DNA from: Crocinitomicaceae bacterium
GTDB lineage: Bacteria > Bacteroidota > Bacteroidia > Flavobacteriales_D > Crocinitomicaceae
Length of the DNA stretch: 48,761 nucleotides
Assembly (NCBI GenBank): GCA_029251865.1
Contig: JAQXCN010000068.1
Location: forward strand, 1-48,761
Direction: 5' to 3'
Positions 1 to 48,761 of the stretch are shown in pieces; positions within the stretch are counted from its first letter, which is position 1; every line of letters begins with the position of its first letter. A model generated the notes under the pieces. That model made no database searches, was not told the origin of the DNA, and saw only the letters and a list, made by a program, of their open reading frames with translations. Both the position numbers and the translations under genes were made by a program.

Positions 1-1365
1 TGTAACCGTATCCGAACCTGAAAATAGACAAAAGTCAGTAGCAATAACGATTACATCAATAGAACCGTTTTGTTCAATACCTTGGGTTATGGTATCCCCT
101 GTTCCAATAGAGTTTCCATCTAAATCTGTCCATTCGTAGGTGTAGGGCGCATAGCCTCCAGAGGCCGATGCAAAAATGGAAACACTATCATTTGCGCAAA
201 CGATGGTTGTGTCTGATTCTGTTATGTTCAATATTGGACCATCACCGATATAAATAATACCTGAAGATACAATGGTATCTCCACAGATGTTTATTAGTTC
301 GACAGATATAGTTACAGATTCAAAATCTTCGTCTATACCATCTTGAAAAGGAGATAAAGTAACCGTAACAGAATCTTGACCTGGGAGGAAAACAATAGAA
401 TCAGGTAAAAAGTTGTAATCCGTACCCTCTATGGCCTCACCTCCAATTTCGTAGTTAATTACGAGTGTATCTGCAGTATCATTATCAGGTCGCGTAAAAT
501 AAAAATTGGCGTCTGTACAACCTTCAACGATAGTTGTATCGCCAGAAACAGTTGCAACAGTAACGTCGACGGCATCAGAAACAAAACTACCCGCCTCAAT
601 AAAAACGGCAGTGTTTAAATAGTCATCCGTACAATCTGCAATAGCATATTTAAAATGATAAGTTTCACCACACTGAACATCAAGTTCTACGGGAATAGGA
701 ACGGTAAATCCGTTGTGCGTAAAAGAATTACCGTTGTTATTTATATAAAATTGACCATTGAGTCCTGGATGTATTGTACTTATGGTTATAGGTGTGTTGG
801 TTCCCGGTACAACCGCTACGTTTTGAGATCCGCCTGGAAATGCGGGAGGAGCACCGAAAGGACCAGCGATTCCTGGACCACTTACAAAAAAAGCAAATAC
901 ATCATTAAAATTTGAATTTACCCACTGTAAGTATTCATCCGAAGAAAACACAAAATTAAAGGCCGCAACGTTAGACGAAGGGACAAAATCGAACTCTAAA
1001 ATAGCTGCATCACTGGTAGTAAAAATACCAGGATTCACAGATTGTGCGACAGCAAGTAAATCATTATCAGCAATACCGCTTCCAGGTTGTCCATCATCTG
1101 CTAAGTTAGGAGCTCCCAATAGTCCATTAATAGGTCCGGCCGCCATAACGACTCCAGCATCAAAACCTACATTGGCATTTGTGCCGTTGAAAGTTCCTAT
1201 TTGTGTAGGGTTCCCTGTAAATGTCACATTTGAAATTTCAATACCGCCACCAACAAGGCTCTGAACGTATTGCTCAGGAGTCATACCTGAAGCAACTGTT
1301 AATTGTGCACTAACGGAATGAGTAACAAACAAAATTGAAAGAAGTAAGAAGAGTGTCTGTTTCAA
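1..1365 (-). CDS. Large secreted surface protein with choice-of-anchor L domain (partial)
   Basis: This is an open reading frame on the minus strand that runs off the left edge, so only about 455 N-terminal residues are visible. I chose a TTG start at 1365 because it is followed at once by a signal peptide (KQTLFLLLSILFVTHSVSA, then QLTVA) and no ATG is nearby. Residues about 25-205 match the choice-of-anchor L domain, including NFVFSSDEYLQWVNSNFND. A Calx-beta-like stretch follows (TDYNFLPDSIVFLPGQDS), then a PKD-like segment (GGYAPYTYEW). Proteins of this build in Flavobacteriia are usually very large T9SS-exported adhesins or gliding-related surface proteins with a C-terminal gliding-motility sorting domain; that end lies outside the window. 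The domain calls are from sequence recognition, and the adhesin role is inferred. Confidence 0.8.
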   Translation of the reverse strand, partial: MKQTLFLLLSILFVTHSVSAQLTVASGMTPEQYVQSLVGGGIEISNVTFTGNPTQIGTFNGTNANVGFDAGVVMAAGPINGLLGAPNLADDGQPGSGIADNDLLAVAQSVNPGIFTTSDAAILEFDFVPSSNVAAFNFVFSSDEYLQWVNSNFNDVFAFFVSGPGIAGPFGAPPAFPGGSQNVAVVPGTNTPITISTIHPGLNGQFYINNNGNSFTHNGFTVPIPVELDVQCGETYHFKYAIADCTDDYLNTAVFIEAGSFVSDAVDVTVATVSGDTTIVEGCTDANFYFTRPDNDTADTLVINYEIGGEAIEGTDYNFLPDSIVFLPGQDSVTVTLSPFQDGIDEDFESVTISVELINICGDTIVSSGIIYIGDGPILNITESDTTIVCANDSVSIFASASGGYAPYTYEWTDLDGNSIGTGDTITQGIEQNGSIDVIVIATDFCLFSGSDTVT

Positions 1366-1422
1366 ATTTCTAATATTGATATTTTAACTTTTAGACGCAT
1401 TCAATAAGCGCTTAGTTGCTCG

Positions 1423-1430
1423 CAAAAGTA
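1423..1430 (-). promoter_or_regulatory. Promoter -7 box for the surface protein
   Basis: Read on the minus strand this is TACTTTTG, a perfect fit to the Bacteroidota -7 consensus TAnnTTTG. A TTG trinucleotide lies 15 nt upstream (1446-1448), a little closer than the usual 17-23 nt. The box is about 58 nt upstream of the TTG start codon. Confidence 0.5.
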
Positions 1431-1488
1431 AGGAATAATTCAAGACAAAAAAAAAGTTATATCTCGGTAGATCTACGAAAATAAAAGA

Positions 1489-1523
1489 TTGCTCCATTTT
1501 TTTCGCGAATATCCGTATTTTTA
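1489..1523 (+). promoter_or_regulatory. Possible promoter for the M20 dipeptidase operon
   Basis: TTG at 1489-1491 is followed after 24 nt by TATTTTTA at 1516-1523, one mismatch from TAnnTTTG. It sits 63 nt before the dipeptidase start in the divergent intergenic region. Both the mismatch and the long spacing make this tentative. Confidence 0.3.
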
Positions 1524-1586
1524 CACCGCTATTAAACGGTTTTTTTTAATTAAAAAAACAATCGTTTTCAATCCTATAAATACTTT

Positions 1587-2975
1587 ATGAAAAACACTCA
1601 AGATTATATTGCCTCGAACAAGAATCGCTTCTTAGAAGAATTGATGACGCTTTTAAGAATTCCTTCCGTATCTGCAGATTCCAACTTTAATAACGATGTT
1701 GTAGAATGTGCTGAGGCACTGGCAAAAGACCTTAAAAAGATTGGTTTAGACAAAGTTGAAATTTGTAAAACTAAAGGGCATCCAATTGTCTACGGTGAAA
1801 AAATACTCGACAAGGCGCTTCCTACAGTACTTGTTTATGGTCATTACGACGTTCAACCTGCGGACCCTATCGATTTATGGACAAACCCTCCTTTTGAACC
1901 TATTATAAAAGAATCGGCAATTCATCCTCAAGGTGCAATTTTTGCAAGAGGGGCTTGCGACGATAAAGGCCAAATGTATATGCATGTTAAAGCTGTTGAG
2001 TCGATGCTGGCAAAAAATGAGCTTCCTTGTAATGTGAAATTCATGATTGAAGGTGAAGAAGAGGTTGGTAGCGAAAACCTTGGTGTATTTGTAAAAGAAG
2101 AAAAAGAAAGACTTGCTGCAGATATTATTTTAGTTTCAGACACTGGAATGCTCGCCAATGACGTGCCCTCTATAACAACCGGATTAAGAGGTTTGAGTTA
2201 TGTTGAGGTAGAAGTTACGGGTCCTAACCGTGATCTTCATTCTGGTCTTTATGGCGGTTGTGTTGCCAACCCAATAAACATATTATGTGAAATGATTGAT
2301 TCTCTCCAGGATGAACATAAAGCAATCACAATTCCAGGTTTTTATGATGATGTCGATGTCCTATCAGTTGAAGAAAGGGCTGAAATGGCAAAGGCGCCTT
2401 TCTCTCATTCGGCATATTGCGAAGCTTTAGACATTGAGGACACAATGGGTGAGTCTGGGTACTCTACTCCTGAACGAGGTTCAATTCGACCCTCATTGGA
2501 TGTTAACGGTATTTGGGGTGGTTACACGGGAGAAGGAGCTAAAACCGTTATTGCATCAAAAGCATATGCAAAAATTTCAATGCGTTTGGTTCCAAATCAG
2601 GACCCTAAAAAAATCACTGAACTATTTAGCAAACACTTCAATGCCCTTGCACCTAGAGGTGCAACGGTTAAAGTGACTCCTCATCACGGTGGAGAGCCTG
2701 CCGTAACTCCAGTAGATTCCATTGGCTATCTATCAGCGAGTGATGCCTACGAAAAATCTTTTGGCGTTAAACCGATACCGGTAAGAAGTGGAGGTAGTAT
2801 TCCGATTGTAGCGATGTTTGAAAAAGAACTAGGCTTAAAAACGGTTCTTATGGGCTTTGGTCTCGATAGTGATGCGATTCATTCGCCAGACGAACATTTC
2901 GGCTTATTCAACTACTACAAGGGCATAGAAACAATTCCGTACTTTTTTGAAGCCTTCGCAAAAAGAATGAAATAA
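1587..2975 (+). CDS. M20-family dipeptidase
   Basis: This encodes a zinc-dependent peptidase of the M20/M25/M40 family, 462 residues, the usual length for the dipeptidase branch (CPG2/ACY1-like). The metal-site motifs are visible in order: YGHYDVQPAD (His86, Asp88), ARGACDDKGQ (Asp125/126) and IEGEEEVGS (residues 154-162), with a later HSPDE containing the C-terminal metal-binding His. There is no signal peptide, so it is expected to hydrolyse dipeptides in the cytoplasm. A lipoprotein gene starts one base after its stop and polA follows directly, so the three are probably cotranscribed. The exact peptide substrate cannot be read from the sequence. Confidence 0.93.
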   Translation: MKNTQDYIASNKNRFLEELMTLLRIPSVSADSNFNNDVVECAEALAKDLKKIGLDKVEICKTKGHPIVYGEKILDKALPTVLVYGHYDVQPADPIDLWTNPPFEPIIKESAIHPQGAIFARGACDDKGQMYMHVKAVESMLAKNELPCNVKFMIEGEEEVGSENLGVFVKEEKERLAADIILVSDTGMLANDVPSITTGLRGLSYVEVEVTGPNRDLHSGLYGGCVANPINILCEMIDSLQDEHKAITIPGFYDDVDVLSVEERAEMAKAPFSHSAYCEALDIEDTMGESGYSTPERGSIRPSLDVNGIWGGYTGEGAKTVIASKAYAKISMRLVPNQDPKKITELFSKHFNALAPRGATVKVTPHHGGEPAVTPVDSIGYLSASDAYEKSFGVKPIPVRSGGSIPIVAMFEKELGLKTVLMGFGLDSDAIHSPDEHFGLFNYYKGIETIPYFFEAFAKRMK

Positions 2976-2976
2976 A

Positions 2977-3432
2977 ATGAGAATCTTTAGTTTTGTTTTA
3001 GTTTATCTCTTTTTATCATCATGTTCCCCTTTCTTGATGCCTGAAGTTGAACGTTTTGATGGCACAACCGGTTTAGATATTAGGGACAAAAAGGTATCAA
3101 TTACACTAAATGGACGTGTTAATAATCCCAATAAAAAAAGAGTGTCTTCAGAGAAGCTAAAAATGAATGTCAGCGTTAATAACAAGATGCTTGCAACCGT
3201 TTATGCAAATGAAAAAGTGGTTCTTGAAAAAACAAGCCATACTGATGTTTCCATCCCAGTAGAGATAGAATTAGAACCTGGAGCTGTTTTTAGAATCGGA
3301 ATGCTAACGCTCAAAGATTCCGCAGACTTTTTATTTACAGGTTCTGCCCGAGGAGGTTGGGGTCTTTTAAAAAAACGTGTCCGTTTTAATATCGAACAAC
3401 GCTTACCTACAAAATCATTAAAACTACCTTAA
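2977..3432 (+). CDS. LEA type 2-like lipoprotein
   Basis: A 151-residue protein begins with a short hydrophobic stretch ending in the lipobox LFLSSC (Cys16), so it should be exported and lipidated. The remaining approximately 130 residues (NGRVNNPNKKRVSSEKLKMN, then a conserved-looking VSIPVEIELEPG) resemble the single beta-sandwich LEA type 2/WHy fold. Such domains are thought to bind membranes or hydrophobic partners, but no function is established for this bacterial type. It starts 1 nt after the dipeptidase stop and ends flush against the polA ATG, indicating an operon. Lipoprotein status is clear; the LEA assignment is moderate. Confidence 0.75.
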   Translation: MRIFSFVLVYLFLSSCSPFLMPEVERFDGTTGLDIRDKKVSITLNGRVNNPNKKRVSSEKLKMNVSVNNKMLATVYANEKVVLEKTSHTDVSIPVEIELEPGAVFRIGMLTLKDSADFLFTGSARGGWGLLKKRVRFNIEQRLPTKSLKLP

Positions 3433-6261
3433 ATGCTATCGGCTGAACATCCTAAAAAATTATTTTTATTAGATGCTTATGCACTAATTTACAGAGCTTA
3501 CTTTGCTTTTTCTAAAAACCCTCGAGTCAATTCTAGAGGAGAAAATACTTCAGCCGCATTTGGTTTTACAAATGTTTTAATTGACATCTTAAAAAACGAG
3601 CGGCCTACTCATATTGCTGTGGTTTTTGATCCTCCTGGGGGGTCAACAATAAGGCAAGAGGACTTTAAAGAATACAAAGCCCACCGTGAGGCAATGCCTG
3701 AAGATATCCGTTCGATGATCGGCCCAATTAAAAATTTGATCCAATCCTTTAATATAGAAGTTGTTGAAGTTGCTGGCTACGAGGCTGATGATGTCATCGG
3801 AACCCTCTGTAAAGAGGCAGAAAAGCACGGGTTCCTGACATATATGATGACGCCTGACAAAGATTATGCCCAGCTTGTTTCATCAAATTCATTCATGTAC
3901 AAACCAGGTCGTGGAGGTGCGCCTGCACAAATCTGGGGTGTCCCAGAGGTACAAGAGAAGTTTGGTGTAGATGACCCACTTCAGGTTATTGATATTTTAG
4001 GGCTTTGGGGTGACGCAGCCGATAATATTCCCGGAATACCAGGGATAGGTGAAAAAACCTCTAAAATCTTGGTCTCAAAATACGGTTCAATCGAAGGACT
4101 TTTGAAGAACGTAGAAGACCTAAAAGGTAAGCAAAAAGAAAATGTTATAAATTTTGGGGATCAAGGGCTGTTATCTAAAAAACTAGCAACCATAATTACA
4201 GATGTGACCGTTGAATTTAACGAAGAAAAACTAAAGATTAAAACAGTAGATAAAGTAAAACTAAAGCATGCTTTTACCGAACTCGAATTCCGAACTTTAG
4301 GAAAAAGAGTTCTTGGTGAAGAGATCGAGCTGAAAACGCAGGAGGAGACTCCTAATTTAAAAACACCTTCCAAAGACACCTCTCAGCTGGATCTTTTTGG
4401 AGCCCAAAGCCTAGTTGAAGAAAAACAACCAAAGACAACCTCCTCTTTTAAAACAATCACAACAGAAGCTGCAAAATATCATTTGGTAGATACAGAAGAG
4501 GAAATTGAAAAGCTTATTGCATTACTTTCAAAACAAACTGAATTTTGTTTTGATACGGAAACAGACAATATAGAGCCCAGGCATGCCAACCTTGTTGGAA
4601 TATCATTTTCGTATCAACTCAAGGAAGCCTTTTATGTGCCGATAACGGAAACAAGTTCGGTTTCTGAAAGCCTGATTCAACGTTTTAAAGATCTGCTGAT
4701 GAACACAAGCATATTAAAAATAGGACACAACTTAAAGTATGATTTAAAAGTACTCAGCCGCTATGGAATTAACGTTTCTTCGGCATGCTTTGATACTATG
4801 ATTGCACATTACCTCATTAATCCTGAATCTAAACAGAGCATGGATTTTCTTGCGGAAAAACACCTGAATTATCAATGTGTCTCCATTGAATCATTGATCG
4901 GCAAAAAAGGTAAAAATCAAAAGAACATGAAAGACATTCCCGCAGCACAAATCAGTGATTACGCTTGTGAGGATGCAGATATTACATTTCAATTAAAAAA
5001 ACTTTTTGAGCAAGAAATAAAACAACCACATCTCAAATCACTTTTCGAAAATGTTGAAATGCCTCTGATGTTTGTGCTAAAAAATATGGAGATTGAAGGT
5101 ATTAACATTGATGTCCCTGCTCTCAAGTCATTTGGTGCAGAGCTTAATGATGATTTGATTCGATTAAAAAAAGCAATACTAAATGCAGCAGGAGAAGAGT
5201 TTAATCTTGACTCTCCTAGACAACTTGGAACAATTCTTTTTGAGAAAATGCAAATTTCAAGCAAAGCAAAAAAAACAAAAACAGGACAATACGCCACTTC
5301 TGAAGATGTGCTTCAAAAACATGAAAAGGACCATCCGATTGTCGGGGATATTTTAGAATACCGACAACTGAAAAAACTAAAAAGCACTTATGTTGACCCT
5401 TTACCTGAATTGTGTGACCCTATCGATGGGAGAATTCATACAAGCTTCATGCAAACAGTCACGGCAACAGGGAGGTTGAGTTCTAATAATCCTAACCTAC
5501 AGAATATTCCTATTCGAACAGCAAAAGGTCGTGAAATCAGAAAGGCCTTTGTCCCGAGAGACAATTCACATCAATTGATGGCCGTAGATTATTCTCAAAT
5601 TGAGCTACGAATTATTGCCGCTTTGAGTGATGATAAATCAATGATTGAGGCCTTTAAAAATGGAATTGACATTCACACCGCGACTGCTTCAAAGGTTTTC
5701 CACACCCCCGTTGATACAATCACACGCGAACAAAGGTCGCAAGCAAAAGCTGTTAACTTTGGAATCATCTATGGTCAATCTGCTTTTGGCTTGGCGCAAA
5801 ATTTAAATATTAGTCGCAAAGAGGCAAAGCAAATCATAGATAGCTATTTTGAAGAATACCCCACGATAAAAAAATACATGGAAAACGTGGTAGCTGAGGC
5901 ACGAGAACAGGGCTATGTTAAAACCGTTCTTAACCGAAGACGTTACCTTCCTGACATCAACAGTACCAATGCTATTGTTCGGGGATATGCCGAACGTAAT
6001 GCTATTAATGCCCCAATTCAAGGTTCCGCCGCGGATGTCATTAAAGTTGCTATGGTGGCCGTTCAAAAAGAGATGTTCGAAAGGGGTTTAAAATCCAAAA
6101 TGATTCTTCAGGTGCATGATGAATTGGTATTTGATGTTCACCCCCAAGAAAAAGAGACGCTTGAAAAATTAGTTAAAGAAAGTATGGAGGGCGCATTGAA
6201 GCTAAGTGTTCCCCTCGAAGTTGAATATAAGATCGCTGGAAATTGGCTTGATGCCCATTGA
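3433..6261 (+). CDS. polA: DNA polymerase I
   Basis: This is a 942-residue family A polymerase with all three activities apparently intact. The N-terminal 5'-3' exonuclease shows LFLLDAYALIYRAYFAF, AGYEADDVIG and GDAADNIPGIPGIGEKT. The central proofreading domain retains Exo I (FDTETD), Exo II (IGHNLKYDLK) and Exo III (YACEDAD), so 3'-5' exonuclease activity is expected, unlike in Taq-type enzymes. The polymerase domain has motif A (VDYSQIELR), motif B (RSQAKAVNFGIIYG) and motif C (QVHDELVFD). It removes RNA primers and fills gaps in replication and excision repair. The ATG directly abuts the stop of the preceding lipoprotein gene, and transcription is probably shared with it. Confidence 0.98.
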   Translation: MLSAEHPKKLFLLDAYALIYRAYFAFSKNPRVNSRGENTSAAFGFTNVLIDILKNERPTHIAVVFDPPGGSTIRQEDFKEYKAHREAMPEDIRSMIGPIKNLIQSFNIEVVEVAGYEADDVIGTLCKEAEKHGFLTYMMTPDKDYAQLVSSNSFMYKPGRGGAPAQIWGVPEVQEKFGVDDPLQVIDILGLWGDAADNIPGIPGIGEKTSKILVSKYGSIEGLLKNVEDLKGKQKENVINFGDQGLLSKKLATIITDVTVEFNEEKLKIKTVDKVKLKHAFTELEFRTLGKRVLGEEIELKTQEETPNLKTPSKDTSQLDLFGAQSLVEEKQPKTTSSFKTITTEAAKYHLVDTEEEIEKLIALLSKQTEFCFDTETDNIEPRHANLVGISFSYQLKEAFYVPITETSSVSESLIQRFKDLLMNTSILKIGHNLKYDLKVLSRYGINVSSACFDTMIAHYLINPESKQSMDFLAEKHLNYQCVSIESLIGKKGKNQKNMKDIPAAQISDYACEDADITFQLKKLFEQEIKQPHLKSLFENVEMPLMFVLKNMEIEGINIDVPALKSFGAELNDDLIRLKKAILNAAGEEFNLDSPRQLGTILFEKMQISSKAKKTKTGQYATSEDVLQKHEKDHPIVGDILEYRQLKKLKSTYVDPLPELCDPIDGRIHTSFMQTVTATGRLSSNNPNLQNIPIRTAKGREIRKAFVPRDNSHQLMAVDYSQIELRIIAALSDDKSMIEAFKNGIDIHTATASKVFHTPVDTITREQRSQAKAVNFGIIYGQSAFGLAQNLNISRKEAKQIIDSYFEEYPTIKKYMENVVAEAREQGYVKTVLNRRRYLPDINSTNAIVRGYAERNAINAPIQGSAADVIKVAMVAVQKEMFERGLKSKMILQVHDELVFDVHPQEKETLEKLVKESMEGALKLSVPLEVEYKIAGNWLDAH

Positions 6262-6294
6262 TAATATTTGTTAATCCATACATCACTTAGGAAA

Positions 6295-6320
6295 TTGACT
6301 CTTTAATAGTTGTATCTTTG
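6295..6320 (+). promoter_or_regulatory. rseP promoter; it decides the rseP start
   Basis: TATCTTTG at 6313-6320 is a perfect -7 box, with TTG at 6295-6297 spaced 15 nt away. An in-frame GTG at 6320 would use the last G of this box as its first base, so translation from it is implausible. The ATG at 6338, about 12 nt beyond the predicted transcription start, is the better start. Confidence 0.6.
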
Positions 6321-6337
6321 TGTCTCAAATTTTGGAA

Positions 6338-7759
6338 ATGGATATTTGGATTAAAGCTGCACAATTATTTTTATCACTCGCTATACTTGTCACCCTTCAT
6401 GAGTTGGGTCACTTCATCCCTGCGAAAATCTTCAAAACACGAATTGAAAAATTTTATCTGTTTTTCAATCCCTGGTTCTCACTTTTTCGATACAAAAAAA
6501 TAAACGGAAAGAAGAAATATTCTTGGTTCACCAAAGAATCTCCATCAGCATGGAAAGATGATGAAAGCACCACGGAGTGGGGGCTTGGCTGGCTACCTCT
6601 TGGTGGTTATGTTAAAATATCAGGGATGATTGATGAGTCCATGGACAAAGAACAAATGGAAAAACCAGCTGAGCCTTGGGAGTTTCGTTCTAAACCAGCA
6701 TGGCAACGCTTGATAATAATGGTTGGAGGGGTAACTGTAAACTTACTTCTTGGGTTTTTTATTTATACCATGGTTATTTTCGCATGGGGTAGGGTGCAAA
6801 TCAATCCTCAAAAAATGGATCATGGTCTAAGTGTTCACCCTTACATTACTGAAAAATATGGAATAGAATCAGGGGATAAGATTCTAAAAGTAGACGATGA
6901 AACACTCACAAACCTTGACGAGCTGAATAAAATCATCATGCTGCGAGACATCTCAAAGATGACAGTTCAGCATGAAAATGGGACTACGGAGACTATTGTA
7001 ATTCCAGAGGAAATCGGACTAGAGCTTTTTCAAAATAATGCTTTTCCTGCCTTTGGTATGCGCTCAACTTCCTCCTATGTTGAAGCTGTAAACCCCGCAT
7101 CAAATGCTGAAAAATCAGGGCTACAAGCCAAAGACAAGTTGATACAAATTAATGGAGAAGACATAACCTACTTTGATGAGATTCAAAGTGCTTTATATGC
7201 CAACAAAAACAAATCGGTGGCACTAACAGTCCTTCGCGAATCAAACGAAAACAAAAGTGATACGATTACACTAAATGCTAAAGTAAATGAAACTGGAACG
7301 ATTGGTTTCGCTGTTGGAGTTTCAGCAGTTCAAGATTCTTCGGCTGTCGAAACACTTTCTTACTCTTTTTTAAATAGTATTTCAGAAGGAACCAAATACG
7401 GGTTAAATACACTTGGCGACTATGTAAGTCAATTCAAGTTCATCTTCACCAAAAAAGGAGCTGGATCCGTTGGTGGCTTTGCTACAATTGGAAATCTATT
7501 CCCAGGTGTTTGGGATTGGCAAGCATTCTGGATGCAAACGGCTTTGCTTTCTATAATTTTAGCGTTTATGAATATCCTACCTATTCCTGCGCTTGACGGC
7601 GGGCATGTTATCTTCTTAATTTATGAGATGATAACGGGTAAAGAAGCGCCACAGCGAGTTTTGGAAGTTGCGCAATATATTGGAATTTTCCTTCTACTCG
7701 GCCTTATGATTTATGCCAACGGAAATGATTTAATCCGTTGGATTAACGGTGGGTTTTAG
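6338..7759 (+). CDS. rseP: RseP-type site-2 intramembrane metalloprotease
   Basis: The protein has 473 residues from the ATG at 6338. It has a first membrane helix carrying the zinc motif HELGH (residues 21-25), a second helix near the middle (GVTVNLLLGFFIYTMVIFAW), two PDZ-like segments between them and the C-terminal pair, and the third zinc ligand motif in LPIPALDGGHV near the C-terminus. This order is that of RseP/MmpL site-2 proteases, which cut transmembrane segments of anti-sigma factors or signal peptides within the inner membrane. Bacteroidota members are longer between the first helix and the PDZs, as here. The gene is probably transcribed from its own promoter overlapping the upstream in-frame GTG. 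The substrate is unknown; no anti-sigma factor is encoded nearby. Confidence 0.93.
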   Translation: MDIWIKAAQLFLSLAILVTLHELGHFIPAKIFKTRIEKFYLFFNPWFSLFRYKKINGKKKYSWFTKESPSAWKDDESTTEWGLGWLPLGGYVKISGMIDESMDKEQMEKPAEPWEFRSKPAWQRLIIMVGGVTVNLLLGFFIYTMVIFAWGRVQINPQKMDHGLSVHPYITEKYGIESGDKILKVDDETLTNLDELNKIIMLRDISKMTVQHENGTTETIVIPEEIGLELFQNNAFPAFGMRSTSSYVEAVNPASNAEKSGLQAKDKLIQINGEDITYFDEIQSALYANKNKSVALTVLRESNENKSDTITLNAKVNETGTIGFAVGVSAVQDSSAVETLSYSFLNSISEGTKYGLNTLGDYVSQFKFIFTKKGAGSVGGFATIGNLFPGVWDWQAFWMQTALLSIILAFMNILPIPALDGGHVIFLIYEMITGKEAPQRVLEVAQYIGIFLLLGLMIYANGNDLIRWINGGF

Positions 7760-7824
7760 AAGCTATCTTAAAAGCACATCTTTGAATTCAAATGAATTTT
7801 GTTTCTTTATAGAAAATTAAAACA

Positions 7825-8043
7825 ATGAACTTTAAACGCCCAACGATTACTTTCTTTTCTGTATTATCAATAAGCCTTTTTCTAAGCTCCTGCGGAGGAA
7901 CATCTGCATGTGACTGCAAAGCGAATGACCTCAAAGGATCTGCTGGCGATATAGAAATGGATGAAAAATGTAAAGCTGCTGAAAACGCTATGAGCGTGGA
8001 AGAAAAAGGAGCATACATTTCTGAATATAAGGACTGTAAGTAG
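7825..8043 (+). CDS. Small cysteine-containing lipoprotein, unknown function
   Basis: This 72-residue protein has an N-terminal hydrophobic segment ending in the lipobox LSSC (Cys23), then a short mature part with four further cysteines (ACDC, EKC, DCK). I do not recognise a family. The cysteines could form disulfides outside the cytoplasm. It lies alone between rseP and paaZ. A box one mismatch from TAnnTTTG (CATCTTTG, 7777-7784) overlaps a 12-bp palindrome at 7781-7792 about 40 nt upstream and may be its promoter. The short length is compatible with a real gene because the lipobox and start context are good. Confidence 0.7.
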   Translation: MNFKRPTITFFSVLSISLFLSSCGGTSACDCKANDLKGSAGDIEMDEKCKAAENAMSVEEKGAYISEYKDCK

Positions 8044-8111
8044 TCTTCAGCTTAAATATTTCGGGGCTCCTAGAGCATTAGGTGTCTTAAATTGAACCTA
8101 AATTAAATCCT

Positions 8112-10163
8112 ATGCAAGATTTTCAAAATTATATTCTTGGCTCCTGGGAAAAGGGTGAAGGTATAGAAACGAATCTATACAATGCCATTAATGGAGATGC
8201 GCTTGGCGGAGTATCAAGTGCGGGTATCAACTACAAAGAAGTTCTGAAATATGGACGAAATATAGGTGGACCAGCGCTCAGAAAAATGACGTTTCAAGAA
8301 AGAGGAAGAATGCTGAAGGCTTTGGCCTTTTTTCTTCTGGAAAGAAAAGCCACCTACTACAAGGTAAGCGCTTGGACAGGTGCAACCAAAATTGACTCCT
8401 GGATTGATATTGAAGGTGGTATTGGAAATTTATTTGCAAATGCATCATTAAGGAAACAATTTCCTGACCTTCCTTATTACGTAGACGGTGTTGCCGCAGC
8501 TCTCTCAAAAGAAGGAAGCTTTATCGGTCATCATATAATGGTTCCTAAAGAAGGCGTCGCTATTCATATTAATGCCTTCAATTTCCCCATTTGGGGCATG
8601 CTTGAAAAAATCGCTGTAAATCTAATGGCTGGCGTCCCTGCAATCGTCAAGCCATCGGAATTCACCTGTTACCTGACGGAAGTTATGGTTAGAGACATTA
8701 TTGCCTCAAAAATATTACCCGAAGGTGCGCTTCAGCTGGTCTGTGGTCTTGGAAGAGGAATTCTTGATCATGTCGACGCGCGAGATACGGTTACCTTCAC
8801 AGGAAGCGCTTCAACTGGAAAAATACTAAAAGGTCTGCCGCAAATTAATGAAAACAGCGTCTCTTTTAATCTAGAAGCAGATTCGTTAAATGCCTCTATC
8901 CTTGGCGTGCATGCGACTCCTGACACAGAAGAGTTTCAATTGTTTATTAAAGAATGTGTAAAAGAAATTACCATTAAAGCAGGTCAAAAATGTACAGCTG
9001 TGCGTAGAATTATCGTTCCTGAAGACCTCATCGATGAGGTTCAACAGGCGATTAGCAATAAGCTTGAAAAAATAAAAATAGGTGACCCTGCTATCGAAGG
9101 GGTTCGAATGGGGGCATTAGCTTCTCGACTTCAAGTAGAGCGAGTACGCGAAAGTGTTTTAACATTAGAAAAATCTCAAAAAATTGTTTCTGGTGATATA
9201 GATAATATTGATATTCAAGGCGGGAACAAAGATCTCGGTGCTTTTTTTGCACCCATTTTATTTAGAAATGAAGACCCCTTTAATAAAGTTGCTTGTCACG
9301 ATATTGAAGCATTTGGCCCTGTTTCCACAATCATGCCCTATAAAGACCTCAACGAAGCTATTGAACTTGCCAAAATGGGCAAGGGCTCTTTGGTTTCATC
9401 AATTGTAACGCCAAACAATCAAGAGGCCAGAGAATATGTTGTAGGCGCCGCGAGCATGCATGGCCGAATCCTCGTTCTTAATAAAGAATGCGCCAAAGAA
9501 AGTACGGGGCACGGTTCACCAATGCCGCTTCTTACACATGGTGGTCCAGGACGTGCTGGAGGAGGAGAAGAAATGGGTGGAAAAAGAGGTGTACTCCATT
9601 ACCTGCAAAGAACTGCCATCCAAGGTCACCCAACTACCATCACTGCCATTACCGAACAGTTCCAAATAGGTGCAGAAATGCCCGAAGCGAACCCGCATGT
9701 CTTTCGGAAACACTTTGAAGAATTAGTTGTCGGTGAAACCGTATTTACACACAAACATACTGTGACAGATGCTGATATTGTCAATTTTGCAAATGTATCA
9801 GGAGATAACTTTTATGCCCATATGGATGCCACCTCATTAGAAGGAACAATTTTTGAACAACGCGTGGCACACGGGTATTTTATTCTATCAAAAGCTGCTG
9901 GGCTTTTCGTTGATCCCAAAAAAGGTCCCGTTTTATTAAACTATGGATTAGATGATGCTCGATTTATAAAACCCGTATATCCTGGAGCTACAATTGGTGT
10001 TCGTTTTACTGTTAAAGAAAAAATGGACCAAGAAAAAAGAAGCGAAGACGATATTGCAAAAGGTATTGTTCGCTTTCTTGTTGATGTCTACGACGAGACA
10101 GGTGAGACTGTAGCGTTGGCAACCATTCTAACCATGGTGAAAAAAATAGACCAAACTTTATGA
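8112..10163 (+). CDS. paaZ: Bifunctional aldehyde dehydrogenase / enoyl-CoA hydratase PaaZ
   Basis: At 683 residues this matches PaaZ length and architecture. The N-terminal 520 residues or so are an aldehyde dehydrogenase with catalytic Cys294 in [10 protein letters not shown] and NAD-site motifs FNFPIWG and TFTGSASTG. The C-terminal 150 residues are a MaoC hot-dog hydratase with GDNFYAHMD (564-572) and RVAHGY. In phenylacetate degradation PaaZ hydrolyses the oxepin-CoA ring and oxidises the resulting semialdehyde. No other paa genes are in the window, so it either works with a distant paa cluster or on another CoA-linked aldehyde. Its stop overlaps the ATG of a damaged monooxygenase-like gene (ATGA), suggesting former co-translation. 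Confidence 0.92.
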
Positions 10164-10422
10164 TGCATAATCGCTTCCCAAAGGCCAAATATGCTAACAT
10201 CTTCAGTTATAAAATTTCTAATAAACGTCGGTTTATACTGGGTTTAATGAAAAAATATTAATACCGGTAAAAGATATTCCAGGATATTTAGGTTATCAAA
10301 ATATAAAAAACGAATCAGGACGCAATATTTTCACAAGTTACTGGGAATCTAAAGAAGCCATCAGTGACCTAACTACAAGACGCATAAAATCGCAAAAACT
10401 AAAGGCACGCACTGGTAAGTAG
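10160..10422 (+). pseudogene. Frameshifted antibiotic-biosynthesis-monooxygenase (ABM) family gene
   Basis: Reading from ATG 10160, which overlaps the paaZ stop by four bases, gives KAKYANIFSYKISNK and then runs into a stop at 10259. The overlapping -1 frame, open from 10225 to TAG 10422, gives TGFNEKILIPVKDIPGYLGY followed by GRNIFTSYWESKEAI. Joined, the two pieces recreate the ABM (dimeric alpha+beta barrel) layout: a YA-I-F strand, a helix, P-G-[YF]-L-G, then an I-x-x-SYW-[EK]-S-x-EAI segment. A one-base loss near 10217-10228 explains the break. It could be a recent pseudogene, a sequencing or assembly error, or less likely programmed frameshifting. ABM proteins include small heme- or quinol-oxidising enzymes; the role here is unknown. 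Confidence 0.7.
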
Positions 10423-10542
10423 ACTATCATAGTAGGGTCGTAAAAATTGTAGACAGTACAGAATGCAGTTCTCAATAGTTATAAATTAACAATTGATTTT
10501 CAGGTTCTTACATTGAGTTATAAGAAATACTTGTGCACTTTC

Positions 10543-10573
10543 TTGCCTAAGTGTCATTTATACACTAAGTTTG
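10543..10573 (+). promoter_or_regulatory. Promoter of the small protein-amt operon
   Basis: TTG at 10543-10545, a 20-nt spacer and a perfect -7 box TAAGTTTG at 10566-10573 make this the best-formed promoter in the window. In-frame TTG (10571) and GTG (10574) codons overlap or touch it, so the ATG at 10598 is the likely start of the gene. The stretch 10423-10542 between the pseudogene and this promoter shows no gene or structure. Confidence 0.7.
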
Positions 10574-10597
10574 GTGATATATATTAAAATCTATACC

Positions 10598-10810
10598 ATG
10601 ATCTCGACTAAAAAAAGAAGCCTAAACGAAATTAGACAAACAAAAGACTCCTTTTATGAGGTTCCTAATCTTAACAAAAAAAGTGTCGCAGAAGAAGTCA
10701 TTGAGGCTTATCTTAATCACCCAGGGGCACCTAATGAAATCTCGAAAGAAAACGTCAACGATTTTATAAAGTTTCTGAACATGAACCGTTACAAAATTAC
10801 TCAAGAATAA
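10598..10810 (+). CDS. Small conserved-looking protein upstream of amt
   Basis: A 70-residue soluble, helix-rich protein (MISTKKRSLNEIRQTKDSFY at the start, NDFIKFLNMNRYKITQE at the end) with no signal peptide or membrane segment. I do not recognise a family. Its stop is immediately followed by the amt ATG, and the strong promoter above it is the only one visible for both genes, so they share a transcript. The position resembles that of glnK in amtB-glnK operons, but there is no PII fold signature such as a T-loop tyrosine, so it is not PII. A regulatory link to ammonium transport is only suggested by context. An alternative upstream TTG start (10571) is disfavoured because it lies within the -7 box. 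Confidence 0.65.
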   Translation: MISTKKRSLNEIRQTKDSFYEVPNLNKKSVAEEVIEAYLNHPGAPNEISKENVNDFIKFLNMNRYKITQE

Positions 10811-12106
10811 ATGAGTTCTAGCATAGGTCGTAAAATCAATTTTATCTTCCTTGCTATCGTTGTCTTTCTAATTTTGATTGGCAACAAAACCTACGACTAT
10901 AACGTTTCTGAGCAAGCTATTGACAGTGGCGATACTGCATGGATGCTTGTATCAAGTGCCTTTGTACTCTTGATGACTCCTGGCCTCGCCTTCTTTTATG
11001 GAGGAATGGTAAATGTCAAAAACATTATCTCAACAATGCTTCAAAGCTTTGTTGCTCTAGGTGTAATTACTGTCGTGTGGGTCTTTGTTGGTTTTAGCCT
11101 TTCGTTTGGAGATAGTATCTATGGTATTATTGGCAACCCAACAACCTTTTTGTTTTTTGAGAATGTGACCCTTGCCCCGAATCCAGAATATGGCCCTACC
11201 ATCCCTTTTTTACTTTTTGCCTTTTTTCAATTAAAGTTTGCCATTATTACACCAGCACTAATTTCAGGTAGTTTTGCTGAGCGCATTCGTTTCAGAAGCT
11301 ATATTCTTTTCATGCTCCTTTTCACCTTACTTATATACACACCGCTTGCACACATGACGTGGCATCCTGAAGGATTATTTCGAAGATGGGGTGTTATTGA
11401 CTTTGCAGGTGGAACGGTTGTTCACATGTCTGCGGGTCTTGCGGCACTTGCTGGTGCCTTGTTCCTAGGAAAGCGAAAAACTATTATCGAGAAACCCGCA
11501 AATATCCCGTTCGTAATTCTGGGAACAGGATTGCTTTGGTTTGGATGGTTTGGATTCAATGCTGGTTCCGCTTTAGGGGCTAATTTCGATGCAGTTGTTG
11601 CATTTGCAAACACAAATGTCGCTTCAGCAACGAGTATGATTACCTGGATATTTTTTGACCGCTTTACAAATCGAAAAATGTCAGCAATCGGAGCGTGCAT
11701 TGGAGCGATTGTGGGCCTCGTTGCTATTACACCTGCCGCAGGAGTCGTCACGCTTGGGCAGAGTATGTTTATTGGTTTTGTGGCGGCATTAATTAGTAAT
11801 TTGGCGATTCGGCTCTTTAGAAAGCTCAATATTGACGACACCTTAGACGTCTTCCCTAGTCATGGGATCGGTGGGATTACCGGAATGATATTAACTGCTT
11901 TGTTCGCTTCGGAGGTTGGCCTAATCTATGGTGAAACTGAGACCTTTGTAATGCACCTTGTCGCCATTTTACTTGTTGTTGTTTACACATTAGCCATGAG
12001 CTATTTTTTGTTTAAGATCGTAAACCTAATAACACCCCTAAGGGTTCGAGAGGATCAAGAAGAAAGAGGCTTGGATGCTTCTCAACATGGAGAACACTTT
12101 TTATAG
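10811..12106 (+). CDS. amt: Ammonium transporter
   Basis: The 431-residue polytopic protein of the Amt/MEP/Rh family carries an N-terminal membrane anchor followed by the signature DTAWMLVSSAFVLLMTPGLAFFYGG. The paired pore histidines lie in GGTVVHMSAG and FPSHGIGGITG. It moves ammonium across the inner membrane as a trimer, and the cytosolic C-terminus (ERGLDASQHGEHF) retains the conserved tail that tunes channel activity. It is transcribed with the small gene directly upstream. Its stop is only 2 nt from the stop of convergent hflX, with no terminator between, so transcripts probably overlap. No glnK/PII gene is adjacent. Confidence 0.97.
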   Translation: MSSSIGRKINFIFLAIVVFLILIGNKTYDYNVSEQAIDSGDTAWMLVSSAFVLLMTPGLAFFYGGMVNVKNIISTMLQSFVALGVITVVWVFVGFSLSFGDSIYGIIGNPTTFLFFENVTLAPNPEYGPTIPFLLFAFFQLKFAIITPALISGSFAERIRFRSYILFMLLFTLLIYTPLAHMTWHPEGLFRRWGVIDFAGGTVVHMSAGLAALAGALFLGKRKTIIEKPANIPFVILGTGLLWFGWFGFNAGSALGANFDAVVAFANTNVASATSMITWIFFDRFTNRKMSAIGACIGAIVGLVAITPAAGVVTLGQSMFIGFVAALISNLAIRLFRKLNIDDTLDVFPSHGIGGITGMILTALFASEVGLIYGETETFVMHLVAILLVVVYTLAMSYFLFKIVNLITPLRVREDQEERGLDASQHGEHFL

Positions 12107-12108
12107 TT

Positions 12109-13296
12109 TCAATACAAAAAGTTGTTGTAGGGATATCGAACCTTAAAGATCTCTTTTACTTCTTTGTACAAAATACCCCTGAGCTCATCCATATTTTCCT
12201 TCTTTTGAGCGGAAATGAATATGACTTTCTCTGGGCCTAATTTAGCCATCCATGATTTTTTAAGGGCATCAAGGGATGATAAACCATCAGGATCCTCAAG
12301 TTCATCTTCAGGAGGCAAGTAAGCATCGATTTTATTAAAAACAACAATAGTCGGCTTTTCAGATTTATCTATCTCTGCTAATGTTTCATTTACGACACGA
12401 TAATGGTCCTCAAAATTTTGATGAGAAATATCCAATACATGAATTAGTAAGTCTGCTTCACGAACCTCATCAAGCGTCGATTTAAAAGATTCCATAAGCT
12501 GCTGTGGAAGCTTTCTTATAAAACCTACTGTATCCGTTAATAACAGTGGTAAATTGCCGAGAACCACCTTTCTTACAGTAGTATCCAAAGTTGCAAAAAG
12601 CTTGTTTTCTGCAAAGACCTTTGACTTTGACAACACATTCATTAAGGTACTCTTCCCAACATTTGTGTACCCCACAAGCGCAACCCGAACAAGCTGACCA
12701 CGATTGCCTCTTTGAACACGTTTTTGCTTATCTATGGATTTTAGGCGCTCTTTCATTAATGAAACTCTCTGGCCTATAATCCTTCGATCTGTTTCTATTT
12801 GGGATTCTCCTGGACCACGCATTCCAATTCCTCCTTTTTGACGTTCTAAGTGGGTCCAGAGACCTGTTAATCTAGGGAGCATATATTGAAGTTGCGCGAG
12901 TTCTACTTGAGTCTTTGCGTGATAGGTCATTGCCCTACTCGCAAAAATGTCTAAAATTAAAATCGTTCTGTCTAAAATTTTACATTCTAAAATCTTTTCT
13001 ATATTTCTAAGTTGTGATGGCGAGAGCTCATCATCAAAAATCACTAACGTTATATCTTTTGCCTTGATATACTCCCTAATTTCATCGATTTTCCCGCTTC
13101 CAACATAAGTTTTTGGATTTGGAACAGGAAGGTTTTGAAGAAAAATATGTTCCGTTTGTGCTCCTGCTGTTTCAGCGAGAAAACGCAATTCCTCTAGATG
13201 TTCTCGTGCTTCTTCGTCTGAAATTCTTGAATGTGCAACACCCACAAGCGCACAAAGTTCTTGTTCTATTTCAATATTTTTGGTTGGCTTTCCCAT
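12109..13296 (-). CDS. hflX: Ribosome-associated GTPase HflX
   Basis: A 395-residue protein with the HflX N-terminal domain (NPKTYVGSGKIDEI, then the glycine-rich linker GGIGMRGPGESQIETDRR) and a GTPase domain with G1 GYTNVGKS (209-216), G3 DTVGF and G4 FNKID. HflX splits stalled or hibernating 70S ribosomes, particularly after stress. Its ATG overlaps the stop of the upstream cytochrome c gene by one base (TAATG), making it the last gene of a lepA - cytochrome b-like - cytochrome c - hflX run. It converges on amt with a 2-nt gap. Confidence 0.96.
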   Translation of the reverse strand: MGKPTKNIEIEQELCALVGVAHSRISDEEAREHLEELRFLAETAGAQTEHIFLQNLPVPNPKTYVGSGKIDEIREYIKAKDITLVIFDDELSPSQLRNIEKILECKILDRTILILDIFASRAMTYHAKTQVELAQLQYMLPRLTGLWTHLERQKGGIGMRGPGESQIETDRRIIGQRVSLMKERLKSIDKQKRVQRGNRGQLVRVALVGYTNVGKSTLMNVLSKSKVFAENKLFATLDTTVRKVVLGNLPLLLTDTVGFIRKLPQQLMESFKSTLDEVREADLLIHVLDISHQNFEDHYRVVNETLAEIDKSEKPTIVVFNKIDAYLPPEDELEDPDGLSSLDALKKSWMAKLGPEKVIFISAQKKENMDELRGILYKEVKEIFKVRYPYNNFLY

Positions 13297-13616
13297 TAAT
13301 TTCTCAAGCTAATCACGTACTCAGATAACCAAGACAGTTTTTCTTCGGAATTCAGCGTTTTTACGTAAGAAGGCATTGCTCCCTTTCCTTCCCGAATTAT
13401 TTTTTGAATCGCATCGGTATTCAACGTACTTATTTGTAAGTTTTTAGATCCACTAGCACCAAGGTCCCCTGTTGCACCATGACATCTTGTGCAATGGATC
13501 GTATAGAGTTTTTCGCCATTCTCTATAGCTGATGCGCTCCACTGTTCTTCAGCATCTTCAACACCACAAGAGAATAGAAAAAGGAATGAAAAAATAAAAA
13601 TGACCCTCAGAACCAT
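13296..13616 (-). CDS. Lipoprotein mono-heme cytochrome c
   Basis: The 106-residue protein begins with a lipoprotein signal ending at FLFSC (Cys17), followed by one heme-binding CxxCH motif, CTRCH (Cys42, Cys45, His46), and a later GAMPSYV that supplies a plausible distal methionine ligand. It should be a small class I cytochrome c anchored to a membrane on the extracytoplasmic side. It overlaps the upstream cytochrome b-like gene by 10 nt and hflX by 1 nt, so it is translationally coupled to both. It probably passes electrons to or from the neighbouring membrane protein; the respiratory partner is not identified. Confidence 0.9.
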   Translation of the reverse strand: MVLRVIFIFSFLFLFSCGVEDAEEQWSASAIENGEKLYTIHCTRCHGATGDLGASGSKNLQISTLNTDAIQKIIREGKGAMPSYVKTLNSEEKLSWLSEYVISLRN

Positions 13617-14032
13617 TGACCTCCTAAACCTCTAAATGGCCACGGAATTGATGCAATAATTAATACCAGACCTATTACATACCACAAAGCTATTTTCTTG
13701 TTTTTCAGAATGGCTGATTCTTGTTTTTCGGCCAACTTCCGCCCAACCGTAACGACTACAATTGCCGCTAACATTCCGATAAGGTGTTCCATACCATAAA
13801 AACGCAAAGCTGCATCTTTCATCCAACCCGAGGCAAACGATACTTTAGGAGAGATGAAATATAAAATCAAGCCTAATAATAATTGTAAATGCAGGGAAAT
13901 CATAGCAAATAAATTTACCATTTTATCCCTTTTTTCATAACTCGACTTATTTTTTCCAATTGCATTAAATATTGCATATAACAATAAGCCCAATACGAGC
14001 CATCTTAACCCTGAGTGTGCATGTACCAACAT
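13607..14032 (-). CDS. Cytochrome b-like four-helix membrane protein
   Basis: The 141-residue protein has about four membrane helices and conserved-type histidines in the first (HAHSGLRWLVLGL), second (ISLHLQLLLGL) and third (GMEHLIGMLAAIV) segments, consistent with heme binding inside the membrane. Similar short proteins are common in Flavobacteriia and are usually annotated as cytochrome B, but I know of no experimental work. It starts 9 nt after lepA and overlaps the cytochrome c gene by 10 nt, which supports a two-protein redox unit. It may alternatively be a heme-free membrane protein; the assignment rests on histidine placement. Confidence 0.7.
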   Translation of the reverse strand: MLVHAHSGLRWLVLGLLLYAIFNAIGKNKSSYEKRDKMVNLFAMISLHLQLLLGLILYFISPKVSFASGWMKDAALRFYGMEHLIGMLAAIVVVTVGRKLAEKQESAILKNKKIALWYVIGLVLIIASIPWPFRGLGGQWF

Positions 14033-14041
14033 AGTTTTTAT

Positions 14042-15838
14042 TTAATCGTTCAATTTCAAAACAGCAAGAAATGCTTCTTGTGGCACTTCAACTTTACCAA
14101 CTTGACGCATGCGTTTTTTTCCTGCCTTTTGTTTTTCTAATAATTTTCTTTTCCTTGTAATATCTCCCCCGTAACATTTTGCCGTTACATCTTTTCTAAG
14201 TGCTTTTATCGTTTCTCTTGCAATAACTTTTGCCCCAATTGCAGCTTGCACAGGTATTTCAAATTGTTGTCTTGGAATCAATTCTTTCAACTTTAAACAA
14301 ATTCTTTTTCCCAGATCAAAAGCATTGCTTCTGTGGACTAAAGCTGACAGTGCGTCAACCTGTTCTCCATTTAATAACAAATCCATTTTTATTAAATCAG
14401 ACGCTTTATATCCGGTCGGGTGATAATCAAAAGATGCGTAGCCTCGTGAAACAGATTTAAGCCTGTCGTAGAAATCAAAGACGATTTCAGCTAACGGCAT
14501 TTCAAAAGTAATTTCTACACGGTCTTGGGTTAAATATACCTGATTTTGTAATTCCCCTCGCTTTTCTATGCATAGGGTCATTATGGCACCAACATATTCC
14601 GTTTTAGTAATAACTTGGGCGCGAATATATGGCTCTTCAATTTTGTCCATTCCTGAGGGGTCTGGTAGCTCAGAAGGATTATTTACTATCATCACCTCAT
14701 CAGGGGTCTTCTTCATGTAGGATTTATATGAAACGTTGGGCACAGTCGTTATCACGGTCATGTTAAATTCACGCTCTAACCGTTCTTGAATGATTTCCAT
14801 GTGTAACATTCCCAAGAATCCACAACGAAAACCAAAGCCTAATGCAGCAGAAGATTCAGGTTCAAAAACGAGCGAGGAATCATTGAGTTGAAGCTTTTCC
14901 ATAGAATACCTGAGTTCCTCATAATCCTCTGAATCAACAGGGTAAATACCTGCAAAAACCATAGGCTTTACATCTTCAAATCCTTTCAAAGCGCTTTCAC
15001 ACTGGTTTTCTGTGGAGGTAATCGTATCTCCAACCTTAACCTCATTCGCCTGCTTGATACCTGAAATTATATATCCAACATCCCCTGCTCTAACTTCTTT
15101 TTTGGGTTCTAATCCCATTTTTAAAACGCCTATTTCGTCTGCATTATAATCACGTTTTGTATTAAAGAACCTAATTCTTTGTCCTTTACGCATTACACCA
15201 TTTTGTACACGATAATAAGCTATAATTCCTCTAAAAGGATTAAATACAGAATCAAAAATCATTGCTTGTAATGGCGCCTCCTCATCTCCTTTTGGAGGCG
15301 GAACAGTATTCACTACTGCAGCTAAAATTTCTTCTACACCTAAACCTGTTTTACCAGAAGCCTGAATGATTTCTTCATATTCGCAACCGATAAGCTCTAC
15401 AATTTGATCCGAAACTTCTTCGGGCATCGCGCCCGGAAGGTCCATTTTATTTAAAATCGGAATAATTTTTAAGTCGTGCTCCAGCGCCAGGTACAGATTA
15501 GAAATGGTTTGCGCTTCAATTCCTTGAGACGCATCCACGATAAGTAATGCCCCTTCACAAGCGGCGATGGAACGTGATACTTCATAGGAAAAATCAACGT
15601 GTCCTGGTGTATCAATTAAATTTAAAACATAGTCATCACCTTCATACTGATAACTCATCTGAATTGCGTGACTTTTTATGGTAATTCCTCTTTCTCTTTC
15701 GAGCTCCATATCATCTAACGCCTGATTTTGCATTTCTCGCTCCGAGATAGTTCCTGTAGTCTGTAAAAGACGATCCGCAAGGGTGCTTTTTCCGTGGTCA
15801 ATATGGGCAATTATGCAGAAATTTCGAATGTGCTTCAT
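14042..15838 (-). CDS. lepA: Translation elongation factor 4 (LepA)
   Basis: The protein has 598 residues, the standard LepA length. The GTPase core shows [10 protein letters not shown] (11-20), the switch [11 protein letters not shown] and NKMDLPG. It is followed by domain 2, EF-G-like domains ([14 protein letters not shown]) and the LepA-specific C-terminal domain ending [17 protein letters not shown]. It is a ribosome-bound GTPase acting in translation, back-translocation or ribosome assembly. It leads the run into the cytochrome pair and hflX. A perfect -7 box lies only 7 nt before its ATG, so its leader must be extremely short if that box is used. Confidence 0.98.
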
Positions 15839-15845
15839 GAGTTCT

Positions 15846-15853
15846 CAAAATTA
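15846..15853 (-). promoter_or_regulatory. -7 box next to the lepA start
   Basis: On the minus strand this reads TAATTTTG, matching TAnnTTTG exactly. It ends 7 nt before the lepA ATG. No TTG -33 element is visible at the usual spacing. If active it would yield a leaderless or nearly leaderless lepA transcript. Confidence 0.4.
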
Positions 15854-15905
15854 CACTTTTAAATCCGATTATTTTGTCTGTTTGTAGACCTATTTCAAAA
15901 TGAAT

Positions 15906-16943
15906 TCACTTGATAAATCTAGCATATTCTACCTCTTTATGAAGCGGTGTTCCTTTTAGCATGAAATCTGCCATTTCTTTAGAAAGTAATGGCGCCATCA
16001 TGTAACCCTTTGTACCCAAACCATTAAAAATAAAAAGGCCCTTGTGCTTCGGGTGCATTCCTAAAACCGGCCTTCTATCAACTACTGTTGGGCGCATACC
16101 CACCTGTTGACCCACGACTTTATAAGGTAGGTCTGTAATTCTTTGAATAACGACTTCAAGCTTTTCTCTTGCCTCTGTTGTTACGCTTAGCTCAGGTTCA
16201 TTCCACTCATAAGTAGCTCCGAGCTTAAACTTATTTGAACCAAGAGGTAATAAGAATCCTTTTCGATTCCATGACTCACCCTCAGGTAATTCCTTACTTT
16301 CAAGTTCCAAAATCTGCCCCCTATTGTATTGGATATTTGCTGGTTCAAAAAAGGATATTTTATTGTTGGCAGAGCCACAACAAAAAACAACCGCATCATA
16401 TTTTTCGGAACCGTAGGTTAGTTTAGAAGCATTGAACAAGTTCTCGTTGAAAAATGCTGTATTTAACACCCCTTGTTTACCCAAGTAATCATGGAGTCCT
16501 GTCATAAACACTTCAGACCGAATCCAAAAAGCACTTTTAACCAACCCAGAACCAAATTCACTTTTTGCATTTGGCACCTGCTTATGAAAATCGCTATGAA
16601 CAGTTAAAAAATCATTGTATCCCGATTGGTGTTGTTTTTTTTCCCAATAACCGCGCTCTTGATCAGAGGAAAAAAACCTTCTAATTTTAAGGTCCGCCAA
16701 AAATTCAATGCCAAATTTCTGTTCAAGATCATTGTAAAAACTTCGTGCGTAGGGCAGCATTTCCGTAGCCCGCCAGGATAAGTTCATGCGCCTAAAAACC
16801 ATTGGATTAACCATGCCGGACGCAATAACAGAGGAATAATTCTGGCCCCTATCCAAAACAGTAACATTTATGTTCTGCTCAATTAGCTGCAGCGCTAAAG
16901 AACCCCCTGCTATTCCTCCCCCAATGATTAAAACATTTTTCAT
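15906..16943 (-). CDS. FAD-dependent oxidoreductase (DAO family)
   Basis: A 345-residue flavoprotein with the N-terminal dinucleotide-binding motif IIGGGIAGGSLALQL and a C-terminal segment (GLFIFNGLGTKGYMMAPLL) typical of the D-amino-acid oxidase/glycine oxidase superfamily. This group oxidises amines or amino acids at the C-N bond, or belongs to MnmC-like tRNA-modifying enzymes. The substrate cannot be assigned here. Its ATG overlaps the comF stop by 4 nt (ATGA), so the two genes are translationally coupled. The gene lies 67 nt upstream of lepA on the same strand. Confidence 0.85.
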   Translation of the reverse strand: MKNVLIIGGGIAGGSLALQLIEQNINVTVLDRGQNYSSVIASGMVNPMVFRRMNLSWRATEMLPYARSFYNDLEQKFGIEFLADLKIRRFFSSDQERGYWEKKQHQSGYNDFLTVHSDFHKQVPNAKSEFGSGLVKSAFWIRSEVFMTGLHDYLGKQGVLNTAFFNENLFNASKLTYGSEKYDAVVFCCGSANNKISFFEPANIQYNRGQILELESKELPEGESWNRKGFLLPLGSNKFKLGATYEWNEPELSVTTEAREKLEVVIQRITDLPYKVVGQQVGMRPTVVDRRPVLGMHPKHKGLFIFNGLGTKGYMMAPLLSKEMADFMLKGTPLHKEVEYARFIK

Positions 16944-17665
16944 ACTGATTGCGCTAAAGCTAAGCTAAAAATAGTGATTTGTAAATTGGCATTCTTTTCC
17001 AAGAGAGCCTCACAAATGGCATTGATTGTGGCCCCCGTGGTTATAACATCATCCACAATTGCAACAGACTGATAATTTACAATGTCGTCTGAAATACGAA
17101 AACTGCCTCTTATGTTTTGAGCCCGCCCCTTTTTTGAAAGTTTTGTCTGGGTTTTAGTATTAAACGCTTTTTTTATCAGATTCGTTTTAACGGGCACACA
17201 TATAATTCGAGAAACGCCGTTTGCAATCAATTCACTTTGATTATAACCACGGTCAAATCTTTTTCTTGGATGAATCGGCACCGGTATTAAAGCCTGGGCA
17301 AAAACTGTAGCGTTTTCCTCCTGAAACTGAAGGCCTAAAACCGTTCCAAAATAAGCTCCTAATCTGCTGTTATGCCTGTATTTCAACTCGTGTAGTAAGG
17401 TCTGAATTGGTGCAGAATCACGAAACCTGTAAAGCGCACAAATTTGAACCACCGACGTTGATTGTATTGCCTGAAAAACCTGATTATAGGTCTGTTTTCG
17501 CTGCCATTTAATTAATTCTAGGTCCATTAAACAAGTGTAACATAAATAGGGGCTCTTCGCTGTTAATTCTCGTTTACAATGAATGCATAAATCAGGATAA
17601 AGAAGATGAATTACTGGTTTTAGAAAGAAAATTATTTGACCGAAAAGCGCATAGAACCAAGACAT
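16940..17665 (-). CDS. comF: ComF family phosphoribosyltransferase-like protein
   Basis: This 241-residue protein has an N-terminal four-cysteine zinc knuckle (Cys27, Cys30, Cys42, Cys45) and a phosphoribosyltransferase domain ending in the PRPP loop VAIVDDVITTGAT, with the family motif PVPIHPRKRFDRGYNQSELI between. ComF proteins are needed for natural transformation in several bacteria, acting with single-stranded DNA import on the cytoplasmic side, although the homologues are widespread in non-competent species. It is the first gene of the comF-oxidoreductase pair and diverges from the nrdBA leader region. Confidence 0.9.
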   Translation of the reverse strand: MSWFYALFGQIIFFLKPVIHLLYPDLCIHCKRELTAKSPYLCYTCLMDLELIKWQRKQTYNQVFQAIQSTSVVQICALYRFRDSAPIQTLLHELKYRHNSRLGAYFGTVLGLQFQEENATVFAQALIPVPIHPRKRFDRGYNQSELIANGVSRIICVPVKTNLIKKAFNTKTQTKLSKKGRAQNIRGSFRISDDIVNYQSVAIVDDVITTGATINAICEALLEKNANLQITIFSLALAQSV

Positions 17666-17960
17666 AAAAGGGAAGTTATTCTATATGAACAATTCAGTGT
17701 GAAAAACACATTTCAATTTGATATAAACCGAGAAAGAATGTCCGCTATATTTATACTTATAAAAGATTGTAAAAAAATCAATACCATTTCTAAAAAACAT
17801 CAATAAAAGTTTTAAAGTTTACTTAAAAACTTTGTGGATATCTTTCCCCTTGATGTTCATAATCGCTGAAAGGATTGCCAATGAATGGATTGCGATAATG
17901 AGTGTTGAAAACATTAAAGAATTGTTGATTTCTTTAATTTGATTTAGAAAGATTTTTAAC
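17666..17960 (+). other. Intergenic region between comF and the nrdBA promoter
   Basis: About 295 nt without a convincing gene. It contains a small hairpin (GTGT/ACAC near 17697-17706), a near-match to a DnaA box (TGTGGATAT, 17833-17841) and an ATG-initiated frame of 29 codons (17853-17942) that overlaps the nrdB -33 element. DnaA control of nrd genes is known in other bacteria, but a single imperfect site is weak evidence. Confidence 0.3.
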
Positions 17961-17968
17961 AATTTTTG
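17939..17968 (+). promoter_or_regulatory. Putative nrdBA promoter
   Basis: TTG at 17939-17941, a 19-nt spacer and AATTTTTG at 17961-17968 (one mismatch from TAnnTTTG). The predicted transcription start near 17973 falls exactly at the first base-paired element of the leader, which supports the call. Confidence 0.5.
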
Positions 17969-17970
17969 TA

Positions 17971-18129
17971 TGCCTCAGCGGACTGAAGCTCTTCTCCAAA
18001 TAAGAGTCCATAAAGAAAGCTAAGGAAGCAAGTTTTTTTAGGGAAACGCGATAAGAGTTACGAGGATTAAAAACCTCGCAGGAAATCGCCTCCCCTTAAC
18101 GTTTTAGAAACCAAGTAACTAAATTAAAT
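17971..18129 (+). ncRNA. Structured 5' leader of nrdBA, class unknown
   Basis: About 155 nt of leader with two nested hairpins. In the first, CTCTT (17989-17993) pairs with AAGAG (18002-18006) and GGA (17980-17982) with TCC (18007-18009) across a bulge. The second is a three-tier stem: GGG (18041-18043) with CCC near 18092-18095, GCGAT (18048-18052) with ATCGC (18085-18089), and CGAGG (18061-18065) with CCTCG (18074-18078). Between them is a T7 tract (18032-18038). I do not recognise a known riboswitch class. A regulatory role for ribonucleotide reductase expression is inferred from position. Confidence 0.5.
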
Positions 18130-19107
18130 ATGGCGGAAGCAACAGAACCCATTCTTCAAGAAAACAACAATAGATTTGTTCTTTTCCCAATTCAACATGA
18201 TGACATTTGGTCTTTCTATAAACGGAGCGAAGCAAGTTTTTGGACAGCTGAAGAGATTGATCTATCACCAGATCTTATCGATTGGGAAAACAAACTGAAT
18301 GATGATGAAAAACACTTCATTAAACATGTATTGGCCTTTTTTGCAGCATCTGATGGTATCGTAAATGAAAATTTAGCAGAAAACTTTCTGGCTGAAGTTC
18401 AATATACTGAAGCTAAATTTTTCTACGGATTCCAAATTGCCATGGAAAATGTTCACTCTGAAACCTATTCATTATTAATAGACACCTATATCAAAGACAC
18501 AGCAGAAAAGAAAAACCTTTTTAATGCTATTGACACTTTGGATTGCGTAAAGAAAAAAGCAGACTGGGCATTGAGGTGGATTGATAAAGGTTCTTATGCA
18601 GAACGACTAGTTGCATTTGCAGCTGTAGAAGGAATTTTCTTCTCCGGCTCTTTCTGTTCAATATTTTGGTTGAAAAAAAGAGGTCTAATGCCTGGATTAA
18701 CATTTTCAAATGAATTGATTTCAAGAGATGAAGGATTGCACTGTGATTTTGCTTGCCTCTTGTACACAAAACATTTGACGAATATGTTGCCCAAAGAACA
18801 GGTAGCAGGAATCATACAGGATGCCGTTGAAATTGAAAAAGAATTTGTTACAGATGCGCTTCCTGTAAGATTAATAGGAATGAATAGTGATTTAATGTCC
18901 CAATACATAGAGTTTGTAGCTGACAGACTTTTGGTCGAGCTTGGAAATGAAAAGATATACAATGCTACAAACCCATTTGGGTTTATGGAAATGATTTCGA
19001 TTCAAGGTAAAACTAACTTTTTCGAGAAAAGAGTTGGGGAATACCAAAAGGCAGGTGTCCTTTCTGGAGACAATAGCCAGACATTCAGCACGGATGAAGA
19101 TTTTTAA
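18130..19107 (+). CDS. nrdB: Class Ia ribonucleotide reductase, beta (radical) subunit
   Basis: This 325-residue protein resembles eukaryotic R2 more than E. coli NrdB. Metal ligands and the radical residue are visible: Asp75 in [11 protein letters not shown], then Glu106, His109 and the radical Tyr113 in [10 protein letters not shown], followed later by [10 protein letters not shown] for the second half of the di-metal site. The C-terminal tail QTFSTDEDF matches the peptide that docks on the alpha subunit. It generates the tyrosyl radical needed to reduce ribonucleoside diphosphates to deoxyribonucleotides. It is transcribed after a long structured leader and followed 23 nt later by nrdA. 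Confidence 0.97.
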
Positions 19108-19130
19108 GAACCGAGTAAAGAGATTAGTAG

Positions 19131-21479
19131 ATGTACGTAGTTAAAAGAGATAGTAGAAAAGAGCCTGTAAAATTTGATAAGATTACAGCGAGAATTGTAA
19201 AGATGTGTTATGGCCTTGACCCTTTGGTTTCGCCAGAAGCCGTTGCAATGAAAGTTATTGAGGGTATTTATGATGGTGTTACCACAACTGATTTAGATGA
19301 GCTTGCTGCTGAAGTTGCTGCTGCAAAAACAATTGACCATCCTGATTATGCATTATTAGCATCAAGAATTGCAGTTTCAAACCTTCATAAAGACACAAAA
19401 AAGACGTTTTCCGATGTTATGAGTGATCTTTACAATTACATAGACCCGAAAACTGGAGAAAATGCAGCGCTTCTTTCTGAAGAGGTCTTCGGGATTATAA
19501 TGGACAATAAAGATCGTTTTGATTCCAACATAATATATGACAGAGACTTTAGATATGACTATTTTGGATTTAAAACACTCACGCGTTCATATCTATTTAA
19601 GTTAAACGGGAAAATTGTTGAGCGGCCACAGCAAATGTTAATGAGAGTATCAATAGGTATTCACAAAAATGACATTGAATCAGCGCTCAAAACCTACAAC
19701 CTTATGTCAGAGGGTTGGTTTACACATGCAACACCGACATTATTTAACTCAGGAACACCAAAGCCTCAAATGTCTTCTTGTTTCCTACTTACAACAAAAG
19801 AAGATAGCATTGATGGTATTTACGATACACTAAAATCATGTGCTCAGATTTCCCAATCTGCAGGAGGAATTGGCCTTTCAATTCATGACATTAGAGCAAC
19901 AGGCTCATATATTAAAGGCACGAATGGTGAGTCAAATGGTATTGTTCCGATGCTAAGAGTATTCAATGATACTGCGCGATATGTTGATCAAGGTGGTGGA
20001 AAAAGAAAGGGATCATTTGCAATATACCTAGAGCCTTGGCACGCTGATGTGTTTGATTTCTTAGATCTTAAGAAAAACCATGGTAAAGAAGAACAACGAG
20101 CGCGTGATTTATTCTATGCCCTATGGATTCCAGATTTATTCATGAAGCGTGTAAAAGAGAACGGTGATTGGACATTGATGTGTCCTCACGAATGTCCAGG
20201 TCTATCAGATACCCACAGTAAAGAATTTGAAAAGCTTTACACAAAATATGAAAAAGCCGGTAAAGGAAGAAAAACAATAAAGGCACAAGACCTTTGGTTC
20301 AAAATCTTGGAATCTCAAATCGAAACAGGGACACCCTACATGTTGTATAAAGATGCTGCAAATGCAAAATCTAACCAACAAAATTTAGGTGTAATCAAAT
20401 CCTCTAACCTTTGTACAGAAATCATCGAGTATACAGCACCAGATGAAGTAGCTGTTTGTAACTTGGCTTCTTTAGCACTTCCAAAGTATATAAATGATGA
20501 TAAAACTTTTGATTTCGATACGCTCTTCAATGTTACCTATCAGGCAACACTGAATCTGAATAAAATCATCGACGGGAACTATTACCCTGTCGAAGAAGCG
20601 AAAAACTCTAATCTAAGACACCGTCCTATTGGCCTTGGTGTTCAGGGATTAGCTGATGCTTTTATTTTAATGGGCTATCCATTTGAGTCTAATGAGGCAA
20701 AAGCACTAAACCAAGAGATCTTCGAAACCATATATTTTGCGTCAATGACCGCGTCCAAAGATTTAGCGAAGGAGCAAGGTCACTATGAGACTTATCCTGG
20801 ATCGCCAGTTTCAAAAGGCATTTTCCAGTATGACATGTGGGATGTTAAACCAACAGACCGGTGGGAATGGAAAGTTTTAAAAGATGAAGTTAAAAAATAT
20901 GGTGTGCGCAATTCTCTTTTACTAGCACCAATGCCTACAGCTTCCACCGCTCAAATACTTGGTAACAACGAATGTTTTGAGCCTTACACATCAAATATTT
21001 ACACGAGACGTGTTCTTTCAGGTGAGTTTATTATAGTTAACAAGCACCTTCTTAAAGACCTTGTCAAAGAGAATCTATGGAATTCAGATATGCGTCAAAA
21101 AATAATGGCTGCAAATGGTTCTGTACAAAACATTGAAGAAGTTCCTCAGCATATTAAAGACCTTTATAAAACAGCTTGGGAAATTTCTCAAAAGGCGATT
21201 ATAGAACAAGCTGCTGACCGTGGTGCCTATATCTGTCAAAGTCAATCACTCAATATCTTCATGGAAAACGCAAACTTTGGAAAATTGACCTCAATGCATT
21301 TTTACGGATGGGAAAAAGGGCTGAAAACAGGAATGTATTACTTACGGACTAAAGCTGCCACTGATGCCATTAAATTCACTGTAGACAAAACTGTTGTTGC
21401 CAATACGAGTCCTAAAACGGAAGAAGAAATAGCATGCGCTATTGACAATGAAGATGACTGTGAAATGTGTTCTGGTTGA
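19131..21479 (+). CDS. nrdA: Class Ia ribonucleotide reductase, alpha (catalytic) subunit
   Basis: The 782-residue catalytic subunit has an N-terminal ATP-cone ([17 protein letters not shown], residues about 1-90), which lets dATP switch the enzyme off. The barrel follows, with SSCFLL containing one redox cysteine, SSNLCTEI carrying the thiyl-radical cysteine, and [12 protein letters not shown]. The tail CEMCSG supplies the CxxC that re-reduces the active site. It pairs with the beta subunit encoded just upstream. The operon is closed by a strong hairpin terminator downstream. Confidence 0.97.
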
Positions 21480-21510
21480 TTTTTAAACCAGCCATCAAAA
21501 ATTAATAAAC

Positions 21511-21542
21511 GGGGGATGCTTTACGCTCCCCCATTTTCTTTT
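21511..21542 (+). terminator. Rho-independent terminator of nrdBA
   Basis: GGGGGA-T-GC (21511-21519) pairs with GCTCCCCC (21525-21532), giving eight base pairs with a single bulged T and a five-base loop, followed by a T-rich stretch (21534-21542). Confidence 0.85.
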
Positions 21543-21570
21543 ATAACCCAATGAAATATTCGGCTTCACA

Positions 21571-23091
21571 ATGAAAAAAATAAAATCAGCTTTAATCTCC
21601 GTTTTCTATAAAAATGGATTAGATGAGATTGTCAAAGAGCTTCACCACAATAATGTTCAAATCTATTCGACTGGTGGGACTCAAGCGTTTATCGAGTCAT
21701 TGGATATCCCCGTAACTCCTGTAGAGGAATTAACAGAGTACCCTTCAATACTTGGTGGACGGGTAAAAACATTACACCCTAAGATTTTTGGTGGTATCTT
21801 AAATCGTCGCAACCTAGAGGAAGATCAAAAAACGATTGAAGCATATAATATACCGGCTTTAGACCTCGTTATTGTTGACTTGTACCCCTTTGAAGAAGTT
21901 GTTTCCTCGGGAGCCAATCATGATGATATCATTGAAAAGATTGACATTGGGGGCATCTCTCTTATCCGAGCTGCTGCGAAAAACTACACTGATGTTCTCG
22001 TTGTTTCATCAACAAATCAATACACTAGTTTTCTTGAACTACTAAAAATTCAAAATGGTGCATTTAACGAAGACCAAAGAAAAAGCTACGCAAAAGAATC
22101 CTTCCAGATTTCCTCACATTACGATACCTCAATATTTAATTACTTCGCAAGTGATTCAGACGACGCGTTAAAAATAAGCTCCAATCAAAAAAGAGCACTT
22201 CGTTACGGTGAAAACCCACATCAAAAAGGCTCTTTTTACGGGGATTTTTCCTCCGTTTTCAATCAACTTCATGGTAAGGAATTGTCTTACAATAACCTTC
22301 TTGACGTAGATGCGGCAACAAATCTCATGCAGGAGTTTTTATATGACGGCCCTACGTTTGCAATCATGAAACATAACAATGCATGTGGCCTAGCGACAAG
22401 AGATTCTATTTTAGAAGCCTATAACGATGCTTTAGCCGGCGACCCTGTAAGCGCCTTTGGAGGCGTGTTGATTTCAAATACTGCGATTGATGAAGCAACA
22501 GCAGAGAAAATACATGATTTGTTTTGTGAAGTTCTAATTGCGCCAGCTTATGAAGCTGAAGGGTTAAAGATTCTGAAACAAAAAAAGAATAGGATAATCC
22601 TTGAGTCTAAGCCGTTGACCGCGCCGAGTAAAACAGTAAGGTCAGTGTTGAATGGTTACCTTGTTCAAGACAAAGACGCTGCTATTGAGACGGCAAAAGA
22701 TCTTAAACATGCAACGTCCATCCACCCATCAGAAGAAGAAATAAAAGACCTCCTGTTTGCAAACAAAATATCAAAGCATACTAAATCAAACACCATAGTA
22801 TTAGCAAAAAACTTACAATTGCTCGCAAGTGGAACTGGTCAAACATCAAGAGTTGATGCATTACGTCAGGCCATTCACAAAGCAACGTCTTTTGACTTCG
22901 ATTTGAAAGGCGCTGTAATGGCAAGTGATGCCTTTTTTCCTTTTCCGGATTGCGTTGAAATTGCCCATAACGAAGGGGTTGATACGGTAATCCAGCCTGG
23001 AGGCTCAATAAAAGACCAGCTCTCAGTAGACTATTGTGACGCTAATAATATGAAGATGGTTTTTACGGGAATTCGTCATTTCAAACATTAA
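21571..23091 (+). CDS. purH: Bifunctional AICAR transformylase / IMP cyclohydrolase
   Basis: At 506 residues this carries both final activities of de novo purine synthesis. The N-terminal MGS-like cyclohydrolase shows IYSTGGTQAFIE and GGRVKTLHPKIFGG. The C-terminal transformylase has the Lys-His pair in IMKHNNACGLA and the motif GDPVSAFGGV. It converts AICAR to IMP with 10-formyl-tetrahydrofolate in the cytoplasm. It stands between the nrdBA terminator and the mreB promoter, so it is probably a separate unit. Proximity to nrdBA places two nucleotide-supply steps together. Confidence 0.98.
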   Translation: MKKIKSALISVFYKNGLDEIVKELHHNNVQIYSTGGTQAFIESLDIPVTPVEELTEYPSILGGRVKTLHPKIFGGILNRRNLEEDQKTIEAYNIPALDLVIVDLYPFEEVVSSGANHDDIIEKIDIGGISLIRAAAKNYTDVLVVSSTNQYTSFLELLKIQNGAFNEDQRKSYAKESFQISSHYDTSIFNYFASDSDDALKISSNQKRALRYGENPHQKGSFYGDFSSVFNQLHGKELSYNNLLDVDAATNLMQEFLYDGPTFAIMKHNNACGLATRDSILEAYNDALAGDPVSAFGGVLISNTAIDEATAEKIHDLFCEVLIAPAYEAEGLKILKQKKNRIILESKPLTAPSKTVRSVLNGYLVQDKDAAIETAKDLKHATSIHPSEEEIKDLLFANKISKHTKSNTIVLAKNLQLLASGTGQTSRVDALRQAIHKATSFDFDLKGAVMASDAFFPFPDCVEIAHNEGVDTVIQPGGSIKDQLSVDYCDANNMKMVFTGIRHFKH

Positions 23092-23097
23092 CTTTAG

Positions 23098-23105
23098 TAT
23101 ATTTG
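23098..23105 (+). promoter_or_regulatory. mreB -7 promoter box
   Basis: TATATTTG is a perfect -7 box 61 nt before the mreB ATG and 6 nt after the purH stop. No TTG is seen at the usual -33 distance. It would drive the long mreB-to-DUF5715 run. Confidence 0.45.
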
Positions 23106-23166
23106 AAGAAGCACCTTTCTCAGTAGAGAAGTATAATTTTAATAAGAGCAAAGAAGCAGCTGAAAT

Positions 23167-24192
23167 ATGGGTATTTTTAGTTTTTTAACACAGGAAATCG
23201 CAATTGACTTGGGTACAGCGAATACCCTTATTATCTGGAATGATAAAGTTGTCGTTGATGAGCCCTCTATCGTTGCTAAAGATATCCAATCAGGTAAGAT
23301 TGTGGCTATTGGGAAAAAGGCCCAACAGATGCATGGTAAAACACACAAACTTATTGAGACTGTCAGACCTCTAAAAGATGGCGTTATTGCCGATTTTCAG
23401 AGTGCTGAACAGATGATTCGTGGAATGATCAAAATGATCAATACAGGAAGAAGTCTTTTTAATCCTACGCTTCGAATGGTGATTTGTATACCATCTGGAA
23501 TTACCGAAGTAGAAAAAAGAGCGGTAAGAGATTCAGCGGAACACGCTGGGGCAAAAGAAGTTTATCTTATACATGAACCGATGGCCGCCGCTATTGGGAT
23601 TGGAATTGATGTTGAGGAGCCTATGGGAAATATGATAATCGACATAGGTGGTGGTACTTCTGAAATTGCTGTTATTGCCCTTGGAGGTATCGTTTGTGAT
23701 AAATCCATTAGAGTTGCTGGAGACGATTTCACTAACGACATTGAAGAGTACATGAGACGACAGCACAATATTCTTGTTGGAGAAAGAACAGCTGAACAAA
23801 TAAAAATAGAAGTTGGTGCTGCATTGTCTGAACTCGCTGATCCTCCACCCGAATATGCCGTACGTGGTCGGGACCTCATGACTGGTATTCCAAAAGAAAT
23901 AAAAGTAACCTATACAGAGGTTGCGCACGCGCTTGACAAAACCATTTCAAAAATTGAAGAAGCAATTCTCAGCGCTCTTGAAATGACACCGCCAGAATTA
24001 TCTGCAGATATTTATAAAACCGGTATTTATTTGGCCGGTGGTGGGTCGATGCTGAGGGGCCTAGACGATCGTATTTCATCAAAAACTAAACTTCCCGTGC
24101 ACATCGCAGAAGATCCCTTAAGGGCTGTGGCGAGAGGAACGAGCATTGCCCTGAAAAACATTGATAAATACCAATTCCTGATCAAAGACTAA
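23167..24192 (+). CDS. mreB: Rod-shape actin homologue MreB
   Basis: A 341-residue actin-fold ATPase with phosphate 1 (DLGTANTLI), phosphate 2 (IDIGGGTSEIAVI) and adenosine (AGGGSMLRGL) motifs. It polymerises on the inner face of the cytoplasmic membrane and guides the elongasome. It begins the cluster mreB-mreC-mreD-mrdA-rodA-pbp1A and indicates a rod-shaped cell. Length and motifs are canonical. Confidence 0.98.
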   Translation: MGIFSFLTQEIAIDLGTANTLIIWNDKVVVDEPSIVAKDIQSGKIVAIGKKAQQMHGKTHKLIETVRPLKDGVIADFQSAEQMIRGMIKMINTGRSLFNPTLRMVICIPSGITEVEKRAVRDSAEHAGAKEVYLIHEPMAAAIGIGIDVEEPMGNMIIDIGGGTSEIAVIALGGIVCDKSIRVAGDDFTNDIEEYMRRQHNILVGERTAEQIKIEVGAALSELADPPPEYAVRGRDLMTGIPKEIKVTYTEVAHALDKTISKIEEAILSALEMTPPELSADIYKTGIYLAGGGSMLRGLDDRISSKTKLPVHIAEDPLRAVARGTSIALKNIDKYQFLIKD

Positions 24193-24249
24193 TCCTGTTA
24201 TTTTAAGAATTCAAGGTCTCTATTCTAAGGTACTTTCGTATCTTTGGAT

Positions 24250-25065
24250 ATGCAGAATCTCATCGCTTTTATAAAACGACTTCGTTACTTTCTCGTTTTT
24301 GTTGGGCTTCAATTTTTTGCGCTTTCAATGTACGTCTCCTATATGTCCGCACCAAGAAGTAGCTACTTTACAACGGCTTCATATATATCAGGGAGTTTAT
24401 TTGAGTTCAGGCATCAAATTACACAACATTTTAACCTTGAAAAAAACAATAAGTCGCTTCAAGAAGAAAACATAGCGCTTCGTAAAAGCTCTTCGGTTTT
24501 TCTCTATAATAAATCAAGAACTGAAGCCCATGTAGAAGATTCAATATATGCACAACAGTACGATTATATCCCAGGTACTATATTAAATGTAACGACAACA
24601 AAAAGAAATAATTTTTTCACTTTAAACATTGGCGAAATTCATGGTGTAAAAAAAGGAATGGGTGTTTTTTCGAGTAATGGAGTTGTGGGCATTATTCATA
24701 ATACAAGTAAACACTTCAGTGTAATTAAAAGTGTTCTAACATCCAATATTAATATTGATGTTTTAATTTCAGAGGTGGGAGTTTCCGGAATGCTGAAATG
24801 GGATGGTGTAAATGATAATATTGGTTCCATATCCGGCGTGAGTAACGACATAACCGTGCCCAAGGGCAGCACTGTGGTAACAAGAGGAGGTAGCGGAATA
24901 TTCCCTAGAGGCATTCCTGTTGGACGCATAAAGCATACGAAGACTGTTGAGGGAGAGGCCTCTTGGCACATAGATCTTTCATTTTCGCAAAAATATGCTG
25001 CACTAGAAAATGTGTACGTGGTCAAAAATTTGTTTTTAGAAGAATTTACCCAAATCCAAAACTAA
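24250..25065 (+). CDS. mreC: Rod-shape protein MreC
   Basis: This encodes 271 residues from the ATG at 24250: one N-terminal membrane helix (about residues 10-35), a coiled-coil stretch (ITQHFNLEKNNKSLQEENIA), then the periplasmic beta domain (GDYVINVTT-type strands; here PGTILNVTTTKRNNFFTLN and GVVGIIHN). MreC bridges MreB filaments to PBP2 and RodA. An in-frame TTG at 24244 is rejected because it lies in a perfect TATCTTTG box (24239-24246). That box ends only 3 nt before the ATG and would give a leaderless transcript if used; read-through from mreB is the safer assumption. Confidence 0.93.
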   Translation: MQNLIAFIKRLRYFLVFVGLQFFALSMYVSYMSAPRSSYFTTASYISGSLFEFRHQITQHFNLEKNNKSLQEENIALRKSSSVFLYNKSRTEAHVEDSIYAQQYDYIPGTILNVTTTKRNNFFTLNIGEIHGVKKGMGVFSSNGVVGIIHNTSKHFSVIKSVLTSNINIDVLISEVGVSGMLKWDGVNDNIGSISGVSNDITVPKGSTVVTRGGSGIFPRGIPVGRIKHTKTVEGEASWHIDLSFSQKYAALENVYVVKNLFLEEFTQIQN

Positions 25066-25068
25066 GAG

Positions 25069-25578
25069 ATGCCACAGTTCCAAATATACTTTTTTAGACT
25101 GCTCTTATTTGTCTTTTTACAATCCTTCATATTTAATCAACTCGAAATCAATGCGGTTATTCATATTATGATCACTCCGCTATACATTTTTCTTCTCCCC
25201 TTTGAGCGCTCTGTAATCAGCCTTCTTCTTGCTGCTCTAGTATTAGGGCTGACGGTTGATGCCACTTCAAATACTTTTGGACTTCACACTTCTTCCCTTC
25301 TGCTTTTTGCTTACTTAAGACCTGTAATCTTTAGGGTGTTTTCTCCCCGAGATGGTTATGATTCACTCAAAACTCCATCTATTTTTGATATGGGAAACCG
25401 CTGGTTTATTTCGACGTTTTCAATTCTACTCTTATGCCATCATCTCTGGTTTTTTACATTAGAAGACTTTTCTTTAAGCGAAACCTTAATCATTCTTCAA
25501 AAAACACTTTTAAGCAGTGTTATTTCATTTGTTGTTTGTGTTATTTTACAAACTATCTTTATTAAAAGAACTTCATAG
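25069..25578 (+). CDS. mreD: Rod-shape protein MreD
   Basis: The 169-residue protein has about five membrane helices, fitting MreD in size and position immediately between mreC and mrdA. Sequence conservation in this family is low; the segment LGLTVDATSNTFGLHTSS is typical. It is an integral membrane component of the elongasome linking MreC to the synthases. It starts 3 nt after mreC and its TAG stop is followed at once by the TTG start of mrdA. Confidence 0.92.
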   Translation: MPQFQIYFFRLLLFVFLQSFIFNQLEINAVIHIMITPLYIFLLPFERSVISLLLAALVLGLTVDATSNTFGLHTSSLLLFAYLRPVIFRVFSPRDGYDSLKTPSIFDMGNRWFISTFSILLLCHHLWFFTLEDFSLSETLIILQKTLLSSVISFVVCVILQTIFIKRTS

Positions 25579-27432
25579 TTGAACATAGAAAATAGAAGAT
25601 ATGTAATTATTGCCTTCATAATCACGGTTGGGATTATGTATATATTCAGACTCTTTTATATGCAAGTAATCGATGACTCATGGAGTAATCGCGCACATCA
25701 AATCAGTGAAAAAAGAAGGGAAATAACCCCTCCTAGAGCGGTTATCTACGATAGGAATCAAACGAAAATTGTTGCAAATAAAACGTATTTCAACCTCATG
25801 GTTATTGAGGATAAAATGGGCGAAAATTTTGATACCCTTGGATTTGCAGAACTTATAGGGTGGAGCGTTCAAGACATTCATACGCGTTTTGCTGAAATCA
25901 TAAAAGGAGAAGGTATTTACTACAATAAACATAATGATACGCGGGTTTCAAATTACCAACGCATTCGACCCTACCCCTTTCTAAAAGAGCTTACTAAAGA
26001 AGAGATGGCACGAATCGCACCTCGTCTTGATGCCTACCCTGGTTTTTTTGAAGAAGAGACAAGTATGCGCTACTATCCTTTCCCAAATGCCGCAAATATA
26101 TTGGGCTACCTCTCAGAAGTAAATGCTAAAGAAGTTAAAGCAGATCCCTTTTATAAACCCAGCTACAATATTGGACGTGCAGGTATAGAGCGTTACTATG
26201 AAAAAGAGCTTCGTGGTTTAAAAGGGGTGCACTACGTTGTTAGGTCCGCACTTAATAATGATGTGAAAAAATATGAAAACGGAATGTTCGACACTGTCGC
26301 TAAACAATCTCCCCCTATTCAACTTGGACTTGACATTCAGTTACAAGCATACGGAGAAAAATTAATGCAAAATAAAAAAGGCTGTATTGTCGCGATTGAA
26401 CCTAAGAGCGGAGAAATATTAACAATGGTTTCAGCACCATCATACGACCCAAACCTATTAGTTGGAAGGAAAAATGTAAGTGCTTTTTATCCTAAACTTA
26501 TCAGTGACGCCAATAAGCCGCTTTACCCAAGACCTACACAGGCTGAATATCCACCAGGTTCGATTTTTAAACTTGTACAATCGCTAGTTGGTCTTCAAGA
26601 AGGTGTTCTTGAGCCAAATACAGGGTTTCCATGTAACAAATCATTGGTTGGGTGTCACAATCATCCGGCGCCTAGCTCAATTTCAAAGGCAGTTCAGTAT
26701 TCTTGTAATCCCTATTTTTACTACGCCGTTAAAAAAGTCATTCAACAAGGAAAGGAAAAGTCGATATACAAGGATGCCGCGCTAGGGCTAAATTTATGGG
26801 AGCGCTACATGCACAGCTTCGGCTTTGGTGAAAAACTAAAAAGCGACCTTACTGGATTACGTGCTGGAGTAATACCGAATACAGCATTCTACGACAATTG
26901 GTACGGTAAAAACCGGTGGGCATTTTCGTACATACGCTCTAATGCTATAGGACAAGGAGAGGTTAAAATGACACCACTTCATATGGCTAATCTTGCCGCT
27001 ATTATGGCTAATCGCGGTTGGTATTATGATCCTCATTTTGCAAAAAAAATTGGCAATAAACCCTTGGATAACTTTAAAAGAAATAAAACTTTAATTGATG
27101 AAAAACATTTTGAATCTGTAATTTCCGGAATGTGGCGCGTTGTGAATCAAGATGCTGGAACCGGAAGAAGGGCTCAGATTGATGGGATTGACGTTTGTGG
27201 TAAAACAGGAACTGTTCAAAACCCTCATGGAGAGGACCATTCTGTTTTTATCGCATTTGCGCCAAAAGAAAACCCGAAAATAGCAATCGCAGTCATTGTC
27301 GAAAATGCGGGTTTTGGTGGAACTTGGGCAGCGCCCATTGCGAGCCTCATGATTGAAAAATACTTGTTGAAAACATGCAATTCGCCTCAAAAAGAAGCAC
27401 GGGTCGTAAAAGCAAACCTAATAGAACCATAG
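25579..27432 (+). CDS. mrdA: Penicillin-binding protein 2 (elongasome transpeptidase)
   Basis: The 617-residue monofunctional transpeptidase has an N-terminal membrane anchor, the pedestal domain and catalytic motifs Ser328-x-x-Lys331 (GSIFK), Ser375-x-Asn377 (YSCN) and Lys542-Thr-Gly (GKTGTVQNP). It cross-links new side-wall peptidoglycan with RodA. I accept the TTG start at 25579, directly after the mreD stop, because the first in-frame ATG lies inside the membrane helix and would remove the cytoplasmic anchor residues. The non-ATG start suggests reduced or coupled translation. Confidence 0.95.
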   Translation: MNIENRRYVIIAFIITVGIMYIFRLFYMQVIDDSWSNRAHQISEKRREITPPRAVIYDRNQTKIVANKTYFNLMVIEDKMGENFDTLGFAELIGWSVQDIHTRFAEIIKGEGIYYNKHNDTRVSNYQRIRPYPFLKELTKEEMARIAPRLDAYPGFFEEETSMRYYPFPNAANILGYLSEVNAKEVKADPFYKPSYNIGRAGIERYYEKELRGLKGVHYVVRSALNNDVKKYENGMFDTVAKQSPPIQLGLDIQLQAYGEKLMQNKKGCIVAIEPKSGEILTMVSAPSYDPNLLVGRKNVSAFYPKLISDANKPLYPRPTQAEYPPGSIFKLVQSLVGLQEGVLEPNTGFPCNKSLVGCHNHPAPSSISKAVQYSCNPYFYYAVKKVIQQGKEKSIYKDAALGLNLWERYMHSFGFGEKLKSDLTGLRAGVIPNTAFYDNWYGKNRWAFSYIRSNAIGQGEVKMTPLHMANLAAIMANRGWYYDPHFAKKIGNKPLDNFKRNKTLIDEKHFESVISGMWRVVNQDAGTGRRAQIDGIDVCGKTGTVQNPHGEDHSVFIAFAPKENPKIAIAVIVENAGFGGTWAAPIASLMIEKYLLKTCNSPQKEARVVKANLIEP

Positions 27433-27435
27433 GTA

Positions 27436-28827
27436 ATGAGAAAAAGCAACTCGCTTATCAACAATCTAGACTGGCCTTTATTTCTAGGTTTTCTTACCTT
27501 AATATTTTTTGGTTTAGTCACTATTTACTCGGTTGCCTTTAATGAAGATCATCCCAGTTTATTTAGTTTCTCTGAAAAGTATGGTAAACAAGTTATGTGG
27601 ATCTGTATTGCGCTTTTTCTTGGGGTTATGGTTTTTCTTATCGACTCTGACATTTATAAAAAGTTTGCTCTAGCTATTTATCTGGGTACCATCTCGCTCC
27701 TTGTTGTAGTTCTTTTTATGCCTCCTATAAATGGGGCAAGAGCCTGGCTTGGCATCGGAAGCATGGGTATTCAACCTGCAGAATTTGCAAAAATATCAAC
27801 AGCACTTCTTCTTTCAAAATATGTAAGTTCGCTGAACATGAAGCAACTCAACTCTAAAAACATCTTTACAGCTTTACTCATTCTGCTCATTCCAATGGTT
27901 CTTATTCTTCTTCAACCAGACGCTGGAACCTTTGTTGTATTCACCGCTTTCTTTTTCGTACTCTACAGAGAGGGACTAACGTTTGACCCCTTTTTATTGA
28001 ACTTTGTTAACCTCATCCCAAAAGTTCGGTTCAAACAAACATGGTTGGGAACACACTTTATCCCCATTTTATTTGTCTTTGTTTTTTTATCTATCGTGAC
28101 ACTTCTTTTTGGAGAAAAAAATATACCATTAATCCCCGGAGTCAAGTTATATGGGTCGGTTGGAATTATAACAAGTTTATTTATAATTGCTGGTATATCA
28201 AGTTTCTTCGTTCAGAGGTTTGGAATGAGACGTGCTCGCTCTAAAGCACAGCTTATTATAATTCTCTGTTTTATTCTTGGTAGTGCTATTTCTCTTACGG
28301 TTGAAAAGTCTTTTGGAAGTCTTGCTCAACATCAAAAAGATAGGATAGAGCTTTTTCTTGGCTTAAAAGAAGATCCAAATGGTAAAGATTACAATAGATA
28401 CCGCGCAATGGCCGCTGTTGGTTCAGGAGGGCTTGTGGGGAAAGGGTATAAAAACGCATCTGTTTCTAGTGTTAAAACAAATCACGTACCTGAAAGCGAA
28501 ACGGATTTTATATTCTGTCCTTTCGCAGAGGAATGGGGTTTTATAGGAAGCCTTTTACTTGTTTGCCTATATATGTTCATTATTATTCGGGTTTTCATTG
28601 TTGCAGAACGACAGCGTTCTCAGTTTAACAGAATATATGCCTATTCAGTAGGTATGTTTTTCTTTTACCATTTCGCTGTCAATATTGGAATGAATATTGG
28701 GTTTGCGCCTGTTATTGGTATTCCTCTTCCGTTTTTTAGCTACGGTGGATCTTCAATGCTTTCTTTTTCAATTATGGTGTTTATTTTACTCAAATTAGAT
28801 AGCCAAAGAAGACACGTACTTAGATAA
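27436..28827 (+). CDS. rodA: Peptidoglycan glycosyltransferase RodA
   Basis: The SEDS-family protein has 463 residues and about ten membrane helices. Conserved stretches include INGARAWLGIGSMGIQPAEFAKI, LLLQPDAGT-type LLQPDAGTFVVF, and near the C-terminus PLPFFSYGGSSML. It polymerises lipid II into glycan strands and partners PBP2, encoded 3 nt upstream. It is somewhat longer than most RodA proteins because of an expanded loop between the central helices (about residues 180-310). Confidence 0.96.
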   Translation: MRKSNSLINNLDWPLFLGFLTLIFFGLVTIYSVAFNEDHPSLFSFSEKYGKQVMWICIALFLGVMVFLIDSDIYKKFALAIYLGTISLLVVVLFMPPINGARAWLGIGSMGIQPAEFAKISTALLLSKYVSSLNMKQLNSKNIFTALLILLIPMVLILLQPDAGTFVVFTAFFFVLYREGLTFDPFLLNFVNLIPKVRFKQTWLGTHFIPILFVFVFLSIVTLLFGEKNIPLIPGVKLYGSVGIITSLFIIAGISSFFVQRFGMRRARSKAQLIIILCFILGSAISLTVEKSFGSLAQHQKDRIELFLGLKEDPNGKDYNRYRAMAAVGSGGLVGKGYKNASVSSVKTNHVPESETDFIFCPFAEEWGFIGSLLLVCLYMFIIIRVFIVAERQRSQFNRIYAYSVGMFFFYHFAVNIGMNIGFAPVIGIPLPFFSYGGSSMLSFSIMVFILLKLDSQRRHVLR

Positions 28828-28831
28828 ATTG

Positions 28832-28839
28832 TAATTTTG
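28832..28839 (+). promoter_or_regulatory. -7-like box abutting the pbp1A start
   Basis: TAATTTTG matches TAnnTTTG exactly and ends one base before the ATG at 28841. A second ATG follows at 28844. No -33 TTG is visible. Used as a promoter it would produce a leaderless message; it may be chance. Confidence 0.3.
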
Positions 28840-28840
28840 A

Positions 28841-31366
28841 ATGATGGCTGAAGAAAAAAAGAATATTACAAAACTAGAAAAACGAATTTTATTTGGCTTT
28901 TACTGGGTCTTTGCTTTAATTCCATTACTCGTAATTTCTTCACTTTATTTATTGCAGTCCGAGGACGACTTGCCCCCTGTTTCTATGTTAGACAACCCGC
29001 CGGAATTGTTAGCCTCGAATATCTTTGCAAATAATGCCTCAGGTAACAATGTGGTTATTGGTAAGTTTTGGCAAGTGAACAGGTCAAGTGTTCCGTTTTC
29101 TAAAATTTCACCTAATGTTATTGATGCTCTTATTTCAACGGAAGATGAGCGTTTTTTAGACCATTCAGGCATTGACTTTCGAGCCTTATTGAGATCGATC
29201 TCCTCAATGGGTAAAAGTGGAGGGGCCTCAACGATTCCGCAGCAATTAGCAAAACTTCTGTTTACGATTCAGAAAAGAACTGATGATACGAATGAAGAAA
29301 AAACAGGTGTCTCCAAGTTTCTCGGGAAATTCGGTAGGATTAATGAAAAAGCACAGGAGCATATTATAGCCACTCGGCTGGAAAAAAGATATACAAAAAA
29401 AGAGATTTTAACAATGTATCTCAATCAGTTTGATTATTTGTATAATGCAGTTGGCATTGAAAATGCTGCGAAAGTATACTTCAATAAAACAGCTGCTGAA
29501 CTTTCAATAACGGAGGCGGCAACACTCGTTGGGATGTGTAAAAACCCAAGCCTTTATAATCCACATTCCTACCAAACAAGAAATTATGCTCGGCGCATAG
29601 CATACAAGAATAAAGTAGGCGTTGAAACTATTACAAAAAGTCAAGTTAACGCCGCCAAAGCTAAAGATTCAATAAGGGCTGTTGAAAGAAGGAATCAAGT
29701 GCTTTATCAATGGCTCCGTAATAGCAAAAGTGAGAACCCAGCCCTTACCAATAAGCTAACCCGAAATGTTTATGATTCTCTTAAGAAAACACCGATAATA
29801 ATAGACTACACAACTGTAGATCATAAAGAAGGTCTTGCTCCTTATTTCAGAGAAAGTTTGAGAAAAGAAGTTAGCAATCTATTGAAAAGTAAAAACAATA
29901 AAGGCAATTATAAATATGCTAAAAAGGATGGGAGTTCTTACAATATTTATAGAGACGGCTTACGTATTTATACAACGTTAAATACTGACCTCCAAGAAAA
30001 AGCAGAAGCCGCTGTCGTTAAGCATCTAAGCGGGGTCGACCCCCTCAATAAAAGAGCGGATAAAGTGCCTTCGCTTCAAGAAAAGTTTGATAAAAACAAC
30101 CGTAACCTTAGGCGTTTTCCATTTTCAAATACCTTATCTAAAACTACTGTCAAATCAATTTTAAATCGTGCCCAGCGTCAAAGCGCTCGCTCAAAAGCAA
30201 TGAGAAATGCTGGATTCAATAGTTCCGAAATAGATATTGCCTTTAACCAACCAACAGGGATGAAGGTCTTTAGTTGGAATGGCGAAATAGATACCGTAAT
30301 GACCCCTATGGATTCTATTAGATACTATAAATCGTTTTTACATACTGGCCTAATTTCTATTGACCCAAAAACAGGTTTTGTTAAGGCTTGGGTTGGTGGT
30401 GCAAATTTTAAACATTTCTCATATGATCATGCAAGACAAGGGAAACGACAAGTTGGTTCCACAATTAAACCTTTTGTTTATGCTACAGCATTATCAATGA
30501 AAGTAGTCAGTCCTTGTACGGAATTTGCAGAGGAAGAGCATTGCGTTGATATCGTAGACGAAAACAATGCTTTAATCAAGCAATACTGTCCAGGAGGAGA
30601 TGCCGCAGAAACGGTGAGTTTGGGGATTGCTAAGTCGTCCAATCCAACTACGGCCGGCGTAATGGGTAGAATGGGGCGCTTTAATTCATTTCTTAAGACT
30701 GGAGGTCCTTTTCAAATTGACAAACTATTAAGGAAGATGAATATCTTCCTTCGCCCTGAAGATTTAGTTCCTGCGATGTGTCTTGGAAGTATGGACCTCT
30801 CGCTATACGAACTCGTTTCTGCCCAGTGCGTGTTTGTTAATGAGGGTGTATACAATACGCCTACGACCATAGAAAGAATCGAAGATAGAAATGGAAAGGT
30901 TATTTATGAGTCTAAACAAGAACAGAAAAAGGTCTTGAGCCCTACAGTTGCTCACGAAATACTCAAAATGATGCTTGGTGTTGTTCAAGGGGGCACTGGC
31001 TCTAGCCTTCGTGGCACTTGGAAGCCTTGGGGAGGCGTAACCGCACAAACTGCAGGAAAAACGGGTACCACGCAAAACAATTCCGATGGCTGGTTCATGG
31101 GCTTAACTCCTGATTTAGTTACTGGTATTTGGGTCGGTGCAGAAGATCGATCGGTGAGGTTTAAAACTATGCAATGGGGTCAAGGTGCTAGAATGGCGCT
31201 ACCTATTTATGGATATTATATGCAGAAGGTTTATGCAGACCCTAAAATTAATTTAACCAAAAAAGACTTCACCACACCTGAACAATATAATCCGGAAGAA
31301 TTTAAATGTAATGACAACGATACACCAATAAATGAAGACATTCGAGGTGGTGAACCTGATTTTTAA
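28841..31366 (+). CDS. mrcA: Class A penicillin-binding protein 1A
   Basis: This 841-residue bifunctional peptidoglycan synthase has one N-terminal membrane helix, then a family GT51 glycosyltransferase with catalytic Glu101 in STEDERFLDHSG and GASTIPQQLAK. A C-terminal transpeptidase follows with Ser540-x-x-Lys543 (GSTIKP), SSNPTTAG and AGKTGTTQN. A long poorly recognised linker (about residues 250-450) separates the two. It repairs or thickens the wall outside the elongasome. It lies 13 nt after rodA and 3 nt before scoA. The start could be 28841 or 28844. Confidence 0.95.
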   Translation: MMAEEKKNITKLEKRILFGFYWVFALIPLLVISSLYLLQSEDDLPPVSMLDNPPELLASNIFANNASGNNVVIGKFWQVNRSSVPFSKISPNVIDALISTEDERFLDHSGIDFRALLRSISSMGKSGGASTIPQQLAKLLFTIQKRTDDTNEEKTGVSKFLGKFGRINEKAQEHIIATRLEKRYTKKEILTMYLNQFDYLYNAVGIENAAKVYFNKTAAELSITEAATLVGMCKNPSLYNPHSYQTRNYARRIAYKNKVGVETITKSQVNAAKAKDSIRAVERRNQVLYQWLRNSKSENPALTNKLTRNVYDSLKKTPIIIDYTTVDHKEGLAPYFRESLRKEVSNLLKSKNNKGNYKYAKKDGSSYNIYRDGLRIYTTLNTDLQEKAEAAVVKHLSGVDPLNKRADKVPSLQEKFDKNNRNLRRFPFSNTLSKTTVKSILNRAQRQSARSKAMRNAGFNSSEIDIAFNQPTGMKVFSWNGEIDTVMTPMDSIRYYKSFLHTGLISIDPKTGFVKAWVGGANFKHFSYDHARQGKRQVGSTIKPFVYATALSMKVVSPCTEFAEEEHCVDIVDENNALIKQYCPGGDAAETVSLGIAKSSNPTTAGVMGRMGRFNSFLKTGGPFQIDKLLRKMNIFLRPEDLVPAMCLGSMDLSLYELVSAQCVFVNEGVYNTPTTIERIEDRNGKVIYESKQEQKKVLSPTVAHEILKMMLGVVQGGTGSSLRGTWKPWGGVTAQTAGKTGTTQNNSDGWFMGLTPDLVTGIWVGAEDRSVRFKTMQWGQGARMALPIYGYYMQKVYADPKINLTKKDFTTPEQYNPEEFKCNDNDTPINEDIRGGEPDF

Positions 31367-31369
31367 ATT

Positions 31370-32065
31370 ATGAATAAAGTAATTAAAACTGTATCGGAAG
31401 CGGTACATGGAATTGAAGATAACATGACCTTAATGCTAGGTGGATTTGGGCTTTGTGGCATTCCCGAAAACGCTATTGCTGAGCTCGTTAAAAAAGGAAT
31501 CTCAGGATTGACCTGTATTAGTAATAATGCTGGTGTTGACGATTTTGGACTTGGATTGTTGCTGCAAAATAAGCAGATCAAAAAAATGATTAGCTCATAT
31601 GTTGGAGAAAATGATGAGTTTGAACGACAAATGTTATCGGGAGAGCTAGAAGTAGATCTCATACCGCAGGGAAGCCTGGCTGAAAGGTGTCGCGCCGGAG
31701 GTGCTGGGATACCAGCCTTCTTCACCCCCGCAGGTTATGGAACTGAAGTTGCCGAAGGTAAAGAGGTCCGTGAGTTTAATGGCAAACCTCATATTCTAGA
31801 AAAGGCGCTTCATGCAGACTTTGCAGTCGTGAAGGCTTGGAAAGGTGATACCGAAGGTAATCTTGTTTATAAAGCAACCGCTAGAAATTTTAACCCGATG
31901 ATGGCCATGGCCGGTAAAATAACCGTGGCTGAAGTAGAGGAGCTTGTTCCTGCAGGGACACTTGATCCAAATGAAATCCACACACCTGGAATTTTTGTGC
32001 AACGAATTTTTCAAGGAAATACGTTTGAAAAAAGAATAGAACAACGAACAACAAGAACCAAGTAA
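31370..32065 (+). CDS. scoA: Succinyl-CoA:3-ketoacid CoA-transferase subunit A
   Basis: A 231-residue subunit of family I CoA transferases, with [19 protein letters not shown] near the N-terminus. With subunit B it moves CoA from succinyl-CoA to acetoacetate, feeding ketone bodies and some amino-acid breakdown products into the TCA cycle. The subunit B gene begins 1 nt after its stop. Placement immediately behind pbp1A with a 3-nt gap looks like metabolic genes appended to a cell-wall operon rather than a functional link. Confidence 0.95.
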
Positions 32066-32066
32066 T

Positions 32067-32723
32067 ATGGCATTAGATAAAATAGGAATCGCAAAAAGAA
32101 TTGCCCAAGAACTAAGGGATGGTTGGTATGTTAATTTAGGGATTGGTATCCCAACGCTTGTCGCAAATTATATCCCTGAAGGTATTGAGGTTGAATTCCA
32201 ATCTGAAAATGGAGTCCTAGGAATGGGGCCTTTTCCTTTCGAAGGGGAAGAAGATGCGGACCTGATTAATGCAGGAAAACAAACGATTACGACAATGAAA
32301 GGTGCGTCTTTCTTTGATTCTGCAACTTCCTTCGCAATGATTCGTGGCCAGCATGTTCAACTGACCGTTTTAGGCGCAATGGAGGTTTCTGAAAGCGGGG
32401 ACATTGCCAACTGGAAAATTCCAGGGAAAATGGTAAAAGGAATGGGGGGTGCCATGGACTTGGTCGCATCCGCAGACAATATAATAGTGGCAATGATGCA
32501 CTCAAATAGAGCAGGTGTTTCGAAGATTCTAAAATCCTGTACGCTCCCTCTTACAGGAGTGGGTTGTGTGAAGAAAGTCGTTACAGATCTTGCGGTTCTT
32601 GAAATAAAAGATGGTGCCTTTCATCTTTTAGAGCGCGCTCCTGGTGTAAGCGTTGAAGAAATACAATCCAAAACTGAAGGTTCTCTAATTATAGCTGGAG
32701 ATATTCCAGAAATGAAAATTTAA
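32067..32723 (+). CDS. scoB: Succinyl-CoA:3-ketoacid CoA-transferase subunit B
   Basis: The 218-residue partner of the preceding subunit. It contains the active-site segment FQSENGVLGMGPFP, where the Glu forms the CoA thioester intermediate, and LGIGIPTLV. It ends 3 nt before cysQ. Size and motifs are typical; the 3-oxoacid specificity is the family default and not proven here. Confidence 0.95.
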   Translation: MALDKIGIAKRIAQELRDGWYVNLGIGIPTLVANYIPEGIEVEFQSENGVLGMGPFPFEGEEDADLINAGKQTITTMKGASFFDSATSFAMIRGQHVQLTVLGAMEVSESGDIANWKIPGKMVKGMGGAMDLVASADNIIVAMMHSNRAGVSKILKSCTLPLTGVGCVKKVVTDLAVLEIKDGAFHLLERAPGVSVEEIQSKTEGSLIIAGDIPEMKI

Positions 32724-32726
32724 TTT

Positions 32727-33536
32727 ATGACGGCTTTTACGCATAGGTATCAGACAGCTGTCCGCGCAGCTGTTGAGGCATCTCAAAAAATTATGGACAT
32801 TTATGAAAATGAATTCGATACTATAATCAAAGATGACGGCTCTCCACTAACAAAGGCTGATCTGGCATCTACAAAGATTTTACATCAGCACCTCGAACCG
32901 TTAGAAATACCTATTACAGGTGAGGAAACTGATAAAATGCCTTTCGCCGAAAGGAAACATTGGAAAGAATGTTGGTGCCTCGATCCTTTAGACGGAACAA
33001 AAGAATTCATCAATAGAAATGGTGAATTTGCCGTAAATATTGCTCTTCTTCGTGACGGCAAACCTGTGTTTGGTTTGATCGCTTCTCCTGTTCAAAAAAT
33101 CATGTACGTTGGAGGTAAAGAAACGGGGGTCTTTAAGGTCAACTTTAATGCTATTGAAAACATTGAGGATTGGGAAAAACTGAATGCCCCTCAATCCGTT
33201 AATAAACCTTTGGTAATGACTTGCTCTAGAAGCCATCACTCAGGGCCTGTAATTCACTTTATTAATGACCTTAAAAAACTATCTCCAGCCGTTGAATTTG
33301 CAAAAAAGGGTTCTTCTTTAAAGTTTTTTGATCTCGCTCAAGGAACGGCTGACGCCTATCCACGATTTGCTCCTACAATGGAGTGGGATATTGCTGCTGG
33401 CCAGGCAATTCTTGAGGCACTAGGAGGTTCTGTCGTACACGCAGAAACTGGACTACCACTTTATTACAATAAAGAAAACCTTACAAATCCTTACTTTATC
33501 GCCAAAACGAAACCCCTTTTAGCCTTATCGAAATGA
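32727..33536 (+). CDS. cysQ: 3'(2'),5'-bisphosphate nucleotidase CysQ
   Basis: A 269-residue member of the inositol monophosphatase superfamily with metal-site motifs DDGSPLTKAD, TGEETDK, LDPLDGTKEF and MEWDIAAGQAIL. CysQ removes PAP (adenosine 3',5'-bisphosphate), the by-product of sulfate activation or sulfotransfer. No sulfate-assimilation gene is in the window. Its stop overlaps the next gene by 4 nt (ATGA), coupling it to the outer-membrane barrel pair. Confidence 0.94.
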   Translation: MTAFTHRYQTAVRAAVEASQKIMDIYENEFDTIIKDDGSPLTKADLASTKILHQHLEPLEIPITGEETDKMPFAERKHWKECWCLDPLDGTKEFINRNGEFAVNIALLRDGKPVFGLIASPVQKIMYVGGKETGVFKVNFNAIENIEDWEKLNAPQSVNKPLVMTCSRSHHSGPVIHFINDLKKLSPAVEFAKKGSSLKFFDLAQGTADAYPRFAPTMEWDIAAGQAILEALGGSVVHAETGLPLYYNKENLTNPYFIAKTKPLLALSK

Positions 33537-35050
33537 AAAGGCTGACTTGCTTAATCTTTTTAATGTGTTCATTATTTGCAAAGACACAAACAAGTTCACT
33601 CGCTTCTAGCACCTATTTCCGAGACGTCTCATTAAAACCTGTTTGGCTCTCTAATCAACCGTTCATGCCTCAAGTTGAACTTAAAAGTATTGAAACAATA
33701 AAACAACAGAATGGTGAGAAAAAAAACAAAGGCCTAAAAAATATTAAAAAACACTTTTTTGACCAATACCTTTTTGAGGTTCATCAAAATGCTGTCAATT
33801 TATACTTTACGCCTGTTGTGAACTTTAATTTTGGCCAAAATTGGGTTGAAAACTCAGCCCCAAGATTGTTTCAAAATACAAGAGGAATTTATGTCAAAGG
33901 AACCTTGCTTAAAAACTTTTCATTTTCAACAGCTTTTGTTGAAAATCAAGCCCGCTTCAGCGCCTACGAAAATGAATTTATCGCCAATCACGGTGAATTC
34001 TACCCAAACGCTTCTACAGTACAACAAAATGGGGTTGTCCCTGGCGGAGGGCGCACTAAACCATTTAAAGAGGGCGCTTATGACTATGCTTTTGCTATTG
34101 GTTCTTTCTGCTACAAGCCAATCAAAAACCTCGAAATCAAAGCCGGTAATGCACAAACCTTTATTGGTTCTGGATATCGGTCGCTCATTCTCTCTGACAA
34201 TAGCTTTCAAGCACCGAACGTTAATTTAAAATACGCCTTTCTTAAAAAATGGAGTTATCAAGCAAATAGGTCACGGCTCTTAAACCTCATCCGAAAAACG
34301 GCATATACAACTGTAGAAGGGTACTATCAGCCGAAAGCAACTTCTAGACATCTTTTAAGTTACCAAGTCAACTCTAAAATTCAATTTGGATTTTCTGAAA
34401 ATTCAATTTGGTTCATGGGAGATTCCGTAACGACGACGCCTAACGGATTGTATTACGCTCCAATACCTTTCCTGGGATTAACTCAAACTGAAAACCATAC
34501 CGTCTTCGGATTTGACGCAAACGAAGTTATCGGCAAAAAAATAAGGTTATACCAACAATTCGTTCTTTCAGGGTTTGATCTTAAAAAATTAGGTCTTCAA
34601 TTAGGCGTTCGGTTTTATGACCTTCTTCCCGGCTCCATGCTTCAATTCGAGTATAATAAGGTCAGTAGTAAATTATATGCTGCCAATGAACCAAACATGA
34701 GTTATACGCATTACAATTTACCGCTAGCACATCCCAAAGGTCAAGGTTTTGACGAACTAATTATTCGGGCCAACGTTTCGATAAATCGAATTTACGGAGA
34801 AAGTAAAACCGTTTGCTATTGGCTCAAAGACTACAATGATCGGGCACTACTTCCTGCAGATAATATAAAAGACGTGTTTGAGGATAGAATCATTCACCAG
34901 CAATTTGAATTAGGATACCGCATAAACCCCTTAATTAATTTCTGTTTATTTGGTAGGGCAGTGCTTAGAATATCCGACATTGACCCTACGCAAGTCCTCA
35001 TTCACATTGGCTTGAGCACTAACTTATTTAACAGCTACAATGACTATTAA
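33533..35050 (+). CDS. Wzi-like outer-membrane beta-barrel protein (first of a tandem pair)
   Basis: The 505-residue protein has a signal peptide (cleavage near LFAKTQT) followed by alternating amphipathic strands with aromatic ends, as in an outer-membrane barrel. The segment AQTFIGSGYRSLILSD is the hallmark I associate with the capsule-assembly Wzi-like family of Bacteroidota. Wzi proteins help attach capsule or exopolysaccharide to the outer membrane; no capsule genes are in the window, so the role here is inferred. It overlaps cysQ by 4 nt and the second paralogue by 11 nt. Confidence 0.7.
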   Translation: MKRLTCLIFLMCSLFAKTQTSSLASSTYFRDVSLKPVWLSNQPFMPQVELKSIETIKQQNGEKKNKGLKNIKKHFFDQYLFEVHQNAVNLYFTPVVNFNFGQNWVENSAPRLFQNTRGIYVKGTLLKNFSFSTAFVENQARFSAYENEFIANHGEFYPNASTVQQNGVVPGGGRTKPFKEGAYDYAFAIGSFCYKPIKNLEIKAGNAQTFIGSGYRSLILSDNSFQAPNVNLKYAFLKKWSYQANRSRLLNLIRKTAYTTVEGYYQPKATSRHLLSYQVNSKIQFGFSENSIWFMGDSVTTTPNGLYYAPIPFLGLTQTENHTVFGFDANEVIGKKIRLYQQFVLSGFDLKKLGLQLGVRFYDLLPGSMLQFEYNKVSSKLYAANEPNMSYTHYNLPLAHPKGQGFDELIIRANVSINRIYGESKTVCYWLKDYNDRALLPADNIKDVFEDRIIHQQFELGYRINPLINFCLFGRAVLRISDIDPTQVLIHIGLSTNLFNSYNDY

Positions 35051-36524
35051 ACACTTATCACTTCTTTTGTTTTTAGTTTTATGCACCTGTGCTTTGGGTC
35101 AAGCGGATGTGGGATACCTAAACGGAGCTTACATAAATGCCGGAGGTGGAGATGAAGCATTTCAGGATAGCAACGCCCATGAAAAGCATCAAAAAACATA
35201 TGCCCGAAGTGATCTACGGCCAGCGATTCGCCTTCGAAATACCACACTCGGATATCGCCTTTTCAAAAAGAAAAAGCGCAACACGACACTCATTCCTTTA
35301 GTAAACCTTGGGCTTCAATATAATAATACACTTGAACATAGAAATGGCTTAGGTTTTCTTCTTGAAACTCACCCCATAAAAAACGGATATGTGCGCATTG
35401 GAGGACTTTTTGATGTTTCTAACTCGGCCGTTCTAAATCCCGGAAGTATTAGACTCTCAAATATAGGTTCACCGCAACAACTGTGGTTTATGCCTATGAC
35501 TCGAGTAGCATACACCCCGAATGAGGTTTTTTCATTTCATCTAGGTTACGACAAAAACTTTATTGGTGCTGGAAGGCGCTCCTTATTTACCAGTGATTAT
35601 GGCAAGCCCATGCCATTTGGTCAAATTCGCGCACAGTTTTGGCATATGGAATACAGTGTGAATTATCAGTTCTTATCCGAAGACTATCAAGGACAGCCGC
35701 AAGCAAAGTTTTTAACCAGCCACTACCTTAGCTGGGATATTTTACCTTGGCTCAACTTTGGCGTTTTTGAGGCCGTTGTTTTTCAGCCGAAAGATACCTT
35801 ACTCAACCGCGGATATGATGTTGAATATATGAACCCGTTTGTGTTTTATAGGCCTCAAGAATATTCACTAGGCTCTTCTGACAACATCGTTGTTGGGGCT
35901 GCATTAAAGGCCTCCATTCAAAACACAACGATTTATTCACAAATTGTACTTGATGAGTTTTTACTGTCAGAGATTCGTTCACGAAGCGGCTGGTGGGCCA
36001 ATAAGTTTGGGCTTCAAATCGGGGTTAAGGGCAGGTTAACCGATAATCTTAATTATCGTGTGGAAGGTAATCTTGTACGCCCTTATACTTTTTCTCATTT
36101 AACACCAATGCAGGTATATGGACATAGAGGCTCTGCGCTTGCACATCCCTATGGAAGTAATTTTGTTGAGGTTCTTACAGAATTAAATTGGCGGAAAAAA
36201 ATGAATGCAAAACTAAGGCTGAAATTTTTCGCTTCAATAGGTTTTCTTGGAAAAGATATTGCCGGCCTTAATTATGGCGCGGACATTTATGAGAGTTATA
36301 TTAACCGTCCAAACGATTATGGGAACTTTATTGGACAGGGTTTAAAGCAAAGCTTTTTCATTACAAATACACGTGTCTCATATCCTGTTCTTAAAGAAGG
36401 AAGAATACATGCCTTTGCAGAGCTTCAAACACAATACTCCAAATCAGATAACTTTAGTGATTTAAAATTTATACCTATGGTGGGATTACGGTCATACTTA
36501 TGGAACGATTACAGAAATTATTAA
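35040..36524 (+). CDS. Wzi-like outer-membrane beta-barrel protein (second of a tandem pair)
   Basis: A 494-residue paralogue of the preceding gene, with a signal peptide ending near CTCALGQ and the corresponding motif DKNFIGAGRRSLFTSD. The overall plan (signal, barrel strands, C-terminal aromatic LRSYLWNDYRNY) is shared, but the pair has diverged strongly, indicating an old duplication. Its start lies inside the end of the first gene, so translation is probably coupled and roughly equal amounts of both barrels are expected. Confidence 0.7.
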   Translation: MTIKHLSLLLFLVLCTCALGQADVGYLNGAYINAGGGDEAFQDSNAHEKHQKTYARSDLRPAIRLRNTTLGYRLFKKKKRNTTLIPLVNLGLQYNNTLEHRNGLGFLLETHPIKNGYVRIGGLFDVSNSAVLNPGSIRLSNIGSPQQLWFMPMTRVAYTPNEVFSFHLGYDKNFIGAGRRSLFTSDYGKPMPFGQIRAQFWHMEYSVNYQFLSEDYQGQPQAKFLTSHYLSWDILPWLNFGVFEAVVFQPKDTLLNRGYDVEYMNPFVFYRPQEYSLGSSDNIVVGAALKASIQNTTIYSQIVLDEFLLSEIRSRSGWWANKFGLQIGVKGRLTDNLNYRVEGNLVRPYTFSHLTPMQVYGHRGSALAHPYGSNFVEVLTELNWRKKMNAKLRLKFFASIGFLGKDIAGLNYGADIYESYINRPNDYGNFIGQGLKQSFFITNTRVSYPVLKEGRIHAFAELQTQYSKSDNFSDLKFIPMVGLRSYLWNDYRNY

Positions 36525-36557
36525 CCAAGAAAGTAAACTAAATTTAACAACCATACC

Positions 36558-36773
36558 ATGGTCGAAGCGCAAAAAAACAACCCGTTACACGGTAAAAAAC
36601 TTGCAGATATACTTGAGGCTTTAGTCTCTGAATATGGGTGGGAAGAACTTGGTTATAGAATTGATATTCGTTGCTTCAATTACGACCCCTCTATTAAATC
36701 AAGTTTAAAGTTTTTAAGACGAACGCCTTGGGCTAGGACCAAAGTAGAAAAACTATACTTAAAGACATTTTAA
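36558..36773 (+). CDS. VF530/DUF2132 family DNA-binding-like protein
   Basis: The 71-residue soluble protein has the VF530-family features [16 protein letters not shown], then [20 protein letters not shown] and a C-terminal [10 protein letters not shown]. The family is small, widespread and structurally known but functionally unassigned, with a proposed nucleic-acid-binding role. Length is standard. It lies 2 nt before the DUF5715 gene and is probably cotranscribed with it. Confidence 0.88.
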
Positions 36774-36775
36774 AA

Positions 36776-37459
36776 ATGCGTAAAAAGAAGCTTAAAAATT
36801 CAAAAATCATCACGGGGGCAGTTCTCGTTTGCCTTTTTGGAGGGTTTTATTTGTTCTCTTCTAAACCAGACGTTATTAAAAGAATAGTCAAAAAAACAAT
36901 CAATTACACCAAGTTAAAAGTATCGGGTTCATACAGCTCACGTCTTAAGGATAAAATGTCGGTATACATAAGCACCGTTGAAAGAACGGGAATCACACCC
37001 TGCAGAGATGCAAAGGATATAGAAACACGAAAAAATCTTTATAAAATTGAACAGGGTACGTTTTATTCAATCGACCGTTTAGATTACAGCCATGCATACC
37101 TTTCGAAAAATGGAAAATCTTTACTAGAACAAATAGAAAAAAATTTCGGAGAGAAGCTTTCTACCACAGATCTTCACGATTCAAGATTCATCGTAACCTC
37201 ACTTACTAGAACGAAGGAAAACGTAAGGCGTTTGAGAAGAAACAACGGCAACGCAAGCGATAAAAGCGCACATATGTATGGGGGTTGTTTTGATATTACC
37301 TATGCACGCTTTGAGAACGACAACAAAAAGTTAAATGCCAATGATATCTATCGGCTAAAAGAAACTTTGGCACAGGTTATTTATGAACTAAAAGAGAGAG
37401 AAAAATGCTGGGCTATTACAGAAAAAAGACAACCCTGCTTTCATGTAGTGTGTCGGTAA
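36776..37459 (+). CDS. DUF5715 protein with M15-peptidase zinc signature
   Basis: A 227-residue protein with an N-terminal membrane anchor (about residues 11-27). It contains Ser164-x-His166-x-x-Gly169-x3-Asp173 (SAHMYGGCFD), matching the SxHxxGxxxD zinc signature of M15 D,D-carboxypeptidases, and a C-terminal His223 (CFHVV) that could be the third zinc ligand. FIVTSLTRT before the site also fits that fold. I infer a peptidoglycan-trimming or amidase-like enzyme facing the periplasm; DUF5715 itself has no established activity that I know of. Its location at the end of a cell-wall cluster is consistent. Confidence 0.7.
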   Translation: MRKKKLKNSKIITGAVLVCLFGGFYLFSSKPDVIKRIVKKTINYTKLKVSGSYSSRLKDKMSVYISTVERTGITPCRDAKDIETRKNLYKIEQGTFYSIDRLDYSHAYLSKNGKSLLEQIEKNFGEKLSTTDLHDSRFIVTSLTRTKENVRRLRRNNGNASDKSAHMYGGCFDITYARFENDNKKLNANDIYRLKETLAQVIYELKEREKCWAITEKRQPCFHVVCR

Positions 37460-37520
37460 GGTTTCGTTCTTTTCGAGGGGTTTGTTAGGCTTGACCTCTT
37501 GTCAATCTCTAAAAACCAAA

Positions 37521-38105
37521 TCAATATATGGAACAGCAACGTCCTGTAAAGAACCCCCCTGTGGGAGCGTTCGTTTGATAAAAGTTTGCATCCTTTACAG
37601 TCATTATACCTTCTGAGTATGGAAAATTCATTTGACCTTTACGTGCAACGCGTCCTATAATATTACCAAACTGTCCGTTGGCATTGTTTAATAAAATCGT
37701 CCTTCTTAACGTGTATGAAATACCTGCCTGCAAAGCAATTGTTAATGGTGGGGTTACAAAAGAGGTTTCCGAGGAAGAAAAAATGTGATTGCCCGCGTAA
37801 ATAATTGTGCTGGTTGCATTGTCAATTATTTCTATCAAATAAGGAACCGAAGATATTGCGGGTTGACTTTGATAACCTAGCTCACAGACTTCCTCCTCCT
37901 GTGAAAGCACAAAGGTATATTCATGAATTTCTGTATCGTAATGGACGTCATCCGTATGACCATTCAAGGTCATATTTTGAAAAATTGTTTGAAATGAAGT
38001 AGAAGAAGGATCGCACGAAGATTTAACTTCCTGTTTTCGACAAGAGAGACCGATTATCAGGAAACTAAGTAGCCAAATGTACATATGTAATTTATTGTAC
38101 TTCAT
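37521..38105 (-). CDS. Hypothetical lipoprotein
   Basis: The 194-residue protein has a lipoprotein signal ending in IIGLSC (Cys22), followed by a predominantly beta-strand mature region and a terminal GRCCSIY. I do not recognise a family. It is the only minus-strand gene in a long plus-strand stretch, convergent with the DUF5715 gene and divergent from the metallophosphatase, so it is an independent unit. No terminator was seen in the 61-nt convergent gap. Confidence 0.7.
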   Translation of the reverse strand: MKYNKLHMYIWLLSFLIIGLSCRKQEVKSSCDPSSTSFQTIFQNMTLNGHTDDVHYDTEIHEYTFVLSQEEEVCELGYQSQPAISSVPYLIEIIDNATSTIIYAGNHIFSSSETSFVTPPLTIALQAGISYTLRRTILLNNANGQFGNIIGRVARKGQMNFPYSEGIMTVKDANFYQTNAPTGGFFTGRCCSIY

Positions 38106-38228
38106 ATATTTATAAACGGAGCGTATGCGATATTATTATTTATTCCTATTCGAAAATATAGGCGGTCAAAAGGTCTTAGACTAATTTTACTAATGCATGA
38201 CAATTACGTATCTTGTCTAAAAATCGTC

Positions 38229-40595
38229 ATGTCCAAACCCGTCTTTTTCTTATTGAACCTATTCCTTTTTGGGACCTCTTTTTGTTTCAGTCAAATTTTA
38301 CGCGTAGGCCCCTACCTTCAAAATGCGAGCCCAAATACAATGACTGTAATGTGGGAGACAAGTATTATAGATGAAAGTATTATAGAATGGGGAAACTCTA
38401 CTGTTTTAGGGAATTCCACTTTTGGAACCTTTGTTACTGGAAGTGGCATGTCAAAAGTTCACACCGTTCAGTTAACAGGACTAATACCTAATTCACGCTA
38501 TTATTATCGCATTCATACAACTGCTATTGAAGGACAAACCTTTGACTTTATAACCCCCCCACTCCCTGAAAGTGAAAAAAACTTCAATATTGTTTCAATG
38601 AGCGATATGCAACAAGACGGTGCGCATCCTGAGGTTTTTTCTGACATCGTCAACGCTGATCTCATTCCATTCGTCGACGAGCGCTATGGAAACAATAATG
38701 ACCTTGCATATAATCTTGCATATGTTTTTATCCCTGGAGACCTTGTAACAACTGGGGGTAATTACCCCTCATGGAAAAGTACCTTTTTCGATCCAGCACA
38801 AACACTTTTTAACCATATACCCGTGTATCCTGTGGCAGGGAATCATGAGCAGAATTCTGAAAATTATTTCAGGTATTTCAATTTGCCTACAAACGGAACA
38901 AATACCAATGACTATTTAGAACATTGGTATTACACAGACTATTCAAATGTTAGGCTTATTGGTCTAGAAACGAACAGTGGCTACCGCGTTCAGGAACAAC
39001 TAGACTGGTTACAAACGACCCTAAATGATGCCTGCGCTAATACAAATATTGATTTTGTTTTTGCACAACTTCACCATCCCCACAAGTCCGAACTATGGAT
39101 CGCTGGAAACACTGATTACACAGGGGAAATTATAGACGTTTTAGAGTCTTTCTCTACAGGCTGTGGAAAACCAAGCGTTCATTTTTTTGGACATACACAC
39201 GGTTATTCAAGAGGTCAAAGTAGAGACCATAAACATTTAATGGTAAATGTTGCATCAGCAGGTGGCGCCATAGATAATTGGGGAGAATATGCGCAACAGG
39301 ATTATAAAGAATACTCCAAAAGCACAGACGACTACGGCTTTGTACTCGTAGAGGTTGAAGCAGGGGAAAAACCCCAATTTCTGCTGTCCCGAGTGAGTCA
39401 TGGAAGTTTTGAGAATGGAATTGTAAATGCTGAAATTAGAGACACTATAAGAGTGATGAAGAACAATATACCCCCAAATGAACCTCTTTGTCTTTTTCCA
39501 AATCAGGGCGCCTCATTAAGGCCCGATTGTATAAAATTTCAAGGGTCCAACTTTAGTGATGAGGATGGCGGAGTTCATGGTGCTACTCACTGGCAAATTG
39601 CATATGATAATACATTTGAAAGTCTTGTATACGACGATTGGTTCCAATATGAAAACTGGTACTTCGATGAAGATTTAGAGGCAGGGAATAGCCTGATTGA
39701 AAAAGAAATAACCCAGCTAGAAGAAAACTCTGATTACTATTGGCGTTTGCGTTATAGGGATAGAAACCTAGCTTGGAGTTCGTGGTCAGATGGGGTCTCA
39801 TTTAATACCACAAGCTCTATTTTATCGGAAAACTTATTGCTCAATGGTGGTGCTGAGAACAGCACATCAAATTGGACGGAAGTCTCTGGCTCCTTTGAAT
39901 CAATTTCAAGTGGAGAGTGTGAGGGAAATGATGCCTATTCAGGGAACAGCTTATTTGCAGTTGGTGGCGTTTGCGATCCTAATGCCTATGGAGAGGGGTT
40001 CCAGGATGTTTCTCTAAGTGCTTTTTCTATAAATATCGATAATGATTCTGCAGCTATTAGCTTTGGCGGGTTTCTAAGTGATTATTCTGGGTCTGATATT
40101 CCTGAGTTCAAACTTGTATTCTTTGATGCTTCGGGCAACTTTATATCAGAGTCCCAAAACTATTCTAGTCAAACACCGAACTGGACTTATGTCCAAGATT
40201 TAATTCCTATCCCTATTGGAAGCCGCACAGCTCGCATGGTTTTAATGGGTACAAGAACTGCTGGGACTGACAATGATTCTTATTTTGATGATTTGTTTGT
40301 TCGGGTACAAAATGGCCTATTTGACTGTGAAGAGCAGTCTTTAGATATTGGTCGTATAGAAAACACTGCGTTACTTCAAGTTTACCCCAACCCTTCCAAG
40401 GGTATGATTTCTTTGAATGCAGATGCACAACTTACAGGTGTTCCTTATATCATTCTCAATACAAAAGGGGCAGAAGTTTGGCGCGGGCGATTCATCGATG
40501 GCGTTCAAAACTTAGACTTTTCTTCAATCGGAAAAGGGGTGTATTTTGTAACTGTTCCTGAATTCGCCGTTAAAAAACGATTTGTAATTCAATAA
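38229..40595 (+). CDS. T9SS-secreted calcineurin-like metallophosphatase
   Basis: I chose ATG 38229 because it directly precedes a good signal peptide (KPVFFLLNLFLFGTSFCFS); an in-frame ATG at 38193 would add 12 unlikely residues. The 788-residue protein has a fibronectin-like N-terminal domain of the purple-acid-phosphatase type. The phosphatase core shows SDMQ, PGDLV, GNHEQ, LHHPH and GHTHGYSR; the first motif has Gln where His is common. A carbohydrate-binding-like middle region follows, then a T9SS sorting domain beginning LLQVYPNPSKG. It is probably a surface or secreted phosphoesterase for phosphate scavenging. A run of same-strand genes follows closely. Confidence 0.85.
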   Translation: MSKPVFFLLNLFLFGTSFCFSQILRVGPYLQNASPNTMTVMWETSIIDESIIEWGNSTVLGNSTFGTFVTGSGMSKVHTVQLTGLIPNSRYYYRIHTTAIEGQTFDFITPPLPESEKNFNIVSMSDMQQDGAHPEVFSDIVNADLIPFVDERYGNNNDLAYNLAYVFIPGDLVTTGGNYPSWKSTFFDPAQTLFNHIPVYPVAGNHEQNSENYFRYFNLPTNGTNTNDYLEHWYYTDYSNVRLIGLETNSGYRVQEQLDWLQTTLNDACANTNIDFVFAQLHHPHKSELWIAGNTDYTGEIIDVLESFSTGCGKPSVHFFGHTHGYSRGQSRDHKHLMVNVASAGGAIDNWGEYAQQDYKEYSKSTDDYGFVLVEVEAGEKPQFLLSRVSHGSFENGIVNAEIRDTIRVMKNNIPPNEPLCLFPNQGASLRPDCIKFQGSNFSDEDGGVHGATHWQIAYDNTFESLVYDDWFQYENWYFDEDLEAGNSLIEKEITQLEENSDYYWRLRYRDRNLAWSSWSDGVSFNTTSSILSENLLLNGGAENSTSNWTEVSGSFESISSGECEGNDAYSGNSLFAVGGVCDPNAYGEGFQDVSLSAFSINIDNDSAAISFGGFLSDYSGSDIPEFKLVFFDASGNFISESQNYSSQTPNWTYVQDLIPIPIGSRTARMVLMGTRTAGTDNDSYFDDLFVRVQNGLFDCEEQSLDIGRIENTALLQVYPNPSKGMISLNADAQLTGVPYIILNTKGAEVWRGRFIDGVQNLDFSSIGKGVYFVTVPEFAVKKRFVIQ

Positions 40596-40604
40596 AGCAC
40601 CATA

Positions 40605-41243
40605 ATGATTCGCCTTTTTAAAACCCGTAGCATCAAATTGCTTGTTCTAACTTTACTGTTTGCCGTAAGTATTGTTTTTAGTTTAAACTCTGAATTCCCG
40701 AAGCAACAACTACTCCAACATCTAGGAACATTGGTGGTTGCATCTATTCTCTTTTTCGATCTCAAAGCGAGACGACTGAGCTTGGGTGCCTTTTTCGGAG
40801 TATCTTGTTTTATTCTATTACATATTATTGGAGCTAAATGGATTTATTCTTTTGTGCCTTACCAAAACTTCTTCAACGCTTTTGGGTTTGACCTTCATGA
40901 ACTCTTCGGTTTAGACTCGACAAGAAACCATTACGACCGTTTTGTTCATTTTTCTTTTGGTGTCTTTATGTTCCCATTTGTTTACGAGATTTATCGATAC
41001 CGTGTTCAAAAAGTCATGCTTAGTTTATTACTCGCATGGCTCACAATTCAAACTTTTAGTTTGCTTTATGAGGTTTTTGAGTGGATGCTAACCCTTTTTA
41101 TTTCAGGAGAGGGCGCAACGGATTATAATGGGCAGCAGGGAGATATTTGGGATGCACAAAAAGATATGGCGCTGGCTATGCTTGGGTCTACTTTAATGAC
41201 AATTGTCTACTTTTATAAAGTATCTCTAAAAAAAAAGAAATGA
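40605..41243 (+). CDS. YjdF/DUF2238 family membrane protein
   Basis: A 212-residue protein with about six membrane helices and the family hallmarks NHYDRFVHFSFG and ATDYNGQQGDIWDAQKD, which place acidic residues and histidines near the membrane surface. The function of the family is unknown. It lies 9 nt after the metallophosphatase and its stop overlaps the DUF6150 gene by 4 nt (ATGA), so the genes are cotranscribed and coupled. Confidence 0.8.
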   Translation: MIRLFKTRSIKLLVLTLLFAVSIVFSLNSEFPKQQLLQHLGTLVVASILFFDLKARRLSLGAFFGVSCFILLHIIGAKWIYSFVPYQNFFNAFGFDLHELFGLDSTRNHYDRFVHFSFGVFMFPFVYEIYRYRVQKVMLSLLLAWLTIQTFSLLYEVFEWMLTLFISGEGATDYNGQQGDIWDAQKDMALAMLGSTLMTIVYFYKVSLKKKK

Positions 41244-41572
41244 AAACACTTTTAATTGTCTTTGGTTTATGCCTTTCCTTAAATAGCTTCAGTCAAAAAA
41301 TTTTCTCTGTCGATTATGAGTCTAGAGCTGATGTTAAGGTTTTTGTAGTCGATTACGAATCGAGAGCAGACCTCTTGGTATATAAAGTTGATTATGAATC
41401 AAGAGCAGGGAAAAATGATGGGAATTGGTTTTTTGTCGATTATGAATCAAGAGCAGATAAAAAAGTTTTCTTCGTGGATTATGAGTCACGCGCCGATCTT
41501 AAAATCTTCTTTGTTGATTATGAATCGAGAGCAGGTTGGAAAAACAGCGGTAAAAAACATATACTATATTAA
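41240..41572 (+). CDS. Secreted six-repeat DUF6150-type protein
   Basis: The 110-residue protein has a signal peptide (LLIVFGLCLSLNSFS, cleavage before QKIF) and then six copies of VDYESRA. Spacing is 13, 13, 16, 13 and 13 residues, so the chain forms two blocks of three around a GKNDGNW insertion. Each unit has the pattern [KLW]-[VIF]-[FY]-x-VDYESRA-[DG], suggesting short beta strands stacking as a solenoid. I associate this pattern with the DUF6150 family of Bacteroidota, whose function is unknown. It ends in the basic tail KNSGKKHILY. Confidence 0.8.
   Translation: MKTLLIVFGLCLSLNSFSQKIFSVDYESRADVKVFVVDYESRADLLVYKVDYESRAGKNDGNWFFVDYESRADKKVFFVDYESRADLKIFFVDYESRAGWKNSGKKHILY
41309..41533 (+). 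repeat. Six VDYESRA-coding repeats
   Basis: The repeats begin at 41309, 41348, 41387, 41435, 41474 and 41513. All encode the same seven residues but use three Val, two Tyr, two Glu, three Ser, two Arg and three Ala codons, so they are old and kept by selection on the protein. Confidence 0.9.
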
Positions 41573-41586
41573 AGGTTTCTTATCAA

Positions 41587-42801
41587 ATGATAATTAGATT
41601 CAACTACCGTACTCGCGCTTTTGCTTGTTTTTTTGTTGTTTTCTGTTCGCTTAGTCCCTCTTGGTCGGCAGGCAATAAAAACGAGAAGTTATCAAATGAA
41701 AGCCCCGCTAAAAAAAGAACTATTCTCATACCAAGCGAAGCATTTACGGATACTATGACTCATGTTGAAATGCCAGGAGACTCTATTTTGATTGCACAAA
41801 TAGTTTCAAGTAAAGCATTTAAAGACTACAAGGCACCCTGGAACAGGAGCTCAACACAAAACAATCCTTTTCATGATCTTGACATTTCAAGCAAAAAACA
41901 AATACCTTCTGGTTTTATAGTCGAATCGTTTTGGTCAGGTGGCGCACCTTGCAGTCATATTCAAATCAGTAGCTTTGATAAAAGGGGTACGTTGTTGCAA
42001 GTACTGCCTTTTCTTGCCGGTTGTGATTGTCCTTCTGACTGCGAAGGATGCGAAGTACGAAAATCGATTCAATGGTCAAGCCCAACTCGTTTTTATATCA
42101 AAAAGAAGTCTGTTATCGTATTAAATAGATCCGAAGAACGAACGACACTAGAAATTGATGACTGCGAAACAAAAACAAGTTATGCTAAAACAGACTGCGA
42201 AATAAATACCCAAGGAGAAATAATTATAGGTCAAGAAAAGAAGATTACAAGAAAAGAAGGCTTGTTAATCGACCTACAAGGAAAACATAGCTTAAGTTCA
42301 ATCAATGGTTTTTCGGGTGCCAATACCTTGTATGATTATACCAAAACAAATGATCTTTGGGATGCAGGAGGTTCATCAATTCATCAAGCGAGAAGGGAGC
42401 CGTTTAACATACCCTTGGATACGAAACAACAAGCACTGCTAAACGGGTTAGAAATTCATGTACAGAAGGATTTAAGTATCGTTGTAAGGGCTAATGACAC
42501 CCTAATCCTATCGATTCCTTTTAACCCCAATGGGCCGCTAATTAACCTTTCTGGAAACACCGAGGGGTATGTTCTGAGAGTTCCGGATTCTTTAAATTCT
42601 AGTACAGCATTTGTTAACGAAGTTCTTTATTTAGCTGTTGTGGATGTCATTAAAGGTAACATGCTCAGCCCTATTGATGTCGTTATCGGTATTTCAGATG
42701 CTTATAAGCTCACGTACAATGTCTTAGAACGTCAATTCGAATTAACACTTTTCTATTCTAATTGCTGTGACAATGCAATTTATCTTTTTAACCAGTATTA
42801 A
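41587..42801 (+). CDS. Orphan secreted protein with a cysteine cluster
   Basis: The 404-residue protein starts with a signal peptide (FACFFVVFCSLSPSWSAG). I do not recognise a family. Notable features are a four-cysteine cluster at residues 146-155 (CDCPSDCEGC), further cysteines in DDCETKTSYAKTDCE, and a C-terminal NCCDN. These could bind metal or form disulfides outside the cytoplasm. It starts 14 nt after the DUF6150 gene and its stop is 4 nt before the cupin ATG, so it belongs to the same transcription unit. Confidence 0.7.
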   Translation: MIIRFNYRTRAFACFFVVFCSLSPSWSAGNKNEKLSNESPAKKRTILIPSEAFTDTMTHVEMPGDSILIAQIVSSKAFKDYKAPWNRSSTQNNPFHDLDISSKKQIPSGFIVESFWSGGAPCSHIQISSFDKRGTLLQVLPFLAGCDCPSDCEGCEVRKSIQWSSPTRFYIKKKSVIVLNRSEERTTLEIDDCETKTSYAKTDCEINTQGEIIIGQEKKITRKEGLLIDLQGKHSLSSINGFSGANTLYDYTKTNDLWDAGGSSIHQARREPFNIPLDTKQQALLNGLEIHVQKDLSIVVRANDTLILSIPFNPNGPLINLSGNTEGYVLRVPDSLNSSTAFVNEVLYLAVVDVIKGNMLSPIDVVIGISDAYKLTYNVLERQFELTLFYSNCCDNAIYLFNQY

Positions 42802-42805
42802 AAAT

Positions 42806-43180
42806 ATGCCTGAAATTAAAGCCATCAACATAAAAGATAAATTTAATGCATTTGAGAAAACCTGGACTCCGCATATTATCGGAGAATTAAATGACCAATA
42901 TGTAAAGCTTTGTAAACTTCAAGATAACTTTGTTTGGCATAGTCATGAACATGAGGATGAGCTATTTATGGTTTTTAAAGGGACGCTATTCATGGACCTA
43001 AGGGATCAAGAATCCGTTGAAGTGAAAGAGGGTGAGATTTTAATTATTCCCAAAGGAATTGAGCATAGGCCTAGGACAAACGGAGAAATCGTGTTAAATT
43101 TGCTCTTTGAGCCAAAAGAAACAAAACACACAGGCAACACTAAAAGTAGCCACACGGTTCATAAACAAGACTGGATTTAA
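42806..43180 (+). CDS. Small single-domain cupin
   Basis: A 124-residue cupin from the ATG at 42806; the in-frame ATG at 42767 is rejected because it lies within the upstream gene. The metal-binding first motif is visible as WHSHEHEDELFMVFKG, followed by the second motif region GIEHRP. Single-domain cupins of this type can be isomerases, dioxygenases or metal or sugar sensors, and the substrate cannot be told. There is no signal peptide, unlike all its neighbours, so it acts in the cytoplasm. Confidence 0.85.
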   Translation: MPEIKAINIKDKFNAFEKTWTPHIIGELNDQYVKLCKLQDNFVWHSHEHEDELFMVFKGTLFMDLRDQESVEVKEGEILIIPKGIEHRPRTNGEIVLNLLFEPKETKHTGNTKSSHTVHKQDWI

Positions 43181-43213
43181 ACAAACTAATTCTAACAATT
43201 TACAAGCCCAAAT

Positions 43214-45070
43214 ATGACTTTTAAAGGACTGATTCTATGTACTGTTTTACTATCAATTAGTAGCAACTTGAAGAGCCAAGAGATCTACAACCCACAAACA
43301 CTTTATGATGCTCCTGGAGGTATCTTTGATGTGAGTGTTTTGCGTGATATGGATCTCGTTTTTGAAAACCCAAACTACCATAGCGTTCTAATAAATGCAT
43401 TTTTCTCAAATCCTAGTTACAGAATTCCCGCAACGCTTACCTTCAACGGAGAAAGTTATGATAGTGTTGGTGTCCGATACAAGGGTAATTCAACCTTTTG
43501 CCTTCCATTAGACCAAGGAGTGCCAAAGGTGCCATACAACATTGATCTGAACCATTTCATCCCTGGCCAAAAATTGGAAAACCTAAAAAAAGTTAAACTT
43601 GCCAATGCTTGGATGGATCCTACTTTTGCCAAAGAAATTACGGCAGCAAATATTTACAGGAAATACCTTCCTACGCCTGAAGTTAATCTTGTTCGATTCA
43701 ATGTTCAAGGAGACTATTTAGGTATCTATGCCCACACAGAATCTGTTGACAAACAATTTTTACAAAAACATTTTAGTGAAAAAGACGGAGTTTTTTTTAA
43801 ATGTGACCCTGTACAGGTTTTTTGTGGGGGAGGCGATGAATATGGAAGCCCTGATTTAAAATGGCTCGGGTCAGATAGCTCAAACTATTACAATAGTTAT
43901 GATCTTAAATCTGAGTCTGGATGGGGCGAACTCATGGGGCTCATTCAAACATTGAATTCTGATTTTGACAATTTAGGCGAGGTCCTAAACGTCGATCGTG
44001 TACTTTGGGCGTTTGCTGTAAACTCAGCCATTTTAAACTTAGACACTTACAACGGTTATTATATACATAACTTCTATTTGTATCAAACAGAAGATGGATT
44101 ATTTCAAATGATTCCATGGGATTTTGACAATGCGTTTGCAGGTGCTATTTTAGGGTGGGAATATTTTGAGCCTGAGCTCGTATATAACTTCGACACCTAC
44201 GGAACCCAATTTACACCAAATGAAAGACCCTTACTTCAAAAGCTTTTAGCCGAGCCGCTTTACAAAAAACAATTCGATGCGCATTTACGAACTATATTAA
44301 ACGAGTCTCTTTTAGATACTGCCTCTATTCGGGATGATGTAAGTCAACTTCACGACGTAGCTTACAATGCTGTTCTGGAAGACAACAATAAGGCTTTTTC
44401 AATGACGCAATTCAGTTCCAATGTTGAAGATGATTTATGGACCAATTGGGGCTTTGGAGGTATTATGTCAATGGTGGACGCAAGAAATAACTATCTGGCC
44501 GGTCTTTCTACAATGGCTATGCCTACGCCAGAAATTTCTAACATGACACTGAGTAATGGTATACTCACAGTGGATGTTAGTTTAGCTTCCCAAGTTGATG
44601 TGATGGCCACGACGAGCGTACATAATTCTAAGTTTGAAACTTTTGCGATGTATGACGACGGTACAAATGGTGATCTCGTGGCTAATGACAACACCTACAC
44701 GTCAAATCTTCCATATGTTGTATCTGGCGATGCCGTTAAATTTTACATTCGCGCACAAAACTCCTCTAATATGCAATTGCTTCCTGAGCGTGCAGAATAT
44801 GAATTCTTTATATTTGACCCCAATGCAAGTATTGAAACGCTTGATGCTGCGCAAGAATATAAGGTGTATCCTAATCCTGCAAACTCAGTCTTAAATATTC
44901 GTGGAACAAGTCCTCAAAAACTAGACTGTACGCTTCACACAATGATGGGCCGCATCGTTCGTAAAAAAGAATACTTCGGTGAGGGCGCTAGCTTGCAAAT
45001 TTCAGACTTGCCTTCTGGTGCTTACCTGCTCAAGGTGAACAACAAAACCTACAAAGTATTAAAAAACTAA
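43214..45070 (+). CDS. T9SS-secreted CotH-family protein
   Basis: The 618-residue protein has a signal peptide (cleavage near SSNLKSQ), a CotH domain over about residues 35-420 and a T9SS sorting domain at the end (YKVYPNPANSVLNIRG). CotH markers include VGVRYKGNST, LANAWMDPT, GIYAHTESVDKQFL and MIPWDFDNAF, the last carrying the metal-binding Asp pair expected of the atypical kinase fold. Spore-coat CotH phosphorylates proteins; bacterial secreted versions are of unknown target. It is the second T9SS cargo in this region. Confidence 0.88.
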   Translation: MTFKGLILCTVLLSISSNLKSQEIYNPQTLYDAPGGIFDVSVLRDMDLVFENPNYHSVLINAFFSNPSYRIPATLTFNGESYDSVGVRYKGNSTFCLPLDQGVPKVPYNIDLNHFIPGQKLENLKKVKLANAWMDPTFAKEITAANIYRKYLPTPEVNLVRFNVQGDYLGIYAHTESVDKQFLQKHFSEKDGVFFKCDPVQVFCGGGDEYGSPDLKWLGSDSSNYYNSYDLKSESGWGELMGLIQTLNSDFDNLGEVLNVDRVLWAFAVNSAILNLDTYNGYYIHNFYLYQTEDGLFQMIPWDFDNAFAGAILGWEYFEPELVYNFDTYGTQFTPNERPLLQKLLAEPLYKKQFDAHLRTILNESLLDTASIRDDVSQLHDVAYNAVLEDNNKAFSMTQFSSNVEDDLWTNWGFGGIMSMVDARNNYLAGLSTMAMPTPEISNMTLSNGILTVDVSLASQVDVMATTSVHNSKFETFAMYDDGTNGDLVANDNTYTSNLPYVVSGDAVKFYIRAQNSSNMQLLPERAEYEFFIFDPNASIETLDAAQEYKVYPNPANSVLNIRGTSPQKLDCTLHTMMGRIVRKKEYFGEGASLQISDLPSGAYLLKVNNKTYKVLKN

Positions 45071-45143
45071 TCGTTTGGCATAGTGATTGCTTAGAAGCCC
45101 AATATGTTTAAATAACAAGTCAAAATAAACCTAAAAACAGTAC

Positions 45144-46910
45144 ATGAAAAGCTTAAAATTCACTTTAACCTTCACGCTTTTATTTATTTCTCTTTACAAT
45201 TTTTCACAATCAAATACACTCGTTGTTTTTGCCCAAGACCCAACGCCATTTTATGTTGTTTTGGATGGTGTGAAAAAGAATGAAGTCGCAGAAACGAGAG
45301 TTGTCGTTCCCGGAATAAGACAAACAAACAGCAATGTTCAAATCTATTTCAAGGATGAAAGCATAGCGTCTATAACTAAAAACATTTGGTGGGATGAGGG
45401 GCATAAAAATGACGAGGTTACCTTTCGTATTGTACCCGTAAAAAGGGGTTATAAGCTCCGTTTTTTCAGCACTGTGCCAAATAAAGTAACTCCAACGACA
45501 CTCCCTACCACTGCAGTAGTCGTAGGGAGTGCAGTTACAGCCCCTGTATCTTTGGTGGGGTGTTTAAATCCTGTTCAGGATATGGGAAGCATTATGGCTG
45601 CCATTGACGATGAAAGCTTTGATGAAGGGAAAATGACTTTGGCAAAGCAAGCGACATCAAAAAAGTGTTTAACCGTAGATCAAATCAAACAAATTATGGA
45701 TGAATTTAGTTTCAGCAAAAACAAGCTTGACTTCGCTAAATATGCCTATACGCGATGCTACAATCCAGATGATTATTATCAAGTAAATGCTGCTTTTGAT
45801 TTTAGCTCGGATAAAGAAAAGCTAAACGAATACATAGCGTCAACGCCATTAGCTGCCGCTCCAGTAGCAGTATCACCTCAGACAACCCAAAATGTACAAT
45901 CCACAACAACAACTGTTGTTACTGAAACAACAACAATAAATAACAACGGCAATACAAATACAGGCAACACAAACATGAATAATGCGGTGACAAATAGCAA
46001 CGCAAATGTAAATAGTAATATGAATGCTGGTGTTAACATGAATGTAAATTCAGGTACAGGCAACACGAACATGAATAATGCGGTGACAAATAGCAATACG
46101 AACGTAACTGGTAATATGAATACTGGTATTAACATGAATGTAAATTCAGGTATAGATATGAACGCAGAAGGAACTGTAAACAATTCGCCTGATATGGTTG
46201 GCGGCACGATTAGTATGAATATAAACATGAATGATGGAACCAACATGAATACGGGTAATGAAAACATGAACATGAATATGAACATCAACATGAATGATGC
46301 GAATATGAATGCAGTAAACCCCCCTAATACCGGTAATGTGTCTGTAAATATGAGTGTAAACGAAGGCTACAACAATACAGCAGTTCCTACAAATGGACAA
46401 ATAAGTATTAACATAAATGACCAGAACATAAATGATGCGAATAGCAACATGAATGTTAACATGAACGTGAATGAAGGTGTTACATCAAATTCAAGCCAAG
46501 TCAATAATGCGTCGAACACAACCAATATGGCTGTCAATGAAACTGTAACGACTACCACAACGACTACCACTATTAATGAAGCACCTGTTGTCAACGCAGC
46601 CCCGGTATCAGCAGGAGGATGCGTAAACCCTGTGCAAGATATGGCAGCAATTATGGCGGCAATTGATGACGAAAGTTTTGATGAAGGAAAGATAATTGTG
46701 GCTAAACAAGCAACCTCAAAAAAATGCCTGACTGTTGATCAAATCAAACAAATTATGGAAGAATTTAGCTTTAGTAAAAACAAACTTTCATTTGCAAAAT
46801 ATGCATACAAAAGATGTTACAACCCTGATGATTATTACCAAGTAAATGGTGCTTTTGACTTTAGCTCGGACAAAGAGGAAATGAACGAGTTTATCAACGA
46901 CCAAAATTAA
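45144..46910 (+). CDS. Protein with two DUF4476 domains joined by an Asn/Met-rich linker
   Basis: A 588-residue secreted protein with a signal peptide (TLLFISLYNFSQS). The first DUF4476 domain spans about residues 140-232 (CLNPVQDMGSIMAAIDDESF) and the second about 493-588 (CVNPVQDMAAIMAAIDDESF); they are nearly identical, indicating duplication within the gene. The 260-residue linker is dominated by Asn, Met, Val and Thr in patterns such as NMNMNMNIN. It is probably flexible and exposed. DUF4476 is common in Bacteroidota envelope proteins and has no established role. Transcription ends near the perfect hairpin downstream. Confidence 0.85.
   Translation: MKSLKFTLTFTLLFISLYNFSQSNTLVVFAQDPTPFYVVLDGVKKNEVAETRVVVPGIRQTNSNVQIYFKDESIASITKNIWWDEGHKNDEVTFRIVPVKRGYKLRFFSTVPNKVTPTTLPTTAVVVGSAVTAPVSLVGCLNPVQDMGSIMAAIDDESFDEGKMTLAKQATSKKCLTVDQIKQIMDEFSFSKNKLDFAKYAYTRCYNPDDYYQVNAAFDFSSDKEKLNEYIASTPLAAAPVAVSPQTTQNVQSTTTTVVTETTTINNNGNTNTGNTNMNNAVTNSNANVNSNMNAGVNMNVNSGTGNTNMNNAVTNSNTNVTGNMNTGINMNVNSGIDMNAEGTVNNSPDMVGGTISMNINMNDGTNMNTGNENMNMNMNINMNDANMNAVNPPNTGNVSVNMSVNEGYNNTAVPTNGQISININDQNINDANSNMNVNMNVNEGVTSNSSQVNNASNTTNMAVNETVTTTTTTTTINEAPVVNAAPVSAGGCVNPVQDMAAIMAAIDDESFDEGKIIVAKQATSKKCLTVDQIKQIMEEFSFSKNKLSFAKYAYKRCYNPDDYYQVNGAFDFSSDKEEMNEFINDQN
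45961..46152 (+). repeat. Tandem 96-bp repeat, two copies
   Basis: Units 45961-46056 and 46057-46152 are highly similar direct repeats of 32 codons, beginning CAGGCAACAC and ending CAGGTA, inside the Asn/Met-rich linker. Copy number may vary between strains. Confidence 0.9.
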
Positions 46911-46918
46911 TAATCACT

Positions 46919-46965
46919 AGATCAAAATAAATGACCTCATCACAAAATGATGAGGTCATTGATCT
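46919..46965 (+). terminator. Bidirectional hairpin terminator
   Basis: A perfect 13-bp inverted repeat (46930-46942 with 46948-46960, loop CAAAA) is extended by AGATC/GATCT at the outer ends. It lies between the convergent DUF4476 gene and the short ssb gene and overlaps the last codon of the latter. A T-rich run follows it only on the minus-strand side, so it acts best for ssb. Confidence 0.8.
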
Positions 46966-47251
46966 CTATTTCCGAGAACATTTTGCGGTTGCCCCGATCG
47001 TGGTAAAAACGACTCACAATTCTACCTTCAATGGCTACTGAGGTGCCTTTTGTACCATATTCATTTAGGACCTGAACCCATCTACCCCAAGCCGATAGCG
47101 TATGCCAATTTTTGCGTGTTTTTTTTGTGCCTTCGGCATCTAAATAACTCTCTTGTGTGGTAAGGGTAAACTTCACCTGACGCCTGCCATTAGACAGCAG
47201 GTGAAGCTCTGGACTCGAATGAATTTCACCAATAAGGTGTACCAAGTTCAT
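46940..47251 (-). CDS. Short single-stranded DNA-binding protein (SSB-like)
   Basis: The 103-residue protein has an SSB-type OB fold (NLVHLIGEIHSSPELHLLSN, then WHTLSAWGRWV and VAIEGRIVSRFYHD). It ends at NDLIIL directly after the last beta strand, so it lacks both the flexible linker and the acidic DIPF tip that recruits partner proteins. It starts within the stop of the longer ssb gene (1-nt overlap), so the two are coupled and may form mixed tetramers. It is not the usual housekeeping SSB. Confidence 0.85.
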   Translation of the reverse strand: MNLVHLIGEIHSSPELHLLSNGRRQVKFTLTTQESYLDAEGTKKTRKNWHTLSAWGRWVQVLNEYGTKGTSVAIEGRIVSRFYHDRGNRKMFSEIEINDLIIL

Positions 47252-47607
47252 TACTCGGCTGCCTCCCCTTTATGTGGAGAAGACAACACCAAAAACTCAT
47301 TGGCCTCAACCACGGTTCTGTTCTTACGCTCGCCGGCTTTAGTTTCATAGGTTTGGTGTAAAAGACGGCCTTCAACCATAACCTTGCTTCCCTTTTCGAG
47401 TGCTTCTCGCATCTTGTCGCCTAATGGGCCCCAAGCATTCACGTTGTGCCATTGTACCTGTTCGTCCCATTCACCATTCTTTTGTTTGTAACGCTGGTGG
47501 GTAGCCATGCTAAATTTTGTGATTGACTTTCCTGAGTCAAAGGATACCGTTTCGGGATCTCTTCCTAATCGCCCAATCAAACTGACTTTGTTTCGTAATG
47601 CATTCAT
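47251..47607 (-). CDS. ssb: Single-stranded DNA-binding protein
   Basis: This 118-residue SSB has the standard N-terminal pattern NKVSLIGRLGRDPETV, then WHNVNAWGPLGDKM and VMVEGRLLHQTYETKAGERK. It ends in SPHKGEAAE without the acidic DIPF tip typical of housekeeping SSB, so it may not recruit the repair and replication partners of that protein. It is the first gene of a two-ssb operon, divergent from a tyrosine recombinase. Whether it is a second, accessory SSB of this genome cannot be told from the window. Confidence 0.93.
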   Translation of the reverse strand: MNALRNKVSLIGRLGRDPETVSFDSGKSITKFSMATHQRYKQKNGEWDEQVQWHNVNAWGPLGDKMREALEKGSKVMVEGRLLHQTYETKAGERKNRTVVEANEFLVLSSPHKGEAAE

Positions 47608-47637
47608 AATATAAAAATTTAATAGTTAAAAAAATTG

Positions 47638-47773
47638 CTTGTCGCTAAATTCGACAGGACAAAATTGGGGGCAATCAAAAGTCATAAGCGGTTACTTGTC
47701 GTTTAGTGTCGATATTTAGTCGTTTGTAATTGATTAACGCGCGAATACTTGATCTAATTTCTAGACGTTTGTA
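47638..47773. promoter_or_regulatory. Repeat-rich region between ssb and the recombinase
   Basis: A hairpin TGTCG/CGACA (47640-47656) and several related motifs lie here: TTGTCGTTTAG at 47696-47706, TAGTCGTTTGTA at 47717-47728 and TAGACGTTTGTA at 47762-47773. The last abuts the recombinase start codon. They may be protein-binding or recombination sites, or shared divergent-promoter elements. Confidence 0.4.
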
Positions 47774-47775
47774 CC

Positions 47776-48600
47776 ATGAACTTCACAGAAATAAAGCAAA
47801 AGCTTCGTTACAAAAGATATAGCCCAAATACAATCAGTACATACATCTCATGTTTAGAGCAGTTTAATCGTTTCATTGAGAGAGAGAAATTACAGATTAA
47901 TGAGCCTGTTATTTATCAATACCTTATGGGACTTGTAGCAAAAGGGTATTCGCGCAGTTCTCAAAACCAGCATATCAATGCGATTAAGTTTTATTTAGAA
48001 AAGGTACTAAGGCAAAAACAAAAGTCTTATTATATAGAGCGCCCTCTTAAGAAAAAAATGCTCCCTACCGTATTAAGTGAGCAAGAAATTCAATTGATCT
48101 TCTCCAATATTAAAAACCTAAAACACAAAGCAATTCTATCTCTTATATACTCTTGTGGTCTGCGTATTGGCGAGGCATTAAACCTTACCATAAACGACCT
48201 TGATAGTGACAGAATGCTCATCTCTATTCGAAGTGGAAAAGGAGAAAAAGACCGTATGGTTCCCATGGCTTCAAATGTTCTTAAACTACTGCGTGTCTAT
48301 TATAAAGAATATAAGCCCGTTAATTATTTATTCAACGGCAACGACAACAGCCCCTACTCTGCAACAAGCGTTAGGAATGTTTTGAAGCGCGCAGTATATA
48401 AATCATATATTAAGAAAAACGTCACGCCGCATACCCTGAGACATAGCTATGCCACCCACCTCCTAGAGAAAGGGACCGACCTAAGATTCATTCAAGTTAT
48501 TCTTGGGCATTCCAGTGTAAAAACAACAGAAATTTATACGCATGTCAGCACTAAAAATTTACGAGCCATCAAGAGCCCTATCGAGGAAATGCAGCTGTAA
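47776..48600 (+). CDS. Tyrosine recombinase/integrase
   Basis: A 274-residue tyrosine recombinase with a SAM-like N-terminal DNA-binding domain (RYSPNTISTYISCLEQFNRF) and a complete catalytic set: Arg in CGLRIGE, Lys in SGKGEKDR, His and Arg in HTLRHSYATH, His in LGHSS and the nucleophile Tyr in TEIYTHVS. The N-terminal domain is of the type also found in integron integrases, but the extra integron-specific insertion is absent, so it is not a typical IntI. No attachment site pair or other mobile genes are seen. It could serve a small element or chromosomal inversion. Confidence 0.92.
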   Translation: MNFTEIKQKLRYKRYSPNTISTYISCLEQFNRFIEREKLQINEPVIYQYLMGLVAKGYSRSSQNQHINAIKFYLEKVLRQKQKSYYIERPLKKKMLPTVLSEQEIQLIFSNIKNLKHKAILSLIYSCGLRIGEALNLTINDLDSDRMLISIRSGKGEKDRMVPMASNVLKLLRVYYKEYKPVNYLFNGNDNSPYSATSVRNVLKRAVYKSYIKKNVTPHTLRHSYATHLLEKGTDLRFIQVILGHSSVKTTEIYTHVSTKNLRAIKSPIEEMQL

Positions 48601-48668
48601 AAGGGCTTCACAATGGAAAAATAAAGATGTATCTTTAGCCCTACGTTGTAAGCAATTGAAGAATCCAA

Positions 48669-48761
48669 ATGAGTGAATTAGAAAAAATCCTAAATATCGA
48701 AAATGACTCCAACCTTAAGCACTTTAAAAAAGGTGAATTCATTCAACAACCGAATCAATTA
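48669..48761 (+). CDS. Crp/Fnr-like regulator, N-terminus only
   Basis: The first 31 codons are visible before the window ends. The segment LKHFKKGEFIQQPNQ resembles the start of a cyclic-nucleotide-binding domain of the Crp/Fnr family. A near-consensus -7 box (TATCTTTA, 48630-48637) lies 31 nt before the ATG. The helix-turn-helix is not in the window, so this is provisional. Confidence 0.5.
   Translation, partial: MSELEKILNIENDSNLKHFKKGEFIQQPNQL

Follow-up and report, generated by a model that had tools for sequence, protein, structure and literature searches.

Why two small single-stranded DNA-binding proteins (SSBs) should be encoded back to back with a tyrosine recombinase, and what that recombinase acts upon, are the questions raised by the 3' end of the Crocinitomicaceae DNA analysed here (the window, a stretch of 48,761 nt that is the complete contig C28 of the 86-contig assembly of its own genome, G000). 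The original prediction was of two coupled tailless SSBs, divergent from the recombinase and possibly forming with it a dedicated module for single-strand recombination. The gene arrangement so described is indeed there. The shorter SSB gene (ssbS, 46940-47251, minus strand, 103 aa) and the longer one (ssbL, 47251-47607, minus strand, 118 aa) share one nucleotide (TAATG), both products match the Pfam family PF00436 (75 and 101 bits, respectively, with a cut-off of 26), and the C-termini (...EINDLIIL and ...SSPHKGEAAE) lack an acidic tip of the DDxPF type. The Pfam match spans residues 1-100 of the 103 in ssbS, so that the shorter protein does stop directly after its SSB domain, as had been noticed. 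Across the divergent promoter region (47608-47775), a 274-aa tyrosine recombinase is encoded on the plus strand (47776-48600), with a Phage_integrase match (PF00589, 149 bits) and an N-terminal SAM-like domain in Pfam. What the prediction missed was the place of this recombinase at the head of an integron. On the other side of the pair, an inverted repeat (46927-46963, 16-nt arms, 94% complementary), perhaps a terminator, lies between ssbS and the gene for a 588-aa protein (45144-46910) in which two DUF4476 matches flank a long Asn/Met-rich repeat region; in a related locus, L071, the stretch similar to this protein is split into several ORFs.

Judging from the sequence of this locus and its relatives, we consider it very probable that the window closes, at its 3' end, with the platform (integrase gene plus attI site) of a chromosomal integron in which a non-canonical integrase, from a family that lacks the I2 insertion, goes together with a matching type of attC. 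The recombinase gene is adjacent to an attI site (48601-48647, plus strand) containing the palindrome TAAAGAT-GT-ATCTTTA (48622-48637) and a crossover point at G48645|T48646. From 48646 to 48761 runs, on the same strand, the 5' end of a first gene cassette (TTGTAAG...), which is cut by the contig end and holds 31 visible codons of an ORF starting at 48669, with no Pfam match. Because the window contains attI and only 116 nt beyond its crossover point, the local array is out of view; a contig end just past attI is what repeats would be expected to produce. The boundary itself can be traced in related loci: homology with the window past the recombinase stop ends in L072 one base beyond CG|TT (48645/48646), the L073 contig terminates exactly at the CGTT of attI, and the own-genome copy L010 continues for about 10 nt past the attI point into a similar cassette start.

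Arrays are visible where relatives, and other contigs of the same genome, offer more downstream sequence. On a 2.2-Mb contig of the relative G017, palindromes of about 50 bp are repeated 3' of the homologous recombinase; every unit opens with GTT and closes with one such palindrome, in which a 7-nt left box reverse-complements the bases at the unit's start, a relation that marks a circular cassette. In the relatives, as well as on contigs C21 and C40 of the own genome, the arrays thus combine palindromic attC sites with R'' boxes complementary to the cassette 5' end at G|TT, and in the relatives cassettes and attC sites keep one orientation. Of 37 cassettes from four arrays, 30 showed perfect R''/R' complementarity at all four positions that vary (20,000 shuffles gave a mean of 4.3 and a maximum of 15), as did 26 of the 30 cassettes from eight named loci (shuffled mean 4.3, maximum 13).

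For cassette detection, the walk along R''/R' boxes was used together with an attC covariance model built from nine sites, which, being of the same kind, make the model favour look-alikes. In the single-contig genome G038, the 20 matches of the model (E <= 0.5) share one strand and follow the recombinase, and the next 20 kb have none. Among 80 named loci, 11 contained a total of 41 sites (E <= 0.01), of which 40 lie on the recombinase strand 3' of the gene, the exception being L191. Arrays are present in Flavobacteriales, Cytophagales and other Bacteroidota, and their hosts include Winogradskyella ursingii (L159), Seonamhaeicola aphaedonensis (L165), Zunongwangia mangrovi (L193), Algibacter onchidii (L173, Flavobacteriales) and Rufibacter (L172, Cytophagales). 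At the same threshold, 7 of 23 loci with a recombinase or remnant gave matches, four of the seven having supplied training sites; many of the loci where the model found nothing have little downstream sequence or belong to distant relatives. The attC sites are mutually related, and most comparisons are on draft genomes. One tree subclade (L029, L086, L094, L096, L097, L099, L100, L103 and L104) gave no match at E <= 0.01 in 0.3-3.8 kb of downstream sequence, and may therefore use other attC types. An Rfam scan returned no attC-like family among its matches at the gathering threshold.

The G038 array contains 32 forward and 4 reverse ORFs, and 9 of the 10 ORFs scanned have Pfam matches; the products include a D12 methylase, a uracil-DNA-glycosylase-like protein, a cNMP-binding protein and a group II intron reverse transcriptase, the intron lying at the far end of the array (L116 8305-9916, minus strand). 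In the own genome, attC sites occur on C21, C40, C49 and C82, with complete cassettes on C21 and C40 (1.8 kb), a census that is incomplete, as 150 of the 556 candidates were scored and C40 escaped that search. The C21 locus (L112, G000:C21:1-12000, minus strand) has a second attI with only the last integrase codons (approximately 247-274) and lies beside a tRNA cluster; behind this attI, a complete cassette of 2.7 kb carries three genes, for a cNMP-binding protein, a zinc-binding dehydrogenase and a DJ-1/PfpI protein. Two attC intervals are far longer. That in L119 (3938-14136) spans 10.2 kb and its boxes match at 7/7 positions, and that in L111 (G000:C40) spans about 18.7 kb between sites at 92-142 and 18825-18876, with boxes matching at 6/7 positions plus a wobble (GTTGTAT to GTACAAC); either these are giant cassettes or they are arrays with unrecognised sites. 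In L071, the Rfam DUF805 RNA (RF03081, 82.5 bits) is found at 10806-10873, 16 nt inside a cassette start, which means that cassettes can carry this orphan RNA along as their leader; the seven other array stretches held no further match to it.

The integrase itself departs from the canonical IntI. The IntI-specific I2 insertion of about 41 residues is absent from all 21 aligned family integrases, and the interval between R160 and H219 comprises 59-60 residues in every one of them, compared with 101 in 28/28 canonical IntI of the phylum and 63-67 in five Xer proteins. The window integrase aligns to the IntI4 structure (PDB 2a3v) except in one stretch, where IntI4 is longer by about 43 residues, and in its AlphaFold model (mean pLDDT 86.4) the segment from residue 179 to 196 is free of helices at least four residues long. 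It scores 206.8 bits with TIGR02249, under the cut-off of 265, the best-scoring stretch of the family proteins ending near position 180 of the 315 in the model, and 223.8 bits with NF040815, over the cut-off of 220. On the grounds of its I2 region and its TIGR02249 score, this sequence is that of a non-canonical integrase.

Such an enzyme could in principle be an unrelated integrase of Xer or phage type that merely stands beside arrays moved by another enzyme, for example the host's own XerC/XerD or an IntI of canonical type acting in trans. Its best curated name is XerA-like (NF040815), its predicted structure matches XerA (PDB 5hxy) and IntI4 about equally (Z 22.9 and 22.5), and the array in L112 has no intact integrase. 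Yet, in loci from several families, the arrays consistently start downstream of the recombinase, and the attI boundary is conserved together with the gene. Canonical IntI passes the cut-off in 105 of the 395 genomes sampled from the phylum, but TIGR02249 gave no match over its cut-off in any of 12 genomes (11 with the family integrase and G026 with a remnant). In a tree of 35 proteins (with 11 of the 28 IntI included and two of the five Xer proteins dropped), the family and IntI together split from XerC/D at 100/99, and the window recombinase did not group with the host XerC/XerD; the own genome has two further Xer-like genes of full length. With these observations, an unrelated integrase seems to us highly improbable. 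The IntI clade is supported at 100/100, and the family is not strictly one clade, the long-branched L106 lying beside IntI. By its sequences, the tree is compatible with I2 having been lost or never having been present.

If I2 was lost, the family might be a degraded canonical branch whose integrase is inactive or residually active and whose arrays are fossils. Broken copies do occur, as remnants in L070, L009 and L010 and with an internal stop in G018 and G049. Against decay, however, the residues that we take from family knowledge to be catalytic (R130, K155/K158, H219-x-x-R222, H245 and Y254 in the 274-aa protein) are invariant in 21/21 aligned family integrases, and both the attC stems and the R''/R' complementarity have been kept. 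Cassettes have also been duplicated exactly, over 1,390 bp in L071 (G017) and 787 bp in G038 with 0 differences each, suggesting recent movement; a further duplication of 460 bp in G038 has 2 differences. We therefore give the fossil explanation hardly any credence and retain that of an integron with a non-canonical integrase. One of the remnants, L009 (G000:C20, match 72563-72661), is a decayed integrase 3' end adjoining a 59-aa ORF with a SEC-C motif.

The attC sites of the family differ from canonical ones in how their arms are paired. We compared 64 family sites (60 unique cores), of which 40 came from the 44 matches of the scan that included G038, 22 were the best of the 41 from the 80 named loci and two came from the 23-locus scan; L123:1-47, L123:4816, L125:10076 and L116:10077 were dropped from the 44. 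For the canonical set, chains in three of ten canonical loci of the same phylum supplied 17 sites (8 of the 10 chain members being used in L239, while L244 lost two of its five members and L245 one of its seven, as their boundaries looked wrong). A bulge is present in 22/60 family sites vs 16/17 canonical sites, a count unaffected by the choice of strand. Extra bases on the 5' and 3' arms number 16 and 13 in the family and 41 and 3 in the canonical set, where the strand was chosen by the place of the extra bases, so that the 5'-arm excess is partly by construction. The family sites are thus without the one-sided extrahelical bases by which a canonical attC is recognised.

Instead, most of them carry mismatches of a particular kind. 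Family sites contain 104 A.C mismatches, whereas there is no A.C among 13 mismatches in canonical sites, and in the ungapped register 95 of the 144 inner family mismatches set an A of the 5' arm opposite a C of the 3' arm. One A.C alone says little, being found in 51/60 family sites, 10/17 canonical sites and 157/340 random AAC...GTT segments in that register. Two A.C exactly 5 bp apart, by contrast, occur in 37/60 family sites (from 15 loci), 1/17 canonical sites and 9/340 of the random segments; the exact double pattern is absent from 23 of the 60 family sites, six of the 60 being short cores. On the bottom strand the A.C positions become G.T wobbles, and folding predictions give this strand the greater stability in 57 of 61 cases, so we infer a simple way of favouring the bottom strand without extrahelical bases.

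Taken together, it may be that the integrase connects attI with hairpin attC sites of circular cassettes at the G|TT point of each, the attC sites presumably being folded single strands, and that this joining would build one-way arrays. The A.C pairs five bp apart would let the bottom strand fold better and so set the orientation. The integrase gene is transcribed toward its cassettes, as in Treponema. The two tailless SSBs would in this scheme be host accessories divergent from the integron.

In an attI beside the integrase, a G|TT crossover, R''/R' boxes, palindromic attC sites and one-way arrays, the window family resembles canonical chromosomal integrons; unlike them, it has an integrase without I2 and attC sites that mostly have paired A.C mismatches in place of one-sided extrahelical bases. 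Treponema-type integrons (PMC3607928) can be likened to the window in the direction of integrase transcription; the window integrase differs in lacking I2. Archaeal integrons likewise form attC-hairpin arrays outside the classic hosts, although their integrases have, as PMC9668308 states, the IntI-specific additional domain that is missing here. The archaeal XerA (PDB 5hxy, NF040815) is similar to the window integrase in length and fold, and the XerA_Arch cut-off is passed. XerA serves in chromosome dimer resolution at dif, whereas the window family heads cassette arrays with attI.

The absence of I2 matters in view of its assigned role. According to Escudero et al. (2020; PMC7790495), I2 docks the extrahelical bases of attC and thereby blocks the second strand exchange, and the gain of I2 has been proposed to enable the use of single strands, intermediates being lacking. 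A large survey used the additional domain or patch to pick out the integrases of integrons (PMC2426708), so that a group without I2 would be missed. Bacteroidota integrons as such have already been reported (PMC8618304 and PMC9668308), and for Bacteroidetes proper the IntegronFinder 2 paper names a single complete integron, that of Salinibacter (PMC9024848); a further paper, PMC8565304, concerns SOS motifs of Bacteroidetes. Nor is the broad link of such proteins to integrons new, given that NCBI entitles NF040815 'site-specific tyrosine recombinase/integron integrase'. What we have not found described is the missing I2 together with this attC type: titles and abstract openings revealed no published account of such integrons, subscription papers and preprints being outside the scope of that search. 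We lean, if narrowly, towards a widespread and undescribed class of Bacteroidota integrons in which single-stranded attC hairpins are captured without the I2 helix and the pair of bottom-strand G.T wobbles is read instead of extrahelical bases, be it as the missing intermediate on the way to integrons or as an independent solution. A natural integrase without I2 that heads real cassette arrays makes the question of I2 and single strands directly testable, and the family points to an unread pool of cassettes in environmental Bacteroidota.

It remains to place the SSB pair. A second, tailed ssb was sought in the genome and found on contig C50: the 147-aa product ends in ...NDDELPF with an acidic tip, so the pair is not the sole ssb locus and is probably not the replicative SSB. 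Across the genus, SSB genes stand in tandem, two or three together, with a DDxPF-type tip in none of those read; a third short SSB gene often follows ssbL-ssbS (L074-L081, L087, L089 and L108). Among accessory SSB paralogues such as SsbB, some are tailless. The window pair is like SsbB-type paralogues in consisting of short SSBs beside a separate tailed one, and differs from them in being a tandem pair or triple within one Bacteroidota genus. The two SSBs look like ordinary accessory SSBs of the host, which in this subclade are divergent from the integron.

The other possibility is a dedicated unit, in which the tailless SSBs would keep attC strands usable for the integrase. The divergent layout would suit it, the intergenic region being largely conserved in G000, G032 and G017, and SSB is reported to open attC hairpins (PMC8946536). 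Conservation of the trio of two ssb genes and recombinase is, however, poor: among 21 ssb loci fetched from 20 relatives in the genus, a recombinase or remnant is present at five (L071, L072, L073 and L086, the last with the recombinase on the same strand about 1 kb away, and L070 with a 3' remnant), and none was seen at the other 16, where a few contigs stop soon after the pair (for example, L083 and L084). When 19 sources, of which 17 were pair loci, were scanned with the attC model, no match reached E <= 0.1. Neither the scanned loci outside the genus nor the 80 named loci had an SSB near the recombinase, and the only SSB matches close to one in that scan (L118, L123 and L124) all belong to the genus. 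In 36 same-genus relatives, at least two SSB matches were found in 10/10 integrase-bearing vs 19/26 integrase-free genomes (Fisher p = 0.15), a table that counts all SSB matches without separating the pair. As the pair mostly occurs without a recombinase, the proposed SSB-recombinase module is weak, and we regard such a unit as unlikely; single-strand recombination as a theme survives in that the recombinase system's expected substrates are folded single strands. As accessory host proteins, the pair may coat incoming or exposed single strands.

The repeats of the intergenic region also fit the reading of a host ssb locus. The original prediction had described the region as repeat-bearing, and repeats are present, but they are weak, amounting to three direct-repeat pairs of 10-17 nt that are 82-90% identical (6-nt seed). 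By eye, they are CGA(C) units recurring every 10-11 bp and reading toward ssbL; since similar units, again judged by eye, precede ssbL in seven of the nine relatives inspected (unclear in L078 and L082), they are probably part of the ssb promoter. A regulon behind these units was considered and rejected: the pattern occurs once in the own genome, and ten genomes gave 18 matches (four at ssb loci) vs 16 for a reversed control. In G017 there are two integron platforms, L071 and L072, each with an SSB pair and an integrase, an arrangement that would itself suit a dedicated unit. The partners have diverged differently: relative to the window, one platform has SSBs 95% and an integrase 53% identical, and the other has SSBs 73-78% and an integrase 85% identical, which looks like an exchange of integrase genes next to the SSB genes.
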